This document shows, in pieces, positions 1-50,610 of a stretch of DNA of 50,610 nt. The notes under the pieces are model-generated. The model saw nothing but the letters and a program-made list of their open reading frames with translations, was not told the DNA's origin and made no database searches. The translations under genes and the position numbers were made by a program. The stretch's first letter is position 1. Each line of letters opens with the position of its first letter. Origin of the DNA: Acidilobaceae archaeon (lineage in GTDB: Archaea > Thermoproteota > Thermoprotei_A > Sulfolobales > Acidilobaceae); contig JALWPV010000061.1 in the NCBI GenBank assembly GCA_027080775.1, positions 1 through 50,610 on the forward strand, read 5' to 3'.

Positions 1-3
1 CAG

Positions 4-23
4 CCCACCCGGCAGCGGGTGGG
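4..23. other. Perfect 8-bp hairpin before ssb
   Basis: Arms CCCACCCG (4-11) and CGGGTGGG (16-23) enclose a GCAG loop. The hairpin ends 15 nt before the SSB start codon. It could be a transcript-end signal of a gene left of the window or a structured 5' leader of ssb. It has no U-rich tail of the kind expected for an archaeal terminator, so its role is open. Confidence 0.4.
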
Positions 24-38
24 TAGTGGCGGAAGAGA

Positions 39-488
39 GTGGAAGAGTTGGACGGAGAGGAGAGGAAGGTCTCCCAGCTCCGTGAGGGCGAGGACGACGT
101 AACCGTTCGCGTGCGCGTTCTAAGCGTCGGGGAGACTAAGACCGTGCAGACCCGCAAGGGGCCTCGGACCCTAAGCGAGGCCGTAGTCGGAGACGAGACC
201 GGTAGGGTGAGGCTCACCCTCTGGGGCAAGCACGCTGGCACGCTCGAGGAGGGAGAGGCGGTCGAGATACGCGGCGCCTGGACCACCAGCTACCGCGGCG
301 AGGTCCAGCTGAACGTGGGCTACCGCGGCGAGATAGAGAGGATAGAGGACGACAGCGTCCCCCAGCCCGAGGAGGTCCCAGAGGAGAGGCCCAAAGCCTC
401 GGAGAGGCCGAGGCCCCGCAGGGGAGGCTATGGAGGCTACAGCCGCCGCAGCTACGGCGGCTACAGGGGGCGCAGCTCCTACAGGTAG
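39..488 (+). CDS. ssb: Single-stranded DNA-binding protein, OB fold
   Basis: Binds and protects single-stranded DNA during replication, recombination and repair. The 149-residue product has one OB fold (about residues 9-105), with the TVRVRVLSV strand, the DETGRVRLTLWG core and a GEAVEIRGAW turn. A glutamate/proline linker and an Arg-Gly-Tyr-rich tail (about 120-149) follow. This single-OB layout with a disordered tail matches the crenarchaeal SSB family, whose Sulfolobus member is about 148 residues. The start is GTG at 39. A second GTG at 26 lies in another frame. It converges with the thioredoxin-fold gene across a 393-bp spacer. Confidence 0.88.
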   Translation: MEELDGEERKVSQLREGEDDVTVRVRVLSVGETKTVQTRKGPRTLSEAVVGDETGRVRLTLWGKHAGTLEEGEAVEIRGAWTTSYRGEVQLNVGYRGEIERIEDDSVPQPEEVPEERPKASERPRPRRGGYGGYSRRSYGGYRGRSSYR

Positions 489-539
489 CCCCGAGCCCCC
501 CGTCTGGCCTGCGGGGTAGCCTCCGAGGAGCAACTCTAA

Positions 540-607
540 AACCAATATCATTTTATTTAAATTTTTGTTTAATAGTTTATTCTTACTATGATTAATTATC
601 GTTTAAT
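540..607. promoter_or_regulatory. AT-rich tract, possible promoter or termination zone
   Basis: About 68 nt of almost pure A/T in a GC-rich segment, with TTTATTTAAATTTTTG-like runs. It lies 50 nt past the ssb stop. T-runs on the plus strand suit transcription termination of ssb. TATA-like words (TTTATTTAAA, TTTAATAG) would also suit a plus-strand promoter for the structured segment that starts near 611. The sequence does not decide between these. Confidence 0.4.
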
Positions 608-610
608 CTT

Positions 611-868
611 TCCGAGTCCATTATTGCCGGGCCCAGGGGGACTAAGGCGACTTCAACCCTAGACACGGTGGATAACGCCTTTTCTTCAGGGGGATCCCGG
701 AGCGTGCCGTGGTTCGAGACTACACCTTGAGCGCATCGGGGCGGGTCGTGGAGGACCACTTCTTCACCCCTCCTCCGTGGACCGGGCAGGGGCTGCTTCA
801 TCCCCGCCCGCGCTGGAGGGGCGTATGGCTGGCGGGGTATAGTGTCTTGACGCCCCCTGGACCCGGAG
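611..868 (+). ncRNA. Candidate structured RNA (unassigned)
   Basis: Gene-free segment between convergent genes with nested complementarity. Bases 611-620 pair with 858-867 at 9 of 10 positions and 635-640 pair with 853-858, closing a domain of about 258 nt. Inside are AAGGCG (near 643-648) with CGCCTT (near 676-681), a hairpin from GGTC/GACC and GGAGGA/TCCTCC (744-783), and a hairpin GGGC-A-GGGG/CCCC-GCCC (about 784-809). The plus strand is chosen only because the AT-rich tract lies just upstream on that side. The conserved GAGGAAAGTC of RNase P RNA and the GGAA-loop core of SRP RNA were looked for on both strands and not found. Confidence 0.33.
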
Positions 869-881
869 GGCCCGGGGGATG

Positions 882-1994
882 TTACGTCTTGCCTGCTGAG
901 AGGACCGTGTTGGCCCAGTTAACCAGGTCTGAGGCGCTCATCTCACCGGCCCTATAGGCTGGCGTGCGGCCGTTGCCGGGGAATACTATGATGCTCGGCG
1001 TCGGCAGCCCCTGGCCGGTGGCGCCTGCCTCCTTCATGACTGTGAATATCACGTTGCCCACGGCCGGGTTTGAGAGGCCTGTGTCGCCGCTGAATACTAT
1101 GGCGTAGACTGGGGCCTTGATCTCGGGGGCGGCCTTCAGGAGGTTGGGCCAGAACCTCTGGCAGTGGGGGCAGTACTTGTTGAGTATGACCACCATGGCG
1201 GGGCCCTTGGTGGCGTTCTCGACTGCCGAGGCCTCGACTGGCCTGGGGAGGCCGTTGCCGAGCCTGTAGAAGCCGTCGGCGCAGAGCCTCAGGTCGCTCG
1301 AGACGAGGGGGGCGCAGAAGCTCCCCTGCGAGGGCGCCTTTACGAGGAGGGCGCCGCCGCCGGGCTCGTACTTGGAGAGCTCTAGGCGTATGCTTATCCT
1401 GCTCGTCTGGTTGCCATTAATCAGGAACGCCGTGGAGTTGAGTTCCAGCATGACGCCGTTGGAGGCGTTGTAGACGCCCCTATACTCTATCCTGTACCCG
1501 GGCCCGTTGAAGCTCGACTCGTACACGTAGGCCCCCCAGCCCCGGGGGCCCCAGGCGACCCTGCCGGCGAGGTGGAGGTCCAGGCAGACCCCGCCCAGGG
1601 GAGTCAGGGTGGGGGCCACCAGGCTCCCCCGGCCTAGGGCCGCGGGTGGGAGGTCGAGGAAGCCGTAGGGTATGCTCCCCGTCCCGGTCTTGTTGCCACT
1701 CGTCAGATTGGCTGAGAGGAGGTAGTCGCTCGCGAACCTGGCCACCATTATCGACTCCGTGTAGGAGGCGCTCGTCGCGTTCCTGCCGGGGCTCTCTATC
1801 CTCCAGGATATGTTGTAGGTCAGGGTCGCACCGCTCCGGAGCCCAAGCCTCAACAACTCCCCGCCCGGGGCGGTGGTCGTCAGGTTCGCCTGCCCGCCCG
1901 CTCCCGGGCCGTGGAGGCGTAGGGCGTAGAAAGCAGCGACGCCCACGGCGGCCACCAGCACTACTACCACGGCTGCTAGTAGGGCTCTACCCAA
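882..1994 (-). CDS. Membrane-anchored extracytoplasmic thioredoxin-fold protein
   Basis: A 370-residue protein with one N-terminal membrane anchor (about 4-25), a long novel-looking outer domain (about 35-250) carrying many N-x-S/T sequons, and a C-terminal thioredoxin-like domain (about 262-368). The redox motif is CPHC at Cys275/Cys278, followed by a cis-proline-type TPS loop near 332-334. The CPHC motif and outward topology suggest a DsbA-like disulfide oxidoreductase outside the cell. The outer domain also has four single cysteines (137, 227, 238 and others). The start is TTG at 1994; a CTTAATAG box at 2035-2042 on the minus strand is a likely TATA element. Substrate unknown. Confidence 0.75.
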   Translation of the reverse strand: MGRALLAAVVVVLVAAVGVAAFYALRLHGPGAGGQANLTTTAPGGELLRLGLRSGATLTYNISWRIESPGRNATSASYTESIMVARFASDYLLSANLTSGNKTGTGSIPYGFLDLPPAALGRGSLVAPTLTPLGGVCLDLHLAGRVAWGPRGWGAYVYESSFNGPGYRIEYRGVYNASNGVMLELNSTAFLINGNQTSRISIRLELSKYEPGGGALLVKAPSQGSFCAPLVSSDLRLCADGFYRLGNGLPRPVEASAVENATKGPAMVVILNKYCPHCQRFWPNLLKAAPEIKAPVYAIVFSGDTGLSNPAVGNVIFTVMKEAGATGQGLPTPSIIVFPGNGRTPAYRAGEMSASDLVNWANTVLSAGKT

Positions 1995-2042
1995 GCCCGC
2001 GCACCTACCCTGAGCGGGGCCGCCGCGGGCCGCGCTATTAAG

Positions 2043-3071
2043 CTAGCCTTTGAGGAGCCTCGAGGCTATGAAGTCGAGGAGCACCTCCCTAGCGCCCTCC
2101 CCTATGTCGAGGGCCCTCGAGTCCCTCGAGAGCCTCTCCGTGAGGCTCCACCGGGCCAGGCCCCTGCCGCCCATGAGCTGCGTGGCCACCCACGAGGCCC
2201 TCTGGGCGAGCCTGGCCCCCAGCACCTTAGCCATGGCTGCTCTCAGGGGATCCACGCGGCACCCCTCAGCGGCGCTGGCTGCCTCCCTAATCAGGGCCTC
2301 GAGGGCGCTGGCCTCGGCGGCGATCTCGGCTACCATCCACCTGGGCCCCTGGTACTCGCCCAGCGGCTTCCCGAAGACCCTGTGGCTCCTCATCCTCTCG
2401 AGGGCGGCCTCCAGGGCGCCCTCAACTATGCCCAGGGCGATGGCGGCGTAGCCGAGCCTGCCTACGTTAATAGCCTCGAGCGCCTCCCTCAGCCCCCTCC
2501 CAGGCGTGCCAGCCTCCACGGCCTCGGCGCCCCTATACTCGACCCTCGCAACCCCGGCTCCGCGGAGGGTTGTGAGGTCCATCGGCTCCACGCTGACTGC
2601 GCCGCTCCTCTCCGCGAGGTAAAGCGTCGGCCCCTCGGGCCCGCGGGCAAGCACCAGGAAGTACCTAGCGTACAGGGCGTTGCTAGTGAACACCTTCACA
2701 CCGGTAACCCTGTACCCGCCCCCGCTCGCCTCGGCCCGCGTCTCCAGGTTGCCAAGCACATCAGTCCCGCCACCCGGCTCCGTTATACTCACGGCAACGA
2801 TCCCCGGCTCCCCCACGAGGCGGCCCACCCTACACCAGGCGGTCCCATGGATGAGTATCACGTGGCCCACAGCGGGGGACGAGCGGCTGGCGAGCCTCAC
2901 AGCCTCCATGAGGGAGGGCAGCTCCCCAAGGCGGAACGCCCCCTCCTCCTCCAGCCTCGAGAGGAGCCCCTCGGGGACCCTGTTGTCCCTATCAATGGCC
3001 TCAGCCACCCCAGGCAGCTCCCCAAGGAGGAGATCCCTAAGCCCCCCCGGGATCGAGCCGAGAGAAGCCAT
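2043..3071 (-). CDS. Acyl-CoA dehydrogenase family protein
   Basis: FAD-dependent acyl-CoA dehydrogenase fold, 342 residues, somewhat short for the family (about 380). The middle beta domain has the SITEPGGGTD FAD/substrate loop. The C-terminal helical domain has RVFGKPLGEYQG and QLMGGRGL. A glutamate in IGEGAREV sits where the catalytic base (YEGT in MCAD) is expected. The N-terminal helical domain is reduced. It could serve fatty- or branched-acid oxidation with the thiolase at 4921-6105. I chose the ATG at 3071. The open frame continues upstream, but that extension runs antisense through tRNA-Leu and is not protein-like. GTG at 3077 is an alternative start. Confidence 0.85.
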   Translation of the reverse strand: MASLGSIPGGLRDLLLGELPGVAEAIDRDNRVPEGLLSRLEEEGAFRLGELPSLMEAVRLASRSSPAVGHVILIHGTAWCRVGRLVGEPGIVAVSITEPGGGTDVLGNLETRAEASGGGYRVTGVKVFTSNALYARYFLVLARGPEGPTLYLAERSGAVSVEPMDLTTLRGAGVARVEYRGAEAVEAGTPGRGLREALEAINVGRLGYAAIALGIVEGALEAALERMRSHRVFGKPLGEYQGPRWMVAEIAAEASALEALIREAASAAEGCRVDPLRAAMAKVLGARLAQRASWVATQLMGGRGLARWSLTERLSRDSRALDIGEGAREVLLDFIASRLLKG

Positions 3072-3109
3072 GACCACACACCACCCGCAAGGATGAGGCC
3101 AGGCGCTAC

Positions 3110-3117
3110 CATTAAAC
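3110..3117 (+). promoter_or_regulatory. TATA-like box of tRNA-Leu
   Basis: CATTAAAC about 33 nt before the mature 5' end of the tRNA, the usual spacing for an archaeal TATA box serving a tRNA gene. It lies between the divergent acyl-CoA dehydrogenase start and the tRNA. Confidence 0.45.
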
Positions 3118-3146
3118 CCTCGCCCAGCGCCGGGTATAGGCAGGGC

Positions 3147-3234
3147 GCGGGGGTGCCCGAGCCCGGCCAAAGGGGGCGGGCTCAAGACCCGTTGGCGTAG
3201 GCCTGCGTGGGTTCGAATCCCACCCCCCGCACCA
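3147..3234 (+). tRNA. tRNA-Leu, anticodon CAA
   Basis: Class II tRNA with acceptor arms GCGGGGG and CCCCCGC, an anticodon loop CTCAAGA giving anticodon CAA at 3183-3185 (reads UUG), a long variable arm and a T-arm GTGGG-TTCGAAT-CCCAC. The 3' CCA is encoded at 3232-3234. No intron is seen in the anticodon loop. Two compositionally odd genes lie directly 3' of it, a common position for integrated elements. Confidence 0.95.
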
Positions 3235-3308
3235 CATAGCCTGTCCCCTAGTTGCCGAAACCGCGTGTAGAAGGCTGTGTGAAACCTGTTGGTAAATAGC
3301 GTGATAGC

Positions 3309-4034
3309 TTGTTTCACTCCACCCCACGCCTATGCAGGGTGGCGCCCCCCGTGGGAGATGCGGCTAGCTCATCCCCGAGGATATTGGTGGATAAGCTCGC
3401 GTTAACTGGTAGAGACCTAAACCTGGCGGCCCAGATTCCCCGAGGGATTAACAGTATAGCAGGGGCCACATTCAAGCATGCATTCCTGAACTCGGCTATC
3501 GAGAGGCTGGCTCACGCCATGCTGAACAAGCTGTCATCAATTATTAGTAATGCAGGCGGCAAAATTTACTCTAAATACTCCTACACGGCGGAAGACGAGA
3601 AGGCTGTAGCCGTCTTGAAATACTCGGCTCCTTGGGGCACTCCGGCTTATCGAGTGGTGGTAGTGGTTGGCAGTGCATTATCGAAAAGGGGGCTCCGCGG
3701 ATGGGTCAGGATGCATTCCTATATCATGTATTACCTAGTGGTGCCCGAAGCCATGCATAGTAGGCTAGACTTCATAAAGCCACGTATAAAAAGAGCGGTG
3801 CCAGCCAATGGCGTGGTGGCAGCGGCTACCTACCCAGCCGAGGCGGGAGTGCATAAGCCAGAGACGCTGAAGTGTTATGGCGCTTCCGGCGTCCTTAGGG
3901 AGTACAGGAGCAGGTACATAGTTTTCATACCGCCCATAATAGCTTGGCGCTTCTCGAGGTGGATACACTTCGATCCCCATTATACCTATGAGCTAGAGGG
4001 GTGCCGGAGCATTGAAGAAGCGGTCGCCCAGTGA
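3309..4034 (+). CDS. Hypothetical protein, AT-richer than its neighbours
   Basis: 241 residues if started at TTG 3309; TTG or GTG near 3384-3390 (before DKLALTGRD) are shorter options preceded by a GAGGAT-like ribosome site. I do not recognise a family. The mid-part has a run of hydrophobic beta strands (YRVVVVVGSAL, YIMYYLVVPEA) and the C-terminal part is tyrosine/tryptophan-rich. No signal peptide. Base composition and codon choice (more A/T third positions) differ from the surrounding genes. It overlaps the next gene by 23 nt, so the two are probably co-translated. Placed immediately after tRNA-Leu, it may belong to an integrated or degraded mobile element. Confidence 0.6.
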   Translation: MFHSTPRLCRVAPPVGDAASSSPRILVDKLALTGRDLNLAAQIPRGINSIAGATFKHAFLNSAIERLAHAMLNKLSSIISNAGGKIYSKYSYTAEDEKAVAVLKYSAPWGTPAYRVVVVVGSALSKRGLRGWVRMHSYIMYYLVVPEAMHSRLDFIKPRIKRAVPANGVVAAATYPAEAGVHKPETLKCYGASGVLREYRSRYIVFIPPIIAWRFSRWIHFDPHYTYELEGCRSIEEAVAQ

Positions 4035-4884
4035 TATTAGGGAGATCAGAGAGCGCCGGGATAGAATAGTGTATCCCCCATTTCAGGGGTCATCCCTTAC
4101 TCTTTTAATGAAAGCTGGCAGGGAAGGCAGGCTGGAGCTAGTGGAGCCATTGTCGCCTTTCCTCAATGCCGTTAGTGATATATCAATCACTAGAGACGGG
4201 CTCACTCTGAGATTGGTAATAGCGCCTCTACCAGCATCTTGGGGCGACCAGGTTTTCCGGGATTGGAGAGGGGTCGTTGCGAGGGCCGTGGAGCAGGTGG
4301 GCGCCTTAGGGGCGTTGACTCATATGGAGGTAGAGCCGGGGGAGGCAATCATTTATCGGGTCGAGGTGGAGAACCCCCTAGTAAATATGGATAAAGCTGC
4401 TGTGGCAATCTCTAGAATTAGGGGGGTGACTGGCCTAGAGCCTATTGAGAGTCCAGAGGCTGCGCGGGTACTACTCGAAACCGTCGAGGGCTCTAGGGGC
4501 TCTCCTAGGAACTCAATGCTGCATGAGGCACTAGCTGGTATTGCGTCCCTAGCACTAATAGGTCTTGCGGACTCGAAAAAGGAAGCGTTGTGCCCGCCCG
4601 GGCACTTCACGCTATCAATTCTAGAGGAGGCCCTAGATGCCCCCAAGGCCACGGTCTATAGGCTCCTCCAAGATCTCGTTAGGTTAAAGTATGTGGTTCA
4701 AGTGAAGCGGGGAGCATGCAGGGGGTACGCATTGAATGTTAAGTATGAGCCCGTCCTAGGCGATCTTATGTTAGTAGCCGTAGAGGCTGGGCCTGAGGTG
4801 GTCAGTGCCGTTCTCCAAGCTGTCTGGCCCTATGGTAAAGAGGATAGCGTTTTGAAGCGTCGGGGGGTGCACCGACTGGTCTAA
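4012..4884 (+). CDS. Hypothetical protein with C-terminal winged-helix motif
   Basis: 290 residues from TTG 4012. The N-terminal 190 residues match nothing I recognise. The segment at about 195-245 (FTLSILEEALDAPKATVYRL, then LVRLKYVVQV) reads as a winged helix-turn-helix, so DNA binding is likely. It overlaps the upstream gene by 23 nt and shares its AT-richer composition. A regulator or accessory protein of an integrated element is possible, but no integrase, replication or capsid gene is nearby. Function is not assigned. Confidence 0.6.
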   Translation: MKKRSPSDIREIRERRDRIVYPPFQGSSLTLLMKAGREGRLELVEPLSPFLNAVSDISITRDGLTLRLVIAPLPASWGDQVFRDWRGVVARAVEQVGALGALTHMEVEPGEAIIYRVEVENPLVNMDKAAVAISRIRGVTGLEPIESPEAARVLLETVEGSRGSPRNSMLHEALAGIASLALIGLADSKKEALCPPGHFTLSILEEALDAPKATVYRLLQDLVRLKYVVQVKRGACRGYALNVKYEPVLGDLMLVAVEAGPEVVSAVLQAVWPYGKEDSVLKRRGVHRLV

Positions 4885-4920
4885 GTGTCGCTGCACCGCT
4901 GCGTCGATTGATGCACCGGC

Positions 4921-6105
4921 TCAGACTAGCTCTAGTGCTATGGCTGCAGCGCCGCCTAGTCCGTGGCATATCGCCGCTATGCCCCTCTTGCCGCCGTGGT
5001 GGCGTAGCACGTTTATCAGCTCGATGGTTATCCTGGTGCCGCTCATCCCGAGTGGGTGGCCTATCGCTATGGCGCCGCCGTGCACGTTTAGTTTCTCGTA
5101 GGGTACGCCGAGGAACTTGTGGAAGAGCCAGTTGTTGACTGCGAAGGCCTCGTTGTCCTCCCAGTAGTCTACGTCGTCGACGCTCCACCCGAGCTTCTTC
5201 AGGAGCTTCTTCACGGCCTCCACGGGGGCGTAGGGGAACATCCAAGTGTCAACGGCGGTGTAGGCGAAGCCCTTGATCTCCGCCAGGGGCTTCAGGCCCA
5301 GCTCCTTGACGGCTTCCTCCCCCGCCACTAGGACTGAGGCGGCCCCATCGCTCAGCTGGCTGGAGGATCCCGCTGTATGGGGGCCGTCGGGCGTGAATAC
5401 ATAGGGCAGCTTGGCCAGCTTCTCAAGGCTCGTGTCCCTCCTTATGCCTTCGTCCTGCTCCAGTAGAATCCTACCGTTCTCCTCGTAGGGCTCGACGAAG
5501 TCCTTCATCCACCCGTTATCCCAGGCCCTGGCGGCCCTCATGTGGCTCTCATAGGATATCCAGTCGAGCTCCTCCCTCGGGGCGCCGAAGTGCTTCGCCG
5601 TCATGTCGGCCTCCTCGCCCATGACCTTCCCGAGCATGACGTCCCAGAGGCCCTCGTATACCATGGCATCCTTCAGCTCCATCCTACTCGTTATGAGGTG
5701 CTTGATGCCCCACCTGGCCCTAGCGCTTATGAGGAAGGGCGCCTGGCTCATAGACTCCATGCCGCCCGCGACCACGAGCCTGTACTCGCCGGTCTTGATG
5801 TACTGTGCAGCCGTGACGATCGACGCCATGCCGCTGGCGCACACCATGTCAACGGTCATGGCGTCGGTCTCCTTGGGGATCCCGGCCATGAGGGCCGCCT
5901 GCCTGGCGGTGTCCATGCCAGTACCAGCCCTGATGGCGTGGCCCATTATGACGAAGTCAACGCTGCCGGGGTCGAGGCCCGTCCTCTCCAGGAGCTTCCT
6001 GATCGTGAACGCAGCCAGCTTGGGGGCCGGCACGTCCCTGAGGCTCCTACCGAAGCGGCCCACGGGGGTCCTCACTCCATCCACTATGAATACCCTCTCA
6101 CTCAA
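4921..6105 (-). CDS. Acetyl-CoA acetyltransferase (thiolase)
   Basis: 394 residues, the usual length of degradative/biosynthetic thiolases. The nucleophile lies in DMVCASGM (Cys89), the activating histidine in AIGHPLGMSG (His350), and the second cysteine in ICHGLGGAA (Cys380). NEAFAV is also present. These match the Cys89/His348/Cys378 layout known for Zoogloea thiolase. It condenses two acetyl-CoA or cleaves acetoacetyl-CoA, feeding the mevalonate lipid route or acyl degradation. No HMG-CoA synthase or DUF35 partner follows it, unlike many archaeal thiolases. I chose TTG at 6105 because GGGGTG sits 6 nt upstream; GTG at 6114 is possible. Confidence 0.92.
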   Translation of the reverse strand: MSERVFIVDGVRTPVGRFGRSLRDVPAPKLAAFTIRKLLERTGLDPGSVDFVIMGHAIRAGTGMDTARQAALMAGIPKETDAMTVDMVCASGMASIVTAAQYIKTGEYRLVVAGGMESMSQAPFLISARARWGIKHLITSRMELKDAMVYEGLWDVMLGKVMGEEADMTAKHFGAPREELDWISYESHMRAARAWDNGWMKDFVEPYEENGRILLEQDEGIRRDTSLEKLAKLPYVFTPDGPHTAGSSSQLSDGAASVLVAGEEAVKELGLKPLAEIKGFAYTAVDTWMFPYAPVEAVKKLLKKLGWSVDDVDYWEDNEAFAVNNWLFHKFLGVPYEKLNVHGGAIAIGHPLGMSGTRITIELINVLRHHGGKRGIAAICHGLGGAAAIALELV

Positions 6106-6173
6106 GCCCTGCACCCCACAGCCACCATAGCCGCGGGCCTGCAGGGGGAAAACAGTGCCACACCATGAGAGGG

Positions 6174-6181
6174 CTATACAC
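6174..6181 (-). promoter_or_regulatory. TATA-like box upstream of thiolase
   Basis: GTGTATAG on the minus strand, about 70 nt before the thiolase start. The half-site cluster at 6201-6267 begins about 20 nt further upstream, where an archaeal activator would bind. Confidence 0.4.
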
Positions 6182-6200
6182 ACGCGAGGAGCCGGGGCCA

Positions 6201-6267
6201 GGTTGTGTTAAGGGGCGCTTAACACAACCAGACCCATGGTTCAGGTTGAGTTATGGTAGAGTTAGGA
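6201..6267. promoter_or_regulatory. Cluster of palindromic half-sites upstream of thiolase
   Basis: A perfect inverted repeat has arms GGTTGTGTTAAG (6201-6212) and CTTAACACAACC (6218-6229) around GGGCG. The same word recurs as GGTTGAGTTA (6244-6253) and GGTAGAGTTA (6256-6265). Four related copies in 67 nt look like an operator for a dimeric regulator. No regulator gene is adjacent. Acyl-CoA-responsive TetR-family regulators of archaeal fatty-acid genes bind palindromes of this size, but the link here is inference. Confidence 0.5.
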
Positions 6268-6464
6268 TCCACCCAGTTGAACCCAGCCTAACAGCGCGCC
6301 CCGAGGCGTGCCAGGAAGGCATAGATGGCACCCAGGCCCTCAGCCCCTCAGGTGCTACCGCCTAGTGCGTGGAGCCCCGATTCTGGCGCCTGCGAGCTAT
6401 ACCAGGGGCCCCCGGCCGGCTTCCCTGCTGATGGGGTGCGATACCGCGTTATGCAAGGTATGCA

Positions 6465-6545
6465 TTAGTAATATAGTAAAATCTACACAATAAATTTAGT
6501 TTTTATATTATTAGTATTAAAATTAATAAAGGGATGTATTATTGG
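6465..6545. promoter_or_regulatory. AT-rich tract with TATA-like words
   Basis: About 80 nt of A/T-rich sequence including TTTTTATATTATTAG near 6499-6512, inside a gene-free stretch of nearly 1 kb. If the TATATTA word is a TATA box, plus-strand transcription would begin near 6530-6545, at the border of the GC-rich structured segment. The 6268-6464 stretch to its left holds no gene that I can support. Confidence 0.38.
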
Positions 6546-6548
6546 ATC

Positions 6549-7030
6549 CCTCTAGGCACTCCCCAGGGGTGCCCCCGAGCTAGCTAGCCGCCCCTCCAGG
6601 GGCATGCGTGGGCTCTCATGGTAATACTTGGATCAGCTGTCCTCCCTCCATTGGAGCGGAGGTAGTACCGACCCAAGCACGCGGGGCTGGTCGCTCCTCC
6701 CTCGAGCTTGCTGGAGGGGGTGCTGTAGGGGCCTGGGAGGCGGGCCCGTAACACCCTCATTCTATTTATTGAGAGAATGTGGGTCTTCCCTGCCCCCGTG
6801 AACCGGCAGCCAGCACCGAGGACCAGGCGGGAGTGGGGCCTTACAGCTCATCCATGCGGGGGCCCGGGAATGGGCCTGCTATCGGGTTCACGGGCTGGTC
6901 CATGCACCCGTGCACGGCCCGCTCTAGGGACCCGGCGGCCGGGCGATGGATCCTCCCGCGGCCCTGCGGGCGTTGACGCCGTGCAATCCCTGGGAGAATG
7001 CACGAGCAGCGTCACCCCAGCTTGGGGTAC
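6549..7030 (+). ncRNA. Candidate structured RNA region (unassigned)
   Basis: No coding frame looks real here, yet complementarity is dense. One nested arm at 6606-6682 combines GCGTG/CACGC, GGG/CCC, GGTA-ACT/AGTACC, CCTCC/GGAGG and CTCC/GGAG. A hairpin CCC-t-CATTCT/AGAATG-t-GGG spans 6754-6783. A perfect 10-bp helix joins 6795-6804 to 6885-6894 (CCCGTGAACC/GGTTCACGGG). Bases 6974-6985 pair with 6999-7004 and 7009-7014 around a 4-nt bulge, then ACCCC/GGGGT at 7014-7028. Strand and ends are inferred from the AT-rich tract upstream. RNase P and SRP RNA signatures were not found. It may be more than one RNA. Confidence 0.35.
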
Positions 7031-7092
7031 GGGTGTCAGCCGGGTAGTACTCCCTAGCAGCCCCTAGGAGGCCCCGGGGGCGCGTTTAGGCT

Positions 7093-7383
7093 TTGGAGGC
7101 GAGCGCCTTGTCGGCGGCCGTGGAGGGCGAGAGGACCCCCATCCAGGGGGGCTTCAGCTTCATAGTGATGGACGAGCTCGGCGTCCACGTGGCCCCCTCG
7201 CTGGGCCCTGTTGAGGATGGCAAGCTCGAGGGCCTCGTGAGGTTCCTCTACAGGGTCCTGGACGCCCTGGAGAGGGCTGGGGCGAGGAATGTGAGGCTAG
7301 AGGTAGACTGGGACGGCGGCATGGTTGTCGTGAAGAGGGGTAGGAACGTGGTTTACGGGGTCTACGCCCGCGGCGAGCACTAG
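7093..7383 (+). CDS. Small conserved-looking hypothetical protein
   Basis: 96 residues from TTG 7093, ending 4 nt inside the convergent tRNA-binding gene. It has an alternating strand/helix pattern: FSFIVMDELGVHV, a helix LVRFLYRVLDALERAG, then VRLEVDWDGGMVVVKRG and VVYGVYARG. This resembles small alpha/beta regulatory folds of the roadblock type, but I cannot assign it. No membrane segment or cysteine. Codon use agrees with neighbours, so it is probably a real cytosolic protein. Confidence 0.55.
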   Translation: MEASALSAAVEGERTPIQGGFSFIVMDELGVHVAPSLGPVEDGKLEGLVRFLYRVLDALERAGARNVRLEVDWDGGMVVVKRGRNVVYGVYARGEH

Positions 7384-7721
7384 CAGACCCTCTCCCCCGG
7401 CTTCACCTCCCCGGGATCCCAGACGCCGAGGGGCACGGGTCTCCCGTCCTCGCCGCAGGTAGCCAGCAGCATGCCCTGGCTCTCGAGGCCCGCCATCCTC
7501 TTCGGCTTCAGGTTGGCTACGACCACCACGGTCTTGCCGAGGAAATCTTCGGGCTTGTACCACTTCGCGAGGCCAGCAAGCACCTGCCTCTTCTCGCTGC
7601 CTAGGTCAACTACGAGCCTGATGAGCTTCCTACTGCCCGGGACGGCCTCGGCCTCCACGACCCTCCCAACCCTCAGGTCTACCCTCTTGAAGTCATCGAT
7701 GGATATCAGGCCCTCCGCCAC
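7380..7721 (-). CDS. tRNA-binding domain protein (MetG C-terminal / CsaA type)
   Basis: 113 residues forming the EMAP-II/Trbp111 OB fold found alone or at the end of methionyl-tRNA synthetase. Hallmarks are DFKRVDLRVGRVVEAE at the start, SRKLIRLVVDLG, RQVLAGLA, GKTVVVVANLKPKRM, then SQGMLLA and the PGEVKPGERV end. It binds the outer corner of tRNA, probably as a dimer, and may assist a synthetase in trans. I chose GTG at 7721 because it gives the family length; the open frame runs 34 codons further without family similarity. Confidence 0.85.
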   Translation of the reverse strand: MAEGLISIDDFKRVDLRVGRVVEAEAVPGSRKLIRLVVDLGSEKRQVLAGLAKWYKPEDFLGKTVVVVANLKPKRMAGLESQGMLLATCGEDGRPVPLGVWDPGEVKPGERVC

Positions 7722-7892
7722 TCCAGCCACCCCGGCCCCCGGGCTTGGGTGGGCCTCAGCTATTAGGCTCTCCCCACCTCCAGGTATGGGGCCGTGACGA
7801 CCCCAGGCGACCCCGAGCCCCATGGGGGGCTGTGAGGAGTTCAGCCTTGACCGAGCCTTTTGCGTCTGCGAGGAGACTTGTATCGGAGAACT

Positions 7893-7918
7893 TCATATTT
7901 ACACAAAGGAGATAAAAG
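7893..7918 (+). promoter_or_regulatory. Promoter of the bd oxidase operon
   Basis: Two TATA-like words, TCATATTTA (7893-7901) and GATAAAAG (7911-7918), lie 40-65 nt before the CydA start at 7957. The second would place transcription start around 7940, giving a short leader. Confidence 0.45.
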
Positions 7919-7956
7919 CTAGAACCCACTTCAGGGAGGATGCGGGTGCTGTCTCA

Positions 7957-9741
7957 GTGGCCGAGGGGCTACTCGGCCAATGGCTCCACGCATATCCAGC
8001 TGGCCACCTGAGGGTCCTATCACTCGTGGGGATAGAGGTACACTGGGCCATACTACAGTACGTCCTAGGCCTCTCATTCCTAGCATTCGTGGCTAGGCTC
8101 ATCTACCTCAGGACCCATAACGAGCACTGGGAGCGCCTCACCAGGACGCTGGTCAAGGGCTTCATATTAATGTTCGCACTCGGCGCAGCCACGGGCACCG
8201 CTGCGGAGTTTGGCCTCGTACTCCTATGGCCGAACCTCACGGAGGCCGCGGGCGACTTCATATACTTCCCGCTCTACGCGGAGATATTCGCGTTCATTAT
8301 GGAGGTAGTGTTTCTATACATGATGTGGTACGGCTGGGGCAAGCTATCCCTCAAGGCGCACACGGCAATACTATTCCTAGGCATGGCGGGCGCCTGGTAC
8401 TCAGCGGCAATGATAGTAAGCGTTAACGCTTACATGGTAGCCCCCACGGGGATAATGCCAGCCTATAACACCACGACGTGGCACTTCATGTACGCGGAGG
8501 GCTACCCCAAGTTCACACTCCACGTGCCACTGAAGCTAATCCTAGAGCTACCCAACGGATCCAAGGTGTCGATACCGACCCTAAAGCTACTCAACATACC
8601 CCTTCTAGAGAAGGCCGGTATGACCGTTGTGGGCATGAATAAAGCAGGTAACGCTGTGGTAGTAGAGATGCCGGTAAGAATCGTTCAGAGGCTCGTCTTC
8701 GAGATGTATAGGGGCTACACGGTGAAGGATAGCATACTCCAGTTCGTCGTGAACAAGACCTACGTGCAAGAGCACGCGAGCCTCGCGCCGATACTACTCA
8801 ACACACCCGTGAAGAGCATCGTAGAGCCCATTGTAAAGCAGACAGTAAGGGATGAGGGTGTCTACTCGGTTACATTCAAGAGCCCCGTCTACTGGGCGAG
8901 CATAATACACGTCTACGGTGCAGCCGTTACCACGAGCGCCTTCACGCTCATGGGGGCCTACGCTATAAGGTACCTCCAGTACAGGAACAGGCGCGACGAA
9001 GACTACCTGGAGTACGTGAGGAAGGCCTTCGCCTTCGCAGCCGTCACAGGCCTCATAGTGATAGCGGTTCAGGGCCTAGTCCTAGGCCACGAGATGGGCC
9101 GCGCCATAGCAATCTACAACCCCGAGAAGCTCGCGGCCATGGAGGCCACCACTAGTCAGCTAAAGCACACGATGACCGGCCCCTTCAGGAGCCTCTTCGA
9201 GGACAAGCTAATGCCACTCCTAGCCTATGGTAGCATGCACGCTAAACTCCCGAGCTACGATGCAATACCGAAGGACTACTGCTACTGCAAGCTCTCAGAT
9301 AAGCTGCACCAGATGAACCCCTCGATACCCAGCGACGCCATGAGGGGCCTGGTTGACTGCAGGCCGCCCCTAATAGTGCACTACCTCTACTATGGCAAGG
9401 TGTACCTAGCTGTACTGCTGGGCCTCTACGCCCTCGCAGCAGTGTACTACGTGTGGAGGGGCTGGCCCAACTTCAACCTGCCTGGATGGATAAGCAAGCC
9501 GGGCTACGCCATGCCGATACTGATCCAGCTGGTCAGCTTCCTAGGCTGGGCCACGAGGGAGATAGGCAGGAAGCCCTGGACGATCTACGGCGTGATGACC
9601 GTTGACACGGCGCAGACCGTTAACCCGCCGAGCACCGGGGAGGTGACGCTGGTGGCCGTGTACCTCATAGGCCTCCTCATACTCCTAGCCTACGGTGTCT
9701 ACAGGATCCTCTGGGTACCCGGGAACCCTGAGAAGGCCTAG
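7957..9741 (+). CDS. cydA: Cytochrome bd-type quinol oxidase subunit I (CydA)
   Basis: Membrane quinol:O2 oxidoreductase subunit, 594 residues from GTG 7957. Compared by eye with E. coli CydA: His29 matches His19, Glu109/Glu116 match the E99/E107 pair, His318 matches the b558 ligand His186, GHEMGR (377-382) and KLAA match the following loop, and GRKPW (537-541) matches GRQPW. Between the fourth and fifth helices lies an outer insertion of about 145 residues (163-310) absent from E. coli. The Met393 position appears to be Leu/Val. The later loop holds Cys442, Cys444 and Cys468. The frame opens upstream, but that N-terminal extension lacks family similarity. Partner: the next gene. Confidence 0.88.
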   Translation: MAEGLLGQWLHAYPAGHLRVLSLVGIEVHWAILQYVLGLSFLAFVARLIYLRTHNEHWERLTRTLVKGFILMFALGAATGTAAEFGLVLLWPNLTEAAGDFIYFPLYAEIFAFIMEVVFLYMMWYGWGKLSLKAHTAILFLGMAGAWYSAAMIVSVNAYMVAPTGIMPAYNTTTWHFMYAEGYPKFTLHVPLKLILELPNGSKVSIPTLKLLNIPLLEKAGMTVVGMNKAGNAVVVEMPVRIVQRLVFEMYRGYTVKDSILQFVVNKTYVQEHASLAPILLNTPVKSIVEPIVKQTVRDEGVYSVTFKSPVYWASIIHVYGAAVTTSAFTLMGAYAIRYLQYRNRRDEDYLEYVRKAFAFAAVTGLIVIAVQGLVLGHEMGRAIAIYNPEKLAAMEATTSQLKHTMTGPFRSLFEDKLMPLLAYGSMHAKLPSYDAIPKDYCYCKLSDKLHQMNPSIPSDAMRGLVDCRPPLIVHYLYYGKVYLAVLLGLYALAAVYYVWRGWPNFNLPGWISKPGYAMPILIQLVSFLGWATREIGRKPWTIYGVMTVDTAQTVNPPSTGEVTLVAVYLIGLLILLAYGVYRILWVPGNPEKA

Positions 9742-9754
9742 GGGGTGATGGCGT

Positions 9755-11005
9755 GTGGCTAGCACCCTGAACCCGGCTACATTCTGGCTCGCCTTCACCT
9801 TCGGCGCCCACATAATGATGGTCAACCTCTCAGTCGGACTCCCACCCCTGATGGTCTACTACCGCAACAAGGGGGTCAGGGATCCGAGGTTCGAGTACGT
9901 AGCCAGGAGCATGACGAGGGTCTACGCCGCCATATACGGCCTCGCCGGGGTATTTGCTACCGCGTTCACAGTGTTCCTGCTCAGCTTCTACCCGAAGTTC
10001 ATAGGCCTTGCAGGCCACGTGGCACTCATACCGTTCAGCATATCAATCATGATGATAGCGCTACACTTCCTCATGCTGGCTCTCTACTGGTATGGCTGGG
10101 ATCGCTGGAGCCTCACGGCCCACAACGTGATAGGAACGCTGCTAGTGATATCGGCCTTCCTAATACCCTTCGGCTTCAGGGCCGTCTTCGCCTTCCTCAA
10201 CATACCCACAGGGCTGCACTTCGACGCGGCGCAGGGCAAGTTCTACCTGAGCGTATCGGAGTTCCTAGCTCACAACCCGACCTTCTGGCCATTCTACCTC
10301 AAGACAATAGTCGGGGCTCTAACGGCTACATTCGTCGTCGTGGCAGCCGGCTACGCATACCGCTACACGCACAGCGAAGGCCTAGTAAAGGAGGCCTCTG
10401 GCATCGTTGTCAGACAGATGCTAGGTCCGGCCCTCGTAGGTCTTGTAGCGATGTTCTTCCTCGGGCTCTGGTACGCGCTAAGCCTAATGAACATACCATA
10501 CAAGTTCAATAACATATTCGGCGGCTTCGGCTGGAAGGTGGGGGACGGCGTTGTCACCTACAACTTCTCGTGGGCCTTTGCGCTGAAGATGTTCTTCTAT
10601 CTCTCACAGCTAGTTATAGTAGCACTGGCTTACAAGGCGGTGCGGCGCGAGACGGAGGCGATAGCGCCCCGCGCAAAGTACCTCCTCTATGCTGGCTTCT
10701 CGGCCCTGGCGACCATAGTTACTGGCGAGTACCTGAACGCGTTCAGCCAGTACCCATGGTTCATCGCGGCCGTGACCGACAAGAAGGTGGTAGCCAGCCT
10801 GCTGGCAGAGGTGCCACCGCAGTCCCGCGGCGAGGTCGCATCATATTTACTCCAGGTACTCGACCTCAGGAACTATAACACAATAGCAACGCTACCCGGG
10901 GTCACGTGGCTAACTGCTGGCTTCCTGGCGTTCCTGATAGCGGCAGCGTTCTACTTCGTCTATGTGCTACTACTCAAGCCAGGGGGCAGCGAGTCAAGCT
11001 ACTAG
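9755..11005 (+). CDS. Second CydA-like subunit (CydA' type)
   Basis: 416 residues, polytopic, starting GTG 9755 after a GGTGATG ribosome site, 13 nt behind cydA. It is a shortened CydA paralogue, not CydB: the first helix keeps the histidine (FGAHIMMVNLSVGLPP, His19), and WYGWDRWSLTAH matches the CydA WYGWGKLSLKAH. The acidic pair is lost (one position is His), and the b558 histidine position is Lys in PFYLKTIVG. Archaeal bd-type enzymes with a CydA' partner instead of CydB have been described; this pair fits that type. CydA' probably gives structural support and proton access, not heme ligation. Confidence 0.85.
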   Translation: MASTLNPATFWLAFTFGAHIMMVNLSVGLPPLMVYYRNKGVRDPRFEYVARSMTRVYAAIYGLAGVFATAFTVFLLSFYPKFIGLAGHVALIPFSISIMMIALHFLMLALYWYGWDRWSLTAHNVIGTLLVISAFLIPFGFRAVFAFLNIPTGLHFDAAQGKFYLSVSEFLAHNPTFWPFYLKTIVGALTATFVVVAAGYAYRYTHSEGLVKEASGIVVRQMLGPALVGLVAMFFLGLWYALSLMNIPYKFNNIFGGFGWKVGDGVVTYNFSWAFALKMFFYLSQLVIVALAYKAVRRETEAIAPRAKYLLYAGFSALATIVTGEYLNAFSQYPWFIAAVTDKKVVASLLAEVPPQSRGEVASYLLQVLDLRNYNTIATLPGVTWLTAGFLAFLIAAAFYFVYVLLLKPGGSESSY

Positions 11006-11060
11006 CACGGCATAGCCTCCTTCCTACCTAGCGATTTTCTACCCAAAACTAGCCTCCGAG

Positions 11061-11081
11061 ATACATATTTAACGATATATA
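11061..11081 (+). promoter_or_regulatory. Promoter of peroxiredoxin gene
   Basis: CATATTTAAC (11064-11073) and GATATATA (11074-11081) lie 43-60 nt before the ATG at 11124, in a short non-coding gap. This is one of the clearest TATA regions in the window. It implies separate transcription from the oxidase operon. Confidence 0.55.
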
Positions 11082-11123
11082 GGAACCAGCACTCGTTTCG
11101 ACCCGCATCCTAGGTGATAAGTG

Positions 11124-11828
11124 ATGCCCGGCGAGATCCCGCTTATCGGAGAGAGATTCCCCGAGATGGACGTCGTGACGACGCATGGCCCCATGAAGCT
11201 CCCGGACGCCTTTAGTGGGAAGTGGTTCGTACTCTTTAGCCACCCCGGGGACTTCACGCCTGTATGCACGACGGAGTTCGTGGCGTTCGCGAAGAGGTAC
11301 GAGGACTTCAAGAGCATCAACACGGAGTTAATAGGGCTGAGCGTTGACACAGTCCACAGCCACATAAAGTGGGTCGAGTGGATAAAAGAGAAGCTCGGGG
11401 TCGAGATACCCTTCCCCATAATAGCGGACCCCCAGGGCTACGTGGCCAAGAAGCTCGGCATGCTCCACGCCGAGAGCGCTACGAACACCGTGAGGGCTGT
11501 ATTCATAGTCGACCCTAAGGGCGTCATAAGGGCCATACTCTACTACCCACTAGAGCTGGGCAGGCTCATAGACGAGATACTCCGCATGGTGGTAGGACTC
11601 CAGGCCAGCGACAAGTACGGCGTAGCGATACCGGCCAACTGGCCTCACAACGAACTAATAGGCAGCAGAGTCATAGTGCCGCCTGCCTCGACGATACAGG
11701 AGGCCCAGGAGAGGCTCAAGCACTACGAGTGCTTTGACTGGTGGTTCTGCCACAAGGAGGCGGCAAAGGAGGAGGCCGAGAAGGCTGCCAAGTACCTCGA
11801 GAGGGCCTGCAGGGCCCAGGAGGGCTAA
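11124..11828 (+). CDS. Peroxiredoxin (thioredoxin peroxidase, Prx6-like archaeal type)
   Basis: Reduces H2O2 and alkyl peroxides in the cytosol. 234 residues, closely similar along its length to the Aeropyrum pernix enzyme ([15 protein letters not shown] start). The peroxidatic cysteine is Cys48 in [10 protein letters not shown]; the C-terminal CFDWWFC carries Cys203 and Cys209, matching Cys50/Cys207/Cys213 of the Aeropyrum decamer. The conserved arginine lies in [14 protein letters not shown] 11124 follows an AGGTGA site; GTG one codon earlier is less likely. Its place beside the bd oxidase suggests oxygen defence. Confidence 0.95.
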
Positions 11829-12136
11829 AGGCGAGCGCAACCTCTATCCTCCAAGCCTTGCAGTTCGGGCCTTAATCCCCTCTCTTTCTGCTTACTACTT
11901 ACTCTGTATCACTCCCTCTATCGGTGTCGTAGACTAGGCGATAGGCTAGGGGCTAGACGAGGGGGTTCGGCTGAGACAGGTGACCTCACTGCCCCGGGAG
12001 GGCTCGGGCCCGTGGATTCCACATCCCCCCTATTTGGGGTGGGGCTGGGAGTATTCAAGCGGGTAGCATATATGGGGAACGCTTGATAGCCTCGGTACCG
12101 CCGGGAAGGGGCGGGCGCTGGTAGGGTGCCGCAGTC
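11829..12136 (+). promoter_or_regulatory. Intergenic region with GlmS promoter
   Basis: 308-nt gap. A pyrimidine-rich stretch at about 11875-11925 could end peroxiredoxin transcription. CATATAT at 12067-12073 is a likely TATA box for glmS, with a 35-40 nt leader. GGGTG sits a few nt before the TTG start. No gene or strong repeat is seen in the rest. Confidence 0.45.
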
Positions 12137-13978
12137 TTGTGTGGTATAATCGGTGTGACTGCTAGGGATGGTAATGTTGTGCCCCTCGTCCTCGAGGGGC
12201 TGGAGAGGCTGGAGTACAGGGGGTATGATAGCGTTGGCGTGGCTGTCAATGCTGGCGGCAGGATCCTAGTTAGGAAGGCCTCGGGGAAGCTCGCCGACGT
12301 CAGGAGGAGGCTCGCGCTCGATAGCCTAGTTGGTAGCACGGCTATAGGCCACACGAGGTGGGCCACCCACGGCGCTCCAAACGACGTGAACGCGCACCCC
12401 CACGAGGACTGCGACGGCTCGATAGCACTAGTCCACAACGGCGTTATCAGGAACTACGCGAGCCTCAGGGAGGAGCTGGCCTCGAGGGGCCACAGGCTGA
12501 GGAGCGAGACAGATACCGAGTTGATAGCGCACCTCATAGAGGAGGGCGTGAAGGCCGGGCTACCGGTCATCGAGGCCCTAGCTGGGGCCATCTCGAGGCT
12601 AGATGGGAGCTATGCCCTAGCCATACTCGTGGCTGGGGAGCCCGGTAGGATATACTTCGCCAGGATGAGGAGCCCCCTGATACTAGGCTTTGGCGAGGGC
12701 GTGAACGCTGTGGCCAGCGACATACCAGCGCTCCTGCACCTGACTAGGAGGATAATGACGCTGGAGGATGGCGAGTTCGGTTGGATAAGCCCCGACAGAG
12801 TGGAGATCTACCGCCTCGGGGCGGGTGGCTACGAGAGGCTCAAGGCAATCGAGGTCCAGGCCAGGGTCAAGACTGTGGAGTGGACTCTCGAGAAGGCTAG
12901 CAAGGGGGGCTACCCCCACTTTATGATTAAGGAGATATACGAGCAACCCCAGGCCCTCCAGGACACATACAACGGGGCCGTGGAGGCCCCGGAGGTCTCG
13001 AGGGCGGCACGCCTCATAGTCGAGGCCCCAAGAGTCTACGTGGTAGGGGCTGGCACGAGCTACCACGCTGGCCTAGTGTTCTCCTACTACCTATCGAGGC
13101 TCGCCGGCGTCGCCTCCATACCCCTGATCTCGAGTGAGTTCAAGTTCTACGAGAGCACGGTAGGCGAGGGAGACGTTGTTGTAGCAGTTAGCCAGAGTGG
13201 GGAGACATACGACACCCTCGAGGCCGTGAGGGCCTACAAGGCCCGTGGAGCCGTTGTCATCGGCGTCACGAACGTCGTTGGAAGCGCCCTCGACAGGCTG
13301 GGGGACCTCACGCTCTACATAAGAGCCGGCCCCGAGATAGGGGTGGCCGCCACTAAGACCTTCACCTCCCAAGTCATGGTATTGCAGTTGCTTGCAATCA
13401 GGGCTGCGGAGGCCCGCGGGGCCCTCGACCCAAGCGAGGCGAGGGAGAAGGCGGGGATCCTCGCTGCGGCCCCCCAAGTGGCCTCGGAGGCGATAAGGTC
13501 CTCGGAGCCCCTGGCTAAGCTCCTAGCCTCTAGAGGGAACTGGAGGAGCATCTACGTCCTCGGGAGGGGCCTGGGGTACCCGATAGCCAAGGAGGGGGCG
13601 CTCAAGATAAAGGAGATAGCGTACCTCCACGCGGAAGCCTACCCCGCCGGGGAGAGCAAGCATGGCCCCATAGCCCTAGTTGAGGATGGGTTCCCAGTAT
13701 TCCTGGTTGCTACCAGTGACTCACCCGAGATAGCGGGCAACGCCCTCGAGATGGCGGCAAGGGGGGCAGACGTGATGGTTCTAAAGCCATCTGATATGGA
13801 GTTAGACCTCAAGTCCTCGGAGAGGATAAGGATACTCTCGATGCCAGGCGGCGGACTGCTCTTGGAGCCCTATTCTCTCACACCCTTCTTCCAGCTCCTC
13901 GCATACTATAAAGCCGTGCAGAGCGGCTACGATCCTGACAAGCCCAGGAACCTTGCGAAGACCGTCACCGTGGAGTAG
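12137..13978 (+). CDS. glmS: Glutamine--fructose-6-phosphate aminotransferase (isomerizing)
   Basis: Makes glucosamine-6-phosphate from fructose-6-phosphate and glutamine. 613 residues, normal length. The TTG start is fixed by MCGIIGV, whose Cys2 becomes the N-terminal nucleophile of the glutaminase domain (1 to about 220; GHTRWATHG and HNGVI motifs). Two SIS sugar-isomerase domains follow (about 285-420 and 455-595; GTSYHAG, SQSGETYDT, ESKHGP). The C-terminal LAKTVTVE end is conserved. The GlmU-like gene follows after 13 nt, so the two form an amino-sugar operon; GlmM is at 41063-42439. Confidence 0.96.
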   Translation: MCGIIGVTARDGNVVPLVLEGLERLEYRGYDSVGVAVNAGGRILVRKASGKLADVRRRLALDSLVGSTAIGHTRWATHGAPNDVNAHPHEDCDGSIALVHNGVIRNYASLREELASRGHRLRSETDTELIAHLIEEGVKAGLPVIEALAGAISRLDGSYALAILVAGEPGRIYFARMRSPLILGFGEGVNAVASDIPALLHLTRRIMTLEDGEFGWISPDRVEIYRLGAGGYERLKAIEVQARVKTVEWTLEKASKGGYPHFMIKEIYEQPQALQDTYNGAVEAPEVSRAARLIVEAPRVYVVGAGTSYHAGLVFSYYLSRLAGVASIPLISSEFKFYESTVGEGDVVVAVSQSGETYDTLEAVRAYKARGAVVIGVTNVVGSALDRLGDLTLYIRAGPEIGVAATKTFTSQVMVLQLLAIRAAEARGALDPSEAREKAGILAAAPQVASEAIRSSEPLAKLLASRGNWRSIYVLGRGLGYPIAKEGALKIKEIAYLHAEAYPAGESKHGPIALVEDGFPVFLVATSDSPEIAGNALEMAARGADVMVLKPSDMELDLKSSERIRILSMPGGGLLLEPYSLTPFFQLLAYYKAVQSGYDPDKPRNLAKTVTVE

Positions 13979-13991
13979 GGGGCGCACGGCC

Positions 13992-15140
13992 ATGGTGCTG
14001 GGCGTAGTTCTCGCAGGAGGAGAAGGCCTCAGGTTGAGGCCCCTCATAAGGAGTACCCCAAAGGCCCTCGTGAGACTCGCCGGGAGGCCCCTCTACGCCT
14101 ACTCTCTCGAGGAGCTCTCGACAGTGACGAGGAGCCTCCTAGTTGTGGCGCCTCCCGGGCGGGGTGCGTACTTCACTGAGGCCTCCAGGGTGGTCGAGCA
14201 GGAGACCGTGGGGAGCCTAGACTCGGCGATAAGGGTTGCCTGGAGAGAGGCGGAGAAGCTCTCGGAGGATCTGGTCCTACTAGCGTTCACGGGCTTCCTC
14301 TCCGCCCCCAAGGGCATCTCAGCGGCGGTCCTAGACTTTTACTCCTCAAGCGGCTACCAGGCCGTGGTATCGGTAGTGCCCGTAGTCACCGGGCTCGAGA
14401 CCTATGGATTCGTCGATATGAAGCCCTCGGGCGAGGTGAAGTCCTACGTGCCCCCGGGATCCTCCGAGGCCCCGGCAGAGTCGGGCTACGTATTCGCGGG
14501 GGTCATGGCTGCCTCCTCCAAGGCCATGGATATCCTAGCACGGGAGGGCTTTAACAACGGCCTCAACAAGCTCGCAGCCGAGGGGGTCCTGGGAGCGGTT
14601 GTCTGGCACGGCGATTGGGTTGAGATAGGCTACCCCTGGGACCTCCTAGAGGCTAAGAGGGTGGCCATGCAGCTCGTACAACCCGTGATAGACCCCGATG
14701 CCAAGATAGGCAGGGAGGTCTCCATAGAGGGTAGGGTAGCCATAGCCCGCGGCGCCAGGGTCGCATCATCATCGGTGATCGTGGGGCCAGCCTACATAGG
14801 CCCCGGGGCAAGCGTAGAGCCCGGGGCGTACGTGCACTCCACCGTGGTGGAGGCCGGGTCCACGGTGGGTGCCCACAGCGTCGTACTAGACACTGTGGCG
14901 CTGGAGGCCTCGACGGTGGGACCGCACTCATACCTAGAGGCCTCAGTCATAGGGCCGAGGGCCCTAGTGGGCGCATACACCCTAGCGGAGGCCGGTGAAC
15001 CGCCGTCTCCACCTAAGAGGCTAGCGGGCCTAGAGAAGCTTCTCAAAATCAAGACCGAGATTGGAGCAGTGGTAGGCGAGGCCGTCAAAATCCCCCCGAG
15101 GACAACACTAGGGCCCGGCAGCGTTGTGGACAAGCATTAA
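13992..15140 (+). CDS. GlmU-like bifunctional sugar-1-phosphate nucleotidyltransferase/acetyltransferase
   Basis: 382 residues with an N-terminal nucleotidyltransferase domain (LAGGEGLRLRPL at 8-19, PKALV at 23-27) and a C-terminal left-handed beta-helix of hexapeptide repeats (about 235-330). Archaeal homologues such as Sulfolobus ST0452 acetylate glucosamine-1-phosphate and transfer UMP to give UDP-GlcNAc. The operon with GlmS supports that. The shortened mid-region and an odd TGFLSAP stretch make the exact nucleotide specificity uncertain. ATG 13992 is chosen because the signature starts there. Confidence 0.85.
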   Translation: MVLGVVLAGGEGLRLRPLIRSTPKALVRLAGRPLYAYSLEELSTVTRSLLVVAPPGRGAYFTEASRVVEQETVGSLDSAIRVAWREAEKLSEDLVLLAFTGFLSAPKGISAAVLDFYSSSGYQAVVSVVPVVTGLETYGFVDMKPSGEVKSYVPPGSSEAPAESGYVFAGVMAASSKAMDILAREGFNNGLNKLAAEGVLGAVVWHGDWVEIGYPWDLLEAKRVAMQLVQPVIDPDAKIGREVSIEGRVAIARGARVASSSVIVGPAYIGPGASVEPGAYVHSTVVEAGSTVGAHSVVLDTVALEASTVGPHSYLEASVIGPRALVGAYTLAEAGEPPSPPKRLAGLEKLLKIKTEIGAVVGEAVKIPPRTTLGPGSVVDKH

Positions 15141-15255
15141 GGCGGCGGGCCTAGCGAGCTTTGGCCCCTCCGCACAGCCTCTATAGGGCTCGGCGATGGC
15201 CGCCCGCAGCGCCATGGGCGGCGGCACGCACACAGGCCCGCCGGGGGTGCGCGTG

Positions 15256-15876
15256 GTGGCGTCGGAGCCTCAAAAGGGCGGCAGAGGCGCTCGCAGGCAA
15301 TTCCTCGGCAGGCACATAATGATTAAGGGGGAATACGCCGACAAGCTCCTCGCGGGGAGTAAGACTACGACTATAAGGCTGGGAATAGTCAAGCCCAAGT
15401 ACAGCGAGGTCATAGTACACGGGAAGGGGAGGCCCCTCGCGAAGGCCCGCATAAAGAGCGTCACATACAAGACCGTGGGAGAGCTGACCGACGAGGATGC
15501 TAGGCGCGACGGCTTCGCCTCGAGGGCGGAGCTGCTCAGGGCCCTCGAGAGGGTCTACGGAAAGGTGAGGCCCGACGATAAGGTCACAATCATAGAGCTG
15601 GAGGTAACGCAGAGGCTAGACATGCTACCACCCGAGGATCCCTACATGGGCCTCGAGCCAGCCGACATAGCGAGGCTGGCGCTGAGGTACATAAGGGGGC
15701 TCCTAGAGGAGGAGGACGTCAAGATACTGGAGGACCTCACAAGGACGAACAGCATAAGGTCCACGGCAGTGCGGCTCTACGGTTCGATAGAGAGGAGGTG
15801 GAGGGTCAGGAGGGCGCTCCGCAAGGCGTTGAGAATACTCCGAGACCAGGGGCTCCTGAGGACCTGGAGGGGCTAG
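15256..15876 (+). CDS. ASCH-domain (PUA-like) protein with C-terminal helical region
   Basis: 206 residues. The N-terminal ASCH/PUA-like beta barrel covers about 15-105, seen in FLGRHIMIKGEYADKLLAG, the KTTTIRLG loop and GELTDEDARRDGF; such domains bind RNA or RNA-related ligands. The C-terminal 90 residues look like a helix-turn-helix (SIRSTAVRLYG, then a very basic ERRWRVRRALRKALR). GTG 15256 is chosen because GGGGGTG lies about 7 nt before it. CTCTATAGGG at 15179-15188 may be the TATA box. It may act in translation or RNA processing. Confidence 0.7.
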   Translation: MASEPQKGGRGARRQFLGRHIMIKGEYADKLLAGSKTTTIRLGIVKPKYSEVIVHGKGRPLAKARIKSVTYKTVGELTDEDARRDGFASRAELLRALERVYGKVRPDDKVTIIELEVTQRLDMLPPEDPYMGLEPADIARLALRYIRGLLEEEDVKILEDLTRTNSIRSTAVRLYGSIERRWRVRRALRKALRILRDQGLLRTWRG

Positions 15877-15881
15877 AAGGC

Positions 15882-15897
15882 AGCACCCCCGGGTGCT
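15882..15897. terminator. Hairpin just after the ASCH gene
   Basis: AGCACCC-CC-GGGTGCT, perfect 7-bp arms, begins 6 nt after the stop codon. It lacks a U-run, so a terminator role is tentative; an mRNA 3'-end stabiliser is equally possible. Confidence 0.35.
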
Positions 15898-15906
15898 CCT
15901 GGAACG

Positions 15907-15914
15907 GTTTTAAC
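15907..15914 (+). promoter_or_regulatory. TATA-like box of zinc-ribbon pair
   Basis: GTTTTAAC about 55 nt before the TTG start of the first zinc-ribbon gene. A CCCCCCGGGGGG palindrome follows near 15950-15961. Confidence 0.4.
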
Positions 15915-15967
15915 ACCTCTAAAGTCAATCCTACTGTGGAAGGGCCCACGCCCCCCGGGGGGTCGTT

Positions 15968-16291
15968 TTGGGGGAGGAGAAGCGTAAGCGCAGCGTAACA
16001 ATAGAGGGGGAGGGCCTATGCCCTAAATGCGGGGGCGCTGGCAGGTACCGCTACATGCTCTCGTGGAGCGCCGCTGGCGAGGGGTGCGGTGCCCTCCTGG
16101 AGGTTGCCTATGAGTTTAGGTGTCCCTTCTGCGGCTACACCGAGCGGGCTAGGATCAAGCTACCACTCAAGGCGGCCTACTATCTGCGCTATCTCCTAAG
16201 GGAGAAGGCGATGGTGGAGGTGGAGAAGGCATGGCACGCGCTCAGGCTTAAAGCCGCTCTCGACGAGAAGGCTGGAGGGTGCAGTGAGTGA
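15968..16291 (+). CDS. Zinc-ribbon protein
   Basis: 107 residues. Two cysteine pairs, CPKC (18-21) and CPFC (53-56), form a zinc ribbon; a third single cysteine lies near 40. The second half is an amphipathic, lysine-rich helix region. No family name is recognised. It overlaps the next, smaller zinc-ribbon gene by 4 nt (GTGA), so the two are translationally coupled. Proteins of this kind usually bind RNA polymerase, ribosome or nucleic acid; here function is not known. Confidence 0.68.
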   Translation: MGEEKRKRSVTIEGEGLCPKCGGAGRYRYMLSWSAAGEGCGALLEVAYEFRCPFCGYTERARIKLPLKAAYYLRYLLREKAMVEVEKAWHALRLKAALDEKAGGCSE

Positions 16292-16440
16292 CCAAGTGGA
16301 AGCTCAGGTGCACCGAGTGCGGCCGCGAGTGGGTGCTAGCGGCTAGCTTCCCCCTGGACAAGATGGGCAAGATATACCACTACTGCCCGTACTGCAAGAA
16401 GAACACGTTCCACGTGGTCATAGAGAGGATTGAGGAGTAG
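16288..16440 (+). CDS. 50-residue zinc-ribbon protein
   Basis: Begins GTG 16288 within the stop of the preceding gene. The 50 codons read MTKWKLRCTECGREW at the start and carry pairs CTEC (8-11) and CPYC (33-36), ending VVIERIEE. The compact two-knuckle layout with a short central loop suggests a nucleic-acid or protein-binding ribbon. It ends 23 nt inside the convergent ThrRS editing gene. Its size makes it easy to miss. Confidence 0.72.
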   Translation: MTKWKLRCTECGREWVLAASFPLDKMGKIYHYCPYCKKNTFHVVIERIEE

Positions 16441-17842
16441 GCGGGCCCATCATCACTCTACGGGGGCTGGGCCCCGAGAGGGCCTGGCGCTCAAGGTCCT
16501 CGATGAACTCCCCTATACTCATGACCACCTGATCGCCCTCACGCCTCCTCCTAACGTTAACGGTGCCATCCCGCGCCTCCTTCTCGCCTATGACGGCGAT
16601 GTAGAGGCTCCAGAGCCTCCCAGCAGCCCTGACCCTGGCGCCGAGGCCCCTCGTGGGCGGGTCTATGTAGACCCTCAGACCCAGGGATGAGACCTGCCGG
16701 GCCAGCTCCTCGGCGATGCCCAGCTGGCCCTCCTTGACGGGTATGACGGCAACATGTACGGGGCTCGCCCAGAAGGGCAGGCTGGGCGTCCTACCCGAGC
16801 GGGCCATGGCGACCCCATGGTCGACAAGCGCCCTAGCCAGCTCGTGGGACGGCCCGAGGCAGGCGACGCTGCTGGAGCCACTCCGTAGCGCGGCGTGGCC
16901 CCCAACCACCACAGCCTTCCCGGATGGCGACTCGTAGTAGATGACCCGGCCGTCATAGTCGGTGTACCAATCCACAACAAGACCCCCACGCATTGAGGCG
17001 CTCACGCTCGACAGCCTCCCCCCAAAGCCGTCCATGAGGCCTCCAAGGCTAGCCGCGGCGTCGTCCAGGCTTAGGCCAGCCCTGGCGAGGACATCGCCGT
17101 GGCCTGGGATCCTATAGAGTGCCTCGCTGCACCCGCACTCGAGCGCGTCTAGGCACAGCCTAACCAGGGTGTGGGGGAGAGGCTCCCTGCCCTGGGAGCT
17201 AAAGCCTCTCACGGGGCTCGCGGGGGCTGGTGGCCCCCCAGCGGCGTGTAAGAGGGCCCCCCACGCCACCTCGGCCCCCAGCAACGTGATCCCGGGGTGC
17301 AGGCCGAACCTGGCCATGACTCTCAGGGACTCCCCGTCCCAGGCGCCACTTGTAAAACGAGGCGCCTCGCCGAGGGCCTCGGCCTCGCGTAAAGGCGCGA
17401 GACCGCCGCCGTGCAGCCTGTAGAGGCCGCCCTCGCCCCCATAGCTTCTGGAGAGCTCGCAGAGGGGGTGGCCCACGCAGTGGATCCTGAAGGACTTGTA
17501 CCAACCGAAGGGTGCACGAGCCAGTCTACCGGTCCACCTCTCACGCAGGAGCCTCTCGGCCTCCACTAGCAAGCCATAGGCTCGCCGGGGGTCGGCGAGC
17601 CTGCTGCTCAGGTGTGCGAAGGGGTAGAGTAGGATGCAGTCCACACCCACGCGCCGAGCCTGTGAGACAGCATCATTGACTAGCCTCTCGGCCTCGCCGA
17701 GCCCATCTCCCTCCTCGACGCTAACGAAAACCACGAGGCACTCGCCAAGGCTCTCCTCGGAGGGAGGATCGGGGGGCTCGCGCAGCGCCCTCCGGACAGC
17801 CCTGAACCAGGTCTCCCTACTGTGTATGAAGAGAGCCCGCAT
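16418..17842 (-). CDS. Threonyl-tRNA synthetase editing subunit (ThrRS-ed)
   Basis: 474 residues. The N-terminal archaeal ThrRS editing domain (1 to about 140) is clear: LFIHSRETW, CLVVFVSVEEGD, LLYPFAHLSS, APFGWYKSF and GHPLCELSR. It removes serine from mischarged tRNA-Thr. The C-terminal class II anticodon-binding domain spans about 355-455 (SPVHVAVIPV, LGLRVYIDPP). The middle is a degenerate catalytic core without recognisable class II motifs or the zinc ligands, so it should not charge tRNA. Split ThrRS with separate catalytic and editing proteins is known in Aeropyrum and Sulfolobus. The catalytic partner is not in this window. Confidence 0.88.
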   Translation of the reverse strand: MRALFIHSRETWFRAVRRALREPPDPPSEESLGECLVVFVSVEEGDGLGEAERLVNDAVSQARRVGVDCILLYPFAHLSSRLADPRRAYGLLVEAERLLRERWTGRLARAPFGWYKSFRIHCVGHPLCELSRSYGGEGGLYRLHGGGLAPLREAEALGEAPRFTSGAWDGESLRVMARFGLHPGITLLGAEVAWGALLHAAGGPPAPASPVRGFSSQGREPLPHTLVRLCLDALECGCSEALYRIPGHGDVLARAGLSLDDAAASLGGLMDGFGGRLSSVSASMRGGLVVDWYTDYDGRVIYYESPSGKAVVVGGHAALRSGSSSVACLGPSHELARALVDHGVAMARSGRTPSLPFWASPVHVAVIPVKEGQLGIAEELARQVSSLGLRVYIDPPTRGLGARVRAAGRLWSLYIAVIGEKEARDGTVNVRRRREGDQVVMSIGEFIEDLERQALSGPSPRRVMMGPPTPQSSL

Positions 17843-17974
17843 GCAACAGCGCCCCCCCGGGGGACCCGCCCTTCCGAGTCTTAAGCACGCTCCGCCTCAG
17901 AGCCCCCCTCGGGGGGCCTAGGGGCCCGCTTAGGATATAGCCTCTCGAGTAGCGACTTGGGAGGGGATTGAAGA
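17843..17974. promoter_or_regulatory. Divergent promoter region, ThrRS-ed / radA
   Basis: 132-nt gap between divergent starts. GCTTAAGA on the minus strand near 17879-17886 fits ThrRS-ed, and TTAGGATATA at 17930-17939 fits radA. A GCCCCCC-TC-GGGGGGC palindrome lies between them, near 17902-17917. Confidence 0.45.
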
Positions 17975-18943
17975 GTGGCGGAGAGTGGAAGTGAGAGGCC
18001 CCTCATAAGGGACATCACGGAACTGCCCGGCATAGGGCCTACGACGGCGCAGAAGCTCGTAGAGGCCGGCTACTCCACCATAGAGGCGATTGCAGTCGCT
18101 ACCCCCTTGGAGCTCAGCAATGCCACGGGCATACCCCTCCAGACGGCCGCTAAGATCGTGAAGGCCGCCAGGGAGGCGGTAGGCTTCACGATAAAGACTG
18201 CTCTAGACCTGAAGAAGGAGAGGATGAGTGCAAAGAAGATAACGACTGGCAGCAAGAACCTGGACGAGCTCCTAGGGGGAGGCGTCGAGACGAAGAATAT
18301 AACCGAGTTCTTCGGCGAGTTCGGGAGTGGGAAGACACAGATATGCCACCAGTTAAGCGTTAACGTCCAGCTGCCCGAGGAGCAGGGCGGCCTCGAGGCT
18401 AAGGCGGTCTACATCGACACCGAGGGCACCTTCAGATGGGAGAGGATAGAGCAGATGGCGAGGGGCCTAGGCCTCGACCCGGACAAGGTTATGGAGAACA
18501 TCTACTGGGTGAGGGCAATTAACAGCCACCACCAGATGGCGATAGTTGAGGAGCTCTTCGGCTTCATTAAGAGGGAGAACGTCAAGCTCCTAGTGGTTGA
18601 CTCCCTCACGAGCCACTTCCGAGCCGAGTTCCCGGGCCGCGAGAACCTAGCAATGAGGCAGCAGCTCCTCAACAAGCACCTCCACCAACTGATGAGGCTA
18701 GCTGAGATGCTAGATGTAGCCGTGGTAATAACCAACCAGGTAATGGCGAGGCCGGACGTCTTCTACGGAGACCCCACCCAGGCCGTTGGGGGCCACGTAG
18801 TAGGGCACGCCCCCGGCGTCAGGGTGCAACTAAAGAAGAGCAGGGGCAACAAGAGGATAGCAAGGATTGTTGATGCGCCCCACCTACCCGAGGGCGAGAC
18901 TGTATTCGTCATAACAGAGTGGGGCATTAGGGACCCAGAGTAA
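17975..18943 (+). CDS. radA: DNA repair and recombination protein RadA
   Basis: Archaeal Rad51/RecA-family recombinase that forms filaments on ssDNA and drives strand exchange. 322 residues. An N-terminal helix-hairpin-helix domain (about 12-68, [12 protein letters not shown]) precedes the ATPase core with Walker A GEFGSGKT (114-121) and Walker [10 protein letters not shown]. The L2 region [14 protein letters not shown] and the [19 protein letters not shown] end are intact. No intein. GTG 17975 follows GGGAGGGG. Confidence 0.97.
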
Positions 18944-19094
18944 CACGCCTGCCGCTTCCCACGATGCGCGAGTCCATGTGGCTCGTAGGGGGAGGCCTCC
19001 CACCGAGGGGCGTAGCGGGGCTTAACTAGGGCTCCGAGGCGTAATCCCCAGGATACCCTTGGAGATTGCCTGCTACAGTCTAGGTCTCGAAGCT

Positions 19095-19559
19095 CTAGGG
19101 CTCTCCTAGGCAGGCGGCGAGGCATTGGGGCCCCATGCAACCCCTGTCTCCGCAGGCCACAGCTCCGCCCGGGCGCACCACGGCCTTGCACGCTATCCCG
19201 TCTACAACGAGTCTATCACCCCTCCACCGGGCCCTCCATGCTATAGCTCCACCTATGATTCCCCTAACCTCCGCAACTATTGTGTGCTTGAGCCCTGAGA
19301 GCCTATCGTAGGCGGGTCTCCTCAGGGTTTCGACCCTGTACTCGCCCGGCGGCCAGAGGCAGGCGTAGAGTGAGGCTCCCTTCTCGACCAGCCAAGCCAG
19401 GGCCTTGAGGGGCCTCTTGACCTGTAGCGGCTCGAGCCTCCTCGCTATCCTAGATGGGTTCCTAGACTGGAGGGGGAGTCTGACGATGCGGGGCCTACCA
19501 TCGAACTCGAGCCACTCGGGAAGCCAGTTTAACAAGGCCCACACCACCAGCGCAGGCAA
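19095..19559 (-). CDS. Hypothetical protein with cysteine-rich C-terminus
   Basis: 154 residues from TTG 19559, or GTG codons 4-5 codons later. The body is basic and tryptophan-rich; the end carries five cysteines (IACKAVV, then ACGDRGCMGPQCLAAC), a spacing that could hold metal. No family is recognised. Its start is only 9 nt from the divergent start at 19569, leaving no room for two promoters between them. Codon use is similar to neighbours, so it is likely real, but the start is uncertain. Confidence 0.5.
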   Translation of the reverse strand: MPALVVWALLNWLPEWLEFDGRPRIVRLPLQSRNPSRIARRLEPLQVKRPLKALAWLVEKGASLYACLWPPGEYRVETLRRPAYDRLSGLKHTIVAEVRGIIGGAIAWRARWRGDRLVVDGIACKAVVRPGGAVACGDRGCMGPQCLAACLGEP

Positions 19560-19568
19560 GGGGGCCGC

Positions 19569-20309
19569 TTGGGGATATGCGCGTGGTGCGCTATAGCCTC
19601 GAAGGCGCTGGCGCTACTAGCGCTCTCGGCCGCTTCAGTCATGGACTATAAGTACAGGGAGGTGGAGCCCGCCTACTGGTACGCCGTGCTACGCATCGCA
19701 ATACCACTCGGCGCCCTCTACATGATAGCATGCAAGCCTCCCCTCCCTCTCCGCATCTACCTAGGGATGGACGCCGCGGCCCTGGGGATAGCGGCCGCCG
19801 CATACCTCGCTGGGCTCCTCGGAGGCGGGGATGTACTGGCGATAGCCGTGATAGCGGCTGCTACGCCCGCTGGCCTCAGGGAACTAATTGTGCCGTCAAT
19901 GCTCGCACTACTCTACGGCGGCCTCGCGGCGGCCCTCATACCAGTAGCCTACTGTGTGCTCAACATCTCAAGGCACAGCAGCCTCCTGGCGAGTCTCGCC
20001 AGGGAGGGTGGCGCATCGAGGGCGATGCAGGCGTGCTTCTCGGCCGTGCCAGTAAGGGTCTCCGAAGCCCTTAGGAGGCCCTGGCTCTACCCCACGGCCT
20101 GGGAGGTGGGGGAGCGCTATAACATCGTGGAGTCGAATCCACCCGACATGCTTGCCGAGATAGCAGCGGAGAGGGGTCTGGACGCTATCATCTGGGTCAC
20201 ACCGGGCCTCCCACTGGTGCTCTTCATAACAATAGGCTACGCTGCGGCCCTCGCCCTTGGGGACAAGCCTCTGATACTACTAATCCAGGCCATCAAGCCT
20301 GGCCCCTGA
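19569..20309 (+). CDS. Archaeal prepilin/preflagellin peptidase (A24 family)
   Basis: Membrane aspartic protease that cuts class III signal peptides of type IV pilins and archaellins. 246 residues, polytopic. The two catalytic aspartates are visible: Asp26 in SVMDYKYREV after the first helix, and Asp88 in the GGGD motif after the third. A cytoplasmic loop separates helices up to a C-terminal membrane segment (WVTPGLPLVLFITIGY). No pilin genes are adjacent. It may serve pili elsewhere; the CedA1 pilin of this window has no class III signal peptide. Confidence 0.82.
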   Translation: MGICAWCAIASKALALLALSAASVMDYKYREVEPAYWYAVLRIAIPLGALYMIACKPPLPLRIYLGMDAAALGIAAAAYLAGLLGGGDVLAIAVIAAATPAGLRELIVPSMLALLYGGLAAALIPVAYCVLNISRHSSLLASLAREGGASRAMQACFSAVPVRVSEALRRPWLYPTAWEVGERYNIVESNPPDMLAEIAAERGLDAIIWVTPGLPLVLFITIGYAAALALGDKPLILLIQAIKPGP

Positions 20310-20393
20310 GGAGGATGCAGGCCCACAGCCTCCCGGGAGGGGGCCTGGAGGCCAGGGCTAAGCCGATAACAACCCGTAACCACCGCGGAGCCC

Positions 20394-20957
20394 GTGGGGG
20401 TCGAAGAGGGTTTGGAGTGGCCGAGACCCTGGTACCAAGTCTTGTGGGCGCCGTGGAGGATGGAGTACATCAAGTCCTCGGTCGAGTCTAAGGTGAAGGG
20501 ATGCGTGTTCTGCGAGGCCCTCAAGATGAGCGACGAGGAGGCACTTATCCTCTATAGGGGCCGTAGAGCCTTCGTCATAATGAACAAGTACCCATACAAC
20601 ACAGGGCACCTAATGGTGGTCCCCATCAGGCACGTGGCATCCCTCGAGGAGCTGGACGAGGAGGAGATGCTCGAGATGGGCCTACTAGTAAACGCCTCAC
20701 TTAGGGCACTGAGAAGGGCCTACAAGCCACAGGGCTTTAACGTAGGCATTAACATAGGTAGGGTAGCGGGCGCGGGCGTGGAGGACCACGTCCATATCCA
20801 CGTCGTGCCCCGTTGGTCTGGGGACGCGAACTTCATGCTAATAACAGGCGCCACCAAGGTTATACCCCAGGACCTGAGGGACACATACTCTACACTAAAG
20901 CCTATTCTCGAGGAGGAGGCATCGAGGCTTCTGGGGAGAGGTGGCGCTGGGAGGTGA
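20394..20957 (+). CDS. HIT-family nucleotide hydrolase
   Basis: 187 residues from GTG 20394. HIT signature HVHIH (132-136) with catalytic central histidine; PYNTGHLMVVP upstream is the nucleotide-binding strand. An N-terminal WAPWRMEYI and CVFC (37-40) match the Ap4A phosphorylase/hydrolase-like branch, where CxxC helps bind zinc. Likely hydrolyses or phosphorolyses dinucleoside polyphosphates or AMP-lysine-type substrates. Stop and the DHH start share GTGA. Confidence 0.88.
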   Translation: MGVEEGLEWPRPWYQVLWAPWRMEYIKSSVESKVKGCVFCEALKMSDEEALILYRGRRAFVIMNKYPYNTGHLMVVPIRHVASLEELDEEEMLEMGLLVNASLRALRRAYKPQGFNVGINIGRVAGAGVEDHVHIHVVPRWSGDANFMLITGATKVIPQDLRDTYSTLKPILEEEASRLLGRGGAGR

Positions 20958-21976
20958 ACCACCTCTTCATAGTAACTCACACGGACCTCGACGGCGTGGG
21001 AAGCGCCGCGGTATACCTCAGACTCTCGGGGGTAGAGGAGGGCTTCGCCACCATAGTCTATGCCGAACCATATAACCTAGATGAAGTACTAGATAACCTA
21101 CAGGACAACGTTGACTCGGGCGACAGGCTGGTGATAGCGGATCTAGGGCCCAACAAGGCTGTCTTCGAGAGAGTAGTGGAGATAGTGTCCTCCCTAAGCA
21201 GGAAAGGCGTGGAGGTAGAGTGGTACGACCACCACGTCTGGGAGCCAAGCGAGGTGGATGCCCTCTCCAAGGCCGGCGTTAGGATTCACGTGGACCGCAG
21301 TACATGCGCCACAGGCGTGGTGGCCCGCTACTACCCGGAAGAGCACGAGGCAAAGGCTGACGACGTCACTGAGAGAATAGTGAGCGCGGTCTGCGCAGCC
21401 GACCTCTGGAGGTGGGACGACCCGCTAGCCCCCAAACTCTTCCGCGTGGCCGGTAACCGCCATGAGACCGAGTGGAAGACAAGGCTTGCATTCAAGCTAG
21501 CCAAGGGGGTCCTCTGGGACGAGGAGATGGCTGAGAGACTGGAGGACTATGTTAACAAGGAGCTAGCGGGGATGGACGCTACCCTCAGGAGGGTGGTTGT
21601 CATGGGGTCCGCGGGATCCTGCAGGGTAGCTGCCACCATTAAGGAGGAGGGCCCGCCCTCCAACAGCATAATAGGGGCCCTCCTGCTGTCCAGGTACAAC
21701 GCTGATATAGCGGTGATCATCAGGCCCAACGGAGCTATCTCCCTCAGAAGCCGGAGAGTCAACGTTCAGATCCTGGCGAAGGAGCTGGGCGGGGGAGGCC
21801 ACCCGAGGGCTGCAGGGGCTCGCGTTAAGATAGGGCTACTAACGAGGCTCCTATCACTCTTCTACCCTAAGGCGCTGCCGAGGAGGGTTGCCTCCCTGAT
21901 AGTAGCCAAGGCGTCCTCCCTAGGCATCTGCAGGAGCCTGCAAGGAAGCACTATTACCTCGGGATCCCTTGGATAG
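20954..21976 (+). CDS. DHH/DHHA1 phosphoesterase
   Basis: 340 residues. DHH domain motifs: THTDLDG (8-14), ADLGPN (62-67) and YDHH (91-94). The DHHA1 domain carries GGGGHPRAAG (279-288). These chelate two Mn2+ ions; relatives degrade nanoRNA, pApA/c-di-AMP or act as GAN/RecJ-like nucleases. At this length without extra OB or S1 domains it looks like an NrnA-type or archaeal DHH exonuclease. GTG 20954 overlaps the HIT stop; the open frame upstream is not family-like. Confidence 0.85.
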   Translation: MNHLFIVTHTDLDGVGSAAVYLRLSGVEEGFATIVYAEPYNLDEVLDNLQDNVDSGDRLVIADLGPNKAVFERVVEIVSSLSRKGVEVEWYDHHVWEPSEVDALSKAGVRIHVDRSTCATGVVARYYPEEHEAKADDVTERIVSAVCAADLWRWDDPLAPKLFRVAGNRHETEWKTRLAFKLAKGVLWDEEMAERLEDYVNKELAGMDATLRRVVVMGSAGSCRVAATIKEEGPPSNSIIGALLLSRYNADIAVIIRPNGAISLRSRRVNVQILAKELGGGGHPRAAGARVKIGLLTRLLSLFYPKALPRRVASLIVAKASSLGICRSLQGSTITSGSLG

Positions 21977-21999
21977 AACAGAGGCTCGCCTCGGGACCG

Positions 22000-23637
22000 G
22001 TGCTCCCAGGCTTGAGGGGCAGGAAGGCGATAGCTAGGGTCGCAGCCTGTGCGCTCTTGGCGCTGGTGCTCCTAGCGTCGATGCCCACTGCTAGCGCCTC
22101 CGAGCCTAGGCACCCCGAGATAATCGGGAACGTGCTACCCGTCTTCACATTCAACTCCTCAAGCGTCCTCAAAGCCATACTCTCCACGGCCCAGGCCCTC
22201 GCATCGGATGCAGCCATGATGACGCTCGACTTCTATAATGCCACACTGACACTTAACGAGAGGAGCGGGGTCCTAGTCCTGCGCGGGGATCCTGCGATAC
22301 CATACGCTCCCCGCCCCAACGCCCTAGGGGCAGGTAACGCCTCAGCACACCTAGAGGCGGTCCCAGGCATCGTTATCCGGGGACGCTATTACCTTGACTA
22401 CCTAACGGTGGAATCCCTCCTACTTGACGCTGCAACGGCTGTGGCTAGAAGGGACTTCCACTCATACCTAATGGTATCGGCGACGGCGGCTAGCCTACTA
22501 GGCCTACTCAACTCATCCGCCCACCCCAGCGCCCCGGCCACGTACGTGGCTGTCCCCATGCTCGAGGTCAGGGCCGCTGGCAACTGCTCCAAGGCCCTAG
22601 TCGACGCTGCAAGACTCCTGGTCAGCCAGGGCGAGTCACCGAGTATGGACGCCCTGGAAGGCAGCGTAGGCTCCAGGCCATATGCAATCTATCCTACGGG
22701 GGGACCCCAGGGGCCGCCAGTGGCTTACATTATTAATGGGTACGAGGTAATCCCTCCCTGCTACGCCGTGCTCAACTACACCATAGTACAGGTGACAAGC
22801 ACCTACGTCAGCGCATACGAAAGCCTCGAGGCCTACGCGCTCCTCCTCCTAGCAAGCATACAGCCCCTAAGCGCCCGGATGGAGCGGTTCATAAGCATCA
22901 GAGCCTCCTCGGCGACCCCACTCGTGATAGGTAACGCTTCCTCTACAAGCCTAAGGAAGCCCGGGGCAGCCTATCCGGGGGAGGGCGGCCTCTTCCCCTC
23001 ACTTAACACTAGCTACACGAGAATTCTAAGGGAGATAGCCCGACGGGTAGCTCCGTCGCCCTCAGGCATGGCGGCGCTCATCTCGCGCAGCGCCCGGGAG
23101 AGCCCGGGCGGGGAGGTGAATCTAGGTGAGATACTGTCGGCACTCAGCGCGGGTAGCGCGGGCTTCTCATCAAACCTGAGGCTCCCGACAATAAGGGTGC
23201 CAAACGCTCCTCTCCGAGCCCCTGCCCTCAGCGGGTCCACCCTCGGGAGCAGCCTGGCTAGGCTCCTCCTATTGAGCGGCTTCATAGCGCTACTAGCGGC
23301 CGTGGCGATCCGCGAGGGGCTCCATAGGAGTGTTAGGAGATCCCTTAGGAGGCTCTACGAGGAGGTAATCGCAGCCGTCTACAGGACAGCCTACAGCAGA
23401 GGGCCCCGGGGGCCCCTGCGATGCTACCTTTACGCTCTAAGCGTCTCATCCCGGCTGGCCAGGCCGAAGAAGCCCTCGGAGACGCCGAGGGAGTACCTAG
23501 CCGGGGTCGCCTCCAGGCTCCCCTACAAGGCTAGGAAGCTGCTCGAAGCTGCGACTAGGGCCTATGAGGCCTACCGCTACGCCGGCAGGGAGGTGGGGGT
23601 TCCAGAGGACTGCAGGTGGGATAGGAGTGAGGCTTAG
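22000..23637 (+). CDS. DUF4129-domain membrane protein
   Basis: 545 residues. A signal peptide or anchor (about 8-34), a long outer domain with many N-x-S/T sites (about 35-420), one membrane helix (about 423-440, LARLLLLSGFIALLAAV) and a cytosolic C-terminal domain with the DUF4129 pattern (KKPSETPREYLAGVASRL, then YEAYRYAG). DUF4129 proteins accompany MoxR/DUF58 systems in bacteria and archaea and often link transglutaminase-like outer domains to the cytosol. First gene of a six-gene operon. Confidence 0.78.
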   Translation: MLPGLRGRKAIARVAACALLALVLLASMPTASASEPRHPEIIGNVLPVFTFNSSSVLKAILSTAQALASDAAMMTLDFYNATLTLNERSGVLVLRGDPAIPYAPRPNALGAGNASAHLEAVPGIVIRGRYYLDYLTVESLLLDAATAVARRDFHSYLMVSATAASLLGLLNSSAHPSAPATYVAVPMLEVRAAGNCSKALVDAARLLVSQGESPSMDALEGSVGSRPYAIYPTGGPQGPPVAYIINGYEVIPPCYAVLNYTIVQVTSTYVSAYESLEAYALLLLASIQPLSARMERFISIRASSATPLVIGNASSTSLRKPGAAYPGEGGLFPSLNTSYTRILREIARRVAPSPSGMAALISRSARESPGGEVNLGEILSALSAGSAGFSSNLRLPTIRVPNAPLRAPALSGSTLGSSLARLLLLSGFIALLAAVAIREGLHRSVRRSLRRLYEEVIAAVYRTAYSRGPRGPLRCYLYALSVSSRLARPKKPSETPREYLAGVASRLPYKARKLLEAATRAYEAYRYAGREVGVPEDCRWDRSEA

Positions 23638-25066
23638 GGCCTCCTACGTGGCACTCATAATAGTAGTCATAGCACTCAATGCCGCCCTGGAGGCTATGCC
23701 AAAGGATGTAGTTATCAGTACAGGCTTCAACCCACTATCAGCATCGCCGAGGAACCCGGGCCCCTATGGGACAAGCGACCTCGTGGCACTCTTGCAGAAC
23801 GAGGGGTTCAAGGTGCTCGTCATAGCGTCGCTCCAGGACCTGGCATACGCTCTACCCGAGAGGCCTGGCCGCCTGGTGATAAGCGTCATCGCGCCCGACC
23901 GCATCAGCCCCGGTGAGAGGGAGGCTCTCCTGAGGCTGGCCAGGCAGGGTAACGTCTCCATCCTCGTAGCCACCGAGAATACGGAGAATGTATCGACTGG
24001 CATAGCGGAGGATTTATCGCTAATCAAGTGTGGAACCCCAATCTTCCTCCCAGCGGTATCAACCGCCCCCTATAGGCTCCTCTACAATGCCAGTAGGGAC
24101 TCGGCCCTCGTGGTAAGCCTCCCGGGCGAGGGACGGGTCGATGTGGTCGCCACCGGCTACGTGGCACCGGTTATACCCGGCCCTCCGAGGAATGCTACTG
24201 AGGCGCTAAAGAAGGCGAAGCTGCCTCCCGAGTCAGTGCCGCCCATCCCGCTCGGGGAGATATACGTCATCGCAGAGGCCGTCCTACCCGCTAGCGAGGC
24301 CTCGGAGCCCCTCGTACCCCAGCGCTTCACGGCGGGGATAGCGTGTAGGAGCAATAGGGGGGCGCTCGTAGTCATAGGTGATAGCACGATATTCACGAAC
24401 ATGCTCATAGGATCCCGCGGGGGGCGCTACGCCGATCTCGCCCTCAGCATCTACAGGTACCTAGCCGGGAATGGGCGGGCAACAGTAGTCTTCATCGCGG
24501 ACCTGTACTCCAGAAAGTCCTACTCTCTAGCATTGAAGTTCCACCCCAGCGTGCTGCTCACAGCGGCGGCGCTGAGGTACAAGTCACTCGAGGCGTCTCT
24601 GGCATCCTATCTAGCGCTCCACCCGTTGGGAGTGCTGGGGGTAGTGGCAGGCCTCTCCCTCGCGGCCTATGCGGCCATGCCCAGGGAGCTACGCGCGAGG
24701 CCGCCCAGGCGCCGGCGCCAGCAGAGGAGGCTCGAGGGGCCCCCGGCGTTCATCGGCGGTAGTGCCCCTAAGCGCCCCCCAAGCCCGGGGTACTCAGTCG
24801 AGGAGATATGCCTGGCCGCAGACAGGATCCTCAGATCGCATCTGGGCTTCGGGCTCACGGAGGCCCACTCGAGGCCTAGGCTACTAGAGACGATTAGGGA
24901 CCCTGAGACGCGCCGCCTCGTAGCCGAGCTATTAGGCCTCTGCGCGGAGGCCAGGAGGGGCGGGCTGTGGAGGAGGCTCGCGGGGGCCCTAGGCCTGGAT
25001 AAGTCTAAGAGTATGAGGGCCTCCAGGCTACTGGAGATGCTGGCCTCCAGGCTCGGGGCGGAGTAG
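23627..25066 (+). CDS. DUF4350-domain membrane protein
   Basis: 479 residues from GTG 23627, overlapping the previous stop by 11 nt. An N-terminal membrane helix ([18 protein letters not shown]) precedes the outer DUF4350 domain, recognised by [33 protein letters not shown] and the later [14 protein letters not shown] second helix near 325-345 ([18 protein letters not shown]) is followed by a strongly basic patch and a cytosolic helical tail. In MoxR clusters this family is thought to act in envelope protein assembly or stress. Confidence 0.78.
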
Positions 25067-25091
25067 CTCGTGGCGCCAGTGGTGTGCCGGG

Positions 25092-26090
25092 ATGCGGGAC
25101 GAGTCTAGCCCTCTTGGAGAGTTAACGGCGGCTAGGGTGGGCGAGGCGCGCCGCCTGGTAGAGCGCATCATAGCTGAGATATCGAAGGTGGTCGTTGGTA
25201 AGAAGGAGGAGGTGAAGCTGATCATAGCTTCGCTCATAGCGGGTGGTCACGTCCTACTAGAGGGGGTCCCCGGCGTGGCTAAGACCACCATAGCCAGGGC
25301 GCTGGCCTCGGCGACGGGCCTTGAGTGGAAGAGGATACAGTTCACTCCGGACCTCCTACCGAGCGATATAATCGGTGTTATGGTACTCGACAGGAGGACC
25401 GGGGAGTTCAGGTTCCGCAGGGGCCCTATTTTCGCTAACATAGTGTTGGCGGATGAGATTAACAGGGCTAGCCCTAGGACGCAGAGCGCCCTCCTAGAGG
25501 CCATGCAGGAGAGGCAGGTCACAGTCGAGGGTGTCACCTATAAGCTGCCCGAGCCCTTCATGGTCATAGCGACAATGAACCCAGTCGAGTTCGAGGGGGT
25601 CTTCCCGCTCCCCGAGGCCCAGCTAGACAGGTTCCTAGCCAAGATAGTGATAGACTATCCCAGCCGCGAGGAGCTTATAGAGATAGTCAGGAGGCACGAC
25701 ATCATAGAGGAGTGGCCTGTTAGGAGCGTGGCAGCGGCGGATCAAATACTCGGGTTGATGTCGGCAGCCAGGGGCGTCTACGTAGATGATGTGGTCCTGG
25801 AGTATATTGCGGACATAGTCGAGGCCACTCGGAGGCACCCCCTTCTCAGGCTCGGAGCATCCCCGAGGGCCGCCATAGCCCTAGCTAAGCTCTCGCGGGC
25901 CCTAGCCCTGATCGAGGGCAGAACCTATGTGTTGCCAGACGACGTCAAGCGCGTGGCCAAACCTGTGCTGAGGCATAGGATAACCCTGAAGCCCGAGGCC
26001 GAGATAGAGGGCAACGTGTTGCCAGACGACGTAATAGATCAGGTCCTAGCCGAGGTGCCGACGCCGAGTCCGCCCGCTAGGCCCCTCTAG
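25092..26090 (+). CDS. MoxR-family AAA+ ATPase
   Basis: 332 residues. Walker [10 protein letters not shown] (58-66), Walker [10 protein letters not shown], sensor 1 ATMNP, arginine finger region LPEAQLDRF and the C-terminal lid with [10 protein letters not shown]. MoxR ATPases act as chaperones with VWA/DUF58 partners to mature or insert metal into target complexes. It lies between DUF4350 and DUF58 genes in the same operon. ATG 25092 is in a GGTG context. Confidence 0.94.
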
Positions 26091-26111
26091 CCCTCACTGG
26101 GGGGCTCCTCC

Positions 26112-27440
26112 TTGGGGGGCATCGGCATAACCTGGCGCCTCGCATCGCTAGTAGCGGCAGCCGCTGTCTTGGTTGGAGTCTACGCCTACACGCTGGGCCA
26201 GGCCTCGTGGGCCCTCGTGCTAGCGGCTGCATTGATGGGGCTGGCGCTCGCATCCTACCTCTACGGCAAGGCGGTCTGGAACGCCCTCCAGGGCCTAGAG
26301 CTCGAGCGCCGCGTAGAAGGCTCCCTGGTCGAGGGTCTTGAGGCACGTGTGACGCTTGAGGTGAAGAACCCAACGCGGATACCGCTCCTGGCTGTCGCAC
26401 TTGAGGACACACCGCCGAGGCTCTTCAGGCCCCTCGAGGAGCCCCGGGCCATCCTCTTCCTAGCACCCGGGGGGAGCGCTAGCTTCGAGTACAGGGTGAT
26501 ACCGATGTCTGGCCGCCACAGCTTCGGCGAGGTTCGCCTCCACGCTAGTGACCCTCTAGGCCTAGTGGAGGCAGAGGCGGTCATCGCTGGCGTGGAGAGG
26601 GGGAGCGTGCGTGTAGCCCCTAGAGTGGCCTATACTAGGATACTCCAGAGGCTCAGGGCGGCGATGCCGTACGCCGGCTCGTCGGCGCGCAGTGCGGGGT
26701 GGGGGACAGCATTCTATTATTTGAGGGATTACGTGGAGGGGGATGATGTTAGGAAGATCGACTGGAAGGCCCTAGCGAGGACGGGCAAGCTCATGGTGAA
26801 GCAGTTTGAGGCTGAAGAGGCTGTTCACGTGGCGCTAGTCCTCCTCGTGAGTGGTGACATGCTCTACGGGCCCTACGGCGATACAATGTTCGAGGAATCG
26901 CTCAGGCTCGCGGCAGCCCTCTCCGCATTTTACTTAGCCCAAGGCGACCTCGTAGACCTGGTGGTCTACGATGGCTCCGGGTCACCTAGGCTAGCCAGGA
27001 GGCTGTGGGGGAGGAACTCCATACTACTGGCCCTAAGGGTGATCTCCGACACCACGTCCGAGGCCCCAGGGGATCCCGCCCCCTACATAGAGTTCCTAGA
27101 TAGGGAGCTGCCGGCGCTCCTCTACCCCGGCGGCTACTACGTCGTGCTGATCACATCGCTAGACGACGTAGTGGCGAGTCTATCAACGCCGGGGAGCCTA
27201 AGGGGGTTCTGGAGCATCGCGAGGGGCGGGGTACTCTTACACGTCTACAAGCCGCTCTACTCCCCCGAAGCCCTAAGGAGCATCCTCGACCGGGTCAGAG
27301 TTGTGGAGAGAGCCCTCCGCGAGGCGGAGGCCCTCAGGAGGGCTTTAGGCAGCCACGGTATGACGTATGCCCTCGTGGGCCCGAAGACCAACCTGCCAGT
27401 ACTCCTGGCGAGGCTGAGCGTCCATGGCCGCCACCTTTAA
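26112..27440 (+). CDS. DUF58-domain protein (MoxR partner)
   Basis: 442 residues from TTG 26112. Two N-terminal membrane helices (about 8-55), a beta-sandwich region (GLEARVTLEVKNPT), then the DUF58 signature LRDYVEGDDVRKIDWKALAR with GKLMVKQFEAE, followed by a VWA-like domain. The VWA-like part usually contacts MoxR. It overlaps the next gene by 17 nt. It probably carries the ATPase's action to a membrane substrate. Confidence 0.88.
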   Translation: MGGIGITWRLASLVAAAAVLVGVYAYTLGQASWALVLAAALMGLALASYLYGKAVWNALQGLELERRVEGSLVEGLEARVTLEVKNPTRIPLLAVALEDTPPRLFRPLEEPRAILFLAPGGSASFEYRVIPMSGRHSFGEVRLHASDPLGLVEAEAVIAGVERGSVRVAPRVAYTRILQRLRAAMPYAGSSARSAGWGTAFYYLRDYVEGDDVRKIDWKALARTGKLMVKQFEAEEAVHVALVLLVSGDMLYGPYGDTMFEESLRLAAALSAFYLAQGDLVDLVVYDGSGSPRLARRLWGRNSILLALRVISDTTSEAPGDPAPYIEFLDRELPALLYPGGYYVVLITSLDDVVASLSTPGSLRGFWSIARGGVLLHVYKPLYSPEALRSILDRVRVVERALREAEALRRALGSHGMTYALVGPKTNLPVLLARLSVHGRHL

Positions 27441-28692
27441 GTCGTCGAGGGTAGGGTACTCGGATACCATCTACGCTGCGTGCATAGCCCTAGCCAGCGT
27501 CTGGGGGGCCCACCTCTACTGGTACCTCAGGATGATGCACCTAGCCAATCCGGGCTACGCCCTCGCACTAGCAGTGGCAGCAGTGGCACTAGCCCTAGCT
27601 GGCGCCGAGTGGCTCTACCCCCTCCTGCCAGTACTAGGTCTTACAGCCCTCCTAGCAAGAGCCGGTGGGCTCCACGGCGAGGCGGGTACTCGAGTGGCCA
27701 TCGACGTCATCGGCGGCCTAGCCCTCTCAGCCGCTCTGGGGCATCTGAGGGAGATCCGCGCCTCCACGCGGATCCGCTGGGGCGGCGGCGCCCTCCGGTG
27801 GGCGGCTTCGCTGCTGGTAGCGACGGTCGTCCTCGTAGGCGTGCCCCTAGCAGTGGAGGAGGCTACCACGAAGTCGATGGAGGCCGTATTGTCTAGCATA
27901 TCAAGGCTCCCCTACACGCTTAGAGAATTCTATACAATCCTGGCCACGACAAGGCTAGGCCTGGGTGTTCTCTCAGCGGTGGTCCTAGCCCTAGTCTTGA
28001 GAGTATCCTACTGGCTCTCCTCGCCCCTGCTCGAGGCGGCCACAGCCAACCCCTCCTCCGCCAGAGAGGAGTTGATGGAGACGCTCAGGTCCGAGGCGGA
28101 GGTGGCCTATAGTGCACCGCCCGAGGCGGCTAGGTATATCCTCATGGCTGCCTCGACAGCGCTGTCGCTAGCCTTCGTGCCTCTCATAGGCGCCCTCGCA
28201 TCGCTTGTCGAGGAGGCGCTGACCCAGTTTATAGGTGGCTACTCGAAGCCCACAGCGCTCCTCCTCTCGATAGCCGTCTATAGTCTTGTATGGGCTCTGC
28301 TTAGGAAGGGCATCCGAGTCATCGCTCCAAGGAGCCTCCGCGAGGAGGCCAGGCTCCCCGATAGGCGGAGTTACCTGTCCTCTAGGGAGCCGCTGGCCAG
28401 GGCCGCCCTAATAGTGCTAGCGAAGCGCCTCCTCCTAGGGGCAGCGCTTAGCGTACTAGTAGCCCTAGCCGTGCAGGCCGTAATCCTGCTCGCCACCGGG
28501 GCCTCCCTGGGGAGGGCGATCGCTGCGTCGCTGGAGGGCCTCAGGACGGCGTTAAGCGGCTCCACCTACGCGGATAGAGCGTTCGCTGGAGCAGAGGCCT
28601 ACGCGGAGTCGTACTCGAACTACCTATCATCCTATGTGAAGAGCCTCGACGCCCTCATGGCCACGCTCATAAAACTCTTCTGGGGCCGCTAG
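27424..28692 (+). CDS. Polytopic membrane protein of the MoxR operon
   Basis: 422 residues with about eight to nine hydrophobic helices (for example SDTIYAACIALASVWGAHLY, YALALAVAAVALALAG, LLVATVVLVGVPLAV, LSIAVYSLVWALL, AALSVLVALAVQAVILLATG). No known catalytic motif is visible and I do not recognise a family. The tail SYSNYLSSYVKSL is aromatic. Its overlap with DUF58 implies joint expression; it may be the membrane client or channel of the MoxR system. Confidence 0.7.
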   Translation: MAATFKSSRVGYSDTIYAACIALASVWGAHLYWYLRMMHLANPGYALALAVAAVALALAGAEWLYPLLPVLGLTALLARAGGLHGEAGTRVAIDVIGGLALSAALGHLREIRASTRIRWGGGALRWAASLLVATVVLVGVPLAVEEATTKSMEAVLSSISRLPYTLREFYTILATTRLGLGVLSAVVLALVLRVSYWLSSPLLEAATANPSSAREELMETLRSEAEVAYSAPPEAARYILMAASTALSLAFVPLIGALASLVEEALTQFIGGYSKPTALLLSIAVYSLVWALLRKGIRVIAPRSLREEARLPDRRSYLSSREPLARAALIVLAKRLLLGAALSVLVALAVQAVILLATGASLGRAIAASLEGLRTALSGSTYADRAFAGAEAYAESYSNYLSSYVKSLDALMATLIKLFWGR

Positions 28693-28713
28693 GAGAGGCG
28701 GGGCACCGGGGTA

Positions 28714-28968
28714 TTGGCTGGCGCCGACAAATGCAGCCTGGCAGCAATAATTATAGCCGGGATTGTGGCGCTGGTAGCCCTAGGCTCGGGGATCTTCTTC
28801 CTAGTGGAATCGGTGGGCTTACTAGCAACGCAGCCCCCCCGCGTCACGGCGTCTATCATGGCTGCGATAGTAGGCCTTGCCCTCCTCTCGGCGGCGACTA
28901 CCGTCTCTAGGCTCCTACTCCTGGCCAGGGCGGCGGCGAGGGCGGAGGAGAGGCCTCCTAGGCGATAA
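28714..28968 (+). CDS. Small two-helix membrane protein
   Basis: 84 residues from TTG 28714. Two hydrophobic helices (ALAAIIIAGIVALVALGSGI-like at about 9-35, and ASIMAAIVGLALLSAATTV at about 46-66) and a basic tail. It closes the MoxR-DUF58 operon, 21 nt after the previous gene, and is followed by a hairpin. Function unknown. Confidence 0.6.
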   Translation: MAGADKCSLAAIIIAGIVALVALGSGIFFLVESVGLLATQPPRVTASIMAAIVGLALLSAATTVSRLLLLARAAARAEERPPRR

Positions 28969-28975
28969 GGGCCCT

Positions 28976-28997
28976 CATGCCAGGGTTCGCTGGCATG
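28976..28997. terminator. Hairpin at end of MoxR operon
   Basis: CATGCCAG-GGTTCG-CTGGCATG, perfect 8-bp arms, starts 8 nt past the last stop codon. A second weaker stem, CCCCAC/GTGGGG (about 29043-29062), precedes the next gene. No U-tail, so the terminator call is tentative. Confidence 0.4.
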
Positions 28998-29069
28998 CAT
29001 CACCGGTCTCTCCTCAGCAGCGGCAGAGCCTAATCCTCGGGCCCCCACTGGTAGTGGTGGGGCGCCTTA

Positions 29070-29657
29070 ATGAGTGTATACATGCTGGATGGGGTTGTCT
29101 ACGAGTTTATAGCAGTCCCCTGCGGGACCCGCTATACAACGCCCCTCGGGCTCCACTGGGGCCCAACGCCCTGGGCTAGGGTCTACAGATCGACGAGGCT
29201 CCACGCACTCATAGAGGAGGGGGTAGTCGAGCGGATGATCCTCTACTCCCCCCTCGACCCCCGCGATTTCATATTAAGCATAATCCACGAGCTAGACGCT
29301 CTACTGGGAGAGGAGTGTAGGCCCCCCAGGCCCTACACGGTGGCCTACGAGTGCACCCCGAGGATCAAGGAGAGCACCCGCGACTACATCGACATAGCCT
29401 GCCCCGGGAGGCTAAAACCAGGCGCCCCCGCACCCTACACAAGGCTCTATGGAGCCATAGTCGAAGCCTTGGTGCTAGCGAGCAAGCTCGGGGCGGGTGT
29501 CGTAGATGAGGGGTTTGCACGCGCTTGTATGCAATGCTGCAAGTGGACCCTCCAGAGGGTACATAGCGGAGGGCAGGAGCCTATGGCCCTGCGGGAGCTA
29601 CTGCAAAGTGCCCTCAAGCGTTTATGCGGCGATCGCTGCCTCGAGGAAGGCCTATGA
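29070..29657 (+). CDS. DUF447-type protein, possible flavin-binding
   Basis: 195 residues from ATG 29070. It has the DUF447 layout: a beta strand start (LDGVVYEFIAVPCGTRYTTP), a hydroxyl-rich VYRSTRLHALI loop, then an ESTRDYIDIAC strand, the YTRLYGAIVEALVLASKLG helix and a helical end. Solved DUF447 structures show an FMN-binding split barrel. It is richer in cysteine than usual (CMQCC, CGDRC). It overlaps the pterin gene mptE, hinting at a role in pterin or methanopterin-like cofactor chemistry. Confidence 0.6.
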   Translation: MSVYMLDGVVYEFIAVPCGTRYTTPLGLHWGPTPWARVYRSTRLHALIEEGVVERMILYSPLDPRDFILSIIHELDALLGEECRPPRPYTVAYECTPRIKESTRDYIDIACPGRLKPGAPAPYTRLYGAIVEALVLASKLGAGVVDEGFARACMQCCKWTLQRVHSGGQEPMALRELLQSALKRLCGDRCLEEGL

Positions 29658-30306
29658 AGAGATAGTGGAGCCGACCTTCGGCTATCCAAGGCATAGGGAG
29701 GTCTACAGCGCTAGCCTCGCAGCCCAGCTAGTGGACCCGAGATGCGAGGGCCTCTGTAGGGGCCTTTGGATCCTCCATGATGCGCTCAGGCATTCTAAGG
29801 CATGCATAGCAACGCCGGCCGGTGCATGCACTGGCTCGCATGATGTGTTGCTGGTCGCAGACTCAGCGGCCAGAGAAGCTGCTAAAGCCTACACTCGGGG
29901 GAGGCATGTTGTCCTGGTAACGGATCTCGACGGGGGCTTCGAGGCTCTTACCAGGCTCTCCCAGTATGCCCTCTGCACTGCAGTACACGCCCACGGCGAC
30001 AATATGTGGCTCCACCCATTCCTGCCGGGCCTCCGGGCGCGATGCCTCATAGTAACCACCCAAGTAGAAGTACCTAGAGGCCTGGGGGTGCTCGGGCCCC
30101 TCGGGTACACTGATGGCGACAGGGCAATCCTACTAGCCATGGCTCTCGGGGCCTCTAGAGTGGAGGCCCTTTGGGGCGGCAGCCCGTGGGCCAAGGCCTG
30201 GGGGGACCCCGGCGTGAAGGCGTTGAAGTTATCCGTGGCGAAGCGCCTGATTAACGTCTACTCGGAAGCCCTCGGCTACAGGTGTGAGTGGATGCCTGTA
30301 GAGTGA
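29608..30306 (+). CDS. mptE: 6-hydroxymethyl-7,8-dihydropterin pyrophosphokinase, archaeal type
   Basis: DUF115/MptE family: makes the pyrophosphate ester of 6-hydroxymethyl-dihydropterin for tetrahydromethanopterin or folate-type cofactors. Visible signature: LVTDLDGG (104-110) and AVHAHGDN (125-132), the metal- and substrate-binding loops, then LGPLGYTDGDRA. I chose GTG 29608, giving 232 residues; the conserved part begins at YEEIVEPTFGY. An upstream frame to 29506 is open but unlike the family. The choice leaves a 50-nt overlap with the DUF447 gene. Confidence 0.82.
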   Translation: MPSSVYAAIAASRKAYEEIVEPTFGYPRHREVYSASLAAQLVDPRCEGLCRGLWILHDALRHSKACIATPAGACTGSHDVLLVADSAAREAAKAYTRGRHVVLVTDLDGGFEALTRLSQYALCTAVHAHGDNMWLHPFLPGLRARCLIVTTQVEVPRGLGVLGPLGYTDGDRAILLAMALGASRVEALWGGSPWAKAWGDPGVKALKLSVAKRLINVYSEALGYRCEWMPVE

Positions 30307-30325
30307 TGTGCGGGTGAATTGAAAA

Positions 30326-30340
30326 GGAAACGCTTAAGTA
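30326..30340 (+). promoter_or_regulatory. Promoter of the CBS operon
   Basis: A purine-rich GGAAACG (BRE-like) followed by CTTAAGTA (30333-30340), about 37 nt before the ATG at 30377. This gives a leader of under 20 nt. Confidence 0.5.
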
Positions 30341-30376
30341 GGAGTAACGGCTACTATACTATGGTGTCGGCGTCTC

Positions 30377-31192
30377 ATGCACCCCTCGAGGGTAAGCTTA
30401 ACCCCCATATCAAGAGTCATGAAGGACCCAATAACAGTCTCGCCGCATGAGTCCGCTACAAGGGTCAGGCGGCTCTTCAGGGACACGATGGCGAGGGTTA
30501 TCGTTGTAACCGATGAGCACGGGAGGGCGCTCGGCTGGGTGAAGAGGTCCAACGTGCTATTGATAACGAGCACGAAGAGTGAGGCCACAGCCTCAGATAT
30601 CATGGAGGACATACCATTCACACTTTCAGAGAACAACACTCTAGGCGACGCCTTCAAACTCATGACCAAGTACGACGAGTGGTACGGTATAGTCGTGGGA
30701 TCCTCCTGGGAGATTAGGGGTATAGTCGGCATGGAGGATATCGTGCGCCTGGGCCTCGAGTCGTCGAGGGGCATCCTCGAGAGGGCTAGGGTATCAGATT
30801 ATATGACGAAGAGCGTCGTCTACGTTAAACCCGATGACCGCGTGGCCACGATATGGCGTTTAATGGCCTCCCTGGGCTACGCGGGGCTCCCCGTGGTTAA
30901 CGATAAGGGGAGGCTCGTTGGTATAATAACACAGTACGACCTGATTAGGAAGGGCTATACTAGAATAGAACTGGAATCAGAGTCGGGCCCCCGGGGCGGG
31001 GCCAGGGTTAGGGACGCGATGACCCATAGCGTCGTATACCTCTACCCCTGGAGTAGCCTCGCCGAGGCCGCGGAGATAATAGTGAAGAGGGGTTTCGGGA
31101 GGATACCAATAGTGGATGGTCCCAAGACAAGAGTGCTTGTGGGGGTAATTGATCGAGAGGATATTGCTAGGGCACTTGTATCGGGAGGATAG
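30377..31192 (+). CDS. Four-CBS-domain protein (first of three)
   Basis: 271 residues made almost wholly of four CBS motifs, recognised by their strand-turn ends (ALGWVKRSNV, IRGIVGMEDIV, VGIITQYDLI, VGVIDREDIA). CBS pairs form Bateman modules that bind adenosyl ligands such as AMP, ATP or SAM, or divalent metals. No catalytic domain is fused, so it would sense ligand and act through partners. First gene of a three-gene set with its own promoter. Confidence 0.88.
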   Translation: MHPSRVSLTPISRVMKDPITVSPHESATRVRRLFRDTMARVIVVTDEHGRALGWVKRSNVLLITSTKSEATASDIMEDIPFTLSENNTLGDAFKLMTKYDEWYGIVVGSSWEIRGIVGMEDIVRLGLESSRGILERARVSDYMTKSVVYVKPDDRVATIWRLMASLGYAGLPVVNDKGRLVGIITQYDLIRKGYTRIELESESGPRGGARVRDAMTHSVVYLYPWSSLAEAAEIIVKRGFGRIPIVDGPKTRVLVGVIDREDIARALVSGG

Positions 31193-31248
31193 AGCCTCCA
31201 CGTTTCTTTGCTCGGGTATGGTGTCGTCTTCGCGTGGGGTGAGGTGTA

Positions 31249-32283
31249 GTGTCGAAGCGTCATGGAGGAGGCGCGCGGAGACCCCCTGTGAAGAAGGCCC
31301 ACGTGGCCGTTTCTCCCCGAGCTAGGCTAACGCGCAGGCCCCCGACGGCGCCGCGTAGGCCCGAGGGTATCCGGTGGGTTAGGAGCGATGGCTCCCCCAA
31401 CTGGAGTCAGAGACTAGCCGTGAGGCAGGGCGAGGTGGCGCAGGTCGCTTCGAGGCCCCCTATAGGGGTTTCGCCCTCGTCGACGGTGCTCGAAGCGGCT
31501 GAGGTGATGGCTGAGAATAACGTTAGGGGCCTCGTTCTAGTAGATGCTAAGGGCCACCTTCACGGCGTGCTAATGGCGACCGACATAGTTAACTACCTCG
31601 GCGGCGGCGAGTATTTCGGTATAGTGGAGAACCGCCACAAGCTCAATATATACAGTGCGCTCCGCGACGAACAGGTCGTATCTATATCCAACCCCTCACC
31701 CGCCTACATCTATACAACGACTAGCCTGGCTGATGCAGTGAAGCTGATGGTCATCGAGGGAATAGGCTTTCTCCCCGTCGTTAACGTCGAGGAAGTAGCA
31801 TATGGAGTAGTTACGGAGCACGACATCGTGAGGACGTATCTCGGAGAGGAGTATATGGGCATCAAGGTGGGTGAGGTAGCCTCTAAGAATATTGTGGCTG
31901 TCGGCATAGAGGACACGCTCAGGAAGGCCGCGGAGCTTATGGTGAGGCATGGCTTTAGGAGGCTTCCCGTGCTGGGCAGTGACAACTCAATTAAGGGTAT
32001 GATAACGGCTAAGGACATCGTGCGCTTCTTCGGCAGCCACAGGGCATTCGAGTTCGTCACAACCGGCGACATCAACGAGGTTCTAGAGACGCCAGTGTAC
32101 GAACTCATGGAGCCGGGGATACTGACTGTCGAGGCATCGGCCGACGTGTCGGAGGCCGCTCGTCTGATGAGGGAGCACAACGTTGGCAGCCTCATAGTGC
32201 TCGACGAGAAAGGGGAGGCTGTAGGTATAATCACTGAGAGGGACGTAGTCGTGGCAATAGCCCTGGAGCGGGGTGGCGGATAA
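31249..32283 (+). CDS. Four-CBS-domain protein with basic N-terminal tail
   Basis: 344 residues from GTG 31249 after a GAGGTG site. A proline- and arginine-rich, probably disordered N-terminus (1-60) precedes four CBS motifs (HGVLMATDIV, YGVVTEHDIV, KGMITAKDIV, VGIITERDVV). The basic tail could bind nucleic acid, ribosome or membrane. Its stop overlaps the next start as TAATG. Confidence 0.86.
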   Translation: MSKRHGGGARRPPVKKAHVAVSPRARLTRRPPTAPRRPEGIRWVRSDGSPNWSQRLAVRQGEVAQVASRPPIGVSPSSTVLEAAEVMAENNVRGLVLVDAKGHLHGVLMATDIVNYLGGGEYFGIVENRHKLNIYSALRDEQVVSISNPSPAYIYTTTSLADAVKLMVIEGIGFLPVVNVEEVAYGVVTEHDIVRTYLGEEYMGIKVGEVASKNIVAVGIEDTLRKAAELMVRHGFRRLPVLGSDNSIKGMITAKDIVRFFGSHRAFEFVTTGDINEVLETPVYELMEPGILTVEASADVSEAARLMREHNVGSLIVLDEKGEAVGIITERDVVVAIALERGGG

Positions 32284-33134
32284 TGGCTCCGAGGATCTCA
32301 TCATACATGACAACCGACGTCGAGGTCGTAACACCTAATGATTCCCTAGCACACGCGAGGAGGATAATGCTTAGGAAGGGCATAAGCAGGCTAGTAGTGG
32401 TCGATGCTGAGGACACGAGTAGGCCCCTCGGTGTTCTGACACTTACTGATATAGTTGAGGCGCTCCTGGGCCGCTACTCTCATAGGCCCATCGAGACGAT
32501 AATGGTCGGCGAGGTGTACACACCGGATCCTGTGGTAGTGGAGGCTACCAGGACTATCAAGACCGCCGCGTCACTCATGTTAAAGCACAAAATAGGAGGA
32601 CTCCCCGTAGTGGGGCCCGATGGCAGGCTGGTAGGGATAATAACGAGGTTCGATATAACCAGGGCATTTGCTGAGCGCTACAGGGGCCGCTACAGGGTCG
32701 AGGACCTCATGCGCAGGGAGTATGCTCAGGCCCGCAGGGGCCATAGTGTGTATCACATCGCAAAACTGCTCATGGCGGATCCTGCCGGTAAGGTTATAGT
32801 GGTGGATTCAGGTAAGCCCATAGGCGTGATAACGAAGAGGGACCTAGCATTTATAACAATGCCCCTAGTCGAGAGGGGATCGAGATTCTATAAGGTGAAG
32901 ACCCTCGACAGGTATAGAGACAAGATAGTGGGGCTCAGAGTCTATAATGTACCCATAGCGGAGGATGTCATGAGCCCCAACCCGATAACTGTCGAGGTCG
33001 GATCCGACGCCGCAGAAGCGGCCAGTATAATGGTGAGTGAGGATATAGGCGTACTACCCGTAGTAGACTCCGAAGGCAACATTCAGGGCGTCTTCTCCAA
33101 GATAGAGGTGCTCGGGGCAGTAGCCCGTTCCTAA
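32283..33134 (+). CDS. Four-CBS-domain protein (third of three)
   Basis: 283 residues from ATG 32283. Four CBS motifs end in LGVLTLTDIV, VGIITRFDIT, IGVITKRDLA and QGVFSKIEVL. No other domain. Translationally coupled to the preceding CBS gene, so the two products may form a heteromer. It converges with ftsY across 23 nt. Confidence 0.88.
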   Translation: MAPRISSYMTTDVEVVTPNDSLAHARRIMLRKGISRLVVVDAEDTSRPLGVLTLTDIVEALLGRYSHRPIETIMVGEVYTPDPVVVEATRTIKTAASLMLKHKIGGLPVVGPDGRLVGIITRFDITRAFAERYRGRYRVEDLMRREYAQARRGHSVYHIAKLLMADPAGKVIVVDSGKPIGVITKRDLAFITMPLVERGSRFYKVKTLDRYRDKIVGLRVYNVPIAEDVMSPNPITVEVGSDAAEAASIMVSEDIGVLPVVDSEGNIQGVFSKIEVLGAVARS

Positions 33135-33157
33135 GACGGGCCCCGCCACTACGTTTT

Positions 33158-34087
33158 TTACTCGAGGAGTTCGGCGACGAACTTCTCGGGGTCGAAGCGC
33201 ACTAGGTCGGAGTAGTCCTGGCCCGTGCCCAGGTAGAGTATGGGCTTGCGTGTAACAGCGGCGACTGAGACCGCAACACCGCCCTTAACGTCCGCGTCGG
33301 CCTTGGTAACTATGCTGCCATCAACACCCACTCCCTCGTTGAACATCCTGGCCTGCTCGACGGCATCATTGCCTGTCAGGGCATCCACCACCAGCACCCT
33401 GAGGTCAGGCTTGGATACTGTTACTATCTTGCGTAGCTCTCCCATGAGATCGTAGTCCGTGTGCATCCTGCCAGCGGTATCCACTAGTACCAGGCAGTAG
33501 TTCCGCGCGCGGGCGTATTCTATGGCGTCGAATGCGACGCTAGCCGGGTCGGCCCCATACCTTCCACCTATCACGGGGACAGAGATCTTCTCGGCGTGAT
33601 AGGCTAGTTGCTCCTGGGCCCCAGCCCTGAACGTGTCGGCAGCCGCCAGGACGGGTGTGAGGCCAGCCCTCCTAGCCTTATAGGCTAGCTTGGCTATGGT
33701 GGTGGTCTTGCCCACGCCATTCACGCCTAGAAACACGACGACGTAGGGCCTAGAGGCTGGCTTGCACCTCCTCCTAGCTTCCTCGACGATATCGGCGCCG
33801 GGTCCATCAAGGATCTCGAGTAGGACGCCCTTCAGGGCGTCCCTTACAACGTCCTCGATCTTGGCTGCCCGGGAGACTCGCCGGCCTACCAGGCTCTGCT
33901 TGAGCTTGTCGAGTATGTACTCTACAACGTCGAATGCGACCTCGGCCTCGAGGAGGTACAAACTAATATCATCTAAGGCATCCTCTATATCGCTGGCCCT
34001 TATCTCCCTCGTCCCAACCTTCTCCTTCAGTGTCGAGGCAAGGGTGGCCGTGGCCCTCGAGAGGGCCTCACGCAGCTTCCCGAACAA
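33158..34087 (-). CDS. ftsY: Signal recognition particle receptor FtsY
   Basis: SRP receptor GTPase that docks ribosome-SRP complexes at the membrane. 309 residues from TTG 34087. The N domain (about 1-100) is short and lacks the long acidic A region of bacterial FtsY. The G domain has GVNGVGKTTT (121-130), DTFRAGAQEQL, DTAGR, TKAD and the closing GTGQDYSDL. Last gene of the informational operon, after prefoldin alpha. Confidence 0.96.
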   Translation of the reverse strand: MFGKLREALSRATATLASTLKEKVGTREIRASDIEDALDDISLYLLEAEVAFDVVEYILDKLKQSLVGRRVSRAAKIEDVVRDALKGVLLEILDGPGADIVEEARRRCKPASRPYVVVFLGVNGVGKTTTIAKLAYKARRAGLTPVLAAADTFRAGAQEQLAYHAEKISVPVIGGRYGADPASVAFDAIEYARARNYCLVLVDTAGRMHTDYDLMGELRKIVTVSKPDLRVLVVDALTGNDAVEQARMFNEGVGVDGSIVTKADADVKGGVAVSVAAVTRKPILYLGTGQDYSDLVRFDPEKFVAELLE

Positions 34088-34120
34088 TATCCCCAGCCTC
34101 TAAGCCTTCGGGGCAGCCAG

Positions 34121-34555
34121 CTACTTCCTAGCCTGGGCTGTACCCCTCTGGGCTTGGGCTGCGAGCGCCTCGAGGACCTGGCGGTACCTCTCGTAGAGGT
34201 TAACGTAGTCCTTGAGGGTCTCCCTAAGCGACGCCAGCTGACCGTTGAGGGCCCTCTCCTTCTGGGAGAGCACCTCAAGCGCCTTGGCTGAGTCCAGTTC
34301 AGCGTAGTAGTTGAGGCCGAGGGATACTATGAACTTGTCGCTCTCCGCGATGCTGACATAAGCGAAACCGTTCAACTGGGGGTCCAGGGGCATGAGCACG
34401 GTGCCCTCCTTGAGCCTAACGAACTCGTCTATGGTGTCCTTAGCCCTCTTAATGGATTCGAGGGAGCCCACCATCTGGGCCTCGACCGCTCTGAGCTTGT
34501 TTATCTCCTCGGCTAGAGCCTGCATCTGAGCATAGACGGCGCCGATGTCTATCAT
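34121..34555 (-). CDS. pfdA: Prefoldin subunit alpha
   Basis: 144 residues. Co-chaperone that hands unfolded proteins to the thermosome. Two long coiled-coil helices (about 5-45 and 85-135) flank the beta hairpin segment (TVLMPLDPQLNGFAYVSI, then KFIVSLGLNYYAEL), the standard alpha-subunit form. ATG 34555 follows an AGAGG site; a longer GTG start at 34594 would overlap rpl20a and lacks support. Lies between L20a and ftsY, a common crenarchaeal order. Confidence 0.92.
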   Translation of the reverse strand: MIDIGAVYAQMQALAEEINKLRAVEAQMVGSLESIKRAKDTIDEFVRLKEGTVLMPLDPQLNGFAYVSIAESDKFIVSLGLNYYAELDSAKALEVLSQKERALNGQLASLRETLKDYVNLYERYRQVLEALAAQAQRGTAQARK

Positions 34556-34575
34556 AGTGCCTCTTTGCTCCCCGC

Positions 34576-34845
34576 TCACTTCGCCTTCACCCACCCGGTA
34601 AGCTCTGCCAGCCTTAGGATCTCGAGGTCCTCTACTTCCTCTAGTGGTACCTCCTTTATCTCCTCTATCCTGATGTGGTATCTCTTGAGTTTGTGCCTGC
34701 TTCCGAGTTCCGAGTACACCTTCTCGAGGGCGTGCTCGGGCTTAAGGGCCCTGACGTAGAGCGTGAAGCTCCTCCACTCCGGGAACCTATCGTGGGAGAG
34801 CAGCATTTTGCCGCGGACCCTGTACGTCTTCACCTCGCCGCTCAA
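34576..34845 (-). CDS. rpl20a: Ribosomal protein L20a (LX, eL20)
   Basis: 89 residues from TTG 34845. Family marks are KTYRVRGKMLLSHDRFPEW, FTLYVRALKPEHALEKVYSE and the GSRHKLKRYHIRI strand. Large-subunit protein with archaeal/eukaryotic distribution. TTGA overlap with the eIF6 stop. Confidence 0.95.
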   Translation of the reverse strand: MSGEVKTYRVRGKMLLSHDRFPEWRSFTLYVRALKPEHALEKVYSELGSRHKLKRYHIRIEEIKEVPLEEVEDLEILRLAELTGWVKAK

Positions 34846-35543
34846 GGCACTCCACCCCCTAGAGCCACCTGGATCCTGGCCAGCTCGGGGCCAGTGGTAT
34901 CCTCCCCGGCTATAGCTCCTTTGCTATTAGCCACCAGCCCCGTCCTAACGAATGAGACCCCAAAATTAACTGTACCTGTGGAGACGGGTACCCCGAAGAG
35001 CTTTGAGAGGGCCTCGACCTCCTCATCGGTTGCATCGGGGTGTGCTAGGCCCCCCCTATTGGTTACGACGAGGACTGAGCCCACCGTGGGGACCCCGGCG
35101 ACGGTCCCACGTCTCGCCTCCACGCCGAGTGCGTCCTCTATTTCCTTCACAGCACTGTCCTCCATGTAGGGGTATAGGAGCGCCGCGCGATCATTAGCTA
35201 CAATCAGGTTCCCCACAGCATTATTCCTGGACTCCAAGACGACTATGTTCATGTCGCGCGCCGCCCTCTTTATAACCTCCAGCTCCTCGGGCTCTACCGC
35301 CCTCGAGACTATAATGCCGTTATTGTTACCGGCGAGCATTATGCCGAGGAGCCTCGAGCCTGCTATTGTCAGCTCGACAACCTCCACGCCGAGTACTTCC
35401 TCTATGAGGTTCCTCTCTTCCTTCGTGAGGCCGCTGGGAACGAAGGCAACTTCATCGGTGACATGCATGTAGACGCCCACATTAGGGTTACCGAAGAGCG
35501 ATAACTTGGCTACCTCGAATCTACGCTCCCCACTCTGGGTCAT
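34842..35543 (-). CDS. eif6: Translation initiation factor 6 (aIF6)
   Basis: 233 residues with the five-fold pseudosymmetric IF6 propeller. Recognisable: GNPNVGVYM, the VVELTIAGSRLLGIMLAGN segment, ESRNNAVGNLI and NFGVSFVRTGLVANSKG. It binds the 50S subunit at L14/L24e and blocks early joining to 30S. It is placed in the L39e-L31e-IF6-LX cluster typical of archaea. Confidence 0.96.
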   Translation of the reverse strand: MTQSGERRFEVAKLSLFGNPNVGVYMHVTDEVAFVPSGLTKEERNLIEEVLGVEVVELTIAGSRLLGIMLAGNNNGIIVSRAVEPEELEVIKRAARDMNIVVLESRNNAVGNLIVANDRAALLYPYMEDSAVKEIEDALGVEARRGTVAGVPTVGSVLVVTNRGGLAHPDATDEEVEALSKLFGVPVSTGTVNFGVSFVRTGLVANSKGAIAGEDTTGPELARIQVALGGGVP

Positions 35544-35563
35544 CGCTGCACGCCTCCGGGAGC

Positions 35564-35899
35564 TTACTTGGAGGCCTTAACCTCGAGGGGGCCTGGCTTT
35601 AGCTTGTCAGAGGCGAGCCTTACTATCGCTACCTTCTCCTTCTCCTCCTCTCCCTCCTCCTCCCTCAGGGTCACTACCACCTTAACCCTGCGGGGGGGCT
35701 TCTCCCTGCCGCGGCTCCATATGTAGTTGTTGACCTCGTTCATTATCACAACTCTGTCGGCCTTCGTATGCCTCTTAACGAACTCCCTCAGCAGCCTCAC
35801 GGCCCTGTCGGCCCTGTTCGTCCTCCTCCCCCAGTACACCCTCTTCAGGGGGATCACGTAGACGAACCTGCCCAGAACCCTGCCCTCCTTGCTGCTCAC
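35564..35899 (-). CDS. rpl31e: Ribosomal protein L31e
   Basis: 111 residues from GTG 35899. Core marks: YVIPLKRVYWG, RTNRADRAVRLLREFVKRHT, VIMNEVNNYIWSRGREKPPR and RVKVVVTL. The acidic/lysine tail is slightly longer than in many archaea. Sits near the peptide exit tunnel. 17 nt after L39e. Confidence 0.96.
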   Translation of the reverse strand: MSSKEGRVLGRFVYVIPLKRVYWGRRTNRADRAVRLLREFVKRHTKADRVVIMNEVNNYIWSRGREKPPRRVKVVVTLREEEGEEEKEKVAIVRLASDKLKPGPLEVKASK

Positions 35900-35916
35900 C
35901 GCTCACCGCCCCCAGA

Positions 35917-36072
35917 CTAGACCTTCAGCTTCTGCCTCCTCCAATGCCTCCTGACCGGGTTATACGTGACCCTCCTCATCGTCCTTAGTATGACCCAGGC
36001 TGGCACGGCCCTGTTCCTCTTGAGCGCGTGAGCGAGGCGTAGCTTCCTCGCGAGAGGCTTGTTATGCGCCAC
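35917..36072 (-). CDS. rpl39e: Ribosomal protein L39e
   Basis: 51 residues from GTG 36072, the usual length. It reads [20 protein letters not shown], later [10 protein letters not shown] and [15 protein letters not shown], the near-invariant L39e pattern. It lines the exit tunnel. Too short for many gene finders, but position and sequence are unambiguous. Confidence 0.96.
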
Positions 36073-36103
36073 TGCTCCCCACTCCCCGAGCCAGGCCAGC
36101 TAG

Positions 36104-36454
36104 TCACTTCCACTTAAACCGTACGCGGGGCTCCCTGCGGGTCCTTGAGTCCACCTCTGCTAAGAGCATCTTAACCACGTCCTCCCCAACGGGTGGGGCT
36201 AGGCGGCCAACCTGTACGAGCTGGATGATGGTGTCCTCCACGGCCCTGGCTAACTCTGGCTTTACGAGCTTAACGTTGGCCAGCCTCTCCCTGGCCCTCG
36301 GAGTCAGTATCGCCCTCAGTAGCGCCTCCCTCTGAGCCTCGAGCCTCGCCTGCTCCTCCCGCAGCCTCTGCTCCTCCTCGAGCTTACGCTGCAGCTCCAG
36401 GAGCTTGCGCCTCTTAATCTCCTCTAACTCCTTATCGTCAGGTCCAACCGACAC
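36104..36454 (-). CDS. PDCD5-family DNA/protein-binding protein
   Basis: 116 residues from GTG 36454. A charged N-terminal helix (ELEEIKRRKLLELQRKLEEE) leads into the PDCD5 three-helix core with ILTPRARERLANVKLVKPEL, GRLAPPVGEDVVKMLL and the C-terminal RVRFKWK. Archaeal members bind DNA weakly and may act with ribosome biogenesis or chaperonin. Between S19e and L39e, its standard place. Confidence 0.93.
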   Translation of the reverse strand: MSVGPDDKELEEIKRRKLLELQRKLEEEQRLREEQARLEAQREALLRAILTPRARERLANVKLVKPELARAVEDTIIQLVQVGRLAPPVGEDVVKMLLAEVDSRTRREPRVRFKWK

Positions 36455-36475
36455 TTCAAACCCCCCGGGGGACAG

Positions 36476-36937
36476 CTAGTAGTAGCGGGAGAGCTCCGGG
36501 TACTTCTTGACTAGCTCCGAAGCTATCTCCTTTGCCGTCCTGTCGAGCAGGCTAACGCCCAGGGGGGTTATGACCCTGCCCTTGCCTGGTACCTTGGCTA
36601 CGAGGCCCGCGGCCTCTAGTTGCTGGAGTATCTTCCTTATAACGCTGCCCCCAGCCTTCCTGAAGTGCTCCGGCTTCACCCCCCGGTTCTTCCTACCGCC
36701 ATAGATTACTCGGAAGGTCTCTATGCCTATGGGCTCCCTCGACTTGTAGAGTTTCCTCAGAATCGACGCGGCTCGTATGTACCACCAGTCAGGATCCTCG
36801 GGTGGCCTCTCCTTGTGGGAGCCTGTCTTGGCGTAGAAGGCCCAGGCGGGGGGCCTGATCTGCTCGTACTCCTCCTTCAGCCTCCTCGCGACCCTCCTTA
36901 TCAGCTCGTCGGCTGGGACGTCTAGCGCCGTAACCAT
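36476..36937 (-). CDS. rps19e: Ribosomal protein S19e
   Basis: 153 residues. Winged-helix S19e marks: [56 protein letters not shown] and LEAAGLVAK. Needed for small-subunit maturation. ATG 36937 follows GGTGGAGG and is chosen over GTG 36946. Overlaps the YhbY stop by 16 nt. Confidence 0.96.
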
Positions 36938-37260
36938 GCCCTCCACCTACCAGCGGGCCTGGCGGGGCGCGCGTCTTTAAAGCTATCCTCGCCTGTGGGC
37001 CTGGCCAGGACGAAGGTCCTGCCCCGGACACCCATTAGCCTGGCGTTGAGCATTCTGGCCACGCGCCTGGCTATCCCCCTACGGTCCTCCTCCTCGGCCT
37101 CGACGGCGCTCCTGAGCATCTTAACCTTCACTACCCCCTTGGCCCGAAGCCTCTCGTCTATCTCCCTGAGCACGCCGGGTGTCACGCCTTTCTTGCCTAT
37201 TATCACGTCGGCGGGGCCGTGATGCGCCAGCTTGGCCCTCCTCCTCAGACTCGCGCTCAC
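36922..37260 (-). CDS. CRM/YhbY-family RNA-binding protein
   Basis: 112 residues. CRM domain: [34 protein letters not shown] and VVKVKML strands, with a proline/arginine tail. The IGKKG loop matches the GxxG-type RNA contact. Bacterial YhbY works on the 50S precursor; in archaea the role is probably rRNA binding. GTG 37260 is chosen for its GGGAG site; GTG 37269 is possible. Its first 140 nt overlap the 3' end of the RNase P gene in another frame. Confidence 0.85.
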
Positions 37261-37615
37261 CGCCTCCACTCCCTTGAGTGGGCCTGCTCGGGCGGCGCCT
37301 CTTATAGGGGTACCTCCGCATCCACCCGCAGGCTAGGCATGTGACTGTAACGTAGGAGAAACCGCCCTGACTGTGGAGCCTAACCCTCGCCGTCACCCCG
37401 GGTATGAGGGGGGCCCTGCACCTCCTGCAGATCCCCCGCTTTATGTAGCGGGGGATCCTCACGCGGGTTGCCTTGTAGAGGTCCCAGGCGAGCCCTGCCA
37501 GCCTCCTGGCACCCTCGATGTCACCCGAGCGGGCCCTCTCCACAGCCATGCGGTAGAGCCTGACTATCCTCTGCCTGGCAAGGTCCACGTAGAGTGTGCT
37601 ACGCCTGCTCCTCAA
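37121..37615 (-). CDS. rnp4: Ribonuclease P protein component 4 (Rpp21)
   Basis: Protein subunit of RNase P, tRNA 5' processing. 164 residues from TTG 37615. An N-terminal helical part (ARQRIVRLYRMAVERAR, LAWDLYKATRVRIP) and a zinc ribbon with CRRC and CLAC pairs (about residues 63-66 and 93-96) match Rpp21/Rpr2. The family usually ends near 115-125. Here a disordered Arg/Gly/Glu tail of about 45 residues is encoded inside the yhbY reading region. Start overlaps the ligase stop by 17 nt. Confidence 0.88.
   Translation of the reverse strand: MRSRRSTLYVDLARQRIVRLYRMAVERARSGDIEGARRLAGLAWDLYKATRVRIPRYIKRGICRRCRAPLIPGVTARVRLHSQGGFSYVTVTCLACGWMRRYPYKRRRPSRPTQGSGGGERESEEEGQAGASRPRRRDNRQERRDTRRAQGDRREASGQGGSEG
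37430..37457. other. Perfect 11-bp hairpin inside the Rpp21 gene
   Basis: GATCCCCCGCT (37430-37440) and AGCGGGGGATC (37447-37457) around TTATGT, in the codons just before the first zinc CRRC pair. It would be a very stable mRNA stem if single-stranded; it may be chance in a GC-rich coding region. Confidence 0.45.
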
Positions 37616-39398
37616 TCTTCTTCAGCTGCCTCCTATACATTTCGAGTAGCTCCTTCGTCGTCGTGGCGTCCTCGGGGCGCTTGTCGTCCCTCCACCTGAT
37701 GAACCTGGGGAACCTTATTGATATCCCGGCCCCAGGCCTCACGGCGTTGAGGCAGCACGTGTGCATCGGGGACAGCGTTAGCTCGGCCCCTATGATCTCG
37801 GCCACCTTCGCCGGCACGAACCACACGTCAGCCTCTATAAGGGAGTCGACCCTGGGGTGCTTCCTCGGTATTATATAGGGCTTGAATATCTCCTCCATGC
37901 GGTTTAAGTCCTCGTCGGTGAAGCCGCTGCCAACCTTGCATACGGTCTTGAATGTATCGGTCTCCGGGTCGTAGGCCGCCATGAGTAGCGTGCCTATCTT
38001 ACCGCCTCTCCTGCCCTTTCCATAGAAGCCGCCCACCGCCACGAGGTCTACCGTGTCTATCATCTCGCTCTTGTAGTCGCGCTTGAACTTTATCCAGAGC
38101 CACCCCCTGGCTCCGGCCTGGTATATGCTCTTCTCGTGTATCGCCTTGACCATCACGCCCTCGGCGCCGTCTTCGATTGCCTTGAGGAAGAACTTGACCA
38201 GCTCGTCGGGGTTATCGGTCACTATGTTGGTCGCGATGGTCCAGGTCTCGGAGGGCACAATGACCTCCTCGAGGTTCCTCCTCCTCTCCGGCAGAGGCTT
38301 AACGGTGAGATCCTCGCCATCCCTGTATAGTATGTCGAAGAGGAATACGGCCACGGGCACCTCCCTCATGGCCTTGTGGATCTGGTGCTTCCTCTTCCTC
38401 CTCATAAGCTCCTGGAACGGCCTCAGCTCGAGGGTGTCAGGGTCTATGGCGACGATCTCGCCCTCGACTATAGCCTTCTCGGCCCTTATCCCCCTACGAG
38501 CCATCTCAACAACGTCCGGGTACATGTGGGTTATGTTCTCGAGGCGCCTGGAGAATATGTAGACCCTATCGCCATCCTTGTGTATCTGGCCCCTCTCCCC
38601 ATCGTACTTATACTCTACGAGCCCCCTGCCCCCAACCTTCCTTAGGATCTCAGCTGGGTCATTATGCCTCTCGGCCAGCATGGGCCTTATTGGCACCCCA
38701 ACCTTCGGCTTCACGTCCTTCAGGGCATCGACACCGTGCTCCGCAACGATTCTAGCAATGGCCCCCAGGTCCGCCTGGAGGTTGTAGGCCCTCTCTATGA
38801 TAGGCCTAGCCTGTGCGCCCCCGCCGAAGGCGACTGCGAGTGCGTCTAGTATCGTTGCATCGCCCACGCCAAGCCTGAGCTTCCCCTGCACGAAGCGCAC
38901 TATATACTTCGCCTCGAGTGGGGATGCTTCGCTCAGGAGGCCTGCTACGAGCTTGATCTTCAGCTCCCTGCTCCCCTCACCCTGTGCCGTGGCTACTCTG
39001 TAGAGGGTGTTGAAGACCTTCGTTACAGTCAGGGGCTCGCCGCCTCCCCCCATGAACGCCAGGAGTCCTGCAGTCTTCTTCCTCTTCGCTTCAGTCTCGC
39101 GTGCGAGCCTCTCGGCCACGCTGCCGAGGTCGCCGAGGGTCTTGTAGAGGCTCTCCACCCTCGACTCGGGCACGTGATAGGCCATGGCGATCGCCGTTAT
39201 GAGGAGCTTCTCGCCGACTCCCAGCTCGGGTACTCCCTTCCAGTCGGGGGCGAGCTTGCCCTGGATGAGGTAGACTACCTTGTCTATTATGCTGGGAGGC
39301 GTCGACTTGAACAGCTTGACGAGTATAACAGTTAACTGCGTCCTCGCGCTAACCATCTCAAGCGACTCGAAGGCCTTAGCGACCTCCGAGAAGGGCAT
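37599..39398 (-). CDS. lig: ATP-dependent DNA ligase
   Basis: Joins Okazaki fragments and repair nicks. 599 residues, the usual archaeal size. N-terminal DNA-binding domain (1-220), nucleotidyltransferase domain with adenylated Lys264 in VEYKYDGERG, later EGEIVAID, the LFDILY strand, GAEGVMVKA and LWIKFKRDY, and a C-terminal OB fold. No intein. ATG 39398 is chosen by alignment of PFSEVAKAFESLE with homologues. A CTTTTAGC box near 39455-39462 on the minus strand may be the promoter of the whole ribosomal cluster downstream. Confidence 0.96.
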   Translation of the reverse strand: MPFSEVAKAFESLEMVSARTQLTVILVKLFKSTPPSIIDKVVYLIQGKLAPDWKGVPELGVGEKLLITAIAMAYHVPESRVESLYKTLGDLGSVAERLARETEAKRKKTAGLLAFMGGGGEPLTVTKVFNTLYRVATAQGEGSRELKIKLVAGLLSEASPLEAKYIVRFVQGKLRLGVGDATILDALAVAFGGGAQARPIIERAYNLQADLGAIARIVAEHGVDALKDVKPKVGVPIRPMLAERHNDPAEILRKVGGRGLVEYKYDGERGQIHKDGDRVYIFSRRLENITHMYPDVVEMARRGIRAEKAIVEGEIVAIDPDTLELRPFQELMRRKRKHQIHKAMREVPVAVFLFDILYRDGEDLTVKPLPERRRNLEEVIVPSETWTIATNIVTDNPDELVKFFLKAIEDGAEGVMVKAIHEKSIYQAGARGWLWIKFKRDYKSEMIDTVDLVAVGGFYGKGRRGGKIGTLLMAAYDPETDTFKTVCKVGSGFTDEDLNRMEEIFKPYIIPRKHPRVDSLIEADVWFVPAKVAEIIGAELTLSPMHTCCLNAVRPGAGISIRFPRFIRWRDDKRPEDATTTKELLEMYRRQLKKIEEQA

Positions 39399-39556
39399 AT
39401 CGGCAGCCGAGGCCTTAGCCAACGCCCCCTCCCGGATCCCCCCGGGGAGGCCAGTGCTAAAAGGGGTGGCGCCCACAATCACGGGGGGATGAGGAGACCC
39501 GGCAAGGCGCTAGCAATGGCGATGGCGATAGTCTGGGATCCCCGACCCCTGCGGGC

Positions 39557-40096
39557 CTAGTCGCTCTCGCCGCTCCTGCTTAGGGCTCTCGTGTATTGCC
39601 AGGCTACCTCCGCGACGTGCTTTAGGGCGGCCTTGGCTTTTATTACCTCGAGCGTGTTCTTCAGGCCCTCGATGCGGGCCTCTAGGAGGCCCCTCTCCTC
39701 GCTCTCCCGGATTTCTAGCCGGGCTAGCCCCTCCTCGTGGCCGCTCCGGGCCTGCTCAGCGCGGATCTCGGCTACGACCTCCTCCAGGTAGGCCTTGGCC
39801 TCTGGTGGTAGGGCCAGGGGCTCGAGGGGGGCGAGCCTCACGTAGTCCTCGCCCTTGAAGACCCTCGCTATCCTGCGCCTCCCAACCCTGACCTCCTCAA
39901 CCCTCTCGCCGGGCCTTACCCTCCTGGGATCGGCCTCGCCGCCCTGGCCGCCGCTGAGCATAGCTAGCAGCGCCTTTAGGTACGATAGTTCCTCCTCCAG
40001 CTCGGCTATCCTATCCCTGAGCCATCGCTCTACATCGCCTCTCGCCGGGCCCTCTAGGTACTCCTCACTGGCATGCTTGCTCAAAAGCACCCCCAT
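39557..40096 (-). CDS. Hypothetical protein with coiled-coil segments
   Basis: 179 residues from ATG 40096; TTG 40084 is an alternative with a GGGGGTG site. An early heptad-rich helix (WLRDRIAELEEELSYLKALL) and a long C-terminal helix pair (SEERGLLEARIEGLKNTLEV) frame a small beta region (RVEEVRVGRRRIARVFKGED). No family is recognised. No membrane segment. The layout suggests a dimeric scaffold or adaptor. Confidence 0.6.
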   Translation of the reverse strand: MGVLLSKHASEEYLEGPARGDVERWLRDRIAELEEELSYLKALLAMLSGGQGGEADPRRVRPGERVEEVRVGRRRIARVFKGEDYVRLAPLEPLALPPEAKAYLEEVVAEIRAEQARSGHEEGLARLEIRESEERGLLEARIEGLKNTLEVIKAKAALKHVAEVAWQYTRALSRSGESD

Positions 40097-40159
40097 AAGT
40101 TGGGGGGCAGCGCTTCCTATGAGTGGGGTGTAAGAAGGTATCACCCGGGAACCACGCTG

Positions 40160-40585
40160 CTACATAGATAGGGATACCCCGCCTCGCCGGGTCTCCTCCT
40201 CGCCGAGGAGCTCGAACCTCAGCTGGGACACTATCGGGTTCAGCTTGCCCTCGTAGTATGACTCGGCTATCAACTGCTTGACCTCACTCGTGTGCTTGAT
40301 ATCAAGTTTAACTATTATCTCTAGGGCCTTGAGGGTCTCCCTCCATACCTCGAGGAGCATGTCCCTCGGTATATGGGTTACAATGAATGGGTCCTGGAGC
40401 CACTGGTCGAAGGCCTTCAGCGTCCTTATGAGGTGGTTGAAGGCTATCCTTGTAGCCGTCACGATCTCGAGGCGGTCGGCGTTCGATATGCGCTCGTCGG
40501 ACTCCATAAAGGTCTTGAGCACGGACTCCTGCATCCTGACCCACTTCTCGAGGGTACTGGTGAACTCGCTGATGTCACGTGGCAC
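40160..40585 (-). CDS. DUF2153-like conserved crenarchaeal protein
   Basis: 141 residues from GTG 40585, all helical in appearance (EKWVRMQESVLKTFMESDER, RIAFNHLIRTLKAFDQWLQD, MLLEVWRETLKALEIIVKLD). It resembles the crenarchaeal DUF2153 family, which is of unknown function. The assignment rests on memory of the family's pattern, not a search. Neighbours are a coiled-coil protein and a Trm112-like protein. Confidence 0.6.
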   Translation of the reverse strand: MPRDISEFTSTLEKWVRMQESVLKTFMESDERISNADRLEIVTATRIAFNHLIRTLKAFDQWLQDPFIVTHIPRDMLLEVWRETLKALEIIVKLDIKHTSEVKQLIAESYYEGKLNPIVSQLRFELLGEEETRRGGVSLSM

Positions 40586-40633
40586 AGCCGCTGCACCTCC
40601 CCAGGGGCTACGTGGTTGGCGGCAGTATTAGCT

Positions 40634-41053
40634 CTAAGGCGGGTCGTCAGGGCCGATCTCGCTGAGTAGCTGCTTGGGGTCCGGGTTCTTCATGAGCCTC
40701 TTTGTCTCCTCTGGGAGCTTATCGTAGTAGTTCTTGAGGAAGCGTATGTCGTCTACCTTCCTCCTGTACTTGTCGTCAAGCATCCTGGGTATTCCGTCGA
40801 GGATCGGGTACCATCTACCGCACTTCTCGCATATCAGGACGCCCGTTTTAATGTACTTCCTAGCGCACTCCCTGCACGTGCTCATGTCTACCTCGCCCGC
40901 GGGCCTCCTGAGATAGCCGCAGTACTCCCTGCACCTAACCCTCCTCAGAGTATCATCGTCTATGGGCTTCTCCTCGACCTCCACGGGGTAGAGTAGTAGC
41001 GGGTGGTGCTTGCACACGGGGCACGCTAGCAGCTCAAGGAAATAGTACCTCAA
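40634..41053 (-). CDS. Trm112-like zinc protein
   Basis: 139 residues from TTG 41053. It starts like Trm112 (LELLACPVCKHHPL) and ends with the family's GRWYPILDGIPRML. Trm112 activates several RNA and protein methyltransferases. Extra cysteine pairs (REYC, CREC, CEKC) in the middle make a larger zinc region than in the shortest archaeal Trm112. It overlaps none of its neighbours but lies 9 nt from glmM, so co-transcription is likely. Confidence 0.78.
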   Translation of the reverse strand: MRYYFLELLACPVCKHHPLLLYPVEVEEKPIDDDTLRRVRCREYCGYLRRPAGEVDMSTCRECARKYIKTGVLICEKCGRWYPILDGIPRMLDDKYRRKVDDIRFLKNYYDKLPEETKRLMKNPDPKQLLSEIGPDDPP

Positions 41054-41062
41054 GGCTGTAGG

Positions 41063-42439
41063 TCACCTCCTACCCAGGCACACCTCCTCTATGACCGATT
41101 TGACCTGGGCGAGGAGGCTCTCGGCTTTCTCGGGGCTCTTAGCCTCCAGCATGATCCTGAGGACGGGCTCTGTGCCGCTGGGCCTCACGAGGACCCAGAA
41201 GTCGTCTCCCATAACCTTGACCCCGTCTATGCGGACCTGCCTATAGGCGTTGTAGTGCTTCTCGACGGCCTTGACGGCGCACTCCGCCTCCTCGCGGCTC
41301 ATGGGTATCTTGGTCTTTATGGGGTAGTACCTGGGGAGGGCTGCAACCATCTCCGAGAGCTTCTTACCGGTTAACGCTAGCATATAGGCTATGAGCGCGG
41401 TCTTCATCGCGCCATCCCTCACAATCTGGTGTGGAACATGCATGTAGCCACCGTTCTCCTCGAAGCCCGATATCGCCCCGCCGCCCCGCTGTATCATCCT
41501 CGATATGACAACTGAGCCCACCGGGGTCCACACGACCTCGATGCCGCGGGGCTTGAGGTACTGCTCCACTAGGAGGCTGCTTGAGACCCCAGTATAGGTT
41601 CGCCGCGGGAGCTCACGCCAGATCCCAGCGGCGAACTCCGTCAGCAGAGTGCCGCTCCTATCGCCCCAGATCACCTCCCCACTATCAGTTATCACTATGG
41701 CCCTGTCGGCATCGCCGTCGTGGCCGACACCGAAGTCCGCGCCAACAAGGCTCACCAGGCCAGCAGCCACCCTAAGCGAGTCAACTGTGGGCTCCGGCTC
41801 CCTCCCAGGGAACTCGGGGTTGAGGTCGCAGTTCAGAGTGAGAGCCTTGACCCCTAGCCTGCGCAGGACCTGGGGGGTAGCCAGGGAGCCCACGCTGTTG
41901 GCGCAGTCCACAACTGCCCTCAAGCCCTTGGACCGTATCTTCTCCGCGTCAACCATGTCTACTATAGCCTTGACGTAGTTTTCTATGGCGTCACTCCTCA
42001 GCTGCGGGTCGTACGCGACGTCTCTCCAGCTCACCTTGGAGGCCACAGACTTGAAGTAGTACTCCTCGATTACCCTCTCATCCTCCCGGGGGATCTCAAT
42101 TCCATCGCTGGCTATCACCTTTATCCCGTTATACTGCGGCGGGTTATGGCTGGCGGTAATCATGACACCGCCGTCGAAGCCCATGGTCTTAACGTTATAC
42201 TGGAGGGCTGGCGTGGGCAGAAGGCCCGCCTTGTAGACCTTTACCCCCTCGACCATTAAGCCCGCGATGACCGCGCCCTCTAGCATCGCCCCTCCAGCGC
42301 GCACGTCCCTCCCGACGAGGATCCTGGAGCCCTTACCGAAGTATGCTCCTATAGCCCTGGCAAGTCTTAGGGCCAGCTCAGGTGTTAGAGTGTCGCCCAC
42401 GACGCCCCTGACGCCATCAGTACCGAAGAGCCTCCCCAT
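41063..42439 (-). CDS. glmM: Phosphoglucosamine mutase / phosphohexomutase
   Basis: 458 residues. Alpha-D-phosphohexomutase with phosphoserine loop TASHNPP (Ser97), metal loop DGDADR, sugar loop GFEENGGYMH and phosphate loop RPSGTEP, plus FGTDGVRG at the start. The GTDGVRG opening matches GlmM more than phosphomannomutase. It would convert glucosamine-6-P to glucosamine-1-P, linking GlmS to the GlmU-like enzyme at 12-15 kb. Dual use on mannose or glucose phosphates is possible. Confidence 0.88.
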   Translation of the reverse strand: MGRLFGTDGVRGVVGDTLTPELALRLARAIGAYFGKGSRILVGRDVRAGGAMLEGAVIAGLMVEGVKVYKAGLLPTPALQYNVKTMGFDGGVMITASHNPPQYNGIKVIASDGIEIPREDERVIEEYYFKSVASKVSWRDVAYDPQLRSDAIENYVKAIVDMVDAEKIRSKGLRAVVDCANSVGSLATPQVLRRLGVKALTLNCDLNPEFPGREPEPTVDSLRVAAGLVSLVGADFGVGHDGDADRAIVITDSGEVIWGDRSGTLLTEFAAGIWRELPRRTYTGVSSSLLVEQYLKPRGIEVVWTPVGSVVISRMIQRGGGAISGFEENGGYMHVPHQIVRDGAMKTALIAYMLALTGKKLSEMVAALPRYYPIKTKIPMSREEAECAVKAVEKHYNAYRQVRIDGVKVMGDDFWVLVRPSGTEPVLRIMLEAKSPEKAESLLAQVKSVIEEVCLGRR

Positions 42440-42490
42440 AAGTGATCCCCTAAGCGTTTGAGAGGCCGCCGACCTTAAAGGGGCAACGCT

Positions 42491-43435
42491 CTACGCCCTC
42501 GGAAGACCCGAGAGGATCCTCTCCATGAAGCTCGCGTAGGTGTCGCGTATCTCATCACCTGATGGGTTCTTGTGCAACCCTAGCTCTGACGCTATGAGCC
42601 CGGCCTTAGAGAGTGGCGTTAGGTCGAAGAGCCTCAACTCGATCGAAACCTTCTTCTCAAGCGGGTGCGGGATCCTCTCCACGAAGCCCTCTACGCCCTC
42701 CGGCGTGGAGGGGCGGAAGCTCCAGGACCTGGAGATCAAGATCACGTCTCTGCCCTCGCTCTCGGCTAGTAGTGACGCCGCGTAGGCCCCCGCCTCGGCT
42801 ACGAAGACGCCCTCCCCCGACACCCCCAGGGCCGCTATGACGACGGCGTCGGACTTGGACACTGCTTGGGAGAGGTTGGAGTCGGGCCAGGGCGTGGCCT
42901 TGATTCCGGCTCTCCTAAGCTTCACGGCGAGGCCTCTCCCACTCATAAGGGGCCAGTATGATATAGTGTGGACTCCCGATATCTTGCCTGAGACGGCTAG
43001 GAGTATTGGGATTAGGGAGTTAGTGAAGCCTACCAGGAGTACCTCCGACCCGAAGGGTATGGCCCGGCCCAGGTTTACTGCGACCTCCCTGGTGCTGGAG
43101 TTGGAGTAGGTCAGCAGGAACCTGAGGAGGCGCCTTGCCCCATCGAGGGTCTCCTTAGCAGTCATATCGCCCCTCTCCAGTATCCTCTTGGCGTATATTG
43201 AGAGGGCGTCTGCCGTTGCAAGCGCCGCGAAGCTGAAGGGGAAGCGGCCTCGTATGGTCCTCGACAGGTACTCCAATATGGATGCCGCCTCGTCGAGGCT
43301 CCTCGCCCTCACCTTGCTGAGCCTCTTGAGGAGGAGTGCGAGTAGGTGATCCTCTATCATATGTATATCCTTGTAGGCTAGGTTACTGCTCAGCTTGTCA
43401 AGATCCCGCTCCCAGCCCCGGAGCTTTACGGGCAA
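42491..43435 (-). CDS. eIF2B-like / ribose-1,5-bisphosphate isomerase-fold protein
   Basis: 314 residues from TTG 43435. An N-terminal helical half and a C-terminal Rossmann-like half with the IF-2B pattern (SEVLLVGFTNSLIPILLA, the SYWPLMSGRGLAVKLRRAG segment, DAVVIAALGVSGEGVF and VILISRSWSF). Archaeal IF-2B family proteins include aIF2B and ribose-1,5-bisphosphate isomerase. This copy is divergent: the DxG metal motif reads ALGVSGEG. I therefore leave the substrate open. Confidence 0.7.
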   Translation of the reverse strand: MPVKLRGWERDLDKLSSNLAYKDIHMIEDHLLALLLKRLSKVRARSLDEAASILEYLSRTIRGRFPFSFAALATADALSIYAKRILERGDMTAKETLDGARRLLRFLLTYSNSSTREVAVNLGRAIPFGSEVLLVGFTNSLIPILLAVSGKISGVHTISYWPLMSGRGLAVKLRRAGIKATPWPDSNLSQAVSKSDAVVIAALGVSGEGVFVAEAGAYAASLLAESEGRDVILISRSWSFRPSTPEGVEGFVERIPHPLEKKVSIELRLFDLTPLSKAGLIASELGLHKNPSGDEIRDTYASFMERILSGLPRA

Positions 43436-43465
43436 GGCCCTTCGCTGCGTGCACGCTGGCGCGCT

Positions 43466-43473
43466 CCTATAAC
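43466..43473. promoter_or_regulatory. TATA-like box between eIF2B-like and RNase HII genes
   Basis: CCTATAAC on the plus strand, about 45 nt before the RNase HII start. Its complement GTTATAGG lies about 35 nt before the divergent start at 43435, so both genes could share it. Confidence 0.45.
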
Positions 43474-43512
43474 AACTTTCCCCGTCCATCGACTCCCGGT
43501 GGGGCGTCGCTA

Positions 43513-44202
43513 TTGGGAGGCCAAGGCAAAAGGTTCGTCGTAGGCATCGACGAGGCCGGGCGGGGCAGTATTGTGGGTGAGATGTTCGTCGCTGGCTTCG
43601 CCGCGCCACCCACCCTGGAGGAGGCACTCGTGGATATGGGTGTTAAGGACAGCAAGCAGCTCACACCACATAGGAGAGCGGAGCTTTACCGCGAACTCGT
43701 TAGGATAGGCCACATACACGTTGTGGCCGTGCCTCCAAGTGAGATAGACTCGAGGAACCTCAACATCCTAACGGAGGAGGCGGCCATGAAGATAGTTGAC
43801 GCCCTAGCCCGGAGGCTCGGGGGCTACGATAGGCTCTCGGCGGTCATCATCGACAAGTTTGGAAGCCCCAGGAGGCTGCCGGCCGCCCTCAGGGCGAGGG
43901 GGTTCAGGGGCCTCCTCATAGTCGAGGAGGGCGCCGACGCCAAGTACCCCCATGTCTCGGCTGCGAGCATTGTGGCGAAGCATTTAAGGGACCTCAGGAT
44001 AAGGGTGCTCTCAAGCCTCTATGGCGTCAGGGGCAGTGGGTACCCCTCCGACCCCAGGACCATGGAGTGGGTGAGGGAGGTCCTCTCGAGGGGCGAGAGG
44101 CCCCCGATAATAAGGTACTCGTGGTCGTCCCTGAGGGAGTACGGCTTCGGCCGCAAGAGGAGGGGTCAGAGGACGCTCGACGAGTGGCTGGGGAGGCGGT
44201 GA
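43513..44202 (+). CDS. rnhB: Ribonuclease HII
   Basis: Removes RNA from RNA-DNA hybrids, including primers. 229 residues from TTG 43513. Catalytic Asp13 and Glu14 lie in GIDEAGRG, with DSKQL (46-50), IIDKFGSP and HVSAASIVAK for the further acidic residues. The C-terminal RKRRGQRTLDEWL is a PIP-like end. The upstream frame is open but has no family likeness. Stop overlaps the Trm10 start as GTGA. Confidence 0.94.
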   Translation: MGGQGKRFVVGIDEAGRGSIVGEMFVAGFAAPPTLEEALVDMGVKDSKQLTPHRRAELYRELVRIGHIHVVAVPPSEIDSRNLNILTEEAAMKIVDALARRLGGYDRLSAVIIDKFGSPRRLPAALRARGFRGLLIVEEGADAKYPHVSAASIVAKHLRDLRIRVLSSLYGVRGSGYPSDPRTMEWVREVLSRGERPPIIRYSWSSLREYGFGRKRRGQRTLDEWLGRR

Positions 44203-45302
44203 CGCGAGCCGGATATAGGGCCGCTGGGTCTCCGCGAACCCTGATTCTGGGGTGGTGGGGTCCCCTCGTGGGCATGGGCGCCGACGTCACGCCAGCCATA
44301 GCGTTGAAGAGGCTCCTCCTCGAGAGGGGGCTCGAATCAGTCAGGCCCAGGGTCTGGCTCTCACGTAAGAAGCTGGCCCTCCAGGGCTTCCAGTATCTAG
44401 CGGTTGAGATGCTCGTAGAGGAGTACTCCATACTCGAGTCCACGGGGCTCTCAAGCGTGGTTTGGGAGGAGAGCTACCGCGGGCGTAGGCTGCGCATACT
44501 CTCAGGCAAGGGCGGCGAGGAGTACGACTCAGAGGTCAGGCGCGAGGCTAGCGGCGTTATAGAGTGGAGGGACCTTGAGGCACTACTTCCCGATCCCCCC
44601 TTCCCCTTGATCACGATAGACCTCGGCCTCTGGAGGCTCCACTCCGAGGACGAGATAGCCAAGCTCCGCATTCAGATAGCGATGAGCCTCGCCGTGGTCA
44701 GGTCCTTCCTATGGGACAGGCACCTGGCCGTCACCAGCGTGCCCGCGGAGGCCAAGGACGCCCTAGAGGAGTTGATGGGTAGGAACAAGGCCCTGCTCAC
44801 GAGTGCGAGGCCCAACGAGTTGCTCTGGAGCGTGGGAGCCGAGGACGTGGTCATTCTGAGGCCCGACGCGCCCGAGGAGCTGAGGCCTCCCGACGTGATG
44901 AGGGCACAAGCCTTCCTGATAGGCGGTATAGTCGACCTCACCCCCCGGAGGGGGCTCAGCAGGATCCTCGATAGGATGGTGCCCTGGGGTAAGCCACGGA
45001 GGATAACGTTGAGGGGGTCAGTCATAGGGGTCCCGGATCGCCTTAATAGGGTGGCCGAGATAATACTAAGGGCCAGACTCCAGTATGGGGGCGACGTGGA
45101 GAGAGCCATTGTCGATTCGATGAGTAAGAGGGACGTGATGCGGAGGCTGTTCGTTGAGATAATGCGGGCCTCCGAGGCGAGGGCGGGGAGGAGAGTGGTC
45201 GATGCCAGCCTCTACGAGGAGCTAAGGACGTGGCTCCCCATAACCTGGGAGGACTTCCTGGAGGCCGCTAGGAAGGCGAGGGTGGAGGTGGTGGGTGCTT
45301 GA
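44199..45302 (+). CDS. Archaeal Trm10 tRNA (m1G9/m1A9) methyltransferase
   Basis: SPOUT-fold methyltransferase acting on N1 of purine 9 of tRNA. 367 residues from GTG 44199. The SAM-binding knot region shows QAFLIGGIVDLTPRRG, then RRITLRGSVIGVPDRLNR, as in Sulfolobus Trm10, with a helical end. The first 200 residues form the archaeal N-terminal domain. Which purine is methylated cannot be told here; the Sulfolobus enzyme makes m1A9. Confidence 0.78.
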   Translation: MTRAGYRAAGSPRTLILGWWGPLVGMGADVTPAIALKRLLLERGLESVRPRVWLSRKKLALQGFQYLAVEMLVEEYSILESTGLSSVVWEESYRGRRLRILSGKGGEEYDSEVRREASGVIEWRDLEALLPDPPFPLITIDLGLWRLHSEDEIAKLRIQIAMSLAVVRSFLWDRHLAVTSVPAEAKDALEELMGRNKALLTSARPNELLWSVGAEDVVILRPDAPEELRPPDVMRAQAFLIGGIVDLTPRRGLSRILDRMVPWGKPRRITLRGSVIGVPDRLNRVAEIILRARLQYGGDVERAIVDSMSKRDVMRRLFVEIMRASEARAGRRVVDASLYEELRTWLPITWEDFLEAARKARVEVVGA

Positions 45303-46183
45303 GGGTAAGGCTCGTGGCAGCTGATAGCATGGGGGTCAGGAGCCTAGCCACCCACGTGGAGATGTGCGGCCTCTCTATAGCGGTGGACCTGAGCGCCAGT
45401 CTCGCCCCCAGGAGATACGGCCTCCCCCCGCATGAACTCGAGCTTAGGGAGCTAGACTCTAGCCTCGAGAGGATACGCGGCCTCCTCCAGGACTCTCACG
45501 TCGCGGTGATAACTCACTACCACTACGATCACTACCTCGCCGGCGAGCCAGAGCTATACTATGGCAAGCACCTCCTCGTAAAGCACCCGAGGAGCGACAT
45601 CAATGTGAGTCAGAGAATAAGGGCTCATAGGTTCCTCGTGAAGGGGGGTATAGCTGAGAGGGCCAGAGTCTCCTACGCTGACGGTATGGAGTATGTTATC
45701 GATGGAGTCAGGTTCCGCTTCTCACCGCCAGTCTGGCACGGCGAGCCGGGCACGAAGGTGGGCAAGGTAGTCATGGTGGCGATAGAGTGTGATGAGGGCC
45801 GGGTGGTCTATGCAAGCGACGTGCAGGGCCCCGTGGACGAGGAGGCTAGGAACTGGCTTGCCGGGCTCGGCGGTGCAGACCTGTTAGTCATCGATGGGCC
45901 GCCCACGTACTTCGCAGGCTACAAGGTGCCGCGCGAGGCTGTGGAGGATGGGTTCAGGGGCTTTGTGGAGGTTGTCAGGAGGCTGAAGCCCCACGTCGTA
46001 GTTGTAGATCACCACCTGGCCAGGGATAAGGCGTACGAGGACATACTGGGAGACCTCAGGCGCAGGGTGGGTGGTAGCTCCCGGATAGTCTCGGCCGCCG
46101 AGTTTATGGGCAGGGAGCCGAGGCTGCTCGAGGCTTACAGGAGGGAGCTATGGCGTGGGGAGTGGCTCCCCGGGGAGGCCTAA
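45299..46183 (+). CDS. UPF0282 metallo-beta-lactamase-fold hydrolase
   Basis: 294 residues from TTG 45299 (TTGA overlap). Metal motif THYHYDHY gives His73, His75, Asp77 and His78; further ligands are VWHGEP, ASDVQG and VVDHHLARD. UPF0282 members are archaeal, with unknown substrate. Its place between Trm10 and Nep1 hints at RNA processing. Confidence 0.88.
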   Translation: MRVRLVAADSMGVRSLATHVEMCGLSIAVDLSASLAPRRYGLPPHELELRELDSSLERIRGLLQDSHVAVITHYHYDHYLAGEPELYYGKHLLVKHPRSDINVSQRIRAHRFLVKGGIAERARVSYADGMEYVIDGVRFRFSPPVWHGEPGTKVGKVVMVAIECDEGRVVYASDVQGPVDEEARNWLAGLGGADLLVIDGPPTYFAGYKVPREAVEDGFRGFVEVVRRLKPHVVVVDHHLARDKAYEDILGDLRRRVGGSSRIVSAAEFMGREPRLLEAYRRELWRGEWLPGEA

Positions 46184-46850
46184 GCTCAGGGTGGCGCTGC
46201 TGGAGGCCGGCGTTGAGCTAGTGCCCAGGAGCCTCTGGCGCCACCCGCAGGTCCGGAGGGCAGCCGAGCGGTACGGTGTTGAGCCCTCCCTGATGCTCCT
46301 GGATAAGAGCCTCCACTACAACGCAATGGCCTCCCTGCCCAGGAAGTGGAAGAGGGGGAGGCCCGACATAGCCCACCTCACCCTGCTGGTGCTACTCGAA
46401 TCGAGGGCTGGCAGGCGGGGGCTCGTAGAGGCTTATATGCACACCGTGGGGGGCGAGGTCTACTACTTCAAGCCCACGGAGAGGATCCCGAAGAACTATG
46501 AGAGGTTCAAGGGCCTCATGGCCCACCTTATCAGGGATGGCAGGGTGCCACCCGAGGGCGAGCCCCTTATCTACAGGGTATCCGGGAGCCTGGCCTCATT
46601 CCTCGCCTCGAAGGGACCGCTTATACTCCTCTGGGAGCGCGGCAAGCGGGCCAGCGAGGAGGAGGTAGTCGCCAGAGCCCTGGCTAGAGGCGCAGTGCTC
46701 GGCATAGGAGGCTTTCCCCGAGGGGACTTCGAGAGGTCCACGCTACGCAAGGCCGCGGAGGCGTATAGCATAGCGGGTGGGGAGCCCCTGCCGGCCTGGA
46801 GCGTGGCGTGTAGGATCGTGAGGGCATACGAGAGGATAGTGGGGCTATGA
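46155..46850 (+). CDS. nep1: rRNA pseudouridine-N1-methyltransferase Nep1 (Emg1)
   Basis: SPOUT methyltransferase that modifies pseudouridine in helix 35 of 16S rRNA. 231 residues. Family marks: LLEAGVELVPRSLW, LLDKSLHYNAM, KRGRPDIAHLTLLVLLESRA, then GIGGFPRGDF, the SAM-binding loop. Start GTG 46155 overlaps the UPF0282 stop by 29 nt; GTG 46191 would be shorter. Ends 16 nt from convergent rpl2. Confidence 0.92.
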   Translation: MGSGSPGRPKLRVALLEAGVELVPRSLWRHPQVRRAAERYGVEPSLMLLDKSLHYNAMASLPRKWKRGRPDIAHLTLLVLLESRAGRRGLVEAYMHTVGGEVYYFKPTERIPKNYERFKGLMAHLIRDGRVPPEGEPLIYRVSGSLASFLASKGPLILLWERGKRASEEEVVARALARGAVLGIGGFPRGDFERSTLRKAAEAYSIAGGEPLPAWSVACRIVRAYERIVGL

Positions 46851-46866
46851 AGCCCCCGGGAGGGGT

Positions 46867-47583
46867 CTACCTCTTCCTCCTCCCCGTGCGGCGGGCTGCT
46901 ATGTGGCCCACCTTCCTGCCCGGCGGCGTCTCCCTCGCTACAGTGCTGGGGTGGCTCTTCCTCTGGTGGCTGCCGCCTCCGAAGGGGTGGCTGGCGGCGT
47001 TCATCGCCACACCCCTGACCCTGGGCCACTTACGCGCCTTGACCTTCCACTTGTGGTAGGCGTTGCCAGCCTTCACCAGCGGCTTCTCCACCCTGCCAGC
47101 CCCGGCAGGTATGCCTATGGTGGCCCTCGAGGCGGCTGGCACGTCCTTCTCCTTACCGCTGGGGAGCTTCACCCTGACCCTATCGCCGCTCTTGCCTAGG
47201 ACTATGGCGTAGCTACCGGCCTGCCTGGCGAGCTTGCCCCCGTCTCCGGGTATGAGTTCTATGTTGTATACTGCTGAGCCCTCGGGTACCTGGCCTAATG
47301 GCAGTATGTTACCCGGCTCCGGCTTGGCGTCCGGGCCTATCTCTATGATCTGGCCTATGTACATGCCCTCCGCGGCCGGCATTAGGAACTCGTCTCCCCT
47401 CTCAGTTACAACCCTCGCCAGGGGAACGTATCTCCCGGGATCGTGTATTAGATCCACCACCCTAGCCTTGAGGGTCTCCCTCGTTAGTGGTGGGTACTTC
47501 GCCGGGCCTGGGTGTATGTGGCCTGGGCTCCTGAATGTGGGCGAGCCCCTCCCCATTCTCTGTTGGCGCAGGCTCTTGCCCAA
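46867..47583 (-). CDS. rpl2: Ribosomal protein L2 (uL2)
   Basis: 238 residues from TTG 47583. The start MGKSLRQQRMGRGSPTFRSP and the PGDGGKLARQAGSYA and VAMNAASHPFGGG segments near the peptidyl-transferase region are conserved; the RRTGRRKR end is basic. It is not in the large S10/spc cluster here but directly after the Ced operon. Its first 122 nt overlap the 3' end of cedB in a different frame. Confidence 0.96.
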   Translation of the reverse strand: MGKSLRQQRMGRGSPTFRSPGHIHPGPAKYPPLTRETLKARVVDLIHDPGRYVPLARVVTERGDEFLMPAAEGMYIGQIIEIGPDAKPEPGNILPLGQVPEGSAVYNIELIPGDGGKLARQAGSYAIVLGKSGDRVRVKLPSGKEKDVPAASRATIGIPAGAGRVEKPLVKAGNAYHKWKVKARKWPRVRGVAMNAASHPFGGGSHQRKSHPSTVARETPPGRKVGHIAARRTGRRKR

Positions 47584-48931
47584 TCCACTGCTCCCCCGTG
47601 CTCCGCGGGCGTTGCAGGGTGGTGCTGGCGGTTTTAAGGAGTTTCCCGAAGTCCACCACCCTTATGGGCACGGGCCTCGAGTCCCTCCGGGCTATGATGG
47701 CCTCGCCTACCGGTAGCTCGAGGAGCTCGTCGGCGAGCCTCCTGACGCCGAGCCTAGCTGCTAGCTCGGAGTACGACTCGGTCTTGCCCCCGAACACTAT
47801 GAATGTGCCGGTGTTGTCGGCTACAGCCCCCGGTATGTCGGACGGCTCCTGGACGGCGTACACGAGGTGGAAGCCGAGGGACCTCCCCTCCCTGGCTATG
47901 GCCTCGAAGAGACTGGGCTCGAGGCTCATGTGCCTCCAGGCCTCATCCACCACCACAACCACAGGGCCCCCTAGGCTCTCCCGCCTCGACCAGAGCCCAC
48001 CTATCACCCTGACACCCTCGCCAGCGTCTACCTCCGGCCCGTAGACCTCGACCCTCCCACCCCCTATCTCCGAGACGAGGGAGGCCAGGTCACCCTTCGG
48101 GTCGACCACGACTATCCTCCAGGGCTCGCCCCAGGCCTCCGAGGCGGCCGCTAGCTGTGCCACCACGCCGGCCAGTAGCACTGTCTTCCCCCTACCCGTG
48201 GGGCCCACTATCCCTATGTGAGCGGCGAAGTCCCCGGGGTAGTCGAGGGCGTACACGGCCGACTCGACGTCGAGCCTCCACCCCAGTATGACTGGGTACC
48301 CCCTAACGCTGTGCTGCCTAGGGGGCATGACGAGCGATGAGGCCTTCGAGGCCGGCCTGGGCCCCGGCGGCGGGGCGATGGCATCCATGCAGGAACCCCC
48401 GGGCACCCTCTTCAGCGTAATGCCCAGCTCCGCCTCTAGCAGAGTCTTGAAGGCCTCGGCCCTCGCTAGTCCCTCGGGGCCCTCCGGCACCCACACGACG
48501 ACTCCCAGGGATCCCCAGTAGGGCTGGGAGGTCAGCGCGACCTCCTCGTATAGGGAGGAGAGCGTCTCTAGCATGGACTTGAGCCTCGCGGAGCGCGAGA
48601 CCGAGTATGCAGCCTCCACCCTGGCGAGGGACTCCTCGAGTCTCGAGAGGATCCTGTCACGCCTCACCTTATAGAGGCTGGACACGATACTCACGCTCAC
48701 GCCAGCGTCCCGGGCTATCCTGAAGACCCTCCTACCAGGGTCCCTCTCGCTGGCTGGGAGATCCTCGGAGACGTATACGACCCCGTGGAGCCGCTCCCCC
48801 TCAATGCTAACCTCGAGGTCCCCCTCACGCGCCAGGCTCGGCCGGGGGGCCTGCTGTGTGAATGTACCCTTCAGGAGCAGGGCCAGGCTGGCGGCACTCA
48901 TGGCGCCTATGAAGGCTAGGAATGGGTCCAA
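47462..48931 (-). CDS. cedB: CedB, VirB4/HerA-type DNA-import ATPase
   Basis: Motor of the crenarchaeal DNA-exchange (Ced) system, which imports DNA. 489 residues from TTG 48931, preceded by GGGGGTG 8 nt away. An N-terminal membrane helix (FLAFIGAMSAASLALLL), a helical middle, then a VirB4/HerA ATPase with Walker A GPTGRGKT (243-250), VVVDPKGDL, Walker B VVVVVDEAW (DE at 329-330) and FHLVYAVQEP. The last 40 residues are proline/glutamate-rich, low complexity and encoded over the start of rpl2. The frame opens to 48982, but that would overlap cedA without a ribosome site. Confidence 0.85.
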   Translation of the reverse strand: MDPFLAFIGAMSAASLALLLKGTFTQQAPRPSLAREGDLEVSIEGERLHGVVYVSEDLPASERDPGRRVFRIARDAGVSVSIVSSLYKVRRDRILSRLEESLARVEAAYSVSRSARLKSMLETLSSLYEEVALTSQPYWGSLGVVVWVPEGPEGLARAEAFKTLLEAELGITLKRVPGGSCMDAIAPPPGPRPASKASSLVMPPRQHSVRGYPVILGWRLDVESAVYALDYPGDFAAHIGIVGPTGRGKTVLLAGVVAQLAAASEAWGEPWRIVVVDPKGDLASLVSEIGGGRVEVYGPEVDAGEGVRVIGGLWSRRESLGGPVVVVVDEAWRHMSLEPSLFEAIAREGRSLGFHLVYAVQEPSDIPGAVADNTGTFIVFGGKTESYSELAARLGVRRLADELLELPVGEAIIARRDSRPVPIRVVDFGKLLKTASTTLQRPRSTGEQWIGQEPAPTENGEGLAHIQEPRPHTPRPGEVPTTNEGDPQG

Positions 48932-48950
48932 CCCGGGAGCACCCCCGCTG

Positions 48951-50333
48951 CTAGAGTCTCGGTATGAGCCTCTCCCTCCCACCCAGTAGCCTGGCTAGGG
49001 CGAATGCGATGCTCGACAGCACGAATAGGTATATTGAGGGTAGTATGACGTAGCCCACTAGCATCCTCGGCGCTCCAGTCCTCGAGAACTTCGTTAGGCC
49101 TAGGTAGTCCATTATGTAATCCTTTGGCTCGGGTAGTTGAGGCTTGGCTCTACAGGAGCCCTCGAACTTGAACGTCACGTTATAGTAGCCGGGTTCCCCG
49201 GCTACGAGCCTCAGGTAGGAGCCCGTTATGCCCCTCCACTCCCAGACGCCCTTCTCAACGCTCATGGGGCCCTCGTAGGTGTAGTCCACGCGGCAACCGC
49301 TCGGCGCGTCGGCCTCCACGTACTGGCCGCTATCCAGGTAGGCGCTGACCCTGACCTCTCCCCCCTCCAGGCTAGCCCTGGCGGTGCGCGTATCGGTATA
49401 CACGATCCTATAGCCGCTCTGGTAGAGAAGGAATGGCGTTGTCAGGTTAATGTTGTAGCCGCTGAGGCTCTCGTTGAGGGTTGTGGGATCCAGGGGGTAG
49501 GGGTATAGGGGTATTATGACCCCGTCTATCTCGAGGCTCCAGTAGCTGGGGGCCCTGGAGGGCATGGAAGCGTAGCCGAGGCCGTAGGGGCCATCCAGGT
49601 AGCCGTTCTCGCCGACCAGGTAGCGTGCGACTTCGACGCTCTTACCGTTATCTACTATGCGCTCGCGCACAAAGCCGGCTGTGACGGGGTAGCCAGTGGC
49701 ATCGTAGACCCTCACCTTAGCTATGAGGGCTCCGAGGCTCTCGGGGATCTCGGGAGCCATGCCCATGGCGCTGGATATGAATGCCGGCATGAGGGGGAGG
49801 CCAGCATTGAATACGAGGGCGAACGCTAGGAGGCCCGCGCCAGCACTCTTCCCTATTCTCAAAGGGAGGGAGTAGAGCGCTATGCCAAGGGCCGCCAGGT
49901 ACATATAAGTCTTCCTAACGATAAGCATGAGTGCCCCTATGGTTGTGAAGGTCAGTATGACCATGTTGACGACCTTGTCGAGCGGCCATAAGAGGCTGTA
50001 GACCAGGTAGGAGAGGTAGACAAGCCTGGCGCTCGCTATTATGGCGGCTATCATCATCTTCACCCCTAGGGCTATTGCGAGCACGTGGTTGTACCAGTCC
50101 GTGAAGGAGCCCCAGGTCCAGCCGAGGAGGGTTGGGAGCGAGTCGGAGAACTGGATGAGGGTCCAGTAGAGCGTTATTAGTATGAAGGCTAGCACGCTAT
50201 CAGATATCAGCCTGCCGCCCCAGACCTTCACCCCCCTCAGGGGCACTGGGAGTGCTATAATCAGGGCTCCCAAGGAGAAGGTTAGCATAACAAGCTCGTA
50301 TGCAACCAGCATCAGATAGTTTACCGAGGCCAA
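48951..50333 (-). CDS. cedA: CedA, polytopic Ced membrane channel protein
   Basis: 460 residues from TTG 50333, 12 nt behind cedA1. Hydrophobic helices at about 6-30, 42-65, 79-117 (two), 121-161 (two) and 164-187, an outer beta-rich domain (about 190-415, with YVEADAPSGCRVDY, GEPGYYNVTFKF and N-x-S/T sites) and a last helix (424-450). CedA is the VirB6-like membrane core of Ced; the outer domain is larger than in the shortest Sulfolobus form. Assignment rests on topology and the CedA1-CedA-CedB order. Confidence 0.8.
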   Translation of the reverse strand: MASVNYLMLVAYELVMLTFSLGALIIALPVPLRGVKVWGGRLISDSVLAFILITLYWTLIQFSDSLPTLLGWTWGSFTDWYNHVLAIALGVKMMIAAIIASARLVYLSYLVYSLLWPLDKVVNMVILTFTTIGALMLIVRKTYMYLAALGIALYSLPLRIGKSAGAGLLAFALVFNAGLPLMPAFISSAMGMAPEIPESLGALIAKVRVYDATGYPVTAGFVRERIVDNGKSVEVARYLVGENGYLDGPYGLGYASMPSRAPSYWSLEIDGVIIPLYPYPLDPTTLNESLSGYNINLTTPFLLYQSGYRIVYTDTRTARASLEGGEVRVSAYLDSGQYVEADAPSGCRVDYTYEGPMSVEKGVWEWRGITGSYLRLVAGEPGYYNVTFKFEGSCRAKPQLPEPKDYIMDYLGLTKFSRTGAPRMLVGYVILPSIYLFVLSSIAFALARLLGGRERLIPRL

Positions 50334-50345
50334 GCGGCGGCCACC

Positions 50346-50588
50346 TTACCCGAGCGCCTGCTTCACGATGTATGTTATGAAGGCGAAGAGCGAGCTGCCG
50401 ACGGCGAGCCAGAACGCCGCCCATATGGAGTCCTCGATGAAGCTGCTGCCGACCCTCTTCACCCTGCTGAAGGGTATGGGCGCCCCCCTAAGCGCCCAGC
50501 CGACGCTCCACGTCAACACGAAGAGGGCCCACGCGGCCGCGGTTATCCTGTTAGTCAACCCCTGTATCAGGCCTACTATGTCACCCAA
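50346..50588 (-). CDS. cedA1: CedA1, two-helix conjugative-type pilin
   Basis: 80 residues from TTG 50588, with GGTGGGG before the start. Two hydrophobic helices (AAWALFVLTWSVGWALRG at about 18-35, and IWAAFWLAVGSSLFAFITYI at about 55-74) joined by a short basic loop (FSRVKRVG), and no signal peptide. In Aeropyrum pernix CedA1 has been shown to build a conjugation-like pilus. First gene of the Ced operon; it is complete 22 nt from the window end. Confidence 0.8.
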   Translation of the reverse strand: MGDIVGLIQGLTNRITAAAWALFVLTWSVGWALRGAPIPFSRVKRVGSSFIEDSIWAAFWLAVGSSLFAFITYIVKQALG

Positions 50589-50610
50589 GGCCCCACCCCA
50601 ACCTGGGGGC

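Follow-up and report, generated by a model that had tools for sequence, protein, structure and literature searches.

A noncoding region restricted to one Acidilobaceae genus, beside a thiolase gene and tentatively read as a DNA control region

In the genome of an Acidilobaceae archaeon, a gene-free stretch upstream of a thiolase gene is read here, tentatively and with a probability of roughly 0.4, as a noncoding control region restricted to one genus and carrying a rightward TATA promoter. The window, that is, the whole stretch of DNA analysed, is 50,610 nucleotides long (contig C61 of the source genome G000, JALWPV010000061.1), has a GC content of 61% and comes from a genome of about 1.78 Mb. 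A sequence-only reading had singled out the longest gene-free stretch of the window as the seat of a possible structured RNA of up to about 480 nt (6549-7030). By the approximate gene list the stretch is indeed the longest (6106-7092, 987 bp); an RNA of about 480 nt is not supported. The left neighbour is the thiolase gene, on the minus strand, and the right neighbour is a small ORF (7093-7383, plus strand) that converges with the metG-beta gene. Within the stretch, ORF 6777-7067 was rejected as protein-coding: it has no family match, its differences from the congener G002 fall across codon positions, and it has no counterpart in the congener G003. The sequence GGGTGTCAGCCGGGTAGTAC at 7030-7052 resembles by eye the 530-loop region of archaeal 16S rRNA, presumably by chance. 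The features of the stretch are as follows:

6106-7092, no strand: gene-free stretch from the thiolase start (minus) to ORF 7093-7383 (plus), delimited by the ORF list and family searches
6203-6228, no strand: palindrome around TTGTGTTAAGGGGCGCTTAACACAA, near-identical in G003, 20-50 bp from a TATA-like element
6437-6563, no strand: AT-rich tract, 80-bp GC minimum 14%; its G003 homologue lies at about 2121-2200 of locus L010
6451-6683, no strand: block homologous in G003 at about 52% identity with at most one indel; 6451-6612 is ungapped at 53%, and the arm follows
6605-6683, plus strand: 79-nt arm, with outer helix 6605-6610/6678-6683 and inner helix 6620-6629/6660-6669
6620-6628, plus strand: near-palindrome GGTAATACT of the GGTRNTACC type, homologous to L010 2295
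6661-6669, plus strand: near-palindrome GGTAGTACC, 41 bp past the first copy, with equal spacing in G003
6747-6755, minus strand: weaker motif copy GGTGTTACG, 86 bp further on (85 bp in G003)

The region is present only in congeners; a DNA match in G024 was discarded as an orthologue, since it joins AT-rich DNA of two unrelated ORFs. The G003 counterpart is locus L010, which is identical to G003:C129. It retains the start of the thiolase gene, the palindrome of that gene and the AT tract, but the metG block is inverted there and a convergent gene with a peroxiredoxin-like translation lies on the right, so that the homologous block travels with the thiolase gene rather than forming a leader of its right-hand neighbour. 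The ungapped homology over 6451-6612 scored 38.9 against a maximum of 23.5 for shuffled sequences; a shift of one base then leads into the arm, and past about 6683 the identity drops towards background. G002 is about 96% identical to G000 across the region. Over 6615-7054 the two show 8 differences in about 440 bp, compared with 4-5% for most of the flanking DNA, and 6628-6778 is free of substitutions although the flanking rate predicts about 6. The contrast in constraint is only modest, since cydA on the right side shows an equally low divergence from G002 (1.8%). At 7822-11005, cytochrome bd oxidase subunit I domains occur in two neighbouring genes, 7822-9741 and 9755-11005.

The argument for a control region turns on what has been kept in this block. 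Over about 230 bp there is at most one indel at an identity of only about 52%, the motif copies keep their spacing (first interval 41 bp, about four helical turns, in both species; second interval 86 bp in G000 and 85 bp in G003), and the site pair is unique; each of these supports the control-region reading. So do the two sequence-conserved noncoding elements that adjoin the thiolase start, the low G002 divergence in 6615-7054 and the ordinary plus-strand fold. The repeated sites stand at a kept spacing near a putative promoter in both species, as in an operator array. The GGTRNTACC motif was recognised by inspection and the way in which the pattern of the pair was built entails its presence in the three congeners; its single copy in each of G000, G002 and G003 and its absence from the other 45 of 48 family genomes are not entailed. 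Genome-wide the motif is not enriched (133 matches vs 174 for a control pattern), so no regulon is visible and a genome-wide regulon was rejected. Motif sites on the left side of the AT tract were considered but are not claimed as conserved, the exact copies there lying at non-homologous positions.

According to the control-region reading, the conserved core (6451-6683) would consist of the AT tract, in which a TATA-like box points rightward, and of the paired GGTRNTACC sites that come after it. The AT-rich tract with TATATTA reported from the sequence is there as the low-GC stretch 6437-6563, and it holds a single TTTATA box (about 6502-6508) on the plus strand only. A dimeric DNA-binding protein may occupy the phased sites beside this AT-rich promoter and, once bound, could control transcription from the AT tract and possibly also that of the divergent thiolase gene. 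The latter gene's own promoter would be marked by the palindrome at 6203-6228, which is probably the operator of the thiolase promoter; the TATA-like element of the gene, close to the palindrome, is conserved, and the exact core of the palindrome is found in the three congeners only. On this view the RNA helices would be a side effect of near-palindromes rich in GC. Homology, kept spacing, the uniqueness of the site pair and ordinary folding are established; protein binding, promoter activity and the regulated target are inferred. The reading is weakened by the way the motif was recognised, namely by inspection, by its lack of enrichment, and by the thiolase genes of other family members, upstream of which the arrangement was not found. 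Should it hold, this would be a regulatory intergenic region of an ordinary kind in a hyperthermophile lineage, though one of unusual length.

All the helices that had suggested a 480-nt RNA can be drawn: the arm at about 6606-6682, a hairpin within 6754-6783 (CATTCT/AGAATG) and two further helices:

6795-6804/6885-6894, plus strand: perfect 10-bp helix, outside the region homologous in G003
6974-7014, plus strand: 12-bp helix with a 4-nt bulge, whose A6976-T7012 pair is broken in G002

They are no more than chance would provide in this DNA. The plus-strand minimum free energy of 6549-7030 has z = -1.16, 12 of 100 shuffles folding equally well or better, and the minus strand has z = -2.90; among 102 segments of the same length taken window-wide on both strands, the mean z is -0.75, with 28% reaching -1.16 and 5% reaching -2.9. 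Folding on the plus strand is therefore inside the window background, and 15.5% of shuffles contain a perfect 10-bp inverted repeat within 120 nt. Two of the proposed helices have pairs broken in G002, by 6779 G>C in the hairpin and by 7012 T>C in the bulged helix. Three of the four, namely the hairpin and the helices at 6795/6885 and 6974-7014, have no G003 counterpart because homology fades past about 6683. Judging from these alignments, the 480-nt unit is not conserved within the genus; what survives of the proposal is the arm at 6605-6683. Helix lists drawn up from GC-rich archaeal DNA need such a background, as roughly one in four random segments of this window folds equally well.

These same results bear on the idea that the region is an unconstrained spacer, folding because it is GC-rich and homologous by simple descent. 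Fold energies inside the window background would fit it, as would the missing G003 counterpart of the right-hand half and an identity to G003 over 6549-6800 hardly above that of shuffled alignments (49% vs 45%). However, a spacer would not be expected to go almost without indels over some 230 bp that have diverged to half identity, to hold its motif spacing, or to escape substitution throughout 6628-6778 in G002, and we consider this explanation distinctly unlikely.

A search of the region with Rfam gave no match, and a permissive search returned chance-level matches only; the archaeal models for SRP RNA (RF01857) and RNase P RNA (RF00373) found nothing in it, which agrees with the earlier remark that the signatures of both RNAs are absent. 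The two RNAs are encoded elsewhere in the source genome. RNase P RNA is at G000:C28:182477-182800, which removes the region as a candidate for it. A divergent SRP RNA was attractive as long as RF01857 found none in G000, and was excluded by a copy at the end of contig C72 (L141 1528-1650, a truncated model match), to which the SRP RNA of G003 is 88% identical; the gene is cut by the contig end and was therefore missed by the genome search with the Rfam model. Both RNAs resemble the region in size class, being GC-rich structured RNAs of about 300 nt or more, but differ from it in that they are 93% (RNase P) and 88% (SRP) identical between G000 and G003, against about 50% for the region.

The main rival, which we regard as rather unlikely, is a small, fast-evolving structured RNA, some 100-250 nt long, whose transcription would run rightward from the TATA box of the AT tract and whose conserved core would be the arm. 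We compared the G000 and G003 consensus fold with a null in which substitutions were permuted among alignment columns. For 6549-6800 on the plus strand, none of 300 permutations was as good in two of three alignments, but the third gave p 0.22, so that with one alignment method there was no signal over the larger region. The minus strand and an adjacent noncoding control were silent in this test. With the motif copies masked, the signal persisted under a shuffle null. In the strictly homologous block, p was 0.0075-0.03 on the plus strand and 0.82-0.83 on the minus strand (three alignments, two of them identical); the count of two-sided changes in this block was, however, close to the null. As a reference, the same permutation test gave z of -6.6 to -9.8 for pairs of SRP RNAs at 60-65% identity, above the level of the signal here, and -3.0 for RNase P RNA at 78%. 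We treat the plus-strand signal as suggestive, since essentially two independent sequences were available and several tests were made; it is modest and varies with the alignment. A DNA-only view does not predict even this modest pair-preserving signal, which weakens the control-region reading.

The arm itself speaks both ways. It is equally long in G003 (L010 2280-2358) and free of indels between the two species, its outer helix carries three two-sided changes, and pair-preserving changes occur in both helices, including several compatible one-sided ones. The plus-strand-only TATA-like box also agrees with a small RNA. Folded as single sequences, G003 prefers the arm, most of its pair probabilities lying at 0.7-0.99, but G000 does not (0.00-0.26), and the lack of an Rfam match, together with the much higher identity of genuine RNAs of the genus, counts against an RNA. 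The inner helix is made by pairing the two GGTRNTACC copies, and a DNA-level element accounts for such conserved near-palindromes about as well as a small RNA does. The corresponding form of the RNA reading, a lineage-specific structured RNA of one Acidilobaceae genus that starts from the AT tract and evolves so rapidly that it has kept only the 79-nt arm and the spacing, is in our estimate unlikely. Were the arm to prove an RNA, that RNA would evolve fast, be confined to one genus and be of a kind invisible to RNA-family libraries.

An AT-rich tract ringed by repeated sites is also the look of an archaeal replication origin, in which an AT-rich element has origin recognition boxes (ORBs) on its flanks (PMC4010727). 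Archaeal replication origins also include the ucm element (PMC12141716). A chromosomal origin, with the tract as the unwinding element and initiator sites flanking it, would fit the rarity of such tracts in the genome parts examined: the window has only one other, and no comparable tract was found in other G000 segments examined, including the flanks of the RNase P RNA, SRP RNA and orc1 genes. The repeated motifs nearby would fit too, as would the orc1 loci (L150, L152, L166 and L167), alongside which there is no strongly AT-rich tract and no array of A. pernix-type ORB-like sites. Unlike known origins, though, the region carries no ORBs. We built a matrix from four sites of A. pernix Ori1, an origin region whose published coordinates (PMC8287685) delimit a sequence with the expected four; the best score in the region was 8.3, below the best of the window background (12.4); the genuine A. 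pernix sites reach 26-32. No A. pernix-type ORB thus rises above the window background, and a canonical Orc1/ORB-type origin was rejected. Nor is there an orc1/cdc6 gene on the contig, the orc1 genes being on C28 and C11, and GC skew shows no clear change. An origin here seems very improbable. The second AT tract of the window (516-632, 80-bp GC minimum 16%) lies between ORF 39-488, which runs rightward, and ORF 882-1994, which runs leftward, and may be a two-way terminator.

For the control region that we prefer, a parallel within the Thermoproteota is offered by FadR of Sulfolobus acidocaldarius and the promoters and operators that serve fatty-acid and beta-oxidation genes (PMC6449355). As there, noncoding DNA with palindromes lies beside thiolase and acyl-CoA dehydrogenase genes; the likeness is one of layout. 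The acyl-CoA dehydrogenase gene of the window is ORF 2043-3317, whose N-terminal part is overlapped on the opposite strand by a tRNA-Leu (CAA) gene at 3147-3234. The start of this ORF is doubtful because homology to the family begins only at about residue 149-174.
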